From Tridacna crocea (lineage: Eukaryota; Mollusca; Bivalvia; Cardiida; Cardiidae): DNA of 64,000 bases. The DNA is taken from contig OX031059.1 in NCBI GenBank assembly GCA_943736015.1, forward strand, positions 42,109,159 through 42,173,158. The letters are read 5' to 3'. Numbering within the stretch: the stretch's first letter is position 1; the number at the start of each line of letters is the position of its first letter. This document shows, piece by piece, positions 1-64,000 of the stretch. The notes under the pieces were generated by a model. The model was not told where the DNA came from, made no database searches, and worked only from the letters and a program-made list of their open reading frames with translations. The translations under genes were made by a program, and so were the position numbers.

Positions 1-790
1 AAATACAGTGAAATCGGCGTTATACACTACGCAAATACTTAGAGATATGCATTTTTTTTTGTCTAACAATTATTTCTCCTCGATTATTGATAATGCCAAT
101 TGATCGAAACCAGTGGTCGATATGGAGAAGTGCATACCTTTCTGATTAGATCACAGTTGGTATCTTGTTATAGACCAGCCTCTCTTTTGTATGTGGCGCT
201 TCCAATTATGATAAAATATCAATTGTTTGATATAAAATGTCTGAGATGCAATGGCAGATGGTAAGTATCATTGGAACAAACCTTATCTCTCCCTGTGCAC
301 AACTACGTTTTATATCACTCTTACTGCTAACAAGCCGAACCGAGACAAGCCAAACAAAAGCTGCGAATACGGATAGCCCTGGCACTTTCAACAGAAAGTA
401 CAGACAGGGACATTCTTCATTTATATAGAACTGCTTAGACCTTTTTGGGCTTTTTTATCGTCGCCACCGATTGGACATTAGGAGCGACTATCGAAAAAGG
501 CTAGTATCTTAAATGATTTTGAGACAGGGTTAACAATACAATTCAATCTGATTTAAACTAGTTTTTTTAATGTGCTGGAGTACTGCGCCGTCACAAAGCC
601 CTCGATGTTAAGTCTCAATTGAAAAGCATTAAGTGATTTTAGTCGGCCAGCCGAGGGGAAGTCTACTGTCGTATCAAATGATACATTTTAAAAAGTACAT
701 CAACACTTTGACTAGCATTTATTAAAGAGAGGTAATCGTGCTCACCATAAACCATTATGGTAGTGGACCCGTAATAGAAAACAGCTATTT
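1..790. other. No recognisable feature
   Basis: AT-rich single-copy-looking sequence. The short open frames overlap on both strands without coding signatures. Confidence 0.6.
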
Positions 791-801
791 CCGCTACAAT
801 T

Positions 802-1057
802 GCCCGCCCGGGTGGCTCAGTCGGACTCATGACCTGGTGGTTGTGAGTTCGATACCCGGTTGAGGCAAACTTTCTTTCCGGCGTATTTTCGCCTCTCACC
901 TCTGCTGAAGCATGTGAGAAAAGTAGTCGGTGGCTTTGGAAAGAAAGTAGTGTAAGTACCGGTGTGAGAAAGCCAGGAAACACATGTGCGTCACCGACCG
1001 CCATGATATGACCTTAGCTGTTAAAGTGGCGTTAAACCCCAATACAACCGACCAAAG
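802..1057 (+). mobile_element. tRNA-derived SINE with intact target duplication
   Basis: A tRNA-like head has A box TGGCTCAGTCGG (813-824) and B box AGTTCGATACC (846-856), followed by a non-tRNA body and a tail AGTGGCGTTAAACCCCAATA. The 11-bp flank CCGCTACAATT is repeated exactly at 791-801 and 1058-1068, a clear retroposition target duplication. The copy looks full-length (256 bp). Confidence 0.88.
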
Positions 1058-1680
1058 CCGCTACAATTTTAGCCTATAAAATTTGCTATGACTAGAAATT
1101 AGTATTATTCTACTTCGTTCACCGCGCCACTTTTTCTTTTTGTCCTTTTTAAAATTATTATTTATAAATCTCAAACCACCATATTCTCATTACAAAGGGA
1201 GATAATAATTACCTCCATTTCCTGAAAACTAAAAAGAAGTTTCAACAAATAACTTCAAGATAGACATCAAAGGAATTTCTGGTCGGTTAAAATTTGCAAA
1301 AATATTATATCTGTATAAATCCGTACTTATTAACTATCAAGAAATTTTATACCATACTACACTAGAAGTATTATGGGTCTAGCCAGTCCAGCATCCCTCG
1401 AAGAGAATTCTATAAAAAATACGAAAGACAAGCTTTTGCCAGTAACATGGAGATTCAGCCAATCAGTTGGCTTTCCTATGAGTTTAGATTATGAACAGCG
1501 AAAGACACGGCTGATGAAGACAATCTCAGGGAGGTTATGGGTTCATGACCCGTTCGTATCGTGTCAAGATCATGTGCGATGAACAAATCCATCCTGTACG
1601 GAGGACAGAACCTTCTTTAGGGAGTGTCTTCTTAAATCTGACGTTTGAACGTCCTGCATTTCTCAAATTATGAGCAATAC

Positions 1681-1909
1681 TTAACCCATTACCACACAAC
1701 AAAATTTTTAGACTGGTTCAAATTGAAAGCATTTGCAGACGACAAAATAAATATGACTAAAAAATTGAAATTTGTTCTGGGAAGGGTAGAAAACACTGTG
1801 GGAAAAGGAGAAAATGCTGGTTACCAGCATTTTCTCCTTTCCCACAGTGTTTTCAAAAGGCTTCTTTCCCAGGGGCGTCAAAAGTAGGGATTGTGTGGTA
1901 ATGGGTTAA
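1681..1909 (+). mobile_element. Family A hairpin MITE, reference copy
   Basis: Perfect inverted ends of 19 bp, TTAACCCATTACCACACAA, including the TTAA. Inside, in order: a TTTAGACTGGTTCAAATTGAA stretch, GCATTTGCAGACGACAAAAT, then a 64-bp hairpin with arms AAACACTGTGGGAAAAGGAG and GAAAATGCTGG around GGTTACC. The right half carries GGCTTCTTTCCCAGGGGCGT. TTAA plus CCC-type ends are the hallmark of piggyBac-like elements. It has no coding capacity. The plus orientation is the one with GACGACAAA at the left; this copy defines the family for the entries below. Confidence 0.85.
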
Positions 1910-1956
1910 TCTATTATATATGAGACAATCCTGTGTTTTACGAAAACAGTGTGGTT

Positions 1957-1999
1957 GAAACAAGCTGTAGTTACGAGGTTTTTGAGGTAAACCGACGAA
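1957..1999 (+). mobile_element. Family B palindrome, right half
   Basis: ACAAGCTGTAGTTACGAGGT through TAAACCGACGA, one arm only. Confidence 0.6.
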
Positions 2000-2027
2000 A
2001 TGCTGGTAACTCTCTACCATGCACCAA

Positions 2028-2191
2028 AATAACAAACTGATTCCCAGTGAAAGTATTTGCAGAGGACGAATAAGGCTAAAATGGCAGGATGTGTCATCAA
2101 AATAGTGGGAAAACGTTGTGGTAAAAGGAGAAAATGCTGGTCACCAGCATAGTTTCAAGAAGGGTCGGTGAAATTCGGGATGAGTGGTTAA
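2028..2191 (+). mobile_element. Family A, decayed
   Basis: Keeps GTATTTGCAGAGGACGAA, one hairpin half (AAAAGGAGAAAATGCTGG) and a TTAA right end; the second hairpin arm is mostly lost. It abuts a half copy of family B. Confidence 0.6.
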
Positions 2192-3540
2192 TAATCGAAC
2201 GTTTTGTTCGAAAGTTTTGCCTTGCAATTTCCTACGGTATCGTGCCATACAAAATTCGGTAGCATCTTTTTTCTGACGTGAAGCTTGATTGTTTATATCT
2301 GTTCCCATAGAGACCTAATGGATAATATGAGAAATTTCATTAAATCATTGGATGGTGTAATATCGATATTATGTTTGGGTGATATTTGAACCATAAATGG
2401 AGTGATTTGATATTAAGCACAAATTGGTACGTGGATAACTATTAGCCACGTCATCTGCATCATTTACGGCAAGTAACCTGTTGGCAAGCCAAAATTTCAG
2501 ACTACGGAATCTTTATGTCGTTAACCCGTTTCTCTAAGATTTCGTGTTTGACAACAGTTATCATCCAAAATGCTTTCAGTGTGGACTGGTCGAAAATCTT
2601 TTCGTTTGTAATGAGTTAAACCCTGAAAAACTGCATTTTCACCAGTGTACTTTGTTTCAGATATGTGATGTTAATCATTTTCAAGGAACGGCTGTACTAT
2701 ATTCATAAAGGTAGAAGAGAGCAAAAACCACAGGACCTCGTTTGGCAATTATTACTCATTGTTTAATGTAAACATCATTTTGTTTTATGCAGAAATTTCC
2801 TTATCAAATTCTTTGTACACTACTCTCTCGATTTCAAGTGTCACGATAAGCTTTAGGATAAGGACATGTGTAAAAAAATACAGACAATTCTCGTAGCTTG
2901 CAACAAATTAAGAAGAAAAAAAAATAATAGTTACAAGTATTTCCTTGTACAACGGTCCGAGCAACTGTTCGCTCTTTTTCTTCTGGAACCACAGGCAGCA
3001 GTCCTAGTATATCGTAGTATTATAATGGCCCCACAAATAAATAGGCTTTCAAATAGGTCCACAGCGGCCCGCAGAATAAACATGTCCGTATTTTCTACCA
3101 ATAGAAAATTACTATTCATTCATTTCAGACTTATGCCAAGCAGTATGTCAATTTTAAGTTTACACAGCTACCCCAAAAAGTAAATTGTAAACGCCTTCTT
3201 TGCACTTCTTTAAAAAACAAACATCGACATTTTGAATTATAAACAGGCCCTGATTTTATCAAATGTAGACGTAATGAAAACAAGGCGGGATGACGCCCTA
3301 TGTTTCTATTGTTTTACAACTTGTTTATTACCACACACCAGTGCTTTAAGGCGAAAGAAAATTACTATAGTGACACTGTTACAATTTTCTGACAAGACAA
3401 TACACTTATCAGAAACTTGAAAATGCTCTCTATAATTTGCCAGTCTTGGTAATAAAATCAACTGTTTTCTCAAAATTATTCAGCTGGATGCTAGGATAGT
3501 TAAACAAGTCTTATTTTTTTTTTAACATGTCACAATGTAG
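2192..3540. other. No recognisable feature
   Basis: No family in this list and no convincing exon. The 105-residue frame at 2866 lacks domain signals. Confidence 0.55.
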
Positions 3541-3614
3541 TCGAGCAGATAGCTCATTGTAAGTGTTGCTGAACTACAGTTTTGAAGGTCGCATGTTCCA
3601 ATTCCAGGGCTCGC
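3541..3614 (+). mobile_element. tRNA-like SINE head
   Basis: CAGATAGCTCATTGTAAGTG (A-box-like) and CATGTTCCAATTCCAGG (B-box-like), followed further on by a TTG-rich microsatellite at about 3690-3725. Confidence 0.4.
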
Positions 3615-4483
3615 AATTAAGTGTTTGTTTTTGCACACTTTCCTGTTTAAAACTTGGAGTAAACAATCACATCCTATAGCTGTCACCATTTTGTTGTTGC
3701 TCTTGTTGTTGTTGTTCTTCTTCTTGAAAGTAAAAAAATACGGTTGGTTCACTGTTTTTTATGCAAACAGCCCAGTAAGAGATATCACGTCTATAGGTTA
3801 GGTATCACTCGTGGATTTTTGGATATGACTCTTCAGATGCAACAAAGATAGAAACCAATTGAGGGCGAACTTTGGAGGGAAATGTGTCGATATTTATCGT
3901 ATGAACAGTTGAATGAGTGTACTAAATATATTGCTATTATGTCACATTCAAATAGATCTATTGACCTCGAGAATTTTCACAATTTCGTCAATGAATCCAC
4001 AACAATGTACTTTTCAAATGAAAGGAAATTAAGATATGGTACAGTGCATAGGTCAAGATGTGCTTCTACTTATTGATTATTACTGGTCAGTCAACCAATT
4101 ACTTACATTGTACTCCCAGTATAGTAGATGCCCAAACATGATAGGATAGAAGCGTGCTTGTTACACAAAACTGTCCTTTGGGTCACAAAAGTACACTTGT
4201 TGATACGCATAAAGATTTATCTTTTTGAGCATCAGATAATACTATTACTTATGATGAGGTCAAGACGAAGTGACACTGAGAGTCTTCGTACCCGCTTAAT
4301 TTTTAGAGCTGTTTGATTTATTCGATTTCATTGGTATTTTTCGCTATTATGGCGAAATCGGACCTGGCACCATGTCTTTAGATTCTCACTTTTAAGGTCA
4401 CTGTTGAAACTGCTTTCACAAAATGTATCTTGATTTACAGTTTCAGCTTACTATACGAGTCTTTTACTAATATAGTACCTAGT

Positions 4484-4555
4484 TTAACACTTAGGATGCT
4501 AAGCGTGACTCACTGACCTTTTGCAGACAGTATGGATCAAGATCAGGCTGGTCAG
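4484..4555 (+). mobile_element. Family C, left half
   Basis: TTAACACTTAGGATGCTAAG and CGTGACTCACTGACCTTTTG then GATCAAGATCAGGCTG. Confidence 0.5.
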
Positions 4556-5218
4556 AAGGTGCAGTCAATAAAGAGACATTATTCCATTAAAGAGACATTA
4601 AAGCATAACTTTAAACCGGTTTTAACTTTCAATTTGAAAATTCCATTTTAGTTATTTAGCAGCCGATTTCAAGATTAATATCCCGTGCCCGCATTCACCT
4701 ACTATTATTAGCTTTATTCTTATTCGTATTCCAGATTTTAAAAATAACACAATTTCTGATTGGCTATCGTATGTGATAGAGCCAGTCATAAGTCGCTTTA
4801 CTTCCAAATTTTTATTTTTTTCGAGAAAAATTAAGAATGGTTGGCGCATACGAACCCATATTTATTTTAGCACGCCTGCCGTACCACAGGCGTCAGCACC
4901 AACGCATGCAGTATACTACGTTAACGGTCTGCTTTGGTGATGGTATGAGTTCTTTTTTAAAGTTCGGATCGATCAACAGAAAAGAAACCAACTTTTCTTT
5001 AAATTTTCATCCGTTTTCACTTTTTCGAAATCAGACAAATCTATAAATTGTTCTATTTTGAAATCTTGCACGACGCAGAAAGTCGTCTGCAGGAGGTAGA
5101 AAGTTAGAAATGTTCACGATCAATAATCGATCTTTTAAATCGATCTACAAGCGAGTTTAGTGAAAAGCCCACATTGAATCCCTATCCAATAAATTAATAG
5201 ATTAGACTCTTCTTCAGA

Positions 5219-5440
5219 CAGGACACTTTTTAGACTTGTTCAATTTGAAAGCGTTTACAGATGCAGAAACCCAATCCGGTTCAAACAGTTTGTTTTTTTC
5301 TTTGTACGGTTAGAAAACATGGTTGTACAAAGGTTTAGGAAACATTTAGGAAAAAGGACAAAAATGTTGGTTTTTACTAGCATTTTCTCCTTTTCTCAAC
5401 GATGTTATCAAATATTTTCTTTCTAACGGTCGTTTGAAAG
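5219..5440 (+). mobile_element. Family A, decayed
   Basis: Recognisable ACTTTTTAGACTTGTTCAAT, GCGTTTACAGA and an imperfect hairpin around TTGGTTTTTACTAGCATTTT. Confidence 0.5.
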
Positions 5441-5550
5441 CTCAAGTTGTATCGATTGTAAATTTATTTATTGCGAACACCTTGTATTCATTTGGGCGAT
5501 GCCGCCAGACGTCAGGATTGTCGGTAATAATTATGGGATAAAACGCGTCA

Positions 5551-5754
5551 CCTGAACTCTTACAAAATTGAATTCATTTGCAGACGACAATTTAGATGTT
5601 GCTCACGTGGTCATTTCTCTCTTTGATTGGGTAGAAAACATTGTGGGAAAAGGAGAAAATGCGCGTAACTAGTACTTTCTGCTTCTCCCCAATGTCCTCA
5701 AGAGGCTTCTTTCACAGAGCCGTTAAATTCGGAATTGTGCACTGTGGGGTTAAT
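5551..5754 (+). mobile_element. Family A, decayed
   Basis: TTCATTTGCAGACGACAA, AAACATTGTGGGAAAAGGAG and a diverged right hairpin arm; ends GGGGTTAA. Confidence 0.6.
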
Positions 5755-5994
5755 TCGTAATGCAAGACTTCTTTCCCCGTTGACTGTTGGGAGCCTTGGT
5801 TGGCCTTGAGTAAAATCTTTGTCCGAGGACAACATGTAACAGTGGTCAAAGTTGAAACTATTTTCAGACGATAAATACTTTAACTAAAGGATGGCACTTG
5901 CTTTTGATGGGGCTATGAAACACGTGCAGCCTGATCTTTGGTCTACATTGTCTGCTAAATTGTGAAAAAGACAGGCAAAACATATTTTATATAA

Positions 5995-6186
5995 CCCCTT
6001 TCCCAAACGACAAATTTTAATAGACTCTTCGAAACTGAAAGAGTTTGCAGACGAAATTCCAAATTTGATAAAAATGGCAGAAAATTCTCGAAATGGGTAG
6101 AAAACACTGTGGGAAAAGGAGAAATTGCTTGTTGTGTTGTGAAGGGTTGAAACTGAATTTTCCAAATTCTTGAATGCAAGGGTTAA
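5995..6186 (+). mobile_element. Family A, hairpin deleted
   Basis: CCCTTTCCCAAACGACAAAT, GTTTGCAGACGAAAT and AAACACTGTGGGAAAAGGAG are present, but the right hairpin arm is missing; it ends GGGTTAA. Confidence 0.55.
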
Positions 6187-6351
6187 GAGTAAGTTTATAT
6201 CAAAATAGACTTTACCTTTATTTACATTACGTCGACCAGGTGTGTATGTGGTCTGAAGACTGATCTATGTACACATATACACTCCCATATAAATATGCCA
6301 GCGTAATGTCACACTCTGTCAAACTTGGGGGGGGGCGGGGGTGTTTATGCA

Positions 6352-6836
6352 GGGCCGTAGGAACAGGGGGGTGGGGGGGCCCGGGCCCCCAATAATTTGA
6401 TCACCAATACAATGACTGTGTCAGTGGTTTAGCCGAATATCGCTAGAAACTCGTTTTATATAATGAGGATGAGATAATATTTCAGAGTAGCTTACTGGAA
6501 GAAAATTTCAAACAAATTAAAATAGTTCTAGACAAATAGCGGCGAGCCACGGAATTTTTCATCTACTTTTGTTATCTAACGGACACCAAACAATATCTGA
6601 CGTCACATTTCATTCAGTGCGATTTTTTGCTTTATTTTTTTCTCCAAAACTCATAATTCACCACATTGTTGAACCAATTTCCTTCTATTTCGGTCCCTAC
6701 TCCATAGTATTAGTAATTGGATTGTTTCTCACTGCATAGCCAAATGCAATATATGTCAAATCGGGACGACAAGCCGATTCTGAAAATTTTGCTCCCCCCC
6801 CCCCCTCCCCAATCCAAAATTGCTTCCTACGGACCT
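6352..6836. mobile_element. Possible element with CCGTAGGAA inverted ends and G/C runs
   Basis: GGCCGTAGGAACAGGGGGG at the left and, inverted, CCCCCC...CTTCCTACGGACC at the right, each with a homopolymer G or C run. The 400-bp interior is AT-rich and non-coding. Confidence 0.35.
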
Positions 6837-7068
6837 GTTATGTATCTGCAAAAAGTTTGGACTCGGCACAGCCTGCGCATTATGCGAACGCTGGCCTATA
6901 TTAAAACATTTTGCTGTTGGTAAATGTTCTTCATGTAAAGGACTATTTTATCTTATTTTCCAGTCGGTTGATCTAAATGGACATGCATTGCGATGACTTG
7001 CCAAGTATAATGCATAAGATGCTCTTACCAGCTTTTACAAATTGCCGCTTATACAGTTGGCCTGCAAC

Positions 7069-7306
7069 ACTTGACAAGGGGCATTCGCACGTTTGAGTAA
7101 AGTGTCGAACCAGATCGGCCTGCACTAGGCTGGGACAATACTTTCCGGTTGTTAGTGATTTTTAGTTTCACGCAAGGTTATTACGGGACAAAATCTGTTG
7201 TTGACGTAAAGTGCCGTTTCGGATCAGCCAGCGCGGACTGGGCTGGCTGATCCGCGACGACACTTTACGCAAATGTCCGAATGCTCGTTTTCCTATGTTG
7301 CGGGAC
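7069..7306. mobile_element. Family D double-hairpin element
   Basis: Ends CCTGCAACACTTGACAAGGG and CTCGTTTTCCTATGTTGCGGG are inverted. The first hairpin is eroded; the second (AGTGCCGTTTCGGATCAGCC to GGCTGATCCGCGACGACACT) is intact. Confidence 0.65.
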
Positions 7307-7529
7307 AGTTATATGTGTAACATCTTTTAAAGATAAGTTGTGCAAATAACGCTTATACAGTTTACTCCTTTATCACTCTCGACGATGTGTATGAGTTTTT
7401 ATCAAAAATGCACGACATGAAGTCGGGCGGTGACTTGATATTTCCCAAGATGTTTTGCACTTACCATGCTGATAAAATTAGCGACAACTGAAGTCATTTG
7501 ACACTTAATTCAAAATCGTCAGAACAGCT

Positions 7530-7883
7530 GAATTACATGTGTATGACGAGCCTTGTGTTTTCTGGGCCACAAAATGTCAGTCCAAATTCAAAGCAGTTGG
7601 TGTTGGCAAATTAAGAGCGGTTCAGATGATGAAATTTGTGTCTTAGACGGGTAAAAACACCCGTGGGATAAGGAGAAAATGCTCATTACTAGCTGTTTTC
7701 AAAGTTGAATTACATGTGTATGACGAGCCTTGTGTTTTCTGGGCCACAAAATGTCAGTCCAAATTCAAAGCAGTTGGTGTTGGCAAATTAAGAGCGGTTC
7801 AGATGATGAAATTTGTGTCATAGAAGGGTAAAAACACCCGTGGGATAAAGAGAAAATGCTGATTACTAGTTAGCTATTTTCAA
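7530..7883 (+). repeat. 177-bp tandem duplication containing a family A fragment
   Basis: 7530-7706 and 7707-7883 are near-identical direct copies starting GAATTACATGTGTATGACG and containing GGTAAAAACACCCGTGGGAT and GAGAAAATGCT from a decayed family A hairpin. The small number of differences implies a recent tandem event. Confidence 0.85.
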
Positions 7884-8461
7884 AGCAGCTTTCCACAGTC
7901 TTAGAAACTGGAGACTGTGTCGTAGAGGATTGAATATTATTCTATAACATCAAAAAACCTGTCTGTAGCCCAATGATTTTCTAAAGACGGTAAATACATT
8001 GAGGTGTACCTCTATTAAGGGATCACCTATCTTAGCCGATCACATTTTGAATAACGTTTGCTTGCTTTATTAACACAATTTGGACTGTAGTCATCCTTTG
8101 AAGAAAAGTGAAATTACTATATCCAAGTGAAAAGCGTAAGAAACAAAGCGTTGATTTATTTTTTAAATAATTCTTATCCAAAATTGAGTGCATTGACGCA
8201 ATAAAACGAGTTAGGTACTTATTAAATACGTATACATAATTATATACTTAAACAGTTACTTTACAGAACAATAGATATAAGTGCAAGAGGAATACATCCT
8301 TCTGTGCTAGTCTATTCTGTTTTGTACTACTCCTCGTTCGCTGTCCGTCCGTCCGCCCGTTCGCCCGTCCGTCTGTTTGTCTGAGTATTATTGAAACACT
8401 TTTCACAGGTGAAACGGGGAATGAGTCCGATGACATTGACTTTAATCAATCATTGGATAGA

Positions 8462-8526
8462 ATTGGGCCGAGCTTTGGATCGAACTAGCTACCTGTAGGT
8501 CCATATGAGCTATTGTGCTTGGCTGT
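8462..8526 (-). mobile_element. tRNA-like SINE head
   Basis: On the minus strand: CAATAGCTCATATGGACC (A-box-like) and TAGTTCGATCCAAAGC (B-box-like), 30-35 bp apart. Confidence 0.45.
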
Positions 8527-8631
8527 CTGTGCAAAGGACAGAAGGGGTATCACGCAGATCAGTTTATCTGGAAAGACGGCGGACGTAAATAAAACGTGCA
8601 TGAATATTGCATCATCATTGACGCCCCCTCA

Positions 8632-8858
8632 TTAACTTTTTACCAAATGATAAAATTCGGACTCGTACAGAAATCGAAAGCAATTGCTGACGGCGGAAAA
8701 AAAAGCCCTAGCTCTAGTGGTTGTATTTATCTTTGAAAGAAACATAGTGGGAAAAGGAGAAAATGCTGGTTTCCAGCATTTTCTCCTTTTCCCGCAATGT
8801 TTTCAAATGCACCCCTCTTAAAATCGTCAAAATAAAGGATTATGTGGTAAAAGGCTAA
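8632..8858 (+). mobile_element. Family A element
   Basis: TTAACTTTTTACCAAATGA left end, intact hairpin centred on CTGGTTTCCAGC, right end TTATGTGGTAAAAGGCTAA. Confidence 0.75.
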
Positions 8859-9454
8859 AACCATCCCAAATTTGTATTACTTCTATACCATCTGCCATAA
8901 AACTGTTTTCGTGTCGTTCTAACTTTATGGATGGATCCAAAAATTAGTTCCAAGGAAATATGTTTGTTCTTTTTGTCAAAGAATAATACATAGATTGTTC
9001 AAGGCCATCGATCTAAATATGTTTTGTTTTCTTTTTTTCTTTTTATTGCTTTCCGTCGGGATGTGCATTAACTTTTCCGGCGCCGAAATGATAAATCGAC
9101 CTCCATAGACCCCTGAAACACAGTCCCCTGAAACTCAGAAATGTTGAAATTGCTACCTTACAGACTTGAATAAGTAACCAATTTTTCAATTTCAATGTCA
9201 AAATACTTTATTTGGCTCAAATCTTCAGATTAAAAGATATACGAGCAATTAACAATTTATAATATTTCATTGTGACACCAAGACGCTTCTTTTCGACAGT
9301 GGGGGAAGTTTGAATGTGCAGATAGAATAAAGTTCTTCTAAGAGATATTAATTTTTAAAACATTTTAAATCTTTGATCATCATCCCATATTACATAGGGT
9401 GGACTAAAGATGCAAAATACTCTTGAGAAAGTCCCTCGTTATATGGCCGATAAA

Positions 9455-9690
9455 TTAAATTGACTGATTGGGTTTCACATCGCTTTCAACATTATTTCAG
9501 TTATATCACGGCGACAGCTTGCTTACTCATGTAAGTCCTGGGTTTCAGCAGCACTAGGTTACACCTCTGAGGTGGCTTGCTAAAGGACAGCGAAGGCCTA
9601 AGGTCAACCTGCATGTTCTTTTTAGTCTGATCTCGATCCATGCCGTTCGTGAAAGCGCCTATTCTCTCATATGCCACTGAATGCAGTAAT
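9455..9690 (-). mobile_element. SINE-like repeat of the AATCAATCA-tail type, diverged
   Basis: Read on plus, GCTTTCAACATTATTTCAGT and ATATCACGGCGACAGCTTG match the repeats at 15889 and 16957. Confidence 0.45.
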
Positions 9691-9714
9691 GAAATTCACT
9701 GTGAGACAAGAAGA

Positions 9715-9810
9715 TGCTTGATACCAGCATTTTCTCCTTTTCCCATGATATTTTCAAAAATTTTCTCCGTTAGCGTCGTCACAACTCGCGATTATGTCGA
9801 TAGGGAGTAA
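9715..9810 (+). mobile_element. Family A, right half only
   Basis: Starts at the hairpin centre (GATACCAGCATTTTCTCCTT) and keeps CGATTATGTCGATAGGGAGTAA. Confidence 0.5.
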
Positions 9811-10018
9811 GTGAAATTCTGCTTGCATTAAACAGAGGTCACTTGAGGTGGCTTTGAAAATGAAAAATGGCAAAACAATTTGATCCGCTAAATGTTAAAT
9901 TTGGCCACTGTTCAACCTTTTATTGATTGATTCTGTCACGTGGTTTGAGTCACCACCTCTTGCAGATTTTCTTTTTGCCTTCTCAAGGAAAGTTTCTCAC
10001 TCTTCAAAACATTATGCC

Positions 10019-10233
10019 AGCCCTTTACCAAACAATTCCTGGTTCTTACGACACTGAGAAAGAAGCCTTTTGAAAACATTGTGGGAAATGGAGAAAATGC
10101 TGGTCACCAGCATTTTCTCCTTTTCCAACAATGCTTTTTACCCTGCTGAACACAAATTTAATTTTTGAGTTATGTTCATTTTGTCGTATGCAAGTGCTCT
10201 CAATTTGGATTTAACTAAAATTTGGTAAAGTTT
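10019..10233 (-). mobile_element. Family A element
   Basis: CCCTTTACCAAACAATTCC left end, hairpin around GGTCACC, then TTTTGTCGTATGCAAGTGCT in reverse orientation. Confidence 0.75.
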
Positions 10234-11247
10234 CAAAAGAAAAGTCGTTTGTAGTAAGCAATTTCTCCTCACACCACAATTTTATCGATTTGTAGTCATG
10301 CGTTTAACTTGAATTAATGTTGATTGAAGGACGAGTTTTGCCATAGATGTTTGTTCTTTTTCAGCGTTTGCTTAATCGGATTCATGATTTAACTAGGATA
10401 ACATTCATACCTAAATGTGCATACATTGTGGCAGAGGGAGAGAAAAATTTCCTCTTTTTTTCTCCGAATTTTTGCAAAAGTGAAAATGAAAGATACAAAG
10501 TGAAAAGGTGGTTTAAGGTAATCTAATACCCTATGAAATGCTGTATAGTAAGAAAACCACTGACGCTAGCAAAGTGGACGGTTTGGTCGCGAAATTTAAC
10601 TACAGAGCTAAAACGCGTCTTTTTTTTTTCCTCATAGATGACAATGACAAAAGTAAGAGCCTACTTTGATGATGATAAAACACCATTTGTTACGTAAAAC
10701 CTCGTTTCTTGTGCATCTGCGGTAACCCTTGGGTGTAATTAAAGAGGAAACTTTTTGACTTGAAAGCCGCTTGTACTCTCAAACCGGAAATGACGTTTAT
10801 TTTCCCATGATTCTTTTCTTCGACATCCGTAAATGGAAGCTGTTCTAAAGATAACGAATTTATGAGTGGGTTATTTGTCCCGATAGGGGCATATACATCG
10901 TCGAGTATGACAAATTTATTTCTTTGCCATTCCTAAGAGTTTAAAAACTATTTTCGTTTACCCAAACATGCAAGTATTCGTTTGATTTAGGACTTGGGTT
11001 GTTTTGATTGTTAGGCGCCGTATCTTGGTTACTTGGCAACCTAAGTAGTTGTTTGATAGTTGTCTGGACTCTTGCGAAGAACGGTAAACACCGATTTATC
11101 TTTTTTAAAGAACCTGATAATTCTTCGCTTTAGGCTCGAATCACTTTACAAATTAGAGAAATGGATGCAAATGCAGCGGAATCCGCTTCCACACATCAAT
11201 TCAAAATGGCATGCATGAGTCATACAGTGTGGAAAGGTCGTTTGGTG
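10234..11247. other. No recognisable feature
   Basis: Single-copy-looking intergenic sequence without long frames. Confidence 0.5.
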
Positions 11248-11332
11248 TATGTTCGAAAAGTGTAGAGTCAGCTCGAGTCAGACTGCGCAGTCCAATCTGC
11301 ACAGGCTGACATGAGTCGAACCTTTTCGCTTT
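11248..11332. mobile_element. Family E hairpin
   Basis: TTCGAAAAGTGTAGAGTCAG and CAGGCTGACATGAGTCGAAC arms around GACTGCGCAG. Confidence 0.5.
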
Positions 11333-11751
11333 TTATTAATGTTCTGCGTCTCAAAGGACCATTCTACTTCATGACTCAGTTGTTAGACAAAATTGATTTT
11401 ATGGATTCTGGTTATGTCAGATTCTTCTTGGTGTAAAAAAAAACCAAGCCAATGAATCAAGACAGCTTTTACTTCAGTGCTGTTCGTTTGAATTTATTTT
11501 CGAACTGATTAGTTGCTGAAATAGGTTTGCTTTAACCTTTTTCGAACCGATCCCGTATTTTTGGATCTGTACGGAGAAAACTTTTAGACCATAATGTGGC
11601 AAAAAGAGTTAAGAGACAATGAACATGGTATCATACTGCAAAATCTTAGCCTTTGAAACTCCAATCATTTAATAAGCCTTATTGCACTTGTAGTCTACGT
11701 GTGAACGTATTTGATTCAAGCAAATCTAAATTTGTGTCACCCGATACAACA

Positions 11752-11984
11752 CATTTTTTTTACCGCACAATCCCGACTTTTGATGATTCTGAGAAGGAAA
11801 GTCTTTGAAAACATTGTGGGAAAAGGAGAAAATGCTGGTAACCAGCATTTTCTCCTTTTCCCACAATGTTTTCTACCCTTTCCAGATCAAATTTAAATTC
11901 TCATACCACATTTATTTTGTCGTCTGCATAATTATGCTTTCAATTGGGACCAGTCTAAAGTTTTGTCGTTTGGTAAAGAGTTAA
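11752..11984 (-). mobile_element. Family A element
   Basis: Full-length with perfect hairpin arms (CATTGTGGGAAAAGGAG) around GGTAACC; ends GTCGTTTGGTAAAGAGTTAA. Confidence 0.8.
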
Positions 11985-12313
11985 AGAAATATGTGTAACC
12001 ATAGTTTCAGTTGCTCATATTGCTGCTCCTCTTGTTTCTGACTTTTTGTTTTCAAGAAGTTCTCTTGAATAACACTTGCAGGATGTCGAAATGACTTGAT
12101 AGGTCTTAGAATCCACATCCAAATTTCTATTAATTTTTTATTATCTTTTGATGTTTTCTATTTGAAAATATTTCTTGATATATCCCTTACACAATCGACC
12201 TTGATGTTCAGCCTTATCCTGTGAAATAAGTGAAAAGAAATGTGTTTGATCCAATACTGGAAAATCAAAATTTTACTTTTTTAAAGGTAGTTTCTTGGAA
12301 ACAACGTGTCTTC

Positions 12314-12381
12314 ACCGGACAGTGTAAATCAAAGATCAGACTGTACATTTCGTGCAGTCTGATCTTAATTCACACTGTCTG
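12314..12381. mobile_element. Family C hairpin
   Basis: CCGGACAGTGTAAATCAAAG/ATCAGACTGTACATTTCGTG and the reverse-complement arm. Confidence 0.65.
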
Positions 12382-12687
12382 AAAAAGTCAGTGTATCGTG
12401 CTTAGTACCCTAAGGGTTTACGGTGTACAATAATGTAAGCAGTACTAAACAGCCAAGAGATAATAAACATGGTATCATAATGCCAGGACTTAGTTACGGG
12501 CTTTGAAATTTAAAATAGGAATTGGCTTAAAAGTCGTAGAAAATTTGGGAGTTTTTGTCATTTTCATAGCTGTGGTAGATTAAGCAAAGTAGCCTTGAGT
12601 AATGTTTCTGTCATTCATTGACACCACGTGACCTATTGACATTTTGATCTGCGCCATTTTTGTCCCTGGTAGGCAAGTTAATTTACA

Positions 12688-12914
12688 TTAACTCTTTTCC
12701 AACCGACAAAACTTTAGACTGGTCCAAATTCAAAGCATTTGCAGACGACAAAATAAACGCAATTCAAAAATTGAAATTTATTTCCAGCAGACTAGAAGAC
12801 ATTGTGGGAAAAGGAAAAGTGCTGGCTACATGCATTTTTCCTTTTCCCACATTGTTTTCAAAAGCCTTTTATCTCAGGGTCGTAAAGACCAGGGATTGTT
12901 TGGTAAAGGGGTAA
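12688..12914 (+). mobile_element. Family A element
   Basis: TTAACTCTTTTCCAACCGAC to GATTGTTTGGTAAAGGGGTAA; hairpin slightly eroded at GTGCTGGCTACATGCA. Confidence 0.75.
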
Positions 12915-12989
12915 GTAGAAAATAACAACATTCTGACACTGGGCATTTGTTTACTTCTTTTATCGTCCGTGGTGAAGTAACACGCCTGG

Positions 12990-13056
12990 GCGGACGAAGT
13001 AGATCAAGATCAGCCTGAACGTTATGTGCAGTATCTCTTTCGATCTACACAGTTCG
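12990..13056. mobile_element. Family C hairpin, eroded
   Basis: GCGGACGAAGTAGATCAAGA through CGATCTACACAGTTCGT. Confidence 0.5.
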
Positions 13057-13248
13057 TAGTCTATTGTAAAATAATGGCCCAAAATAATATCCAGTTGTAA
13101 TTTAACTGTAATTCTAAAACCCAGAGAAAAAAGTCAAATTTATTTAGAATGCAGGGATGGAGTTAAGTCACGTGATCAAGTTGTATAATTAATTAATGAC
13201 ATTTATTACTATGTACATGCATACAAATATGTAGGTGTTTTCACATGG

Positions 13249-13280
13249 CTTACAACACGCGAAAAGGGGCATTCGGACAT
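13249..13280 (+). mobile_element. Family D terminal fragment
   Basis: GGCTTACAACACGCGAAAAG and GGGGCATTCGGACAT match the left end of the D copies at 54746 and 30797, then switch to family A sequence. Confidence 0.6.
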
Positions 13281-13378
13281 CTCGGTTACCAGCATTTTTT
13301 ACTTTTCCCGCAATGTTTTTTTCGTAAGGCTTCCTCCTCAGAGTCGTCGCAAGCCGTCATTGTGTGGTAAAGGGTTAA
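13281..13378 (+). mobile_element. Family A right half fused to a family D end
   Basis: Begins at CGGTTACCAGCATTTTTTA, exactly the hairpin centre, and runs to TGTGTGGTAAAGGGTTAA. The left half is replaced by a family D terminus (13249-13280). Confidence 0.65.
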
Positions 13379-13799
13379 TCTAGCAGTCTAAGGCTGAAAA
13401 CAAGCAGCATCTTCAACCCCAAACAACCATGGTCTTTAAACGTTCTTATTGCTGTTTTCTTCCCGGTGAAAAAAGTACCATGATGCAAAAAACCCTTTTA
13501 TCTTTGAAATGCTGGGAAATAAATATCAGGAACCTTACAGCAGACACAAATGGAGCAGCCGAATCGACAGATGATGTTTATCAGACGAACATTTAGCCAT
13601 TGATCTTCGAATTTTCTCCTTTAGTCTGACCGCCAGCTCATAATCATCTGTCAAGCTTAAACGCTGTAATCAGTTATAGGCTTTTTCCATGTCTATTGTC
13701 TTTAGAGTTTTTTTTCATTAATTCTCTCCTTTTCTCGCTATCTTTGTTTATAAGAAAGGTCTGTGTGTCAGTCTGTCTATATGTGACAATGTGTCGCTG

Positions 13800-13926
13800 C
13801 CTGACTGCCTCTTTGTCTGTCTGTCTGTCCGTTATGTGTGTGTGTGTGTCTCTAAGTCTGGCTGTCTGGCTGTCTGTTTGTCTCTATCTCTGTCTCTGTT
13901 TCTCTCTGTCTCTCTGTCTCTGTCTC

Positions 13927-13984
<58 letters not shown>
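13800..13984 (+). repeat. CTGT/GT/CT microsatellite
   Basis: CTGT-rich, then GTGT, then a pure CT run up to about 13983. Open frames here are low-complexity Cys/Leu/Ser or Arg/Glu repeats and not genes. Confidence 0.95.
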
Positions 13985-13989
<5 letters not shown>

Positions 13990-14348
13990 CGGATCATACA
14001 AACAAAGAATCAAATGAACAAACAAACGAAAAAACAAAGTGAGCAAGCAAGTGAATGAAAGAACGAACGAACAAATGAACAAACTTGCCACTTTTGAAGG
14101 TTACGTGGTGTAAATATTTTTTCAAGTTTCGGAAAAATGAAATACAATTATTAAACATTCACTGAAAAGATTCAGCTATCAGTTTAAAAGACGGCATGCG
14201 GTGAAATTTCGAATGAAATCGACAACCGCGTGAGAAAGAGGCGTTTTTGTCCACTAACGATAATGACTATTTTGTAGACCAAAGCTAGTTTCTATCTCCA
14301 TTACTGGAGAGTCGCTGTATTCCTTTTACCAAATATGGAGGCTTTTAT

Positions 14349-14412
14349 GGACGACATAGATCAAGATCAGACTGCACAGAATGTGCAGCCTGATCTTGTA
14401 TCTATGCCGTCC
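14349..14412. mobile_element. Family C hairpin
   Basis: GGACGACATAGATCAAGATC/AGACTGCACA with a good complementary arm ending TATGCCGTCC. Confidence 0.7.
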
Positions 14413-14515
14413 ACGTATATGGTCAAACCTACAGAAAAAAATCAGTCTTAGGTCCACTGGATTGTATTTCCTCACGTCGAAATAAGTCGAGTTTACATAT
14501 TTGGCGAGGAAAGAT

Positions 14516-14758
14516 TTAACCCATTACGCTGTACCAGACGACAAATTCATTGACTCTTATGTATTCGAAGCGTTTGCAGACGACAAATTGATATGGTTAA
14601 ATCGTTCAATTTTGTATTTGATAGGGTGCATGGAAAACATGGTGTGAAAAGGAGAAAATGCTGGTAACCAGCATTTTCTTCTTTTCGCACATGTTTTCCA
14701 AAAGTCTTCTTGTTCAGAATTGTTTAAAGACTGAATTGTTTGATAATAAAGTGTTGAA
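14516..14758 (+). mobile_element. Family A element, partner of an inverted pair
   Basis: TTAACCCATTACGCTGTACC to GTGTTGA; hairpin intact around GGTAACC. Seven bp separate it from the opposite-orientation copy at 14766. Confidence 0.75.
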
Positions 14759-14765
14759 CTGCTTT

Positions 14766-14994
14766 TTAACCCATTACCACACAATCCCTACTTTTGACAC
14801 CCCTGAGAAAGAAGACTTTAGAAAACATTGTGGGAAAAGGAGAAAATACTGGTAACCAGCATTTTCTCCTTTTCCCACAGTGTTTTCTACTCTTAACAAA
14901 ACAAATTTCAAATATTCAGTCACTTTTATCTTGTCGTCTGTAAATGCTTTCAATTTGGACCAGTCTAAAATTTTGTCGTTTGGTAAAGGGTTAA
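14766..14994 (-). mobile_element. Family A element, well preserved
   Basis: TTAACCCATTACCACACAAT to TCGTTTGGTAAAGGGTTAA. The two ends carry different subtypes (CATTACCACAC and CCTTTACCAAAC). Hairpin nearly perfect. Confidence 0.82.
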
Positions 14995-15274
14995 TAAAGC
15001 AAATGAAAATTTAGATCGACAATGAAATAGCAAATGTTACAGTTTCGCAGTCCTTTTGGCCAACAGACAATTACATGTATCTCGTTGAAAATAAAATGAT
15101 AGACCGAAGATCATACTACACATTCTGTCCAGTCAGATCTTGATCTATACTATCGGCAGAAGTACCTTGAGATGATCTACACAACACCAGGGCTAAAACT
15201 CCTTCCCCGCATACCTTTATCTTAGATATGTCCACATCGATACTATTTGACAACGATATATTAAGTCGGAGTCT

Positions 15275-15421
15275 ATGGGTTTTGTCTTTGAAAAGGTAGA
15301 AAAACACTGTGAGAAAAGGAGGAAATTTTGCCTACTAGCATTTTTTTCCTTTTACCGGTGTGTTTTGAAAAATCATTTGCCTGTTTGTCGTAGAAAGAAT
15401 GTGACGGTTGGTAAAGGGTAA
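15275..15421 (+). mobile_element. Family A, decayed right portion
   Basis: AAAAACACTGTGAGAAAAGGAG, a diverged right arm, and a TTGGTAAAGGGTAA end. Confidence 0.5.
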
Positions 15422-15679
15422 AATGGATTGATAGCAGGCGGGAAGTTCATACCTTGTTTCCCGCCACAGGAAATGGTCGATTAGCTGCAAGAAAGCTTTG
15501 AGAAAAAAATGGCTGCCTAATGAAATAGCACAGTTAATGCCTTATATGGAGTTTGTGGTAGATGACTGGGATGCAGGGTTGGGAGAGAGGGGCAGAAGGG
15601 GAAAGAAGGGATACCGTAAAACTTGAAATGGGCCAATCCAAATGAAGATGCGCGCTATGCACAACATTTTATGTTGCAT

Positions 15680-15760
15680 ATCGTCTGTTTACTTAAAAAA
15701 CCTCGTAACTACAGCTTGAAACAAGCTGTAGTTACGAGGTTTTTGAAGTAAACCGACGAT
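15680..15760. mobile_element. Family B palindrome
   Basis: Arms ATCGTCTGTTTACTTAAAAA / CCTCGTAACTACAGCTTG and their reverse complement, about 40 bp each with almost no loop. Confidence 0.75.
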
Positions 15761-15888
15761 GTAATTCGTATGAACTTACGATATGCAAATGAGCATTCTT
15801 AAAAGAATATATCTGATTTATTCCCCTCCAAGAAGACCTACATACATATATCTAAAGGTCTGGTTTCCATCGTTCTTGGTAATGGTAG

Positions 15889-16098
15889 ATTGATTGATTG
15901 ATTGATTGAATGGTGTTTTGAACCACTTTCAACAGTTTTCAGTATCACGGTGACAGTTCAAATATTCAGGAATGTCCCTAGTTACATGTGTACTATGCTA
16001 AGGATCTGAGATACCTATCTCAGTGATACTGCCTCGAAATCTTAGTCTTTTCGGCCAGGCTTGAGCTCGGCACATACGACATCCATTCTGTACTTTTT
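15889..16098 (-). mobile_element. SINE with AATCAATCAATC tail
   Basis: On minus it ends in tandem ATCA units. Body ACCACTTTCAACAGTTTTCA / GTATCACGGTGACAG is shared with the copies at 9455 and 16957. Confidence 0.55.
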
Positions 16099-16152
16099 TT
16101 TTGCTCCTGTTGAAAAATCAATTGCAAGTACTCAGTGCTATAACTACACTGC

Positions 16153-16237
16153 ATATCGACGGTTTACTTCGAAAACCTCGTAACTACAGCTTGTTACAAG
16201 CAGTAGTTACAAAGTTTTTTAATTAAACCGACCATAT
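16153..16237. mobile_element. Family B palindrome, right arm eroded
   Basis: ATATCGACGGTTTACTTCGA left arm; the right arm has several substitutions (CAGTAGTTACAAAG). Confidence 0.65.
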
Positions 16238-16792
16238 GAACTTTAAGCCATTTGAACATATATGTAGTACGTGGCAGATGCTTATTTGGGTGGGGTGGGG
16301 GGATGTGGGAGGGATTGGGCCCATTGGTTAAGGTTTGGCTGAGAGCTCATAAGGTTTTGGTTGGACCATTATTTCAGGGTTTCATGTGAGTGTCCTTTGG
16401 TAAGGCGCTTCAGGTCCTCAATGACTGATGAAACTCATGAAACACGGGAATAAGTGCAATTTTGCCGTTATGTGACTTAGAAAGTGTCAAATCCGGCGTG
16501 AAACATCATCTTAGCACAGAAATGGACACGGTGTGTGAACAAAGCTTATTGACAAACCATGTAGCCTGATCTTGAATCCGCACCCCTCTTGATTTAGCCA
16601 AATCTGTCAGGTACAAATCTTTCTATGACAGAGTCGATTGTGTCGTCAGTCGTCGAAAGTGGTTGTTGACCTTTTGTCCTACGTAAATTTTGTTTGTAAA
16701 CAAAACATGGAATGTGCTAAATGAGTAACGAAGATTTGGTAACAGTGGCCGACTTCATATGCTGGGCGCTTAAAGCGTTTAAAAGCGGATAC

Positions 16793-16910
16793 ATCCGAAA
16801 ACATTGTTGTAAACAAAAATATAGCTAGTTATGAGCAAATATCTCCTTTTATCACAATGTTTTCGAACTTTATGCGCAGGCAGACGTAAAATTGTCGTCT
16901 GCACGTGGTA
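16793..16910 (-). mobile_element. Family A, decayed
   Basis: Hairpin outer arms GAAAACATTGTTGTAAAC and TATCACAATGTTTTCGA with AAATTGTCGTCTGCACG following. Confidence 0.4.
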
Positions 16911-16956
16911 GACTGTAACAACTTGACAACAAAATTTTAGGCCCCCCTCCCCATAG

Positions 16957-17167
16957 AATGATTGATTGACTGAATGGTCTTTTAGGCCGCTTTAAACATT
17001 ATTATGTCGTATTATGGCGACAGCTCACCAACATATGAATATGAACCGGTAATAGGCTAAAGCTCTGTAGTGTCTTTCTCAAGGGCACTACCACGAAAAA
17101 CCCACTGGATCCAGTGAGGCTCGAGAGCCGGGTCTTCGAAGGTCACGACTTCTGTGCTCTACTCCTA
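16957..17167 (-). mobile_element. SINE with tRNA-like head and AATCAATCA tail
   Basis: On minus: AGGAGTAGAGCACAGAAGTC head, B-box-like GGCTCTCGAGCCTC, a body with CTGTCGCCATAATACGAC, and an ATTCAGTCAATCAATCAT tail. Confidence 0.6.
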
Positions 17168-17181
17168 AACAAGGCAGGACG

Positions 17182-17215
17182 CCCCCCCACCCCACCCCAC
17201 CCCACCCCACCCCAC
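17182..17215 (+). repeat. CCCCA microsatellite
   Basis: Six or so tandem CCCCA units after a C run. Confidence 0.95.
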
Positions 17216-17218
17216 TAC

Positions 17219-17385
17219 TGAATGCATTTGCATACGAAAGAAATCTTGTCTGAAAAGTGAACTTTTCTTAAAAAAGAAAGAAAACCTTGTGGGGGGAAAA
17301 GGAAGAAATTGCTGGGCACCGGCATTTTCTTTTTTTCTCATAGCGTTTTTAAAGGTTTCCCTCTTTAGTGCTGTTAAATCTTTAC
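17219..17385 (+). mobile_element. Family A, decayed
   Basis: GAATGCATTTGCATACGAAA and an imperfect hairpin (AAATTGCTGGGCACCGGCA), directly before a second copy. Confidence 0.5.
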
Positions 17386-17633
17386 AAAACAACACATGTT
17401 TAGATTACTTCAAAGTGAAAGCATTTGCAGACGACAAAGTAAATATGACTCAAACATTGAAATTAGTTTTGGAAATGGGTAGGAAATATTGTTGAAGAAG
17501 GAGAAAATGGTGGTCACCACCATTTTCTCCTTTTCACATAACGTTTCCAAAATACTTGTTTTTCTCTTCGTCGTTAAAAGTGGGCAAATTGTAGTAAAGA
17601 CATAAAACACACGTTTCTTTGGCAATGGGTTAA
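17386..17633 (+). mobile_element. Family A element with matched arm change
   Basis: The inner hairpin reads AAAATGGTGGTCACCACCAT instead of the common GCTGGTNACCAGC, changed in both arms. It ends GGCAATGGGTTAA. Confidence 0.7.
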
Positions 17634-17914
17634 TGCACTTTAGATATCTCTACAGGAATCTATATTAGAAAACACATTTTAGAACGAGATGGAATACGGA
17701 CGCAGTCTGCCCGTATCTGCCCTATTCATCAAATTTCAATTCATAACGTAGATTTATTCTTTACAAACCAGGACGAGTGGAACCTTTCAGCGTTGCCGAG
17801 GAAATTGAAAAAATATGAAAAAAAACCTTGAGTTTCCACAGTGAAGCAAGATTGAAACATTTGTGGGAGAAGAAAGGAATGCCAAGAAATCGTTTCGTAG
17901 GATTTTGTATAGGT

Positions 17915-18144
17915 TTAAATCTTTGCCACACAATGACGACTTTTAACATTCCTGGGGAAGAAGCCCTTTGAAAACTTTGTGGGAAAAAGGAGAAAATGCT
18001 GGTAACCAGCATTTTCTCCTTTTCCCGCAAAGTTTTCTACCCTATCAAAGCAAAATTGTCCCGTTTGAGCTACTTTGAAATTGTCCTCTGCAAATGCTTT
18101 TGATCTGGATGGGTCTTAAATTTTGCTGTGTGGAAACGGGTTAA
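17915..18144 (-). mobile_element. Family A element, CTTTGTGGG arm subtype
   Basis: TTAAATCTTTGCCACACAAT to GTGTGGAAACGGGTTAA. Hairpin arms AAACTTTGTGGGAAAAAGGA and CCCGCAAAGTTTT. Confidence 0.78.
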
Positions 18145-18449
18145 ATCTTTGCCAAGAGATTTATTTTAAGACAAGCTATTCATTGAGAGGAAAAAAATAT
18201 GACGCTATATTAATTGCAGCTCAAATGATTTGGGGACGGGGTGGTCATTGAAAAAGTAGAAAACATTTTGGGAAAAGAAGATGTTACCTGTAGTCTCTGG
18301 GTCGGATTCTCGTCCAAGAATCTCGGTTAATCGTGGGAGTTTCCTAAGGCAAGGCATTTAAGAGTCAGTTGCAAAAAGAGAAGGTAGGGACAAGACAACA
18401 AACTTGTCGCGATGTGCAGCCTGATCTTGATTTACACTATCCACAGGAG

Positions 18450-19562
18450 GCCTTCTCAGTACGTTCCTAGGATTCAATCAAAGCGTTAAGAACGCTGAAG
18501 TGGTATTTGTTAAGGAACCGATTGTATGAAATTAATAGTTTAAAAGAGGAAGAGAAATATTGTTTAAATATTTGCTTAAAAGTCAACCTATTTCGCGAAT
18601 AAATACCATTTCCGTTGAAGGAAGAGTTATCATGACAAAGTTTGGATTAATTGAATATTGGTGCCTTTGATCATTAGAGGAGTCAGGAGTAACGTCCCTT
18701 GACAGTAGGATGCATGATGGATAGAGAGAGAAACCGTGTACATATATCGAATAAAATTAAGTTTGTGCCTGAAAACTATGATTTTGAAATATCTTGAATT
18801 GTTGACATTCATTTCCTAACATTACAATCAATCATTTCGATCTATAAATATTTATGCTCGATTAAATGGAGTAGCGCGTAATCATAGGATGAGCAAGTCA
18901 TGGGACGAACTAGTTTTGGAACGAAAAAGGCAAGGATCAAACGATCGATAGACAAATTTTGTATCATTGCGCCAGTAGAAGACTATATACAAGTGAAGCT
19001 TTCTCAGTCAAAAATTAATCTTTTCACGACCGATGGCCTCAACCAATGTATTTTTACATGCCATTTCCAAATACCTACCTGAGTGCTACCGCAAAAACTC
19101 GTTTGCAGGAGAAAAACTGAGTTTAGTTGGGTTTATTTCCTTCGGCTTTGCATGAAATACAATACATGGTCTTCAAAATTCAGTATTGAACTCATAGTGG
19201 TATTGTCTTCGACAAATACCACAAAAATCCTTCTTCTGACTTATCTGAATTTGAGCACTACATGTATTTGTTTTCGTGATTCATTGGGTTTTGTCGGTAA
19301 TATAATGATCCAAACTCCGACAATACGGGTTTATTGCATCTCCGTAATTTTTGTACAAGCAAGTTATCGAATCACTGCGGATCCCTGAAATCCAAAATCC
19401 CTTTTTTATTGACAATAACAATGACAATGTTTATTATAAGTAATAAGGTCACGGGCCCATAATACAAAAAATACATGTAGAACCAAACATACAGAGTAAA
19501 TGAGTTACGTTTTGACATTTAAAAATTGCACCTTTTAACATCTAACAACCGAGTGAATTCTT
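18450..19562. other. No recognisable feature
   Basis: A 101-residue frame at 19083 shows no domain or splice signal and is probably chance. Confidence 0.5.
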
Positions 19563-19751
19563 AGAGCTTCAGATAGAAGGAGTGACTTTGATTTCATAAT
19601 TGAAAATATAAATCATTCTCAACTAAACCCTATGCTGTGGGTGCTCATTAGAATCGTCTCGAAGAGACGATTCTAATGAGTACCCACAACATAGGGTTTG
19701 AAAGAGAAATAATGGACTTAGTATACCATCAACCCCTTTTATCTGGAGCTC
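19563..19751. mobile_element. Family F hairpin element
   Basis: Inverted ends AGAGCTTCAGATAGAAGGAG and TTTTATCTGGAGCTC. Central hairpin arms ACCCTATGCTGTGGGTGCTC and CATTAGAATCGTCTC. Confidence 0.7.
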
Positions 19752-19804
19752 TGAATTCTGAGGTAAAATTGTCCTTGAATATGCAGAAGAAATACAGATA
19801 ATAA

Positions 19805-19901
19805 AGAAGTTTCGATTCAGATCAGCTTGTGCAGACTGCGCAGGTTGATATGAATCGATACTCTTTGCAAATGCGTTAAAACCTCTTTCCCCAGAGTATG
19901 A
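19805..19901 (+). mobile_element. Family E hairpin with tail
   Basis: AGTTTCGATTCAGATCAGCT hairpin, then GCAAATGCGTTAAAACCTC. Confidence 0.55.
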
Positions 19902-20372
19902 TTTATAAACCTATGTCATCAAGCAAATTTTCATATTAGAATTAAACTTGCAGGTTTTGCAGTCTAATCTTAAACTACAACCCCACAAAGACATTTATTA
20001 CTTGTCACTAGCAGTCGGAAAGTCTATTCCTGACAGATTTGATTTCGATCACTATTTGTCTCCTCGCTATTCATTGGGTTGTATCGGTCATAGATCTATA
20101 TGTCCACAAGCAACCATTTATATTAAGCCGGGAACCATTAACAAGTAATCTAAAAGTAATATAGCCTTAACAAGATTTCCAATTTGTATGGCATCGGTGC
20201 GTGGTACCAGAGGGGATATTAAATGATATTCCTCGGTGGAAAAAGCTAGTTCCTGGGTTTTGAATTACACCTTGCGCAGTAAAGCACAGATCCTTTTTGG
20301 TTCTTTAGTTGCTTGAATGGTACTTTAGATCGGTTTCAACATTAATTTTCACCATATCTCGGCTACAACTAA

Positions 20373-20459
20373 CATATCGTCGGTTTACTTCGAAAACCTC
20401 GTAACTACAGCTTGTTACAAGCTGTAGTTACGAGGTTTTTGAAGTAAACCGACGATATG
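20373..20459. mobile_element. Family B palindrome, near perfect
   Basis: 87 bp; the two arms CATATCGTCGGTTTACTTC / AAAACCTCGTAACTACAGCT differ at one visible position. No internal sequence beyond the arms. Confidence 0.8.
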
Positions 20460-20670
20460 TTTCTTCTGTTGCACCAGTGCCTAGCATGGGCTCTGAATGC
20501 CTTGCCAGGGAAATTCTTATGGAAAGTCCGTTACGATGTCATATGCTTGCGACCTTCAGGCGTATGTATATTTGGAAGCGGCATTTTGGGCGTTATCATT
20601 CTGTGTCAGTTTCACTAGAATCGGATCTTGTTTTGACCAAAAAGATATGGTGGCCATAATTGGCCATGAG

Positions 20671-21190
20671 TGATTATTATACTGCAAAGAAATTTCTCGT
20701 GATCTGATTGGATGATATGCTCCGAACATGTATATCATGTCCACTGACATAACCAACGTAAAAGCAGTTTCCCTTTCGGGAGCCCCGTATACATGACTAC
20801 ACTATCAGCACAACATCCAAAATGGCAGCAACGATCATGATTTACATCAAGATTATGGGCCAAGCTGCACATTTTAGCACGTATTATAGGGTTTCAGCGC
20901 CGTCAGTTCCTAGTGACGTCAGTTTTCATTGAACTGGGGCATTCAAAAGGGAAATTCTACTTCGTCGGCGTACTGTTGTTTTAGACCAAAAAATCATGTA
21001 AAATTCGTTTAACAAACGTTGGAATGGTAAAACTTTGCAGTATAATAAATTCGTTTTACGGTCAGGTGGCAGGGGAATCGGAAACTTGTTTACAGATGTG
21101 GTGAATCATGTCACCACTTCGCCTTCGAGGCGAGATGATTAACCACAGCCGTGAATAAGTTTCCAAGTCCCCTAACTACAACTAATATTA
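20671..21190 (+). mobile_element. Family H element
   Basis: TACTGCAAAGAAATTTCTCG head, GTAAAAGCAGTTTCCCTTTC body with CCAAAATGGC, and a terminal foldback starting TACGGTCAGGTGGCAGGGGA, whose loop contains CACTTCGCCTTCGAGGCGAG. About 520 bp, no clear coding frame. Confidence 0.6.
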
Positions 21191-21722
21191 GTGACTGTCG
21201 TGATAGAAGCATTTTTGGTTTTCTCAAAACAGTATTTCTTCGCAAACATCACTTGACAGTGTGAATTCAGTGCACATTCTGTCTTATCTTGGTCGACATT
21301 GTCTTCAGCACTAGAAGCTCCCTTTGGAGCTAAAACATTTATTAGGTAAATCAGCACAGATAAGTAGATCTATATACCTATCAATAAAGGTCCTCTGGGT
21401 ATTGAACAAACGGACGTTTACACATAAAGACAATGCAGCTATTTTAGCTGTATATAAAATGATTTCTAAGTCAACGAACTTAGCCTATTTGAGACATTAC
21501 AATTATATGAAAAGGGAGCCTAATACATCTCCAAAAAGTTTTGCAATTGGTCAGCTTTCCCCATGTCCAAAGGACAGGTTTACTGCATGATTCAGGGTTT
21601 AAGACATTGACTTTATGGTTCTATAGTCATTTGATAACATGCTTGGCATCATGGAACACGGAGATGCTTAAGCCGCATTTTCCTAGAGCATAGCCCAATT
21701 GTTTGTTTATCTGCATCGGAGA

Positions 21723-21866
21723 CGAGCCCAATAGCTCAGGTGGTAATGTACTGGGCTTGAAAACACTTGCTGTTTCGAATCCCTACCAAAGCCAACCACC
21801 ATAGAAAGAAAATTAGCAAAGGGAAAACGAAAAGAAAAAAAAAGAAAAGGAAAGAAAAGTAAGGGA

Positions 21867-21910
<44 letters not shown>

Positions 21911-21912
21911 AA
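21723..21912 (+). mobile_element. tRNA-like SINE with GAAA tail
   Basis: A box TAGCTCAGGTGG and B-box-like GTTTCGAATCCC about 45 bp apart, no clear body, then a GAAA microsatellite (21866-21912) as tail. It is not a functional tRNA: the acceptor ends do not pair convincingly. Confidence 0.55.
21866..21912 (+). repeat. GAAA microsatellite
   Basis: About eleven tandem GAAA units forming the tail of a tRNA-like SINE. Confidence 0.95.
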
Positions 21913-22647
21913 ATATAGGAAAAAATAGCAATCAGACACTTATAAAGAGACGCAGTGAGAGAATAGAAAAACATATCGAATTATTGAATCATACAGTAAT
22001 GTGCAGTGATGCTGTTAGATCTATAGTTTATCAAACAAATCAATTCTGGATAGAACGTTATGTACAGTGTGATATTTTGTTTTTCCTTTCAATATCAGTT
22101 TATTGTTAAACAATATTATAGATCTGCTACTTAACTTGGTCCAGAGAACAGTGTAGATCAAGATTAGAAAACACTATCAGATCCCTGTTTTATCAGAGCA
22201 GTCGATCTCGGATTGAATATTACAGTGTTGTATGTTGAAAAAAAGATAGTGTATTGTAAAACTTTGTCAAAGTTGCGTGACTTTTATTGCTTTCGTGAAC
22301 AGTGTAGATAAAGATTAGACGGCTTCGGACATGCAGCTTGTTCTATAGTTAGACAAACAAATCAAATGTGTGTTTTCTTTTCTGGGCCAAATTGCGAGGA
22401 ATTTATACCGAGTACGTTTTAGTCTAAACACTTTTCTTTACGAGGAAAGATCGCAGAAAGCAATTAATGTCGAAATATTATCGAGTATAGAATGCATTTA
22501 TATAAAGTGTTATGTACATGCTTGATATCATTTGAAGTTCTGCGAGCTGGAAATTACGTGAAGAGTATCGGTTTTTGAGAGGTGAAAATTATCTTTCAGT
22601 GATTTTCTGGTTTTATGTTCAGTGCTTGCATCATGAAGGGACGAAAA

Positions 22648-22851
22648 CCTGGGTCTGTATACACCAATCATTCTTAAGAAAATTCTTTGGCTTATTCTTC
22701 AAGATTTTCTGACTGTGAAAGTAACAGAACATCTGATTGGCTAAACCATATGGTTTAGCCAATCAGAAGTTCTGTTACTTTCACATTGACAAAATTCTGA
22801 AGAATAAGACCGAGAATGTTCTTAAGAATGGTTGCTGAATACGGACCCTGG
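22648..22851. mobile_element. 200-bp palindrome, MITE-like
   Basis: Arms of about 100 bp meet at CTAAACCATATGGTTTAG. Outer arms read CCTGGGTCTGTATACACC and, inverted, CCAGGGTCCGTATTCAGC; inner arms GAAAGTAACAGAAC / GTTCTGTTACTTTC. Confidence 0.7.
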
Positions 22852-23139
22852 ACTTTCTAAATGAGATTTATACCTATAACATGCCGAATTATAGTTCACT
22901 GTTATCTAAGGTCGAAATATCGAAGGTGTTTGAATCTTGCGAAGACAAAAACAAAAACCTTTACTTGTCATAGGAATGATTCACAAAGAAAAGTGGAAAT
23001 CAGGGAGCCTGATTTCTAAGTTTTCCACTTCCAGTTGCTTTGAAAAATGGAATGCCAGACAAGGACCTTATTTTTTAATTGTGTAACCGAAAGCTCCGTC
23101 AATTTTTCTATGATCAAAATTAATATAGTGCCATCGAAT

Positions 23140-23367
23140 TTAACTTTTTACCACACGACAAAATTTTAGACTGCTTCAAATTGAAAGCATTTGCAGACGA
23201 CAAAATAAAGGTGACTGAAAAATTGAAATTGGTTCTGGAAAGGGTAGAAAACACTGTGGGAAAAGGAGAAAATGCTGGTTACCAGCATTTTCTCCTTTTC
23301 CTACAGTGTTTTCAAAAGGCTTCGTTCTCAGGGCGTCAAAAGTGGGGATTGTGTGGTAATGGGTTAA
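23140..23367 (+). mobile_element. Family A element, close sister of the copy at 1681
   Basis: TTAACTTTTTACCACACGAC to GATTGTGTGGTAATGGGTTAA, with CACTGTGGG arms around GGTTACC. Confidence 0.83.
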
Positions 23368-23369
23368 CT

Positions 23370-24979
23370 GAGTTCGATATCTCATTGTCGACGCCATTCG
23401 GCAAACCTATAGGATATAAATACGTTGGTCAATTCCGCGGTATCACATACGTTGATATGCACCTACGTGGTACATTTGTTAGCCGGGTATACACTACTTT
23501 GCCATTTTTCAATAGCAATACTCCACTTGATAAAAGGAAACACTAGGCAAACAATTTTCTATCAGAATTTTTCTGAATACATTTTCCGTTGATAAACAGT
23601 TTGTGTACTTTCTTAATTCTTTCTTGGTCTATCATTTCCGCAGATATTTTCAGCGACAGGTTGCTTATTACCGTGGCTGCTGTTGTCGTAGCTAATCCAT
23701 TTGCTTGAGTGCCACCATATTTAAGTCGATGGCAGTACGTATTTCAAAATGGAAATCTCTTTGATACACACAAGGTTAGATGCAGGCACGGAATCTGCCG
23801 AGTTGTGTCGAGTGTATCGACGCGCGTGCTATTGATCACTGTAAAGACCTTCCGATAACCCTTTGCTAAATTCTGCTGAGAAATCCAAAAAAAATCTTAA
23901 GAAACAACATAGCCAATTTAGGCCTCGTAGACAAGTATCCTATGGTTGGAGCCCCAATTCATTTGCTCTCTTCAATTGCTATATATCAACATGGACGAGC
24001 CCAGATTTTTTTTCTAGAAAAGAAAGAGGGTTCAATGCATCTACAAAAACTGTTGACCAATGTCAACCTGCTATGGCCGAGATTGGTCGAAACATGTTAG
24101 TACAGTCAATTTTTGCATGTCCAAGGACCATTCTACTTCAAGAATTCAGTCAATTATTATTAGACTAAAGGGATTAATGGGTACATGATTATGTGGTAAC
24201 TTTTACAATTTGTGACTATTATCAGACCATCATTTTTTAAATGAAATGAGTCCACATTGTCATCGACGACATGACGTCATGTGAAACATTGATTGTATTT
24301 GGCGCTTTGACGTCGTTTGACGCCATTTTGTCACTAATTTATTGTAACATGGTCTTAATTAAAACTGTTCTTTACATCGCAGCCATCCCGTCAAATTTCT
24401 GAATCCATATTTCTTTTTTTAACTGCCGTTCATTTTTTTTTTTCATCCCCATGTAATTCTCCTGTCAAACTATCAAGCATGAGTCAGCGGGTCATCGGCG
24501 TGATGTAACTGATGTAATGTTGACAGCAGTATAATGCTACATTTAAACTACCTTAAAATTTTGATATTGATTTATATCATCACCATCATCATCATTATCA
24601 GCATCGTCCTCATCAATCAACTTTTTTTAGCGTAAAGTGTATGAGTTCGAATAAAGAGTTACAATTTTCTTTGATCATACTATGCAGCGAGTACAGTTTT
24701 ATTATTTGTACATAAACCGTTGTTTATTACATATGTTTTTAAATATAGACATAGGAGGATAGCTTTTGTGTGTCTTCTATTGTCCCGTGTTTTTAATAAT
24801 GTTGAAATGGTGCTTAAGAAACGGTTAGATGTTTAAAACAATCACTATTCAAAAATGTGATTGTGGAGTGATCAGATTAAAAAAAAAAAAACTTTAAAGA
24901 CTTAAATACGTTAAAATCTTTAACAAAAGCGATGTCTTTTAAACTCTTTTCCAAACACAGACGACACTAGAAGCATTTG
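23370..24979. other. No recognisable feature
   Basis: Contains an AT-rich stretch with CATCATCATC-like runs near 24580; the 101-residue frame at 23863 is not supported. Confidence 0.5.
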
Positions 24980-25037
24980 TAGACAATGTAGATCAAGATC
25001 AGACTGCACAAAACGATCTGTGATCTACACCGTCCCC
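24980..25037. mobile_element. Family C hairpin, shortened
   Basis: AGACAATGTAGATCAAGATC/AGACTGCACA then GTGATCTACACCGTCC; part of the right arm is deleted. Confidence 0.55.
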
Positions 25038-25187
25038 TGTGTTATTATACTTTATGAACAAACTGTGTCTTGATCTTGTAGCGAAACTGCATTTTGTAGC
25101 CACTGAGTAAAGGCTTTTTATTTATTCAGCAAGTAGTGAAAGCATTAAGGACCTTTAGATTGAATGTTTTCGAAGACGGCGTGTTCT

Positions 25188-25346
25188 AAAGAGGAACTGC
25201 TGGAAACAAGAAACAAGCAGTTTCTCCTTCGCCCACAGTGTTCTGTCCTTCCTGGACGAACTCCATAATTTGAACCATATTAATATTGTCGTCTGCAGAT
25301 TCTTTCAGTATGGACAAATGAGATATGTTGTCGTCTGTAGGTAGAG
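25188..25346 (-). mobile_element. Family A, decayed
   Basis: TTTCTCCTTCGCCCACAGTG, ATTGTCGTCTGCAGATTCTT and TTGTCGTCTGTAGG remain. Confidence 0.5.
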
Positions 25347-25355
25347 CAACGACAT

Positions 25356-25588
25356 TTAACGCTCCACCAAACGACAAAATCTTAAGACTCGTCCAAATTG
25401 AAAGCATTTGCAGACGACAAGTTCAACGTGTCTCGGACGGTAATTTTTTTTTCTTTGGATGGGTGTAAACATTGTGGGAAAAGGAGAAAATGCTGGTTAC
25501 CAGCATTTTCTCCTTTTCTCACAGTGTTTTCAAAAGCTATATTTCCTCAGGGCCATTTAGATACGGCGTTGCTTGTGAAAGGGTTTAA
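25356..25588 (+). mobile_element. Family A element 165 bp upstream of the tetraspanin start codon
   Basis: TTAACGCTCCACCAAACGAC to TTGTGAAAGGGTTTAA; hairpin intact around GGTTACC. It is the nearest recognisable element upstream of exon 1 and may overlap the promoter or 5' leader. Confidence 0.77.
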
Positions 25589-25712
25589 ATAGGACTGATT
25601 GCAAAATACTGTACTGTCGTATTGCTATATAAGTATAAGTAACAAGATAGGACAATTTCGCAAGTGGTGAGATATACTATTTGTGGAAAAGTTTTTGTGA
25701 TATCAAGGTGTA

Positions 25713-25720
25713 TATAAATA
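25713..25720 (+). promoter_or_regulatory. TATA-like box upstream of tetraspanin exon 1
   Basis: TATAAATA lies 34 bp before the start codon, so a transcript starting at the usual distance would have a leader of only about 10 nt. In AT-rich DNA this may be chance, and a more distant promoter is equally possible. Confidence 0.2.
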
Positions 25721-25753
25721 AGTAAATTTGTGAACTAAATTTTGAGATTTCGA

Positions 25754-25813
25754 ATGGATTATAGTAAAGATTACAGACAGCAGTATCCATATAAGGACCG
25801 AGATTATCGAGAG
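25754..25813 (+). CDS. Tetraspanin coding exon 1
   Basis: Encodes 20 Tyr/Asp/Arg-rich cytosolic residues starting MDYSKDYRQQYPYKDRDYRE. The ATG is the first after an in-frame TAA at 25736-25738, which supports this start. The donor is GTACATG, a weaker consensus than the others in this gene. Phase 0 continuation into exon 2 gives an open frame. A non-coding 5' exon further upstream cannot be excluded. Confidence 0.75.
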
Positions 25814-28800
25814 GTACATGTATATCATTAATGGATTTCTTCTTCAATGTCTCTTTGTGTTAAAATGGTTTTCTAAGCTTTGGCCCCATGAAATGCACTA
25901 CTGTATTTTTACTCCCTTTGGGAGTGCTGTTCACTTGAGAGTGTCCTTTGGCAGGACACTACGCAGTTCCAGCCCTAGTACTGCTGAAACTTAAATAGAC
26001 TTGTACAAGTGTGCTGTTATTGTGATGTGGCTGAACTATTGTTGATTGCGGTATAAAACCACAGTCAGAGGAAGCTATTGAAATCGCAACATTTTCGGTT
26101 TCACCTTTTGTAACTTTTTAGCACTGAATCCTGATTTTCAACGTCCACAATGAAGGCATTAATTAGAGGAAAACGAGAAAATGCGAGTAACCAGCTTCTG
26201 CCATTTCGATGACAAATTTCATTGTTTAAGTCGTATTCAATTAGTTGTTTGCAAATGCTCTAAATCTTGACAAGTCAAAAAATGTGTCGTCTCTGGAAGA
26301 TTTTTAAGCAAATAGTAAGATGTCTGACTAAGCAACATGTAAACAGAATAATTCTTTAATAATTTTTGATTGGAATTTTATCAAAATGTATACGTAGTAG
26401 AACATATTTTTTACTTTGTCCGCAAATACAAATTTGTATAGATCTTTAACATAAATCGATTTATCGATACCATTTCTCAATGTTGATTTTCATGTAATAA
26501 ATCATTTGATTCCTTTAACAAGCTAGTCTTGATAGGAGACATTCTGGGGAAAAGAGAAAATGCTAAATAGCAGTATTTACTTTGTCCAGAATTTTTTCTA
26601 AGACAGTTCCTATTATTTGAAGCATGTCTATTAATCGTCAGCGCCTGCCTTCAATTTTGAAAAGTCTTTAATTTTGTTGTCTGCTTTAGATTCAACATAT
26701 AAACTATTCGGCAATCTTTTTAGATGAATTTAAGATCAGACTACATAAAACGCACATATGTATATATAGAGGATATTTGTTTTTTTCGGTGAAAGATCGA
26801 AATATATTTCATCGAGTGAACACCATCGGTAATATTTTCATGAGTGGCGCAGCCACGAGTGAAAATATTACCGATGGTGTTCACGAGATGAAATACATTT
26901 CGATCTTTCACCGAAAAAAAAACAAATATTCTATTTATTTTATGCTTTTAACCCTTTCTGGGAGGAGTTTTATCAAAATTCAGTACAGTTCTTTTCCCTT
27001 ATTCCCCGTGGCGTACCCCTCCCGCATAGCAACGTTACGTCGAGCGCGAGAAATGTAAGGTATATGACGTCATATTTCCCATCTGGTTGTCAGGCACGCG
27101 CAATTTACCTAAGCGGCAAGAACGTGAAAATCGGTATTTTCACTGGTGGTACCAGTGTAAGATCGAAAAATATTTTCACTGCTATTTCTCGATATCCCAC
27201 CGGAAAGCATGAAATAAGAGGCGATATTTTTTTCGCAACAGTTATTGCAATGCAATGTTTCAATTTTCCTTTTTTTTTAACTGCCTGAAAAACAAATTTC
27301 AGGAATAAGAATATTTCGATTCATCACGAGCAAATTCTTCCTTTTGCAACACTTGTTCACGAATTTGTTGCTATTACTGGGATATCTAAGTGAATAAGAA
27401 ACCACTTTACTCAAATTTGTCAAGTTGACGGTCACGGTTTAGAGATAAGAATTCATATTTAAATGGAAGTGTAAACATATACTTGAGTTCATACTCTTAT
27501 TTACCTTGAGGGCCCCGTATCCTGTTAAATGTACTGTAGTGTTAATGCTTTACACACACACAAAAAAACTCGATTTTTAACGACCTTAGGAAAAAAAAAA
27601 CATTTGAAAACATTGAGGAAAAAAGGAGAAAATGCTGGTAACCAGCATTTTCTCCTTTTTTCCTCAAATGTTTTCAAAATTTTCACAGAGAAAAGATCTC
27701 ATCATTTCAGCCACGTCCAACTTGTGATCTGTAAACGCCTTTAATTTTGGGTAAGTCAAAAATTGTGCCAGCCGGTAAAGTGTTAACCCTTTTTGCAATT
27801 ATATATTTTTTTACTCATAAATACAACCCATCCCCTCGCATTGAATCTTTGATATTCACTCACAACCTCCTTAAAGTAGCTGTAATGTCCTGAGAATCCG
27901 AGTTCGAGCCTCAACTGTGTGCCAAACTTTTTCTTTTTAGAGTCCCAAGGCAATGCGCTGCCAGAAAAGTTTGAAACGTTTTAGATCGGAAATTAAATCT
28001 TATGTATCCGTTGAAAAAAAAATATATATAGGATGTTATTACGCGGGTTAACCCAAGTGTGAAAAACAAGATTTGAATGACTGTAGTGAAAGGGGGTTTA
28101 ATGTACATCCTCTGTGATGTATTATATCAACGAAATCTTCACATTTTAGGGGATCTTTAAAACCCATTTCGTCTTACAATCGATTGAATCATGAGGCAGA
28201 ATATTCCTTGGTCATGGTGAAAATTTATCAATAACAAACAGTTTCGACACATGTCAGACTGCGCGGACTGCGCATGCTGATATGGGACGATACTTTTTGC
28301 AGATGCATTAAACCCTCGTTACACAGAGCAAAGCCCATTTACATATCATATAGCGTCATACTTTGCATGTATAATACAGTTTTTTTGAAAACCATAGAGA
28401 CAGATGATCGTGCGTCGATTCAAATAAAAGGACGCTGATTTTGGAAATTAGAATCAGAAACTGTTTATTATTAGTAATTGTATCATCTAGGTTTTTTTTA
28501 AAATTAAAATTGATGCTTCCCTTTCGAAATTCGGTCATGGACAGCATGTTGTAATATTTCAAAGCACTGAAGGGACCGAGGTGTTTGCAGCGTCCAGATG
28601 CCTTACTAAAGAGAACACACGTTATAATGGCTATTTATACAAAGTAGCACATAAATACAAACTTGCTTTGATTTAGATCATCCAAAGTGTGTTTACAGGC
28701 CGTTATTCATATATTTGTTACTTGTTTAGCCTCGGAAAAACATTAATTGAGCCATTTTCATACTTGTATCATTAATTCATTGGTATAAATTAAAAGTGTT

Positions 28801-31800
28801 TGTATCTTATACACATCATCGTTAAGATTGAAGGATGTAAAGATTGACTTATTTATATAAATGGTTTGAATATTGTAATTTTAAACTTCAGAATATGTGA
28901 CAAAAACAGATCTGTGAGACGATACGTTAAACGAGCCGCCTATTAATTTGTTTGCAATCCTTATGCGTACAAGTGTTTTCTCCCTTGTACCCCTTAGCCC
29001 AGAATTTAAACTCTTAAACTTTGAAATTGCAATCTATGCATCTATAGTACTCACTGGGAATGTCCATTTTATCTATCTAGCATGCAAAATGTTAGGAAAA
29101 AATACCTTGAAGTGAAAATGTACTTATTACTATCATTTCATTTTTTGCAGCCCTTGAACAAACGCCATATCGATGATTATCCCCGGTACCACGCAAAGCC
29201 TCGTACACTTTCACTACGCAGCACCCCTGAAGATCCTTGCTTCTCGTGCCTTAGAACAGCAGTGCATTGCTACAATATCGTCATCCTCGTAAGTACTTTT
29301 ACTTCATTTATCTGTTTGTATTGGTTGTGCATCGCTTGCAGGGACAATTCAGTCATTTTACAATGATATTTTACCCACCCACATCTTCAATGTATTTTGT
29401 AACTATATATTGAACATGATCTCTGCATTGCTTGTACATGGATATCGTCGCTTGTCAAGTGCCTCCAGCAGCGATCAAAATGGAATTCCTGATTACAAAT
29501 CTAGAGAGTAGCATTTTCTACTTTTTAATATATCACAAACAATTGCTGTCGTTTTACATACCTTCTGCACTTATACATTTGAATTATCGTCTGCAAATGT
29601 GTTCAATCCAGACGAATTTAAAGCTGTGTCGTCAGGTAACGACTTTAACCCTTTACCAGACGACACAATTTTAGCCTTTCAGTTTGGCTTATAGTGTGCA
29701 TTTTCTTTTTTCCTTAATAGGGTATAAAACATTGTTGGAAAAGGAGAAAATGCTGGTTACCAGCATTTTCTCCTATTCAAACAATATTTTCTAGAGGCTT
29801 CCTTCTCGGTGTCATAAAAGATGGCATTATGTGGCAAAGGGCTAAGTCAGGATATAATCTGGCTGAATAGACATTACGAACTGTGCATCACGGAATCTCT
29901 ATTAGGCCCGCTTATCACGGTTTCCACTGTGCGTGGTGAGACAGCCAACGGCTTTGACTGAGTAGTCTGCAAAGTGCAGATAAAGAAACTCCAGGAACAC
30001 AGGGATACGTGCACTTGCTGCCGTACTCTGTTGGAGATGAGATTTAACACACAAAAGAAAACAAAACAATTAATTTAAGCAGTGAAACCCTTTACAAAAA
30101 AAAAAAAAACCTGAAGAATGATTTTTTTTTTGAAAATGAGGAAAAGGAGTAAATACTGGTAAATAGCATTCTCTTCTTTTCCCATCATGTTTTCTGTCTT
30201 TGAAGTACAAACCCCATCAGCAGTAGTGGCTGTTTATCTTCTAGAAATATTTTCATATTGAAAGAGCCTTAGATCTTCCAATTGGTAATGCGTTACGGTA
30301 TCCAAGGCAATAGTGTTTCGACAAACCTACGATTGTTGTGATACCGTGGCTTATTAATTGCTAGCTTGAAAATACCAGTATTGAAACACGAAAAAAAACA
30401 GTCTCTAATGCTAATCAAGACCGTGAAAAAAAAATAAATATTATAAAAATTTCTAGATTATGTTTCTGTTGATGAAAAAAAAAAAACACATTTATTCGGG
30501 AGCTATGATTATAACAAGAGTTGGAGTCCAGCTGTGACAGAAATGAAATATATCTGCTGTCTGTGACTTCATAGCAGCATGCGTTTGACACAATTTATGT
30601 CAGGTATCTAATTTTAGATACCTGTCTTTGACAGGAACCGAGGATTGTTACATTCTGGAAAACATTTGTCAGGAATAGTCAGTTAACTCATTGACATTTT
30701 CACCAAGAATTCTTTTACTCTATTCTCTTCTGGCAACGTATAGTTTTATCTTCGGTCTGTTCTGTTGCGTCTGTTGCGAGGTTTCTTACCGAAATGGCTT
30801 GCATCACGCGAAAAGGAGCATTCGGACGTTTGCTTAAAATGCTATCTCGGATCAGCTTATCTGAGACGGCACTTTCCGTTTTTATGTAATTTTCTGTTTT
30901 GTGCAAGTTTATTGTAGCAAAAACTCTAGTGAAGTCGTAAAGTGCCGTCTAGGATTAGCCTGCGCTCCGCGCAGGCTGATCAGAGACGACACCATACGTA
31001 AATGTCTGAATGCGTCTGTCCCATATTGCAAGGCAAATGGTGTCTAAGTTGTGTTGTTTAGAATTATCTTCATTTATAGTTCGAGTCCGTTAACATGTAC
31101 TTGCAAATCGTCGTTCACGTGTCCGTTTCATAGGGGATTCTATCAGTCCCAACGCATCATATAAAATGAACTTGAAAAAAAGGAATCAACGGTTTCTTTC
31201 ATTGTTCAGTCTTTTTTTTTTTTCAAGAAAGATGCATGTAATTTACTCTCGAGGTGTATAGTTTATTAACATGCATTTTCACCCTAATAGGTAATGCGCG
31301 AGGGGTCGATGTTTATTCTTGTTTTTTTATTGTGTGCGTATGTGCATTGTATGCGTTGAGCTTTAAACCTCCTCAAGGAAGGTAACTTAAAAGAATTCAT
31401 GGTATAAGATCTTTCAATGCCGTCTGAAAGCTTGATTAATTAAAATTTGAAACTATTATAATTAGTTTGGAGTCGTTCGACTCTGAATCAGTGTCCTCTT
31501 GGAACATGATCGTATCAGTCAGAAAAAGCCTCTTATGAATGAAGCTAAAAGAGTAAATGGTTGCTTTCGTTCTCAGAATCCCATTTGTTTTACTCTGTAC
31601 CAGTCGACAGAATTTTAAACTTGTCCATGTTCAAATAACTTGCAGATGACAGGTTTAAGTTGAGGCAAATGGTGGAAATTTTATCTTAAAAAAGGTAGAA
31701 AACTATGCAACCAGAAATTTCGGACTTTTCCATAAAGCTGTTTTCCTCAGGGTCGTTAATACACAGGATCGCATGCAGTGTTTGTTAGGTATGCAATTTA

Positions 31801-34800
31801 TTGTTTCTTTCTTTTTTCATCGCAATCTTTCTGAAAGCTCATTTATTTAGAAGTGCCTAAACATGAATTTTCCTGGTAAAAAGGGTTTAATTTCAGATAT
31901 TATTTTTCCCAATGGAGATATGAATTTAGAAAGTTTATTAAAAACTTCTTGTTTGCATTCAAAATAGAAAAAAAAAAATGTTCAGTTCAAGTGAAAATGG
32001 AATCATTCACGATGTTTGTTGGAAATAAAATGATATTTTTGATGATTATTGATGGTTTCTTCAGAAATTATTTCAGGGAAATGAGAAACCCTGTTTTGTA
32101 TCATTTTGTGTATTTATTTCTCTTTCTCCTGCCCTACGCCCCCTTTTTCTCTAAATCAGGTTCTGGATGATTACTGAAAAGAGTCAAAATAGGGGAAGGG
32201 GTTTTTAACCCTTTACTACATAGATACTCATTTCTACATATCGCTTGTTGGAGCATTTGGAAAACATTGTGGCAAAAGATGAAATTGCTCGTGACGAGCA
32301 ATTTCACCTTTTGTCACAATGTTTTCTGTGGTATCAAAAGGTGTCATATACACGGAAGACACGTCTTCATCCTTGCTGTCATTTAGGGTCATTTAGAGAT
32401 GCCATAGAAATGCCTGATGTGGTGAAGGGTTAAGAGAAAGTGGATTAAACACTTCGCCAAAAGGGTACAATGACACGTATGGCTTGCAGCCGACACAGTT
32501 GAAGGCATTGTTACCAGACGAGAAAACATGCCACAAGTTGTCGAATATGCTTGCATTGAAAGGCTGTTTTGCCTACTCATGCTGCAGAAACCCCAGTAAC
32601 ACATGGGTATATGCACTGACCACGACGAAATAATTTATGAGATAATGAAAACCGGGTTTAATTTTATTAAACAAACGTTTTTCGTTTACTAAACTCAAGA
32701 CTGAAATCTGAAAAAAAAAAACCTTATTGTAAAACAACAACGAAACGTTCTTTATTGAATTTACTTGAGATATCTAGCATCATTATTCGCGATAATTAGA
32801 AACCAGTGTTTCCTTTAATTGGATTAAAAATGCCACATAAAGTGGGACTTGAAAATCATAAATCTGTGTTACGAATGCCTGGTTTTTGTCATTTCAATTG
32901 AAAGAATTCAAAGAACGGTACAAAACGTATAAACTTGTACGGACCTTCTATTTCACCATGTAGGTGTTCAAAAATGTCTGCTGCCAACTGGTTTCATAAG
33001 ATTCTGATTCAAATTTGCCAAGACGATTTAAGAAAAACAAATCAGCCATAAAGCGGTATGAAGGTCGTTCACATGCACGTTGTGAAGTGTTTTACGAGGG
33101 TTTTAGTGTAAGAGGGCATGTAATATAACTATAGGACCTGTCTGGCCTTAGTTAATATTATAATGTTTAATTTTCGCTAAATAATATACATATTTATAAG
33201 AGCGACACTTTTGCATAAAGGTGTTTAATGCGATTCGACAAAATGGGCGGTTGTTAAGAATTTGAGACATAACGAAATCCTTGACTGTCATAACTTAAGA
33301 CATTATTTTAAACTCGGCATAGTCGGAACATTTTCAAAAGGGGAAACCTGACGTCAGAACGGTAGTAACCATCAAAAGTATAATATACATTTAGATGCTA
33401 GAGTAAATATAGTTCAATTTTGGCCTTTAAATAACGGGTTGGTCGCTTTGCAATAAATAAGTCCGTCTTCCTATCGCCTTGCTTCACCCTTTTCCAAACA
33501 ATCCCTGGTTTTTACGGGTCTAGAATAGTAGCCTTTTGAAAACATTGTGGGAAAAGGAGAAAATGCTGGTAACCAGCATTTTCTCCTTTTCCCACAATGT
33601 TTTCTACCATATCATAGACAGAAATCATCTTTTCAGCAAGAATTCAATTGTCCTCTGCAAATGCTTTCAATTTGGTCTACTCCAAAAGTTTGTCGTTTGG
33701 GAAAGGGTTAAATTAGTATCAATGATTTTTAAAGTTTGGTGACAATGTAAGATCTTAGTAATCCCCTTTAATATCATGGCGTTGTATTATACCTTATTTC
33801 TTGGCCAACAGCGAACATAGTTTCTTGAATAAGCTTGTCAGTGTCTATAATATTACATTTTGCCAGACTGATGTTAGTCTCTCCGGATACTTTCTGTTCA
33901 TTTTGATGTGAATCATCAGGAAGAGAGGAACTAAAAGTTCAAAATAACGTATATAATACAAGTTACGTCACGAGACAGACTCGTAAATGATACTAAAACC
34001 GGATATCGCCAATTATCTACAATTTGACTGGTAGTCTCTGACTAGACCTTAACCAGATGGTCTCATTTTTTTTAAACTCTTGACCTGACGGCGAAATTTT
34101 AGTTTCTGAATGCTCATAAAAAAAAAAAACGCAATTGTATGGGAAAGGATTAATCGTGGGACAGGAGAAAATTTTGGTGGCCAGGATTTTCTCCTTTTCC
34201 TACGTTTTAGTACTGTCCTATTAAAGACATGTCTAATCATACTGGGGACAGGAACCATTTGTCATCTTCAATGTCTACAAATATTGCTGAAATACACACG
34301 TCCTTAATTCGTCGTCTGCTAAAAGGATTGGAATGCTTATTGCATCTGCAATCATGCCTTCTCGAGGGATGTTTTGTTATGCAAAAATATCTGATGTGCC
34401 GCTGTTTACCGAAGATGTGTCATCATATTTTTGCATAATATGAATAGTATTCGTTCTCTACTAATACACTTTATCACCACAATATTTAAAATTAAATTTC
34501 CTTCATACAGCTGTCGGTCGCTCAGTTAGTATTACTGTACTGCAAAGAAAATTCTCGCGATCTGATTGGATACTATGCCACGTACATGCATGTCGTTTAC
34601 ACTGGAAGAAGTCACCGTCCGAGAACTGCGAAAAGTGTCAGCCCTGGTCAGAATTGCGCAGGCTGACCAGGTTGACACTTTTCGCTTTAATGACATTTTC
34701 TGTATGAAAAGTGTTCATTGTACCATGTTATACAATCACTTTTGAATTATCAGCTTAAACTGACCTGCACTATTGTTGATCTGTTTTCATTTAGCTGATG

Positions 34801-37800
34801 TACAGAATCCCCAGATGGTCCCTTTTTGCCTGATGAGTCACATTTATTTATATTTCTTTCTTTTTTTCAGATCTTAGGTCTTGGTGTTCTCGGTATAGGA
34901 ATATGGCTTCTAGTAACAGAATACAGTGCCCGAGAGGTTTCCGTGTTGGTTGGTTCCAACTATTTCGAGATCGGTACATATTTGATGATAGCCGGTGGGG
35001 GAACCATCGCCCTTCTTGCCTTCTGTGGTTGTTGTGGGACCATGAGAGAGGATAAATGTGTCCTGGCTTTTGTAAGTACACTCTCACTTAACCCTTTGCG
35101 ACACAATCCCGAGCTTTAACTACCCCGAAAAGGAAACCTTTCTTAAACATCGTGGGAAAAATGAGGAAATGGTGATAACAAGCATTTTCTACTTTTCCTA
35201 CAGGTCTTTTTCTAATCTTTTGGAGACAGTTTCCATCATTTGAGCCACATTTAAATAATTTGTCTGCAAATTCTTACAATACGGAAAAGTCTACATTTGG
35301 TAAAGACTTAAAGACCTAGTACTGACCAACGGTAAACAGTTTGGAAGTCAAAATGAAGACATTTTTTTTCTTCTGATATACTGTGATATACTGTGTTTGA
35401 TCTATGCTCTGGCAAAAGGAGGTTTGATGCATCTCAGTGATGCGTATACTGAACAAATCATCATAATATTGTAAACATGGATTCGGACTGTAAAATTCCT
35501 TCAAAACTGACGAACAGAAAACGTCCTCCTTTGCAAAAGTGTTTGTGTGGACTGCGCAGGCTGACAAGTGTCGATACTTTTTGCAGATGCATTAAGGCAC
35601 ATTTTCACAGAGCAAGGCTTATTTAAATTCAACCCTACATTTACAGTTGCACGTAGCCTGTTACATGCTGAACATAAAGACTAGTTTGTGTGCACGTACA
35701 AATCATTTACCTTTGTACCTGCAAAGTCCAGTTCTCCGTCAATAAATTGTTTGAAAGTTATTTTAGGTTTGTATGCACCTACTATACTAGTACCCGTCTC
35801 AACAAACGCTAACGCAAACCTTTCTGTGGCTATGCTTTCTTTATCGGTTTAAAGTATTCGATTGCAAATGTATACGACAAGGTACAAATACAAAAGAAAA
35901 TTTGTGACACTTGGTTAGCCCGAAGAGAACATTTTAAAGTATACGAAATTTAATCCGTGGCCAAAAAATTCGAATTTAAGCTCAGCTAAAAACTCTTACA
36001 ACAGTGGATGTAGGACAGTTTTATTCTTTTCAAAATAAATCAAGAGTATTAGATACGTTGGCATCCATCATATTTTAGTTTAAGCATAATTTTTTACATC
36101 GATTGAGAAACAAGTTCATACATCTTTTACTAACCTCTCTCGATTCTACTTCCTGGGAACTACACCAGTACTCGCGCTGAATGTGTGGGCCAATGACAAG
36201 TCCCCAAAGCTGATACCCGCTCCCGGGTATCGAACTCGGGACCTTATGGTTATGAGGCCGACGTTCGACCATACAACCAGGGCCACCACTATGTTTTGAG
36301 ATCTTTCAGTTCGGTATAAACAAATGAAGAGGGAGGCAAACGTTTGGCGAGGGGAAGGGAGGGGGGAGATACTGTAATTGGATGCGCCAGGTACCCCAAA
36401 CAATCCGTTCAGTCCTATTGTGATAACAATTTTGAAATTAAATCTGACATTATCTCGGAGAAAACTGTCAAAATCTCACACACTAATGTACAACCTTTTG
36501 AGTTATTTTTTTTAGATCTACGATCGCTTAAATCTTTTGTCCATTGTGTGTGGCCGTGTTGTTAAACTGTAAAGATATGGTCAAGTTATCCCACCATGTT
36601 TGATACCCCTATAAAGACTCTTTCCACCGCCTGGGCCACATTTAGGTCTTTACGAAACAAAATTTTAGACTGGTCCAAATTGAAAGCACTTGCAGATAAC
36701 AATATAAACGTAACTCAAAATTTGAAATTTGTTTCCTGCAGGGTAGAAAATATTGTGGGAAAAGGAGAAAATGCTGGGTTACCAACATTTTCTCCTTTTT
36801 CACAATGTTTTCAAAAAGCTTCTGTCTCAGGGTCGTAAAAACCAGGGATTGTTTGGTAAAGGGTCAATCTGCGCCTTTGGGTTTTGACTTTTCCTTAATT
36901 CTAATGACTAGTATGAAGAAAAAGTTGAATTTATGCTTTTTTTTTTCTTTCTTTCAAAAGCTCCCGTGTTAAGGATTCGTCAAAAATCTTCTTCTATAGG
37001 AAAAAGTGTTAAAGCTATTATACGGCAACATATTTCCCCTTTACATTTTGAAGGGATTTAGGTTAATTTTACTTTATAATTAATCACAAAGTGTACATTG
37101 ATTTTGTAAACGTCACCCATTGATTACATATCGCGTACTTTTTAGGCCCTTGATAAATAGTTCCCTCTCTTTTTTACACTTTTACTTCTCTCCCCCCCCC
37201 CCTTTCCTGCCACAAAAAAAAAACAGGGTTTAAAACATCCTGGAAATTTTGGTAATGAAATCCGATCTACTACATGAAAAAAATTGTGGTAGGATGAGAA
37301 TATGCTCACCAAGTGCTGACTGAATGTCTGCAGGGGTTTAATATTTCAGGCTACCACGTGACGCGCATTCTGACCACGGGGACAACTTATTCGCACATAG
37401 GAAGGTAGTGCCCTTATGGTACAAGGAACGATTCACTGACCTTTAGCGGACAGCGTAGATAAATATCAGTCTGCACATAACATGCAGTCTGATTTCGGAT
37501 CTACACTGTCCGATAAGGAGATAGCTTGCCTCCAATACACCTGTAAAATAGAAATATTTGGGTTTTTACTATCGGTTTGAAAAAAATCATTACTTTTATT
37601 TTATGCTTTCCGGTAGGATATCGAGGAATAGCAGTGAAAATATGTTTCGATATTCCACGGGTACGACCAGTGAAAATACTGATTTTTATATTCTAGTTAG
37701 ATCTACCTATGTAAATTGCGCGTGACACATAACCAGATGGAAATATGACGTCATTTACCTAACATTTCTTGCGTTTGACGTAATATTGTAATGTGTTAGT

Positions 37801-40800
37801 ATCCGGTAGCACCGTCTGTCATCACCACCGGAAATAGATTACCGGCGAATCGAAAGTACTCCACATATGAACGTGAGTGCTCACAAAAAATGACAATTTT
37901 TATCGTAAAAAACAAATGGATTTACAAAACATTCACGAGGCATAGTTAGTGGATATAATAAGCTTCCAACGTAAGTAGGATTTGTTGTTTATTAGTAAAT
38001 TTGAAGGGTTTAGCGACTAGAAATCCTTAGAGCTGGTACCGAAAAACAAATTGTATTGTGACATTTATTTTCATTTTTTCCAAAAAAGTGTGCACAAATT
38101 CCAGATTTTTTTAATCATGATGAAGTAAAATTATGGCTGACAGATAAATTTATTACTGTTTTACCTCAAATCGAGGGATTAAGCAAATTTTTTGTCAAAA
38201 CGAAAATTTCATTGTGGACGGCGAATAGATCCTTATGTGGACGGCTTATAGCTAAATCCCCAAAATTACGTGTACGGCGAATAGTTTTGAGCTTTTTAAC
38301 AATATGTGCACAAACACATATGTTCAAGTCGTATTGAGTTCGTGCCAGGAACATGCAATAGAAAACACTATACTCAGTTTACATTTCAGATTAATGATGT
38401 CAACATACAAGTGTTATTACTGCCCTGAAAAACCGCCAAACTTTGAGAAAACTATTCAGCACCTCATAAATTGCCACCAAAATGACGAAATGCGTGTCAG
38501 GCAATTACAAGAACACAAACTGCGAACGATTAGTTTCAAAGTGATTCCAGAACTATGTAGAGAACAGGGGAGGACCATAACAATCGATTCCACCAGAGAA
38601 AAAATTCACAAATCAAAGGCTAATGTGGTGCCTAAAGATAGCCCTTTTAAAAAACTGATCAGACTAGAGGGTATCTGTAGTGACAGTGACACTTTCAACA
38701 ATGTAGAGCATATTTTGTCGGGACAGGGCCAAACTGGTACCGAGGAGTCTTGTGATACAGATCTGTCTGGTTGTAGCGAGTACATTGACGATACCAACAA
38801 TATCTATGACGAATTAGTTTCTCTGTTGCCTAAAGTAATTGACACTTTGAAAGAACACGGAAAAATGCAGGAGTTTCTTTCATTCAACAGGCTTTTAAGT
38901 GAAGATAAATTTCCGCTCGATAACATTGCGTTTCTTCTGTTCTTAGATGTTGTGAGATGGTTAAGCTTAGAGGAGACTGCAACGCGTATGCGGTATAGCG
39001 ACGAAGTGAAATGTTTTTGGCGCACAGGTTTGAGGTTATTTCACGGTCGTTTTCTAAGATTTATGGGAGGACCAAAAAAACAAGGGACAGATCGTGTATG
39101 ACGAAGCTACTCCGGGTTACTTAGATCCGGAAATTTATCTTCACTTAAAAGCCTGTTGAATGAAAGAAACTCCTGCATTTTTCCATGTTCTTTCAAAGTG
39201 TCAATTACTTTAGGCAACAGAGAAACTAATTCGTCATAGATATTGTTAGTATCGTCAATGTACTCGCTACAACCAGACAGATCTGTATCACAAGACTCCT
39301 CGGTACCAGTTTGGCCCTGTCCCGACAAAATATGCTCTACATTGTTGAAAGTGTCACTGTCACTACAGATACCCTCTAGTCTGATCAGTTTTTTAAAAGG
39401 GCTATCTTTAGGCACCACATTAGCCTTTGATTTGTGAATTTTTTCTCTGGTGGAATCGATTGTTATGGTCCTCCCCTGTTCTCTACATAGTTCTGGAATC
39501 ACTTTGAAACTAATCGTTCGCAGTTTGTGTTCTTGTAAATGCCTGACACGCATAATTTCGTCATTTTGGTGGCAATTTATGAGGTGCTGAATAGTTTTCT
39601 CAAAGTTTGGCGGTTTTTCAGGGCAGTAATAACACTTGTATGTTGACATCATTAATCTGAAATGTAAACTGAGTATAGTGTTTTCTATTGCATGTACCTG
39701 ACACGAACGCAATACGACTTGAACATATGTGTTTGTGCACATATTGTTAAAAAGCTCAAAAATATTCGCCGTACACGTAATTTTGGGGATTTAGCTATAA
39801 GCCGTCCACATAAGGATCTATTCGCCGTCCACAATGAAATTTTCGTTTTGACAAACAATTTGCTTAATCCCTCGATTTGAGGTAAAACAGTAATAAATTT
39901 ATCTGTCAGCCATAATTTTACTTCATCATGATTAAAAGAATCTGGAATTTGTGCACACTTTTTTGGAAAAAATGAAAATAAATGTCACAATACAATTTGT
40001 TTTTCGGTACCAGCTCTAAGGATTTCTAGTCGCTAAACCCTTCAAATTTACTAATAAACAACAAATCCTACTTACGTTGGAAGCTTATTATATCCACTAA
40101 CTATGCCTCGTGAATGTTTTGTAAATCCATTTGTTTTTTACGATAAAAATTGTCATTTTTTGTGAGCACTCACGTTCATATGTGGAGTACTTTCGATTCG
40201 CCGGTAATCTATTTCCGGTGGTGATGACAGACGGTGGGTAGGGGTAAGCCACGGGAATTCACTAAAAAGAACTGTACCGGATTTTGATAATGCTCCTCCC
40301 AGAAAGGGTTAAAAGCATGAAATAAAAAAAATTTTTTTTCTTTCACCGAAAATGTCAAATATCCTCTATTTTTATAGCAGGACAACGGTTGAAATAAGCC
40401 TACGTGACGGCCGGAAATAATTTTCAAAGAAGAACAGTTTTAAATGTCCCATGATAGTTTCTCATTCTAATTAAGCGGCTGATAAAGTGGAAGAATAATG
40501 TCCATTACTTTTTTAGATTGTCAAAATCATTTGATATTTCAACCATTCACTTTATGAATTTGTTTAATCCCTCAAGAGCTCAAGATTTGGAAGAGCGTTG
40601 CGTGAAACGCCTTTTCGCCCTTTGTCACACAATTTCAACTTTTGACAACCCTTGGGAATAACCTTTTGAAAACTTTGTGGGAAAAGGAGAAAATGCTGGT
40701 AACCAGCATTTTCTCCTTTTCTCACAAAGTTTTCTACCCTATCAAAGAAAAAATAAGTCCTTTGAGCCACGATTACTTTTAACGACCCTGGGGGATAAAC

Positions 40801-43800
40801 CTTTTGAAAACTTTGTGGGAAAAGGAGAAAACGCTGGTAACCAGCATTCTCTCCTTTTCTCACAAAGTGTTCTACCCTTTCAAAGAAAAATTGAGTCATC
40901 TGAGCCAATATGAGATTATTGTCTGCAAATGCTTTCAATTTTGATTGGTCTAAAATTTTGTTATGTGGTAAAAAGTTAAGTTAAGCAGTCTTTCTTTGTT
41001 AAATGCATCTGCAATAATTTTACCAAGCATTTTCTCCTTTATGTTTTCTATTCTTTCAAAGCATTGTGCCATCAGTTGAAATTTATTCAACTTGTCGTCT
41101 GCAAATGCTTTCAAATCGGACAAGTCTTAAATTTTGTCGTCTCATAAAAACTCTGATGTGTCATGGTGGTGCAACTTTCCAATTTAGGACCAGCGTAAGA
41201 TTATTGCATGTTATTTTCAAAATGCCAGAACCAATTTTGTTCACCACTATGTCAGTTCTAAATAGCATCATTATTATTACTGCAGAAGACACATGGTTTA
41301 ATTAAGTCTAAAGCAGACGACAGTTTACAATCGTTTACAGTGAAAGAATTTGCAGACGACAAACTGAATGAGTGAAATGATCGGCTATGGCTTCGAAAAA
41401 GAAAGAAACATTTAAGGAAAAGGGGAAATACTAGTCAACAGCTTTGTACCTTTTTTTCTCTTTGTGCTATAGAAAGCTCTTTTCAAGAGGATCTAAAATA
41501 CGAGATCTTTTACAGCGCCCTAAAATGCAGAACTGTCAAGTTTCATTGCATTCAGACTGTATTTGACCGCTCAAGATCAGACTAAACATTTGGTGCTGCC
41601 TATTTTTTTTATTTACACTCCCTGCAAAGGGCAACTAACCTTAACTTCGGCCATATAAAGATTTTAACCCTTTACCGAACCGAGTTCTAACGACTCTATG
41701 GAAGACCGATTTGTAATACATTGTGGAAAAAAGACAAAATATTCATAGTGTTTCCCCTTTTGCTCAAATGTTCACTTTCCTTTCCTAAGGAAATTTCATC
41801 GTTTGAGGTACACGTAACTTGCCGTCTTTCGTTGTTTTTGACTTGGATCATTTTAAATGTTGTTTTCTGATAAAAAGTAAAATTTCAAGTACCAATAAAA
41901 AGTTGTTCGATGGTTTTCTTCAATGATCTAAAATCACAATTTCTGAGAACAAGGTGTTATTTTTGGTTAGAAACATTAAATATTGATCATCCGGGCACTT
42001 ACATTCCAATTAGGATCTTATTATGGAGCTAAATTGATGTAATACTTTTCGGCAGAGTTACATTATCGTAAATCTTAACCGTACCCTAACTTATGAAAAA
42101 TTTGGAATGGTGAAATTTTTAAGAAGGCGTTATCGTTAAATCTTCGCTCAAATTCCATTAGAGGTATACTGGCCTTAAGCAAGGCATTGCATTTCGATCA
42201 AATTAACCCCTAGGCTGCTTAGCGCGACTCACTGACCATCTGCGGACAGTGTAGATCAAGATCAGACTGCACGGAACGTGCAGTCTGATCTTGGATCTGC
42301 ACTGTCCGATAAAGAGATATTTTCACCCCCAAAAAACTTTGAAGATTAAGGAAACATAGGTAACGATACAAGTAAATGATTCTTCTTGGTGATCTTATGA
42401 ACCCGGCGATAAATACAGACCAATACAGACCGTTCAGACAGACTAACTTTGGATTTTAATTACTTTTTTGGTTCCGTATTGACGAAAATCTAATTCTACT
42501 AAACAAAATTTGAGCTTGTAATGAATTTCTCTTTTGATAAAATGAAATGATAATTTATCTCCAAATAGTATATCGATAAAACGAAATAATGATTCGTTTT
42601 AACAATAAAACAATTCAACTTGAGGAAAATCTAGTTCGATAAAGCGAAATAATACTCTGTTATGGCAAACGAAAACTTACGAGTTTTCTGAGCGAACCAG
42701 TATTTTGATATATTGGACTAACATTCCCTTCAAAGGAGTTTTTCTTTCGTTTTACCGAACTAAGATTTCATTGTAACAAATTAAAATGTCGTATAATCGA
42801 AATCAGTAAATCGTTATAATGAAATATATTTGTCTGATAATTTTGATTGGCAAGGGGTCCACGAAATACTAGTATAGCTCAATGATATCTTTTCTTTTTT
42901 TTTCAGTATGGGGTCACCCTAACACTTGTGTTATTACTTCTGATTGGTGGAAGTGTTCTCGCATTCCTTTTTAGAGCTGAGGTAAGTCAGATCACTTACA
43001 AGTACACTATTCTTTCAGATCGCCAAAAGAAGTAGGAAGTAGCCTGTATATAAATGGGATAAGATAGCCATTCTCGTAGAAATTAGGCGATGGCACCATA
43101 GGGTACCCCAAAGGCAGAGTTTCTGAACGTCAGGAGAGAATGTTTTATGTTTATTACATTTAATGATCGGTCAGTGGATCAGTTTTATGTTTCTATCTGG
43201 CGGTTGGTGGAGTAGGGAAAATAATAAAGCATATATGTTACCCCGAAAACATTTAAAGCAATGTAAGAAAAATGTTGACATTGTTAAGATAGAAAATGAG
43301 TTCCATTATGTATTGGGTTGTTCCTTGTATTCGGACAATTTAGAACAATTAAATGTAAATACTCTTCATTTAGAAAGAATTCCAAGCATTTACTGTCAAC
43401 TTTTATGGCTACTCATTTATCTTGAATAAATAAACATGTCCATTTGACCCATTGCTAAAACAGGATAATATTCGACGCTTTTCTAGAAAGTGAAAGCAAA
43501 ATAAAATACAAAGGCATCTGGAGAAAGAAAAAAAAACTCGATCATAAAAACGAAGGTTAAATAAGCACTTTGTTGTCACTGAAAGTTGATTTTCCTTCAA
43601 AATGTTTTAAATGTTATCCAATAAGTTTTTATTCCCGTGGTTAAAGGGTCACATGCTCTGTATTCCATTTCAGCTTTCTAGCTCGGTTAAACAACATATA
43701 GTTGACACATTAACATCGAATTATGGCACAGATCTACGTAATAATAGAGATAACAGGCTCATCACAGATGCGTGGGACTCTATGCAAAGACATGTAAGTA

Positions 43801-46800
43801 TTTACTTCTTGCATATTGTGACCTATTTATCCCTTTGTAAAACAATTCCTTGTTTCAACAGGCTGCTTATAGATGTCTTTATGAAAACATCGTTGAAAAA
43901 GGAGAAAATGCTGGTTTCCAGCATTTTCTCCTTTTTTTCACAATGTTTTCTCTTCTTTAGAGACAAATTGTATTATTAGATCTTTAGAACTCCTTCAGAC
44001 GACCTTCTTTCGTCTTGTAGCAGACTTCCTCTCTAAACCATAGCATTACACAGGTCGTTGTTATTACAGACAACGTGTTCAACACATAGAATTAAGACTA
44101 TATACAGAGACATCGGTCGAAACTTTCTGCTACTGATAAATTTTCTGCATTTCCGAGGACCATTCTATCTCCGGATTCAATCGATTGTTTATCCATAATT
44201 TTGTAATGACTTGCTTTATATAATGCTTGTGGGAGATACCTTAAACCCTCTATCCCAAGACAATGGATGCATTAGAATTGAGGTCAAGGGTATACTTTTG
44301 GCGTGATAAAAGATTGACATTCTTAACTCTTTACCACACGAGAAAATTTTAGACTGGTCCAAATTGAAAGCATTTTCTCCTTTTCCCATAGTGTTTTCAA
44401 AAGGTTTCTTTCTTAAGGGCGTCAAAAGTAGGGATTTTGTGGTAATGGGTTAATGAATTTTCTGTTGCAGTTAGAATGCTGTGGAGCATACGGGGGTATC
44501 AACGACACACATTCCTGGGCAATCTACAAACTACATTCACAATGGTACACACAGACACAAATGAGTAAGTTACTTAGGCTGTCTTCCCCCAAACCTCCCC
44601 CACTTTGCAAATTTAAAAAAAAAACAATCCTGTATTTGACCCACCCTATCAATGAAATACAACCAAGCTATGTCCTAGGTCAAAAGTGTTGTTCAGCCAC
44701 TGGATATGACATCCAAGACAGTAGATCAGCCTACAAGGAGGCTAAAAGTGTAGCTCAACTACGGGATATGATATCCTAGAAAGTAGACCTTGCCTACAAG
44801 GAGGCAAAAAGTGTCTTTCAGTACCTGGATATGATATATATGAAAGTAGATTTGCCTCCAAGGAGGCCAGATGAGTAGTACAGTAACAGGATATGATGTC
44901 ATAGAGAGCATACCTGCCTACAAGAAAGCGAAAAGTGTCGTTCAGCAACCGGATATGATGTCCAAGAGACTAGACCTGACAAGGAGTCCAAAAGTGTGGT
45001 TTACCTACTGGATATGATATCCAAGAAAGTAGATAAGCTTAAAAGGAGGCCAAAAGTGTGGTTCAATTACTAGATATGATATCCAAGAGAGTAGACCAGC
45101 CTACAACAAGTGGCTTCTTTAAAAAAGAAGCCAGGAGAGGTCGACATCATTTTTTTCTAATACTTTTTATGCTTTTAGGTTAAATATATCTAGGTACATG
45201 TAAAGAAACAAGCAAGACAATAAACGGGTAGTTGAAATCTGTTCAGTTGTAAATATACATTCATCAAAGTGGATGGCAAAAACAGGATTCCGTATTCATC
45301 CGTCCTTGTAATTTATGTAAGTCACACGACCTTCTTCCCGCGTTTTAAGGTCACGTGATTTTTTCTGCTGTGTCCGTTTCTATTTTTAACGAAATTCTTT
45401 TTTCTTTTTCTTCTTTTTGTTAAGATTTAAGATTGTAATACAAAATTAAAATTGTTGGAAAGGGAATATGTAATTAAATCCTTACAATTTTGTTGAAATT
45501 CGTGATATAGAAACAAACCACGTCTATTTCCTATTTCAGTTTTTAGACTTCGATTTCTTTATAAAATCATGACGAAACAGACTGTGTATCGGAACAATTC
45601 CCCTACAAAGATTGGATTTAGACAGCAATTTCTGAGGCAGTCTGCCTTTTAAACTCAACACTGTTGGAGAGGTCTGATGACCTCTCCAATGAGGCCAAAG
45701 GGGTCGTTCAATAAAAGCTTTATGGCAAATGACACAATGTGTTAAATAGCTAAAGTTATTTGGACTCTGTAACAATATCAGTCCAATAAAAATAATTTTG
45801 TTTACTATGTCCTGTACTATAAAACTCGCAGAAAAATTCTTGTTAGATTTACATGCGATCGTTCAAGTGTATGATTCAGTCACAGTTATGCATTACCGAT
45901 CTTTACTGTAAAGTTATAACCTTTGCCTTGTCTTTCTCCCAGCTGCAGCCCAACATCGAGGCTGTATATGAATGTTGAAGGAACAAAACTAATAACGATC
46001 AAAATTCTACCCCAAAAGAGACCGGGTTATATTTCTTCTTGCTTCAGAATGTCTTGGTGGTCAAGAACATCTGTATCTATTTTTTTTTATCTGAAGGGTC
46101 ATGTTTTACTTTTTAGCTCCTAAAATCAAAACAAAAGTGCTGCGAACAAAAATATCACTGTGAAGAAATTGCATAGTGAACATAAACAATGGTTTGATGT
46201 TAGAATTATTGTGAAAAAACATCGCCGTCAAACTAAAACTAGCCCTTAAAGAGCAATGTTTCGTTTTGGATTGGATGTTTCCAAAAGGCCTGCTGCCTGA
46301 CAAGGAATGTCATCAGTAGATAGAGGTATAAAGCTCAATTTTTTGAAATTGAAGTGATGAATTAAATATACATTGATAACGTTCAGTGAATCTTCAGATA
46401 CTTAGTTAAATCGGCGTAATATATCGTTATACTTCAGCGAGTTATATTTGATATGCATTAGATAGCCTATGGCAATCAGGTTTTACGATTCAGTCAGCAT
46501 TTTAAAAAAAAAAACACCTTTATGATAACTTTATAGATCACATGGCCTCTAACCAAAATGTTATATTTTTTAATTTTTTATTTACCCTACCTTTTTGTTT
46601 TATTTATGAGGTGTTAAATGATCTTAGTGGAAGAGAATATTGTGGTAAAATAGAGAAAATGCTGGTAAACGGCATATTTATCTTTTTTCCACAATGTCTT
46701 CTATTCTTTTTCATAATTTGAACAAAAAAAATGTACGAATGTTTTTTTAAATGGACGAATTCAAACTTCTGCCGGCTGTTAACAGTTCGAGACAAAATGT

Positions 46801-49760
46801 GCATAATTTGAGCATTTTTGCATCTAATATCTCTCTGTACCAAAACTTCGACGTCGGCTTCGATCAATGTGTAATTTTGGAGGGGAGTTTCACCTTTCTA
46901 TGAAAACTATTTGCAATAACTAAGGAGCGCATTTTCGGTTGTTTTTACATAATTATAATATATGGCCGACACATTTTTGTCTCTTCCGAATATCTCTATG
47001 TATTGTGCCAAGATCACGTGACTGACTGGATCAATGAAATTTCGTCGTCACGTTTTCGAAAGAGGTGTGCTGCAAGATAGAAAAAGTTGCTTGCAAGCAT
47101 ACTTGTTAGTAACCAAAGGGAATTGTTGACTGTGTACAGTGCAGAGCAAAAGGTTTCTCTGTTGTAATTCAACGCCAGAGAACCCTTTGCGGACGGTGTA
47201 GATCAAACAGCTTGTAGTCTGATTTTAAACCTACACTGTGCACTGCTTCCTTATCTTAGATTCTTACAGAAACGCACTTTAAATTGCTATGCTTATTCCA
47301 GTTTTCTCCGTTTAGGAATATCTATTTTCATTAATTGAACGCTTCAATAGTTCACTACATGCAGAAAATGTTAACCTTTTGACCAGTATACTTTCTGTTT
47401 TTGTGCCTAGTACTATCATTTGTGTCATTCAGCTCTTTGCACATTTTGATCCAGTATACTTTCTGTTTTTCTGCCTAGTACTATCATTTGTATCATTCAG
47501 CTCTTTGCACATTTTGATCCAGTATACTTTCTGTTTTTGTGCCTAGTACTATCATTTGTGTCATTCAGCTCTTTGCACATTTTCAGGAGTGCCGTATGTA
47601 CCCGATTCCTGTTGCAAAGGCAGCAAGACAATTTGTACAGGGACGGAAGAGATCTTCGGACCTCCAACCCGCGGGCCCCCGGTCGAGTTACGATACCAAA
47701 AAAACGAGAACTTATACACGGAGGGCTGTTATGATAAACTTTTATCCCACTTGGAGAGGAACGCTCTCATTCTAGGGGGCGTGGCGGCCTGTGTACCTTT
47801 ATTACTGGTAAGTTGAGGAAATATAGTCTTACCAATTCTTGGAGACCTTAACGGCGCGTAATGCAATTTGACCATCTCTGTGTAGCAAGCAAGCTGTAAG
47901 TGTATGAGTCACGCTCTGACAATAGGGGGTTAAATACGCCGCATGATACCAAAGAAGATACCACACTATTATAAATCAATAAAACCAGTTCTGTATAACA
48001 GCCAACAAAATCACGAGTTACTCTGGTGCTTTGATATACAAGACATTTACGTAAAGCAAAAAGTTTCGACTAAGGTCAGCCTGCGCAGATTGCGCAGGCT
48101 GACCTTGTTCGATACTTTTTGTCGCTGTATGAAGCCCAATTTTCACATAGCATGACTTTTACACTGCATCCAAACAGAAGGCATATATGTTTTAGTGTAT
48201 CTGTTCTTCGCGAAAACCCTTCTCAAACAAGCACATTTTTGTGTGTCCCTCAGATGCTTGCTTAAGACAAGTGATATTGTAAATTTGCATTTTAGTGGTC
48301 CCAGAAATTACGCGTTCTTGATAAAAAGAAAAGGAATATGCAGACCCCAGCTGCATCCTTTCATGATACGTAAAGAATAATTTCCATTTGCTGCCGCCCC
48401 CACACTCCGGCATCGTTCCACACAAGATCATAAAATGTGAGAACTTTCGTCAAAGATACTACTGTTTTTCATCTAAGAGAATGTCTCTTTTTATGGCATG
48501 GAAAATGTATTGACAGAGCCAGTTATCCTTTTATCACCGTAGTTGAATCTTTAGTGAAAAGTGCATTGCACTAGAATATGCCAATAAATTTATGCAGAAA
48601 GTCATGTGATCAAGACAACACGATACCATACAGTGGAATCTAAATAAATTTCATGTTACTATGACATGCTGTTTAGAGTACATATTGAAGAAACGATAAG
48701 AGCACTTTCTTGAAATGAGATCTTGTATAATAGCAGGTGTTTCCGTTCTTATAATGAATGTTATTAATTTTTGATGAGATTAACTCAACTAAAACTTGGA
48801 TTGGCTTGACAAGAGCACATGTCCCTTGGTATTTCTGTACTTGATTTGACAAATGACTATCTTTATTTTGTGGAAGTTTTATTACTTCAGGTCCTGAAAT
48901 TGAATATTTTGATCTATTTACTCGCTATGCCTTTTTTGTCTCTGCATCGGTAACTTCTTTTGAAATCACCTTGGTTACGGAGCTCTAGATAGAGGGCGTG
49001 ATTTTGTTTTCAAAATTGAAAATATTGATCTTTCTCCACTAAACCCTTTGTTATGGGTACTTATTAGAATCGTCTCATCGAGACGAGTTTAAATTGTAAT
49101 TTGTACACTGGTAAAACCTACGTAAAAGCAGTTTCCCTTTCGGGAGCCCCGTGTGCATGACTAGAGTATCAACACAACATCCAAAATGGCGCCGTCAATC
49201 AAGATTAACATCAAGATTATGCGCCATGCAGAACGTTTTAGCACGTATTACCAAGATTTCAGTGACGTCAGTTCTCAGTGACGTCTGTTTTTTATTGAAT
49301 TGGGGCACTCAGAAGTGAAATTTTACTTCGTCAGCGTACCCTTTTTTTAAACCCGAAAACCACGTATATTCGCTTAACACACGTTGGGGTGGTAAAACTT
49401 TGCAATAAAAAAATCGTTGTACGGTCAGGTGGCAGGGGACTTGGCAGCTTGTTCACGGGTATGGCGATTCATGTCGCTACGTCGCCTTCGGCTCGGGCGA
49501 CATGATTCCCCGGTAAGCAAGTTTCAAAGTCCCTTGCCACCTGACTGTACAACTAATAAGGTAGGGTAAAACTGCGAGAACTCGAAATAGATATGAAGCC
49601 ACCTATTAATTGGTTGTGGACTGATAAATTTGTTTGAAGGTTAAGAAAGTTAATTTTCTTTTTTTTTTTTAAATTTCAGATTATCGGAATAGTTGTGATA
49701 TTCTGTTTGTGCGCAAGAGTCGGTAAATATGAAGAAGATGACGACGGATTTGATGTGTGA
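25754..49760 (+). CDS. Tetraspanin, eight coding exons, complete
   Basis: Tetraspanins are four-pass membrane proteins that organise partner receptors into membrane microdomains. Joining 25754-25813, 29151-29288, 34871-35071, 42907-42981, 43674-43793, 44471-44564, 47587-47807 and 49680-49760 gives 329 residues and a TGA stop. Every intron is GT-AG; all junctions are phase 0 except exon 6/7, which splits an Arg codon. Membrane segment 1 (about 59-82) has the usual Asn (62) and G..G.W. Segment 2 (about 102-122) ends in CGCCG, followed by RE..C. Segment 3 is about 134-155 and segment 4 about 288-313. The large loop holds LECCG (199-203), sequon NDT (209), PDSCC (235-239), C246 and C277, giving six cysteines. 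The cytosolic N-terminus, about 58 residues, is longer than usual for the family. Juxtamembrane C50, C53 and C60 are possible palmitoylation sites. The tail is acidic and ends FDV. The PDSCC motif recalls CD151/TSPAN4/9/18-like members, but I cannot fix the orthologue. Confidence 0.93.
26120..26310 (-). mobile_element. Family A, decayed
   Basis: GAATCCTGATTTTCAACGTC, AGAAAATGCGAGTAACCAGC and TTGTTTGCAAATGCTCTAAA; intron 1. Confidence 0.45.
26515..26700 (-). mobile_element. Family A, decayed
   Basis: GAGAAAATGCTAAATAGCAG hairpin remnant followed by CGTCAGCGCCTGCCTTCAAT; intron 1. Confidence 0.4.
26767..27219 (+). mobile_element. Family G element with 5' hairpin
   Basis: A hairpin of about 165 bp (26768-26933, loop near GAGTGGCGCAGCCAC) is followed by a body starting TTATGCTTTTAACCCTTTCT and ending GGAAAGCATGAAATAA. 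The ends TTTATTTTATGCTTT and AAAGCATGAAATAA are inverted. The body carries two GACGTCA-like sites. In tetraspanin intron 1. No open frame of note. Confidence 0.75.
27542..27785 (-). mobile_element. Family A element with modified outer arms
   Basis: TTAATGCTTTACACACACAC to CCGGTAAAGTGTTAA. The arms read CATTGAGGAAAAAAGGAG and TTTTTCCTCAAATG, a matched change from GTGGG. Intron 1. Confidence 0.72.
28105..28335 (+). mobile_element. Family E element
   Basis: ATTGAATCATGAGGCAGAAT, a hairpin with GACTGCGCGGACTGCGCA, then GCAGATGCATTAAACCCTC. Intron 1. Confidence 0.65.
29151..29288 (+). CDS. Tetraspanin coding exon 2 (N-terminus, start of TM1)
   Basis: Follows a T-rich tract and TTGCAG acceptor and ends at CTC|GTAAGT. 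Its 46 codons in phase 0 give a basic cytosolic stretch, then CFSCLRTAVHCYNIVIL, the membrane-proximal Cys cluster and the first half of transmembrane segment 1 with the family Asn. Confidence 0.88.
29645..29845 (+). mobile_element. Family A element
   Basis: TTAACCCTTTACCAGACGAC to TATGTGGCAAAGGGCTAA; lacks the GCATTTGCAG segment. Intron 2. Confidence 0.75.
30083..30295 (-). mobile_element. Family A, decayed
   Basis: AACCCTTTACAAAAAA start, eroded hairpin (AGTAAATACTGGTAAATAGC). Intron 2. Confidence 0.45.
30797..31033. mobile_element. Family D double-hairpin element
   Basis: GCTTGCATCACGCGAAAAGG start. The first hairpin is short; the second is AAAGTGCCGTCTAGGATTAG/CCTGCGCTCCGCGCAGG. Intron 2. 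Confidence 0.65.
31589..31790 (+). mobile_element. Family A, decayed
   Basis: TACCAGTCGACAGAATTTTA and ACTTGCAGATGACAGG are kept; hairpin largely lost. Intron 2. Confidence 0.45.
32205..32433. mobile_element. Family A, alternative core subtype
   Basis: TTAACCCTTTACTACAT start and GATGTGGTGAAGGGTTAA end. The hairpin inner core is GAAATTGCTCG/CGAGCAATTTC, not GAAAATGCTGG/CCAGCATTTTC, and the internal flanks also differ. Intron 2. Confidence 0.72.
32440..33484. other. Intron 2 sequence without recognised elements
   Basis: AT-rich, no open frame of note. Confidence 0.5.
33485..33711 (-). mobile_element. Family A element
   Basis: ACCCTTTTCCAAACAATCCC to GTCGTTTGGGAAAGGGTTAA with perfect CATTGTGGG hairpin arms around GGTAACC. 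The subterminal CCTTTTCC and GGGAAAGG changes also match. Intron 2. Confidence 0.82.
34071..34215 (+). mobile_element. Family A, decayed
   Basis: TTAAACTCTTGACCTGACGG and a hairpin remnant AAAATTTTGGTGGCCAGGAT. Intron 2. Confidence 0.45.
34526..34605 (+). mobile_element. Family H, head fragment
   Basis: ATTACTGTACTGCAAAGAAA and TCGCGATCTGATTGGATACT match the head of the copy at 20671. Intron 2. Confidence 0.5.
34629..34686. mobile_element. Family E-type hairpin
   Basis: Arms CGAAAAGTGTCAGCCCTGGT and ACCAGGTTGACACTTTTCG; directly follows a family H fragment in intron 2. Confidence 0.55.
34871..35071 (+). CDS. Tetraspanin coding exon 3 (TM1 end, small loop, TM2)
   Basis: Acceptor TTTTTTTCAG, donor TTT|GTAAGT, 67 codons in phase 0. 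It completes segment 1 (ILGLGVLGIGIWLLV), gives a small extracellular loop of about 20 residues, and ends with segment 2 and the diagnostic FCGCCGTMREDKCVLAF stretch. A family A mobile element begins 17 bp past the exon end. Confidence 0.96.
35088..35311 (-). mobile_element. Family A element 16 bp after the exon 3 boundary
   Basis: TTAACCCTTTGCGACACAAT to TTTGGTAAAGACTTAA; hairpin partly eroded. Sixteen bases separate the exon 3 end at 35071 from the TTAA, leaving only the core donor site. Confidence 0.72.
35538..35622 (+). mobile_element. Family E, right half and tail
   Basis: GACTGCGCAGGCTGACAAGT, then GCAGATGCATTAAGGC. Intron 3. Confidence 0.5.
36135..36292 (-). mobile_element. tRNA-derived SINE
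   Basis: On minus: GGCCCTGGTTGTATGGTCG head, B box GAGTTCGATACCCGGG, then a body through CCCACACATTCAGCGCGAGT. Intron 3. Confidence 0.6.
36645..36867 (+). mobile_element. Family A element
   Basis: GTCTTTACGAAACAAAATTT to GATTGTTTGGTAAAGGGTCAA; hairpin AATGCTGGGTTACCAACATT. Intron 3. Confidence 0.75.
37433..37514. mobile_element. Family C hairpin
   Basis: CACTGACCTTTAGCGGACAG with both arms meeting at ACATAACATG; intron 3. Confidence 0.65.
37593..37809 (-). mobile_element. Family G copy, first part, split by the foldback element
   Basis: Reverse complement of the 3' portion of the G copies at 26767 and 62700. It begins TTTATTTTATGCTTTCCGG, includes the ATATGACGTCATTTACC stretch and is interrupted after GGTAG at 37809. 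Confidence 0.8.
38214..38284 (+). repeat. Three 15-bp direct repeats inside the foldback arm
   Basis: GTGGACGGCGAATAG (38214-38228), GTGGACGGCTTATAG (38237-38251) and GTGTACGGCGAATAG (38270-38284) lie about 110-180 bp before the Met pair at 38394, with mirror copies in the other arm. They could be transposase or promoter binding sites; that is inference. Confidence 0.5.
38304..39101 (+). CDS. Unrecognised C2H2-finger protein fragment, left arm plus centre
   Basis: Open frame of 265 residues from the first ATG at 38304. The likelier start is the Met pair at 38394-38399, preceded by an acceptor-like TTACATTTCAG. Counted from 38304, Cys37, Cys40, His53 and His58 form a CX2CX12HX4H zinc finger, followed by a basic stretch and an acidic Ser/Asp-rich stretch. 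The arm ends after DKFP. The frame continues through the unique centre with NIAFLLFLDVVRW, a YSDEVKCFWRTG stretch and FHGRFLRFMGG before a stop. The unbroken frame from arm into centre suggests left arm plus centre is the original orientation, cut short before any catalytic domain. I do not recognise the family. A finger at the N-terminus suits a DNA-binding transposon protein, but that is inference. Confidence 0.55.
   Translation: MCTNTYVQVVLSSCQEHAIENTILSLHFRLMMSTYKCYYCPEKPPNFEKTIQHLINCHQNDEMRVRQLQEHKLRTISFKVIPELCREQGRTITIDSTREKIHKSKANVVPKDSPFKKLIRLEGICSDSDTFNNVEHILSGQGQTGTEESCDTDLSGCSEYIDDTNNIYDELVSLLPKVIDTLKEHGKMQEFLSFNRLLSEDKFPLDNIAFLLFLDVVRWLSLEETATRMRYSDEVKCFWRTGLRLFHGRFLRFMGGPKKQGTDRV
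39107..39742 (-). pseudogene. Mirror copy of the C2H2-finger frame, right arm
   Basis: The same frame in inverted orientation, 211 residues. It matches the left-arm protein through DKFP, then ends a few codons into the centre (DLSNPE). Differences include Ser to Arg and Glu to Val before the finger, an extra Ile after NDE, and Gln to His shortly after. The Cys and His ligands are kept. It is read as the duplicated half of the foldback rather than an independent gene. Confidence 0.6.
40237..40376 (-). mobile_element. Family G copy, second part
   Basis: Continues the interrupted G copy collinearly: a GGTAGGGGTAAGCCACGGG stretch, then CTCCTCCCAGAAAGGGTTAA, then AAAGCATGAAATAA and the TTTCACCGAAAA/ATATCCTC outer flank. 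Confidence 0.8.
40617..40979 (-). mobile_element. Family A element with duplicated hairpin core
   Basis: CCCTTTGTCACACAATTTC to TTATGTGGTAAAAAGTTAA, but with two complete hairpins (about 40667-40736 and 40801-40872) separated by a repeat of the ACTTTTNACNACCCTNGGG segment. Both hairpins have CTTTGTGGG arms. About 130 bp longer than the norm. Intron 3. Confidence 0.75.
41015..41152 (-). mobile_element. Family A, 3' part only
   Basis: AAGCATTTTCTCCTTTATGT then ACTTGTCGTCTGCAAATGCT. Intron 3. Confidence 0.5.
41300..41505 (+). mobile_element. Family A, decayed
   Basis: GAATTTGCAGACGACAAACT and an eroded hairpin (AAATACTAGTCAACAGC). Intron 3. Confidence 0.45.
41666..41878 (-). mobile_element. 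Family A, decayed
   Basis: TTAACCCTTTACCGAACCGA start; hairpin reduced to AATACATTGTGGAAAAAAG and TTGCTCAAATG. Intron 3. Confidence 0.5.
42203..42320 (+). mobile_element. Family C element, best copy
   Basis: Starts TTAACCCCTAGGCTGCTTAG, then GCGACTCACTGACCATCTGC, then a hairpin with arms GGACAGTGTAGATCAAGATC/AGACTGCACG, ending CTGTCCGATAAAGAGATA. Intron 3. Confidence 0.7.
42907..42981 (+). CDS. Tetraspanin coding exon 4 (TM3)
   Basis: Acceptor TTTTTTCAG, donor GAG|GTAAGT, 25 codons in phase 0. It encodes YGVTLTLVLLLLIGGSVLAF plus FRAE, a single hydrophobic segment ending in an Arg-Ala-Glu border that leads into the large loop. The short single-TM exon matches usual tetraspanin gene structure. 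Confidence 0.95.
43674..43793 (+). CDS. Tetraspanin coding exon 5 (large loop, first part)
   Basis: Acceptor CATTTCAG, donor CAT|GTAAGT, 40 codons in phase 0. It encodes a hydrophilic helical stretch (SSVKQHIVDTL to DAWDSMQRH) in the position of helices A and B of the large extracellular loop, ending just before the CCG exon. Confidence 0.93.
43829..44035 (-). mobile_element. Family A element close to the exon 5 donor
   Basis: TATCCCTTTGTAAAACAATT start about 35 bp after the exon 5 end; hairpin around CTGGTTTCCAGC intact; the 3' end is degraded. It fills much of the 677-bp intron 5. Confidence 0.65.
44333..44454 (+). mobile_element. Family A, internally deleted, next to the exon 6 acceptor
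   Basis: TTAACTCTTTACCACACGAG, ACTGGTCCAAATTGAAAG, then directly CATTTTCTCCTTTTCCCATA and the usual right end TTTTGTGGTAATGGGTTAA. One hairpin arm and the middle are gone, leaving 122 bp. The end is 16 bp from the exon. Confidence 0.8.
44471..44564 (+). CDS. Tetraspanin coding exon 6 (CCG motif)
   Basis: Acceptor TTGCAG, donor A|GTAAGT, 31 codons plus one base. It encodes LECCGAYGGINDTHSW, the conserved CCG motif and an Asn-Asp-Thr sequon. The acceptor lies 16 bp beyond the TTAA end of an internally deleted family A element, so that element borders the branch-point zone. Confidence 0.95.
44682..45110 (+). repeat. 62-bp minisatellite, about seven units, intron 6
   Basis: Diverged units start AAAAGTGTNGTTCAGC and contain GGATATGATATCCAAGA and GTAGACC..GCCTACAAGGAGGC. 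It begins 118 bp after exon 6. The ATATGATATCC and GCCT...AGGAGGC portions give each unit weak internal symmetry. Confidence 0.9.
45111..47188. other. Intron 6 sequence, mostly unassigned
   Basis: Apart from one decayed family A copy and a small TTGGAGAGGTC/GACCTCTCCAA hairpin at 45663-45688, nothing recognised. Confidence 0.5.
46609..46725 (-). mobile_element. Family A, decayed
   Basis: AATATTGTGGTAAAATAGAG and AAAATGCTGGTAAACGGCAT hairpin remnant. Intron 6. Confidence 0.45.
47189..47242. mobile_element. Family C hairpin, eroded
   Basis: TTGCGGACGGTGTAGATCAA, TAGTCTGATTTTAAACCTAC. Intron 6. Confidence 0.5.
47383..47586 (+). repeat. Three 68-bp tandem units ending at the exon 7 acceptor
   Basis: Units start at 47383, 47451 and 47519 with CCAGTATACTTTCTGTTTTT. 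The last unit ends exactly at the splice AG (GCACATTTTCAG), while units 1 and 2 end GCACATTTTGAT and so lack the AG. Confidence 0.92.
47587..47807 (+). CDS. Tetraspanin coding exon 7 (PDSCC, end of loop, TM4 start)
   Basis: Acceptor ATTTTCAG, donor CTG|GTAAGT. Two bases complete the split Arg codon, then come 73 codons. It encodes VPDSCCKGSKTIC, a proline-rich insert (GPPTRGPPVE), EGCYDKL and the first half of segment 4. The acceptor forms the exact end of the third copy of a 68-bp tandem repeat. Confidence 0.95.
48056..48163 (+). mobile_element. Family E element
   Basis: Near-perfect hairpin GGTCAGCCTGCGCAG/ATTGCGCAGGCTGACC followed by an eroded tail. Intron 7. Confidence 0.6.
48979..49088 (+). 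mobile_element. Family F, left half
   Basis: GGAGCTCTAGATAGAGGGCG to the hairpin centre GTCTCATCGAGACGA, then broken off before family H. Intron 7. Confidence 0.65.
49095..49562 (+). mobile_element. Family H element with strong terminal foldback
   Basis: GTAAAAGCAGTTTCCCTTTC body as at 20757. The hairpin 49416-49553 has arms GTTGTACGGTCAGGTGGCAG and its reverse complement, with an inner ATGTCGC/GCGACAT stem. Intron 7. Confidence 0.65.
49680..49760 (+). CDS. Tetraspanin coding exon 8 (TM4 end, tail, stop)
   Basis: Acceptor AAATTTCAG after a long T run; 26 codons and TGA at 49758-49760. It encodes the end of segment 4 (IIGIVVIFCLCARV) and the short acidic tail GKYEEDDDGFDV. The last three residues Phe-Asp-Val fit a class II PDZ-ligand pattern; function is inference. 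I found no convincing AATAAA in the next 700 bp. Confidence 0.93.
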   Translation: MIGIVVIFCLCARVGKYEEDDDGFDV

Positions 49761-50245
49761 GTCGGTTTGCAGGAAATTGCGAAAAACTGTGACATTACTG
49801 TGACATCACATGGCATATCATGTGACTTCTCCGTCCTGTGATAGAATTACTGTGCTATTTCCGAGTTGTATTCTTACGAACAAAATATTGAACATATCAG
49901 TATTGAGTGTCAATTTCTACTTGGATATGTCTAAGTGTTTCTCTAGTAAGCTTAAAGGAATGTCAGAGTGAAAGATTTCAGATGATGAAACTCTTGGTTT
50001 GCTGATGACTGAGGCGGATAAAACGAGCAGGAAAGACGCAGAACTCTAAAGTCTGTTTAAGGATACGTCACTCGTATCCAAAAGTGTTGATAAAAGATCA
50101 GACTGCGTGCAGTCTGGTTTTTGATTTACATTGTTGTGAAGTTGTGCTTTGCAATTTAACCGTTGAGTATGAAAACTGACATACGTCTAATAATAGAAAG
50201 GGTCAAATGTGTACATGTGTAGCGTTTGGCATGTAAATGACATGT

Positions 50246-50288
50246 CTATAAATAGAGCTGTGTCTATAAATAGAACGACCATAAATAG
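50246..50288 (+). promoter_or_regulatory. Clustered MEF2-type boxes downstream of the tetraspanin stop
   Basis: CTATAAATAG at 50246-50255 and 50264-50273 match the MEF2 consensus YTAWWWWTAR; a third related CATAAATAG follows at 50280-50288. It could be chance duplication in AT-rich DNA. Confidence 0.25.
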
Positions 50289-50941
50289 AATGAATCGCTG
50301 GAAACTATGGTATATTTTCATGGTGGGAAAGTTTGTGAGTAACGACAAATATTATGCGTATGAAATACAGTGAAAATGATAATTGATTCAAGAAGATGTG
50401 AATGTAATTTTAATACAGTGTACAGAAGGTGAGAAATAGGTGATTCATAATCATTCCAAATGAAATTCGCTCATTTTAGAAAGGAGACCTGCATAGCAGG
50501 TTTAGACACTGGGTCATCAAACATTTCTTCATTTTCAGATTCTGCCACAAATCTAGCTGTTCACCAAACAGTCTGTCCTTCAATCTGTCTTTCCATCAGT
50601 TGAAGACGACAACTATTTCTTTCGTTGAATTTTCCTTGTTCGTTGTTATAAAATACGTATTGACTCATATTTAGCCAATATTTGGCAAATGAGTTCCTTT
50701 GATCCTTTTCATAAAAATTACATATAATTCTAGATAAAGATTCTTTGCATTGTCCAGCTGTTTATTACACAAGCATAAGAGCGTCAGTTTATCACTACAT
50801 TTACTTATCTGTATTCTCATTTAATCCTTTCAGTATCATTGGTGAAAACGATATCTTTGGCTGACGAATTAGTCAAGATCAGTCTGTATTTAATTTTAGA
50901 GTTTGCTATCAGATCTTTGATCAATACCACCCGCTTGTATC

Positions 50942-51154
50942 TTAATCCTTTACCAAACAATCTCTGGTTTTTACGACTGTCGAAAAGATGACTTTTAAAA
51001 ACACTGTTGGCAAAGGAGAAAATGCTGGTTACCAGTACTTTCTCCTTTTTCCACAGTGTTTTCTACCCTATTAGAGGCTATAGCTCATTTGTACCGTTCT
51101 TGAATTTGCCTGAATTTGAAAGAGTCTTAAACCTGTAGTTTGGGAAAGTGTTAA
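50942..51154 (-). mobile_element. Family A element
   Basis: TTAATCCTTTACCAAACAAT to TTTGGGAAAGTGTTAA; hairpin around GGTTACC. Confidence 0.75.
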
Positions 51155-51939
51155 TGAATCATAGCTGTAATGATAATCTGCAAGTCAAAAGAATCTGAGT
51201 ACCAGATCACTGTATTTCCAGCGTTTGGCAGAGGTCAATTTGACTTTTGGTACTGAAAACATATCTCACAAAATAGACGAGGATCGTCATTGATATTAAT
51301 GAAAACTCGATAAATGTGCACTAGTGAAAACTGCAGGAAATGTTCATTTCTGAGGCGATAAGCGGTAGTACTTGGAAGAAGTTTTATGTTTATCATGCAA
51401 AGCATAATTCCATTGACAGCCATGTCACTACTGCAATTTGATGTCTTGGCATGGAATACAAATCCACCTAAATAACTCTTGTGGGAAGATTGTCAGAATT
51501 TCCTATTTTGTCTGCTTCTTCAACCGTCTATATTTTGTTTTGAGTTTAGGGCAATTATTTTTTGATTTTATTAATAACTGAATTAAGTGTATTCGGAAAA
51601 TTGATAGTGGTGTAAGTTTCTTTTTCTGTTGATTCTTTATTTTGTTTGTAATATACGAGTTTATCTATTTAAATGTATCTACAACAAATATTTTATTTTT
51701 ACTGTTATGTTTATATGCTGATCCTTTTTTTTTTCTCTCACTCTTTATTTCAACAAAGAATATATTCATGCGTGGAAATTAAGAAGCACTTTAAACCGAT
51801 CTCTATTTTCATCGCGGCAAAAAAAAAGGTTTTCGCATTAGTCGTACCTTTGAATTAAAGTAGATATTATTTCACTCTTACATTTTAACGTCCAATGAAA
51901 TAGCTTGAATATACCACGTGAGTTCATATTAGACGCAGA

Positions 51940-52045
51940 AGAGTCCAATACGGATTTCTCAGTGCGAGGCAAGAGTGCAATATAGATTTTTCAGAACAAG
52001 GAAAGAGTCCAATATGGATTTTCTTCAAAACGAGGCTAGAGTCCC
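51940..52045 (+). repeat. About three 35-bp tandem units
   Basis: AAGAGTCCAATACGGATTTC, AAGAGTGCAATATAGATTTT, AAGAGTCCAATATGGATTTT, each followed by a CNNAACNAGG-like stretch. Confidence 0.65.
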
Positions 52046-52263
52046 GAATATCGATATTGGACCGGAAGAGTAGTCTACCGAAGGCCGTTGTTAAAAAAAA
52101 AAAAAGCTTTAAAAAATCCTCTTTTGATATGTGTTAATTTTTTCACTTATTCAAATTGAAATGGCCATATACTTGTCGATTACTTTAAAGTCAAGGAGGA
52201 AGTGTAAAATAAAGAGGTCAAAAGACATGCTTGGTTACAGTACTGAATTCATTTGGATTCCTA

Positions 52264-52334
52264 CACTGCAGAACCAGTCTATATTTTGGACGAGGCTGTC
52301 GCCTCTTCCAAAATATAGACTGGTTCAACAGTGT
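52264..52334. repeat. 71-bp palindrome
   Basis: ACTGCAGAACCAGTCTATAT and AAATATAGACTGGTTCAACA form arms of about 30 bp with inner GGACGAGGC/GCCTCTTCC around a 2-3 bp loop. Single copy in this window. Confidence 0.7.
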
Positions 52335-52435
52335 ACTCATCTTACAGAATCCAGTATTGTACCAAAGCATGTTAAATAACCTCTTATCATCAGAAACATG
52401 TCATTTTATAAATGAGCCTTGCTCTGGAAAAAGGA

Positions 52436-52573
52436 CGCTTAATGTACCTCTGTGATTCATGATACCAAGCAAGTTCTCACATGATTATAGATCCATAAAA
52501 GCCATTTCTTAAACGCAGGCTGACCAGGGTCGATACTTTTCGCAGATGCATTAAGCCCCCTTTTTAGAGAGTG
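52436..52573 (+). mobile_element. Family E, left arm lost
   Basis: TGATACCAAGCAAGTTCTCA, CGCAGGCTGACCAGGGTCGA, GCAGATGCATTAAGCCCC. Confidence 0.55.
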
Positions 52574-54013
52574 TGGCTTACATTATTACATATCATAAAG
52601 AGCTCATGAAACTTTAAGGTAATTTGGATTTTGATTATTTAGTGCAATTCTTTTCCATTCGCAACATGTCCTTTTTCAAAAGCCATCTACCAAGTGTTGT
52701 CGGTCTCTTTCCATTCTTCCTTTCTTTCTTGATAGAAATTTATTGGTTTGGAAAAGTTATTTTCTTGAATTCTGTAGTGGTCTATATTCCTAAAACGTTA
52801 AGTGTGGCAGAAAACTATTTAGCCAGCAAGTTAGATTAAGTTAAAAGTCAGAATACATGTAATAGAAATGGTTAGAATTACTTGCCTTTGTTATTTTGAA
52901 GAACTCGCGTCTAAATGTCTCCGATCAAGAAGCATTACATATTAATCACTCAGACGCTTGATAAATGAGAAAATTGCACCCTTGTGACAAGCGATATTTC
53001 AAGCTGTGTTTCTATGTACGGATGCTGAGTGGAAACTTTACCTTCTCAAAACCAAGATAGTAATTAATTACACTTCGACAATGACAAGAGCGAGAATAAC
53101 TATAGTAAAGCAATCCTGATGAGAGCAAAAACGGGGATTTACCTTAAACAGACATTGCAAGAGATGTCTGTTTTACTGAATCATGAAAACCTAAACTTTG
53201 GAAAAGTCTTGACAATGAAAAAAATATTGATAGCTGTACTGTATCTTGTAAGAGTCTAAACCATATTTCCAGCATAATATTTTACAAGGCATCTTTCTGC
53301 TGATATTATTGTGACAAAGTGACGACTGAGGAAATACCCGTGCTTGAACTCATGACCTGAATCAATGTTTAGCTCAGGAATTTAAAAGAATATTTCAAAG
53401 TGTCGACAGCAACATGATCTTCAGTTCGTTCAAACTATAGACACGTGAAAAGATCTCGAGGTGCAAAAGGGGACATCCTCGTTAGGAGGAATTTGTCATT
53501 AATTCACGATGCCTTCAGAAAATGTCGGCTACAACGTGAGAACGGCACTTTGTTTTTGGTATTTTGTCATCCGAACCTTTCTTTTTATTGTAGTCCTTGA
53601 TTATCAAGCAAAGGGGAGAGTCGTATCAGTAGCTCTTCACTGATGAACATGGTGCTCCAAGTGTACCAATAAAAATACAGTACTTTCAGTACCTTTTTTT
53701 TCTGAAGATCAGCTCGTTTTGTGTTTTATGACATATTTCTCAAAAGATACCGTCGGAAAGGTTGAAAACGCTGGTTGCCACCACTCACCATATCCACAGC
53801 ATGTATCATAACTGTTCTACCTCGATAGAATGAAACAAAAAACGTGATTGTCTGGTATAGAGTAAGGATACATTCCGGTCCATGGGGGACACTTGATGTA
53901 TCGCAGACTTGACTTAGAAAATACAGATCTTAATTTGCTTAGGCAGTGACATTCTCGTTTGTTCTAGGCTCTTCGTGTCAGTTAATCTATCTTCCCCGTT
54001 TTTCGACACCTTG

Positions 54014-54078
54014 AATGCCGACCCTGTTAGCTCACTCGGTAAACTACATGGTTAAAAGAAACCAAAGGTCAGCCATTC
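54014..54078 (+). mobile_element. tRNA-like SINE head
   Basis: GTTAGCTCACTCGGTAAACT is a clean A box; GCCATTCGACTCTCAG is a weaker B box. Confidence 0.5.
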
Positions 54079-54745
54079 GACTCTCAGCTTGTCCAAAATT
54101 CTTTTCGAGGATATGTGATAATCGTTGTCATCTCTCTCACTGCTGAACCGTGTTCCGCAAATTTGGTTTCCGTGGAAAGAATGTATGCAAAATACATGTA
54201 GAGAAACTCCAGGAAAGCATGAATAAGTTCATTGGTTGTTGCGAAAACGTTATAATTGAATTTAAGTTAAAAAGGGATACAAATAAATGTATATATAAGC
54301 TGGAGGGAATTATTTCCCAGTCACAGAGAATATTTTCCTCCTACTGAAAATCTGGAACCACTTTTTTGTTCTACTTTGCTAAAAATAGTAATTGACTTGA
54401 GATCACCGGTTTTAAAAGTGACATTCGTTGACAAAATAGTCACAGCAAATATAATACATAATTTATTTCAGCTTGTGGTTAATATGGGGAAATATTTGCC
54501 TCAAAAGGGAAACGTCCGCGAAATTAACTCGTGCCTCACGGCACTCGTTATTTTCGAATACCTTTCTCTTTTTCGGCAGATATTTCCCCATATAAATCAC
54601 AAGCTAATGAAATAAACTCTGTTTCTGTTTTTTTATACTCGAGAAGAGTTTTGGTCGAAGTTAAAGAAGCAGTTTAATGACAACTTTCTTTGAAAATGAA
54701 GATGGCGGTTTCTTTGTACCATCGGTGGCAGTGGTTTGGAGATAT

Positions 54746-55018
54746 CATATGGAGTGCAACACGCGAAAAGGTGCATTCGGACATTTGCGTAAAGTGTCGT
54801 CCCGGATTAGCCTGCGCAGTCCGCGCAGGCTAATCCGAGACGGCACTTTACGAACACATTAGATTTTGTGCTACTGTAGACTTGAGTGAAACAGAAAATC
54901 ACATAAAGTCGGAAAGTGTCGTTTCGGATTAGTCTGTGCGGACTGCACACGCTGATCAGAGACTACGCTTTACGCAAATGTCCGAATGACCCTTTTCGCG
55001 TGTTGCACTCCATATGGA
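54746..55018. mobile_element. Family D double-hairpin element, best copy
   Basis: Inverted ends CATATGGAGTGCAACACGCG and CGCGTGTTGCACTCCATATG. Two hairpins, the first GTCGTCCCGGATTAGCCTGC/GCAGTCCGCGC, the second with AGTCTGTGCGGACTGCACAC, separated by about 60 bp. No coding capacity. Confidence 0.78.
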
Positions 55019-55078
55019 GTTCTCTATCGTTTCCTTCTATTTACAAATCATTCTAGGTCATATGAGCCAACCTTTGGC

Positions 55079-55324
55079 AAAAGGGGGCTTATTGTATCTC
55101 CATAATCCATCGTAGCAAGAAAGCCATCTTATACTTATGGATTCATCACAGTTACTTTTTTATAATAACCTAGCTAATTATTAGGTAGTTTTGTTCTTGG
55201 ACATGTACAAAATTAACCATCAGCGAAAAGATTCGACCCAGTTCAGCTTGAACGGACTGCGAAGGCTGACCTAGGTAGTAACTTATTGCTGATGCATTAA
55301 GCCCCTATTTCACAGAGCACGGTT
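55079..55324 (+). mobile_element. Family E element, long form
   Basis: TATCTCCATAATCCATCG head, GATTCGACCCAGTTCAGCTT hairpin, CTGATGCATTAAGCCCC tail, about 245 bp. Confidence 0.6.
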
Positions 55325-55582
55325 CATATTTTTAGTCCAATTCTATTTAAAGAAAGTAACATAATTTTCTGAGTGGCTAGACCGAAAAATGTATCCAAAT
55401 GTAGCCAATCAGAATTGACGTTATTTAAGAAAAAAATATCTTGAAGATTAGAACTTGAATGAAGTTTGTTGAATAAAATTACCAAATATACATACTCGAT
55501 TTGTAAACATGTTTGATACAAATGAAATACGCACTTTTTAATCAAATAGCTTTCTCGTTCGTGTAATAAATTCGATGTTCTT

Positions 55583-55653
55583 TATCGTCGGTTTACAGTA
55601 CTTCAAAAACCTCGTAACAAGCTGTAGTTACGAGGTTTTCGAAGTAAAATTGA
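55583..55653. mobile_element. Family B palindrome, loop side shortened
   Basis: TTATCGTCGGTTTACAGTA, then CAAAAACCTCGTAACAAGCT with most of the left inner arm missing. Confidence 0.65.
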
Positions 55654-55663
55654 CTTTATGCTC

Positions 55664-55861
55664 TTTCTAAGCAGTCGACGAAATTTTAGCCTTTTCCATA
55701 TTAAAAGCTTTTGCAAGTGACAAATTACAAATGGCTCAAGTGACAGACTTGTTTTGTCGTTCAAATGGTGGAAAACACTGTCGGACAAGGAGAAAATGCT
55801 GATTGCAGAAGCCCTCTTTCTTCGTGTTGTACAAATACAGGATTGGTTTTGTAATCAGTTA
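55664..55861 (+). mobile_element. Family A, right arm lost
   Basis: GTCGACGAAATTTTAGCCTT, GCTTTTGCAAGTGACAAAT, GACAAGGAGAAAATGCTGAT, then straight to the right end. Abuts a family B palindrome. Confidence 0.5.
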
Positions 55862-56051
55862 ACCCGTTAGCACCCGAAATAGTTTTGCCGCACACATTTT
55901 TGAAGAAATCATTGTAAAGCATTCATAATAATTGTAACGTATTAGGGTGTATTTCAAAACTTGAGGCAAAATAACCTTTCATCGTCATAAAAAAAAAATC
56001 TTCCTTTTGCTACAGTATTTTATGGGTGGTAGACTGTGAGAAGAAAAAGGC

Positions 56052-56279
56052 TCAAACCATTACCACACAATCCCTACTTTTGACTACCCTGAGAAAGAAG
56101 CCTTTAAAAAACATTGTGGGATAAAGAGAAAATGCTGGTTACCAGCATTTTCTCCTTTTCGCACAATATTTTCTACCTTTCACAAAACAAATTTCAGATT
56201 TTCATTCACTTTATTTTGTCGTCAGTAAATGCTTTCAATTTGAACAAACCTAAAATTTTCTCGTTTAATAACGAATTAA
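56052..56279 (-). mobile_element. Family A element
   Basis: CAAACCATTACCACACAATC to TCTCGTTTAATAACGAATTAA; hairpin around GGTTACC. Confidence 0.75.
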
Positions 56280-56369
56280 ATTCGTGGTAGCTTTACTTTA
56301 TTGCTCTTTTTTCTCTCTCTTTCCTTTTCTAGTCTAACATTGTAACTTTATCATGTTAAAATACAAATT

Positions 56370-56452
56370 ATGGTCGGTTTATTAAAAAAACCAAACTCGT
56401 AAGTACAGCTTGAAACAAGCTGATGTTACGAGTTTTTTTAAATAAACCTACA
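56370..56452. mobile_element. Family B palindrome, diverged
   Basis: TGGTCGGTTTATTAAAAAAA/CCAAACTCGTAAGTACAGC; diverged from the others, with partly matching changes in the right arm (ACGAGTTTTTTTAAATAAAC). Confidence 0.65.
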
Positions 56453-56497
56453 TTATACATAGAACATTAACATTACTTATGTAAGAGCAGCAGTCTG

Positions 56498-56800
56498 GCA
56501 AAATGGGGCTAAGTGCATCTCCATAATCTCCAGGCAAGCCGTCACATAATTATTAAATCATATGATACATGTTGCCAGGCAACCAATTGCATCATGAGGT
56601 AGAAATTCCTCTGACATGCATACAATTTACAATATGTCGACCCATGTCAATGTACAGGATCGGTACAGGCTGACTAGGGCCTAAATTTGTTACAAATTTA
56701 GGCCCTAGTCAGCCTATACCGACACTCCAGATTGACATGGCTCGACATTTTCTACAGATACATAAAACCTTCTTTTCATCGAGCAAGAGCGATATATAAT
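56498..56800 (+). mobile_element. Family E element with unusual hairpin
   Basis: CATCTCCATAATCTCC head. The hairpin at about 56635-56755 extends into CTGACTAGGGCCTAAATTTG/TTACAAATTTAGGCCC, which other copies lack. Confidence 0.55.
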
Positions 56801-56819
56801 GTTATTTGTGCTAAATGAA

Positions 56820-57048
56820 TTAACCCTTTACCAAACAACAAAAATTTAGACTAGTCTAAATTGAAAGCACTTGCAGACGACGAAATAAGAATTACTCAAA
56901 AACTGAACATTGTTTCCAGCAGGGAAGAAAACAATGTGGGAAAAGGAGAAAATGCTGGTTACCAGCATTTTCTCCTTTTCCCACAATGTTTTCAAAAGGC
57001 TTCTATCTCAGGGTCGTAAAAACCAGGGATTGTTTGGTAAAAGGTTAA
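56820..57048 (+). mobile_element. Family A element, well preserved
   Basis: TTAACCCTTTACCAAACAAC to GATTGTTTGGTAAAAGGTTAA; full hairpin around GGTTACC. Best example of the CCTTTACCAAAC end subtype at both ends. Confidence 0.85.
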
Positions 57049-57089
57049 TCAGTTGTTGTGTAATGATATATTTATCCATTCCAATATAC

Positions 57090-57306
57090 AGTCCAGCTTG
57101 GGCTTAGAAAGCACCCAGGCAGTTTTCGACATTCACTTACTTCGTTCAAGGACAGCTCACATAACAGTAACACTCTAAGGTTCTGAAATGTCTTTTCAAA
57201 GGACACCCCCACCCATGAAAAACCCAGTACTTCCAATGAGGATCGAACCGTGGGCCTCAAAGTTACGAGTCATACATTTTACCTCAGAACCACGCAGGGG
57301 CGCTTT
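57090..57306 (-). mobile_element. tRNA-derived SINE
   Basis: On minus: GCGTGGTTCTGAGGTAAAAT head, B box CACGGTTCGATCCTC, then a body with GTGTCCTTTGAAAAGAC. Confidence 0.55.
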
Positions 57307-57594
57307 CCCGATTGGCTTTGATAGAAGTGTAAGTGAAGCATTCAGAGAAAATAAGAATTGCTGCTGCATTGATCTCCACTTGGATTAAAGATACGCACCT
57401 AAGGTCTTGTTAGGCAATGGAAGTGCTGATCATGACCTACACCCATAGCTGAACGATTATGTCTACGGTCCCGAGGATGAGCTGGCTTTCTGAAAACACT
57501 ATGGGAAAATGAGAAAATACTTCCATTTAACAGCTTCTCCTAAAGCCAAAATGCCGTATACTTTGTCAGAAAACAAGATCTATCATTTGTATCA

Positions 57595-57782
57595 AAGCTC
57601 CAGATAAGAGGAAGTGATGGTATTCTAAATCCATTATTTTTCTTTTAAACCCTATGTTGTGGGTACTCATTTGAATCGTCTCAATGAGACGATTCTAATG
57701 AGTAGCCGTAACATAGGGTTTAGTGGAGAATAATTAATATTTTCAATTTTGAAATCAAAATGACTCCCTCTATCTGGAGCTC
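57595..57782. mobile_element. Family F hairpin element
   Basis: CAAAGCTCCAGATAAGAGGA to CTCCCTCTATCTGGAGC, hairpin around CGTCTCAATGAGACG. Confidence 0.72.
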
Positions 57783-58071
57783 TGATTTGTACCATGTTAA
57801 ATTCGTCATCTGCTAATTATATTTTGATTCGTTTGGTAAGGATTCGATTGCTTTTAGGGAAAGTGCAAATCAAGATTAGACTGTGCAGAAGTTGCAGGGT
57901 TGATCCTGAATCTACAAAGCTCAATTACGCAGTATATAAAAAGGCAAAGCAATCAGCTCTTTTCACGAAAATGACTCATGATACCACTTGACACTATAAA
58001 ATATCTGGCTAGTCCCAAAAACTTTGACAATGACTAAACATTTATTGGAAAGGAAAGTACCGTTTTTTCAT

Positions 58072-58147
58072 CAGTTGGAAAACATTGTAGAAAACAGGAC
58101 CAATTGCTTTAACAAGCAATTGGTACTGTTTACTACACTGTTTTTTG
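58072..58147. mobile_element. Hairpin related to family A
   Basis: Arms AAACATTGTAGAAAACAG and TTTACTACACTGTTTT with inner CCAATTGCTTTAACAAGCAA; no clear TTAA ends. Confidence 0.4.
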
Positions 58148-58695
58148 TAAACAGCCAGAAGTAATAGCATAAAAGTACTTGTACAGTTACAGGTGTAGGT
58201 CATATTATCAAGCGCTTTAAGTGTTTATTTCCAAGGACTGTTATTCTTTGTTGTGTTTCAGTTGATTCATTCATGTTTAATGTAAACGGCTAAATCACAG
58301 GCCGAAAGATACAATTGTACATACGTTTTATAGATTAAATTTCAATATTCACAAATTTGTTAATTAAAGTATTGATTAAATGACATAACGAGTTGTGTTA
58401 TAATTATATACTGAGCCCAGAAAAGCCAAGGACATTTTGTCTTTTTGGACCCCCCCTTCTGCTTTCAACTTGACGCTATAGATTTATAATAAGGAATCCC
58501 TGGTTCGACCCCTGTTTATTACCTTGATCATGTGGGAGTGGTCTTGAGCAAGGCATCGAATGAACCAGAGTAGATGTGTATGCTGCATATGAATTGAACC
58601 ATGTTCCGGAAAGAAGGATTTCAAAGTAATTCTTTGATGTATCGTATCAAGGAAGTTATGTATCATAATATCGATAACAGTTGGACAAAAAGAAC

Positions 58696-58884
58696 GGAGC
58701 TCCAGATAGAGAGAGTGATTTTGACTTCAAACTTGAAAATATAAATTATTATCCTCTAAACCCTATGTTATGGGTACTCATTAGAATCGTCTCATCGAGA
58801 CGATCCTAATGGGTACCCTCAACATAGAGTTTGAAAGAGATATAATGGATTAAGAATACCATCACTCCCTCTTAGCTGGAGCTT
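58696..58884. mobile_element. Family F hairpin element
   Basis: GGAGCTCCAGATAGAGAGAG to CTCCCTCTTAGCTGGAGCTT, hairpin around CGTCTCATCGAGACG. Confidence 0.72.
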
Positions 58885-59091
58885 TGAGAGAGATCGATTT
58901 TGACGAGTAATTATCACTCCTTTCCCAGGACCTTTTCAATTCAACGTCTGTATTCTGCAGAAATGCCTCAATTACCCTCTTCTCCTGCTAAGTAAGTAAA
59001 ATTAAACCTTGAACCAGATAATCAGAACCCAAATGTTGCTATTAAAAGGCTTTAATTTTTTTTTGGTGGGGGGGGGGTAGAGAAAAGATAT

Positions 59092-59170
59092 CTCTTTATC
59101 GGCCAGTGTAGATCCGAGATATGACTGCCCGTTCTGTGCAGTCTGATCTTGGAGCTACAATGTTGCAAAT
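59092..59170. mobile_element. Family C hairpin
   Basis: CGGCCAGTGTAGATCCGAGA and GCAGTCTGATCTTGGAGCTA; preceded by a G run. Confidence 0.6.
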
Positions 59171-59400
59171 GGTGTAATTGCTTTTTATAAGGGTTTCCCT
59201 CGACAAATGTTTTAAGGCAGGGAGTTTATAACACTGATGCACGATGTGCGATCCCCAGTGGAGTTGGCAAGAGTTTTTTTTTTCATTTATTCATAGCGCC
59301 AAGAAGACGTAAATATAATGTACAATATTGTTGAAATCTGGTTGAATTTAAAAAAAAGATGTCATAAGAATCAGATACGGGTATCATTTAAATCAAAAGT

Positions 59401-59575
59401 GTAATGCAGATAAATGACCTCCCCTACAAAATGACCTATGGGTCATTTCACTACATAGAGAAATGACCAACGGGTCATTTCTCTACGTAGAGAAATGACC
59501 CTGGCCATTATTCTACGTAGAGAATCCTCTGGGACCTGAGTCATTTTGTAGGGAGGATCTTTTCTCTGCATTACA
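59401..59575. mobile_element. Nested palindrome element
   Basis: Outer arms GTAATGCAGA...CCTCCCCTACAAAATGAC and GTCATTTTGTAGGGAGG...TCTGCATTAC enclose two or three smaller palindromes built from TCATTT/AAATGA and CTACGTAG. 59476-59499 is a perfect 24-bp palindrome. Confidence 0.65.
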
Positions 59576-59937
59576 TCGGCGTAATTTCTCCGCCAGACAA
59601 ATTATTTTCAAAAGTGAAAGATAAACATATTCATTTCACCAAATATAAACAAATTAATGGCTTAAATCAAGAGTAAAACTGTTAAAACGAAAAAAACTGC
59701 TAGGTTTTGCCATTTCTAGTTGTTTATGTAGTTTATGCGTGTCTCGAAATAGATGTGTCATATTAGTAAGTGGAAAATACACGTATATCTACGGTGCACG
59801 ACCGTAATAACAATAATTATGTCTGCTTTGCTGTTAAACTTCAGACTGACGTAACTGATGTCAATTTCGTCTCAATGACATCCGGTTACATGAGATCAAA
59901 GCACTGACAGTACCATGTATGGAACCCTAATGCCGCT

Positions 59938-60048
59938 TTAACACTTAATGTTGTCAAACGTGACTCACTGACCTATTGCTGACTGCGTATATCAAGATCA
60001 GACTGCACATAACGTGCAGTTTGATTTTGAATCTACCCTGTCCGGTAA
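59938..60048 (+). mobile_element. Family C element
   Basis: TTAACACTTAATGTTGTCAA and CGTGACTCACTGACC lead into a hairpin around CACATAACGTG, ending CTGTCCGGTAAGA. Confidence 0.68.
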
Positions 60049-60146
60049 GAAAATGTCTATTCTCCAAAACTAACTTTCAAACAGCAATAGTCTGGCTTTT
60101 ACAATAGCCTTAAAAATGTCATTTCTTTTATTTAGCAGGATAAGGG

Positions 60147-60373
60147 TTAACCCTTTTCCAAACAATCCCTGGTTTTTACGTGTCTGCAGAAAAAGTCTTT
60201 TGAAAACACTGTGGGAAAAGGAGAAATTGCTCGTAACGAGCAATTTCTCCTTTTCCCACAGTGTTTTCTACCCTTTTTGAGAACTTTCTGCCAATTTATC
60301 CAAATTAAAATTGTTATCTGCAAACTCTTTCGGTTTGGAAGGATCCAAAATTTATCGTTTTGGAAAGGGTTAA
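60147..60373 (-). mobile_element. Family A, alternative core subtype, near perfect
   Basis: TTAACCCTTTTCCAAACAAT to CGTTTTGGAAAGGGTTAA. Hairpin arms AACACTGTGGGAAAAGGAG with inner core GAAATTGCTCG/CGAGCAATTTC, as at 32205. Confidence 0.82.
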
Positions 60374-60909
60374 GTGCCAATGTGAGTATGCGATAGAGCA
60401 GTCCAAGGCCAGACTGCACAGAAAGACAAGTACTACCAAGTGAGGGACTTTTGATTTGTTGTCTTGTCTGCAAATACTTCCAATCTGCACATTTCAATAT
60501 GGTTTTCGTTTTGTGGAGAATTGGAGCATGTCCCGCTAGATATTTATCATTGATTCTAATATAGATTTTTAAACTTATTTACATTCAAATAAAGATAAAA
60601 CCATCAATGAAGTAATAGAGAGTGGAGCCAAAGATCACAGTGCACGGGCGTACAGTCTTAGCCTGAGGCCGTATTCACCAACTACTTGTTGAGTTAACAG
60701 TCAAGTCAACAAATTAAGACAGATCATACTCATCAGAAACCTTTTAAATGAAACCTTCAGATGGAAAAAGAATCTTCTTGTGACACAAATAGTTTCTCTA
60801 ACCCTTTGATCGTCATATGTGGAAACAGTTACTTTTGCGAAAAAATATAGATCACGATCAGTTTCCACAAAACGTACAGTCAAATCTCCGATCTATTCTA
60901 TACATGTGT

Positions 60910-61139
60910 TTAAACCTTTACCACACAATCCCGACTTTTGATACCCACGGGAAAGAAGCCGTTTAAAAAACATTTTGGGAAAAGGAGAAAATATTGGTAA
61001 CCAACATTTTACTCTTATTCCCACAATATTTTCTTCCCTGTCAAAGAAAAATTGCGGCATTTGAGTCAGACTGAAATTGTCGTCTGCAAAAGCTTTTTTT
61101 TTTTTGACAAGGCTGACATTTTGTTGTCTGGTGAGTTAA
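60910..61139 (-). mobile_element. Family A element
   Basis: TTAAACCTTTACCACACAAT to TTGTCTGGTGAGTTAA. Inner hairpin AATATTGGTAACCAACATT is slightly eroded. Confidence 0.75.
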
Positions 61140-61426
61140 TTCAGCCAACATGGATAAAAAAGTATTTCTGAGTATACATAAAATGTATTTTCAGCCGCCG
61201 AAAGACTTTATTTGTATACTTATTTGGCGATCAGAGAGTTACCAATATGAAGACCCAAACCAGTGGATAGTTTTCGTAATTTCTATTGACTTCACGAGAT
61301 TTTCTCAAGTCTGTGAAACAGTGTAATGATAATAGTCTATAAATCAAAGGAGACTGGCGCTGCAATTAGTGAGGGCTAAAAATCGATCCCTGAAGTATGC
61401 GCCTGGTGAACTTTTTTAAGGTCTCC

Positions 61427-61537
61427 TTAACGCTTTAGGCTGCTATGTGTGGCTTAGTGCTCTTTTGTGGACAGTATAGATAAAGACCAGACTGCATAGA
61501 AGGTGCCTTTTGATATTTAATCTACACTTTCTGGTAA
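61427..61537 (+). mobile_element. Family C element, diverged
   Basis: TTAACGCTTTAGGCTGCTAT, then GTGGACAGTATAGATAAAGA and TTTAATCTACACTTTCTGG. Confidence 0.55.
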
Positions 61538-61539
61538 GA

Positions 61540-62690
61540 TGACTTGTTCTAAAGAGAACGACCTTGAAATCGAAATAACTTGGTTTTCACTATCTGCTTG
61601 ATTTTTTTATGTAACGTTGGCATGTTTAGAGCAGCTGAGCTTTTCAATGGCAACGGTTACCTCAGTTTGATTTTGCAGACGCGCGTATACCAGAACTCAG
61701 ATAACTTTACATGATGCGTATTCTTTTATTTTGTGCTGAAGTCTTCGAGTAGTCTTCGGTTTTGATTCATCATGATAATCTTTCTATAGCGTTAGATTAG
61801 AAAGTCAAAAAGGACAACTTTAGTAAATTGTGGAGACAGTTGTTGATTTCATAGGAAACCACATAATTATATTCGGTTCTATAAATAAGTATGCACTTTA
61901 TTTTTCTTTTATTTCTCATCGTATGTTTTACTGAAGACTAACAAATCTGGTATCATACTTTTAGTTCAGAGTATGTAGAAAATTCCAGGCTAATCAGATT
62001 TTGATTAACAGAAAGTTCAATTTAGGTTTTTGCCGTTTAAATGAGGGTGGTACCAAAATCAAAGTTACGGAAGTATTCAAAGACTAAGGTAACATTAAAA
62101 TTGGATTTTAGCCACCGCTCTCATTCAGGAATGGAATGACATTCCTGATCTGATGCAATGATTTTACTTGTGTAAGGTCTATAATTGCTAGTATCGACAG
62201 CAGAGGTGGCCATACAAGATATTGATTGAAAAATTACATAAAAAAAAAACTTTAAGAAAAACTTAGAAGAAGAACCAAAGAAGGACCATTCAGGGCTACC
62301 TTCATTTTAAAGCCCAGATTAAATTTTGTAGATCCAAGTGTTATTTACTAAAAACTTGATTGAAACTAATTGTAATGACTATTAGTTAAATCTCATTTTA
62401 TATCCACATCTATATACTATAAAAATCTATGTAGGTTGAACTTATTTGCATAATTTAAACTTTCATATACAGGGATATGAAAGCACGGACAGTATCAATC
62501 GAAGGGCATGTACAAGGTGCTCTAAAGTCAATTCCGTGTAAAGAAGCATAGCTTAATCGAAAACGGTTTGAACCGGTTATTCTGACAAGGTACACTCACA
62601 TACTCTTTACCACTTACAAGACGGGTAAATATGAATAAGTGTATAATTAAATAATCAGCATATGAGGCATGCTCTGGCGGCTGAAAAAAG
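61540..62690. other. No recognisable feature
   Basis: AT-rich, no frame above 75 residues and no match to the listed repeats. Confidence 0.5.
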
Positions 62691-62699
62691 GGGTGTAAT

Positions 62700-63092
62700 T
62701 TCATGGAGTGGACACCATCGGTAATATTACCGATGTTGTTCACAAGATGAATAAATTTCCATCTTTCACAAAAAAAAACAACAACATCAAATATTCTATT
62801 TATTTCAAGCTTTTAACCCTTTCTGGGAGGAGCTTTATCAAAATCCAGTACAGAGCTTTTCCGTTAATCCCCCTGACGTACCCATCCCGCATAGCAACGT
62901 ATTACAATATTACGTCAAGCGCGAGAAATGTAAGGTAAATGACGTCATAGTTCCATCTGGTTCTGAGGCACGCGCAATGAACCTAGGCAACAAGAACATG
63001 AAAATAGGTATTTTCACTGGTGGTTCCAGTGTAAGATCGAAAAATATTTTCACTGCTATTTCTCGATATCCTACCGGAAAGCATGAAATAAA
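62700..63092 (+). mobile_element. Family G element, shortened hairpin
   Basis: Same body as the copy at 26767, but the 5' hairpin is collapsed to a short ATCGGTAATATTACCGAT palindrome. It ends AAAGCATGAAATAA directly against a family E copy. It serves as the empty-site comparison for the foldback insertion. Confidence 0.75.
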
Positions 63093-63309
63093 TCTCTATG
63101 ATGCATGATACCAAACAAGTCACAACATAGTTATTGATCCATGAAATCCATATTGTTTAACCACCGATTGAATCATAAGGTACGCTGGTCATGGGAAATT
63201 TTTCAAGAGATGAAAGTTTCGACCCAGCCCAGCCTTCGAGGACTGCGCGGACTTAGCAGGCTGATCTGAATCGATACTTTTTAAGCCTTCTTTTCACAGA
63301 GCATGACTC
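63093..63309 (+). mobile_element. Family E element abutting family G
   Basis: ATGCATGATACCAAACAAGT head, hairpin near GAGGACTGCGCGGAC, tail TTTTCACAGAGCATG. Confidence 0.6.
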
Positions 63310-63362
63310 CTGTAGAAAGCAGTCATAACTGCATTGCCCTTTCTGTGTAGTCTGAATATTGC

Positions 63363-63621
63363 TAGCAACACACGAAAAGGGCCAATCGGACATTTGTGTA
63401 AAGTGTCGTCTCGGATCAGCCTGCGCAGTCCGCGCAGGCTAATCCGAGACGGCACTTGACTTCATTGGATTTTCTTCTTCAGTGGACTTGTGCTAAAAAA
63501 AGCAAAAGATAAACTTAAATACGGAAAGTGTCGTTTCAGTTTAGCCTGTGAGGAGCGCTCAGGTTGATCCGAGTCGACACTTTTCGCTGTTGTCCAAAAT
63601 GCCCTTTTTTAAGTGTTGTAG
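63363..63621. mobile_element. Family D double-hairpin element
   Basis: TAGCAACACACGAAAAGGGC start. First hairpin near perfect (GTCTCGGATCAGCCTGCGCA); second with GTGAGGAGCGCTCAGG. Confidence 0.75.
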
Positions 63622-64000
63622 GTCAGTTATACTTTAAATTGTTCACCAAAAAAATCTGCTACTGAGGCAGCATGTTGCGATGAAGAGTTAAACATGCAAG
63701 AGCAATAGCGCACTGAGTTAATCAAAAATCGGTATGCCGATATTAATAAAGAATCATTGTTCACGAGGGAAATGATTCCTACTGCGCTGATCGATATTAT
63801 AGACAGTCAATTGAAATGACTGATTATTTTTATACATAATCTTTTATGGAAGTCCTGCCACTGATGTTTTAAGGCTTATTGGAAAAAAGTTATTTGATTT
63901 CCATTATCGATTGATCGGTAATGTAAATATTGAGCACTGACTGAAGGTAAAAAAGTTCCTTTTATGTTATTATTATCGTTATGGATGTCTCTGATGACCT

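Follow-up and report, generated by a model that had tools for sequence, protein, structure and literature searches.

The 64-kb window, that is, the whole stretch of DNA that was analyzed (positions 1-64000), contains an element with inverted arms that is, with high probability, a non-autonomous foldback: the 5' end of a coding DNA transposon was inverted-duplicated at least twice, with the products subsequently moving as units. The element has the features by which foldbacks are recognized, namely long inverted arms, a short centre, a target duplication and dispersed copies (Table 1). A mobile foldback, formed when a larger coding transposon had its 5' end duplicated in inverted orientation, had already been proposed in the first-pass annotation of the window, and this proposal is borne out by the identification of 22 two-ended copies in the genome, with exact 5-bp duplications at 17 of the 21 insertions that can be considered independent.

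Anatomy of the element

The two arms are 98.9% identical according to blastn, differing by 9 mismatches and one 3-nt gap. The arm lengths of 1106 and 1109 bp and the identity of the 20 bp at both ends, as annotated at first pass, were recovered by blastn and by pattern search, respectively, and the GGTAG reported on either side of the element is, indeed, an exact 5-bp direct repeat. Within the window, the terminal sequence CACCGTCTGTCATCACCACC, with up to 3 mismatches allowed, matches the two element ends only, compared with a chance expectation of 0.

Table 1. Features of the foldback element and of the related uninterrupted site, in coordinates of the 64-kb window
Feature	Position	Strand	Evidence
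Left 5-bp target-site duplication, GGTAG	37805..37809	.	Exact direct repeat with the right side
Arm A, 1106 bp; 5' end of the parent, made up of a leader and the beginning of the coding gene	37810..38915	+	blastn, coding homology
Terminal 20 bp, CACCGTCTGTCATCACCACC	37810..37829	+	Pattern search of the window and the genome
Three subterminal repeats of the GTGGACGGCGAATAG type	38213..38284	+	Pattern search
Open frame representing a 5' fragment of the gene of the parent	38394..39101	+	ORF and homology
Centre, 212 bp; continuation of the parental gene, not duplicated	38916..39127	+	blastn, genome search
Fold-back junction	39127..39128	.	Worked out on copy L012; 18-mer shared by 20 of 22 elements
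Arm B, 1109 bp; the same 5' end, inverted	39128..40236	-	blastn
Second gene fragment, in inverted orientation; 227-aa open frame, counted from stop to stop	39107..39790	-	ORF
Terminal 20 bp, inverted	40217..40236	-	Pattern search
Right 5-bp target-site duplication, GGTAG	40237..40241	.	Exact repeat of the left side
Paralogous empty site, an uninterrupted relative of the flanks	62713..63135	-	Alignment

When the insert and one GGTAG are removed, the flanks of the element align with the paralogous empty site without gaps over 79 bp (62844-62922, minus strand) with 61 of the 79 positions identical, a value derived arithmetically from the alignment score and the coordinates. The uninterrupted relative of the target described at first pass, with 40 gap-free bp, is thus real, and its extent was understated. 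In a wider alignment, the insertion point is located inside one gap-free block (62789-62989), and the similarity extends in both directions.

Large near-perfect palindromes are a classical hazard of genome assembly, so that an inverted join of a single real arm could, in principle, produce a structure of this kind. This is extremely improbable in the present case because each arm carries its own mutations, the same structure is common to 22 two-ended copies with different exact duplications, and an uninterrupted relative of the target is present.

In addition to the three subterminal repeats, the core CGGCGAATAG has a further match with one mismatch at 37843; altogether, it is matched 3 times in the arm leader with at most 1 mismatch and 4 times with at most 2, and the remainder of the window contains none with 1 mismatch or fewer. 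These leader motifs may be binding sites for a protein, the transposase being a candidate. The open frame of arm A starts with a CxxC..HxxxxH pattern that is followed by a conserved FPLDNIAFLLF...RFLRFMGGPK block. An extra A in the centre shifts the frame of the window copy, which has 7 A at this position; the other copies that were caught by the pattern, 17 of 21, have 6 A. The search of Pfam with this ORF yielded no match, and its inverted copy gave one match, below the cut-off; the best hit in PDB had an E-value of 0.34, and the single-sequence structure prediction has a mean pLDDT of 41. The hairpin predicted for a transcript (851 nt) has a folding energy of -635.3 kcal/mol, compared with a mean of -211.5 for 20 shuffled sequences, as expected of any such inverted repeat. 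Scans of the window for tRNAs and for Rfam families found none.

Apart from the foldback, a MITE-like repeat of ~235 bp is very dense across the window (for example, 1681-1915, 14757-14995 and 56819-57057). The ends of this repeat have the form TTAACCC(A/T)TTACCACAC..GTGTGGTAA.GGGTTAA, the central palindrome GGAGAAAATGCTGGT(T/A)ACCAGCATTTTCTCC is present in 10 exact copies, and a 66-nt core is found in 29 copies at 60% identity or higher within the 64 kb. The TTAA ends are suggestive of what is, presumably, mobilization of the piggyBac or Kolobok type. The window also includes tandem arrays at 7529-7869, 44677-45106 and 47377-47583, with periods of 177, 62/183 and 68 bp.

Copies in the genome and two junction classes

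The window's own 1.05-Gb assembly, consisting of 31 contigs, was searched for copies of the element. The first 201 bp have 40 scored matches among 47 candidates, with 99-100% identity. Absence of the termini from the rest of the genome had been named at first pass as evidence against the foldback; the 20-bp end, however, occurs 46 times in the assembly with at most 1 mismatch (44 exact occurrences and 2 with one mismatch), compared with 0 occurrences of the reversed control pattern. Of these ends, 43 belong to the 22 two-ended foldbacks (43 rather than 44 because the right end of L029 exceeds the mismatch limit), and the remaining three are lone ends, namely L026, in which 444 bp of an arm are left, the truncated foldback L030 and a partial duplicate beside L013 at C6:9126986. 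No other element type with this 20-bp terminus was found in the assembly, and the 25 matches to the centre sequence, in 24 candidates, are all located where foldback copies or remnants sit. Several copies have been altered: an arm is deleted in L009, the centre is shortened in L022, and L027 contains a 1.8-kb nested repeat. This repeat, located in the foldback arm (1826-3600 of L027), itself includes internal inverted copies and GEIGPWGRFL-like translated repeats. In collections of viral contigs and genome contigs, no relatives of the element were found.

Two of the loci, L013 and L016, are 99.8% identical over 3655 bp that include the insertion with its flanks, and are located on two contigs (C6:9117275-9127255 and C3:14493254-14497679, respectively); a 1540-bp stretch is repeated nearby on C6 at 100% identity. 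The duplication of L013 and L016 is either a recent segmental duplication or an assembly duplication, and accordingly, the two were counted as one insertion in a duplicated segment, which leaves 21 independent insertions. An exact 5-bp direct repeat flanks 17 of these (the other four are L010, L015, L024 and L025), and a 6-bp repeat flanks none of the 21. The target sites show a preference for C|ANNNT|G, with A and T at the ends of the duplication in 21 of 34 cases and C and G in the flanks in 20 of 34; because the sites were counted on both strands, this preference is symmetrical by construction.

The foldbacks fall into two classes by the point at which the parental sequence turns back. In the 20 elements of class 1, 1318 bp of parental sequence are followed by an inverted copy of the first 1106 bp, as worked out on L012: the parental sequence ends at element position 1318, and the inverted copy begins at arm position 1106, with an overlap of 1 bp (C). 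The exact 18-mer that spans this junction is present in all 20, the window copy included, and is absent from L029 and L034. The latter two elements comprise class 2, with a 5' segment of ~1791 bp followed by an inverted copy of the first 1013 bp; they contain the shared centre, extend for a further ~480 bp into this gene (...INFVVPDRRSLK...CVDGKKINPCSSGDVNL...) and turn back at arm position 1013. The continuation is homologous to the L031 and L032 proteins discussed below (tblastn), and the genome-wide search with its 483 bp (1814-2296 of L029) yielded 2 matches in 2 candidates, which are L029 and L034 only. The unfolded parent was not found in the 1.05-Gb assembly.

The two junction classes are read as two fold-back events from one parent. 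Given the second junction and the gene continuation that is unique to L029 and L034, the 5' end of the parent was inverted-duplicated at least twice, and the exact 5-bp duplications that flank members of both classes indicate that the products moved as units. Derivation of the arms from the 5' part of a coding transposon, another claim of the first-pass annotation, gains support from this continuation and from homologues that encode frames of 1004-1504 aa.

Origin and history of the arms

Because each element consists of a 5' segment followed by an inverted copy of itself, both element ends correspond to the 5' end of the parent. The parent would have been a coding DNA transposon with CAC..GTG ends and 5-bp duplications. 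The foldbacks would have formed when the repair or copying of a parental copy was interrupted and synthesis folded back (snap-back) or switched template, with the 1-bp overlap in class 1. Subsequent movement would have been of the cut-and-paste type, with the parent or a relative providing, in trans, a transposase that recognizes two 5' ends as a functional pair.

The history of the arms was traced from sequence variants in 17 of the 22 elements; L009, L027, L029 and L034 were dropped because of their alignment, and L016 as the duplicate locus of L013. In these 17 elements, 124 variants are confined to one arm. Among the variants with two carriers, 22 of 25 are found in both arms of one element, compared with an expectation of ~3%, so that the arms appear to homogenize, probably by conversion between the arms inside each copy. 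Consistently, arm A differs from arm B by 0.0073 within a copy and by 0.0107 between copies, with 0 of 10000 shuffled pairings as low; when the four poorly alignable elements are kept, this test weakens to 494 of 10000.

Similarity of the arms within a copy could also result from many independent foldings at one sequence hotspot, each of them recent and starting from one parental copy, and both the concentration of the two-carrier variants in the same copy (22 of 25) and the existence of at least two different junctions fit such a scenario. Nevertheless, independent folding is improbable because the class 1 junction is exactly the same in 20 elements although the overlap is only 1 bp, and because variants that different copies have in common in only one arm indicate shared ancestors that were already foldbacks. 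In particular, the variant in column 802 of the alignment is present in arm A only in six elements, in both arms of the window copy and in arm B of L009, and the variant in column 280 is found in arm B of two elements. Given that the column 802 variant is confined to arm A in the six elements, these probably descend from one foldback with arms that already differed. From these patterns, we infer that the copies descend as foldbacks, with arm-to-arm conversion superimposed on this descent.

A different possibility is that selection has maintained the paired gene fragments because they encode a functional protein, such as a repressor of transposition that binds DNA, for which the short repressors of the P element provide a model, and the open frame is, indeed, free of stops in 18 of the 34 translated arms. 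However, selection of this kind is very unlikely given that the 52 missense, 18 synonymous and 5 stop variants in 17 of the 22 elements compare with a neutral expectation of 51.9, 20.7 and 2.4, respectively (ratio 1.15), and that the density of variants in the same 17 elements is 0.144 in the frame and 0.139 outside it. Judging by these counts, the ORF fragment evolves as if it were neutral.

Coding relatives and the nature of the transposase

The search of the genome with the window ORF produced 150 scored matches of 207 candidates; 58 of the 150 are in foldback copies and the remainder are more divergent. Among the relatives, long open frames are found in L031 (1504 aa), L032 (1214 aa) and L033 (1004 aa), and in all three, the sole Pfam model above the cut-off is YqaJ (E-values of 6.4e-8, 1.8e-9 and 1e-8, respectively). 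The C-terminal part of the protein has 10 matches in 14 genome candidates. Searches of PDB with L031, with alignment A1 and with one segment gave no meaningful match, and no description of this lineage was found in the open-licence PMC literature.

Several related families retain recognizable ends. A 3.4-kb family (L035, L036, L037 and L040) has 82-bp inverted ends that begin with CACCCGGGGTTACC or CACTCGGGGTTACC; L035, L036 and L040 are flanked by exact 5-bp duplications and L037 by an exact 6-bp repeat, GGTATT. The ends of this family can also be described as CAC(C/T)CGGGGTTACC, and matches to the N-terminal region of the protein family that includes the window ORF were found in its members. 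In L031, the left end begins with CACGGGGGTAATACC, and ~645 bp starting from this end are common to 39 of the 40 other candidates that were scored, at 92-93% identity (8282 candidates at first look). The relatives of this left end include L048, a 5.7-kb element that has ~130-bp inverted ends and is flanked by GTTAA on each side. Many places in the genome match the L031 ORF over its first 90-odd codons at ~80%. Judging by the ends and duplications of the related families, CAC..GTG termini, in most cases with duplications of 5 bp, characterize the lineage at large. The search for the right end of L031 extended to ~5.7 kb beyond its ORF and was negative, a search for terminal inverted repeats in L031, L032, L033, L038, L039 and L041 produced no convincing pair, and the 3' part of L038, when searched as DNA, matched, besides itself, only a common unrelated repeat.

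The CAC end led the first-pass annotation to Transib/RAG-like and Chapaev/CACTA elements, and the combination of CAC..GTG termini with 5-bp duplications that is present here is, in itself, compatible with Transib/ProtoRAG. These leads did not hold up: the three long coding relatives match YqaJ and no model of Transib/RAG or of CACTA/Chapaev (CMC), with the reservation that the C-terminal half of the parent itself is not among them. Moreover, the target site of Transib is GC-rich, unlike the C|ANNNT|G preference of the foldbacks, and the duplications of CMC elements, at 2-4 bp according to the pertinent part of PMC4482050, differ from the 5 bp observed here. Assignment to either of these groups is, on this evidence, quite improbable.

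The proteins of the lineage have a C2H2-like start and share several conserved blocks, namely VDGKK..GDID, the YqaJ domain, DGQW, D-x-x-H-x-L-T-x-L-R (varied in L041 and L050) and LEVEQFFGSF. The genuine P-like transposases of the same genome, with 19 matches to PF21787, show a similar order of blocks in the five that were read. Weak matches to PF21787, ending at DGQW, were detected for L031 (E 0.0083) and L032 (E 0.092), and none for L033 and L041; joining both presumed catalytic pieces in three proteins did not improve the match. Comparison of the profiles with P-like transposases using hhalign gave a collinear alignment with a probability of 15.8% and an E-value of 0.0016. When the segments were compared separately, those with DGQW (the second D; 2.9%) and D-x-x-H (33.7%) scored higher, at the homologous position, than each of 100 column shuffles, and scores as high were reached by 87 of 100 shuffles for the first-D segment and by 28 of 100 for the E segment. 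Because of the motif pattern that was used, L050 is missing from the E and H segments; the C-terminal alignment that includes it (22.1%) is above 100 shuffles over the D-x-x-H part only. Tentatively, and with the balance of probability on the other side, the transposase of the relatives can be regarded as P-like, with YqaJ following the presumed first catalytic block and preceding the second, and the transposase family of the foldbacks would then be a YqaJ-containing, P-element-like lineage.

Comparison with known transposons and foldbacks

A possible resemblance of the relatives to the P superfamily (P element, THAP9 and Galileo) concerns the RNase H domain and consists of the weak matches to PF21787 and the collinear D-x-x-H..LR block. 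A THAP domain at the N-terminus is typical of this superfamily, whereas no THAP match was detected in the L031, L032 or window ORFs. The lineage described here differs further in that YqaJ separates the first two presumed catalytic blocks and in that the duplications are 5 bp rather than the 7-8 bp of Galileo and P (given in part of PMC4168063), so that it also departs from the superfamily by the length of the duplication. hAT5 elements with 5-bp duplications exist (PMC12730594, in part), but the three long ORFs have no hAT match in Pfam. Elements of the ISL2EU (PHIS) group share the YqaJ exonuclease domain, but there it is encoded by a second ORF of its own and only the dinucleotide AT is duplicated (PMC4482050, the portion on this group), whereas here YqaJ is inside a single ORF of 1000-1500 aa and the duplications are 5 bp long, which sets the relatives apart from ISL2EU. 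The foldbacks are thus linked to a YqaJ-containing transposon lineage that has not been placed in a known superfamily.

Foldbacks as a kind have long been known, FB being one such transposon. Galileo, which belongs to the P superfamily, Tetris and Tm1 share with the present elements the long inverted arms, the short middle domain and the target duplications (PMC4079207, PMC4168063 and PMC3169594, each in part). In the relevant passages of PMC4079207 and PMC4168063, foldbacks are assigned to the Mutator or P lineages, no autonomous copy of Tetris was found, and the duplications are 7-8 bp for Galileo and 8-10 bp for Tetris, compared with 5 bp here. In contrast to these foldbacks, the arms here can be recognized as the 5' portion of a transposon gene, and the fold points are at 1.3 and 1.8 kb. 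The formation of foldbacks is readable in this case: the parental gene can be recognized and two fold points are kept, with the parent not found in the assembly. The two dozen or so elements are a useful record of the origin and movement of foldbacks and suggest that two identical 5' ends can act as a working transposon pair.

An architectural parallel is provided by Mu killer, a derivative of MuDR in maize, in which, likewise, both termini derive from the transposase side and an inverted duplication of the transposase gene is found ~1.3 kb in; as described in parts of PMC3440606, Mu killer is a single locus that silences MuDR, whereas here there are 22 two-ended copies of another transposon lineage, and the comparison is one of DNA architecture alone. 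This match motivates the hypothesis that the foldbacks are silencers, which makes them a concrete case for asking whether inverted-duplicate derivatives silence their parents. It is conceivable, albeit rather unlikely, that, in an animal-like genome, they correspond to a Mu killer that is mobile and present in multiple copies, in which inward-facing parental 5' ends, together with any promoter, over the start of the transposase gene might give rise to hairpin RNA, so that foldbacks that spread on the transposase of the parent would have silenced it and helped to exterminate it, leaving the foldback remains.
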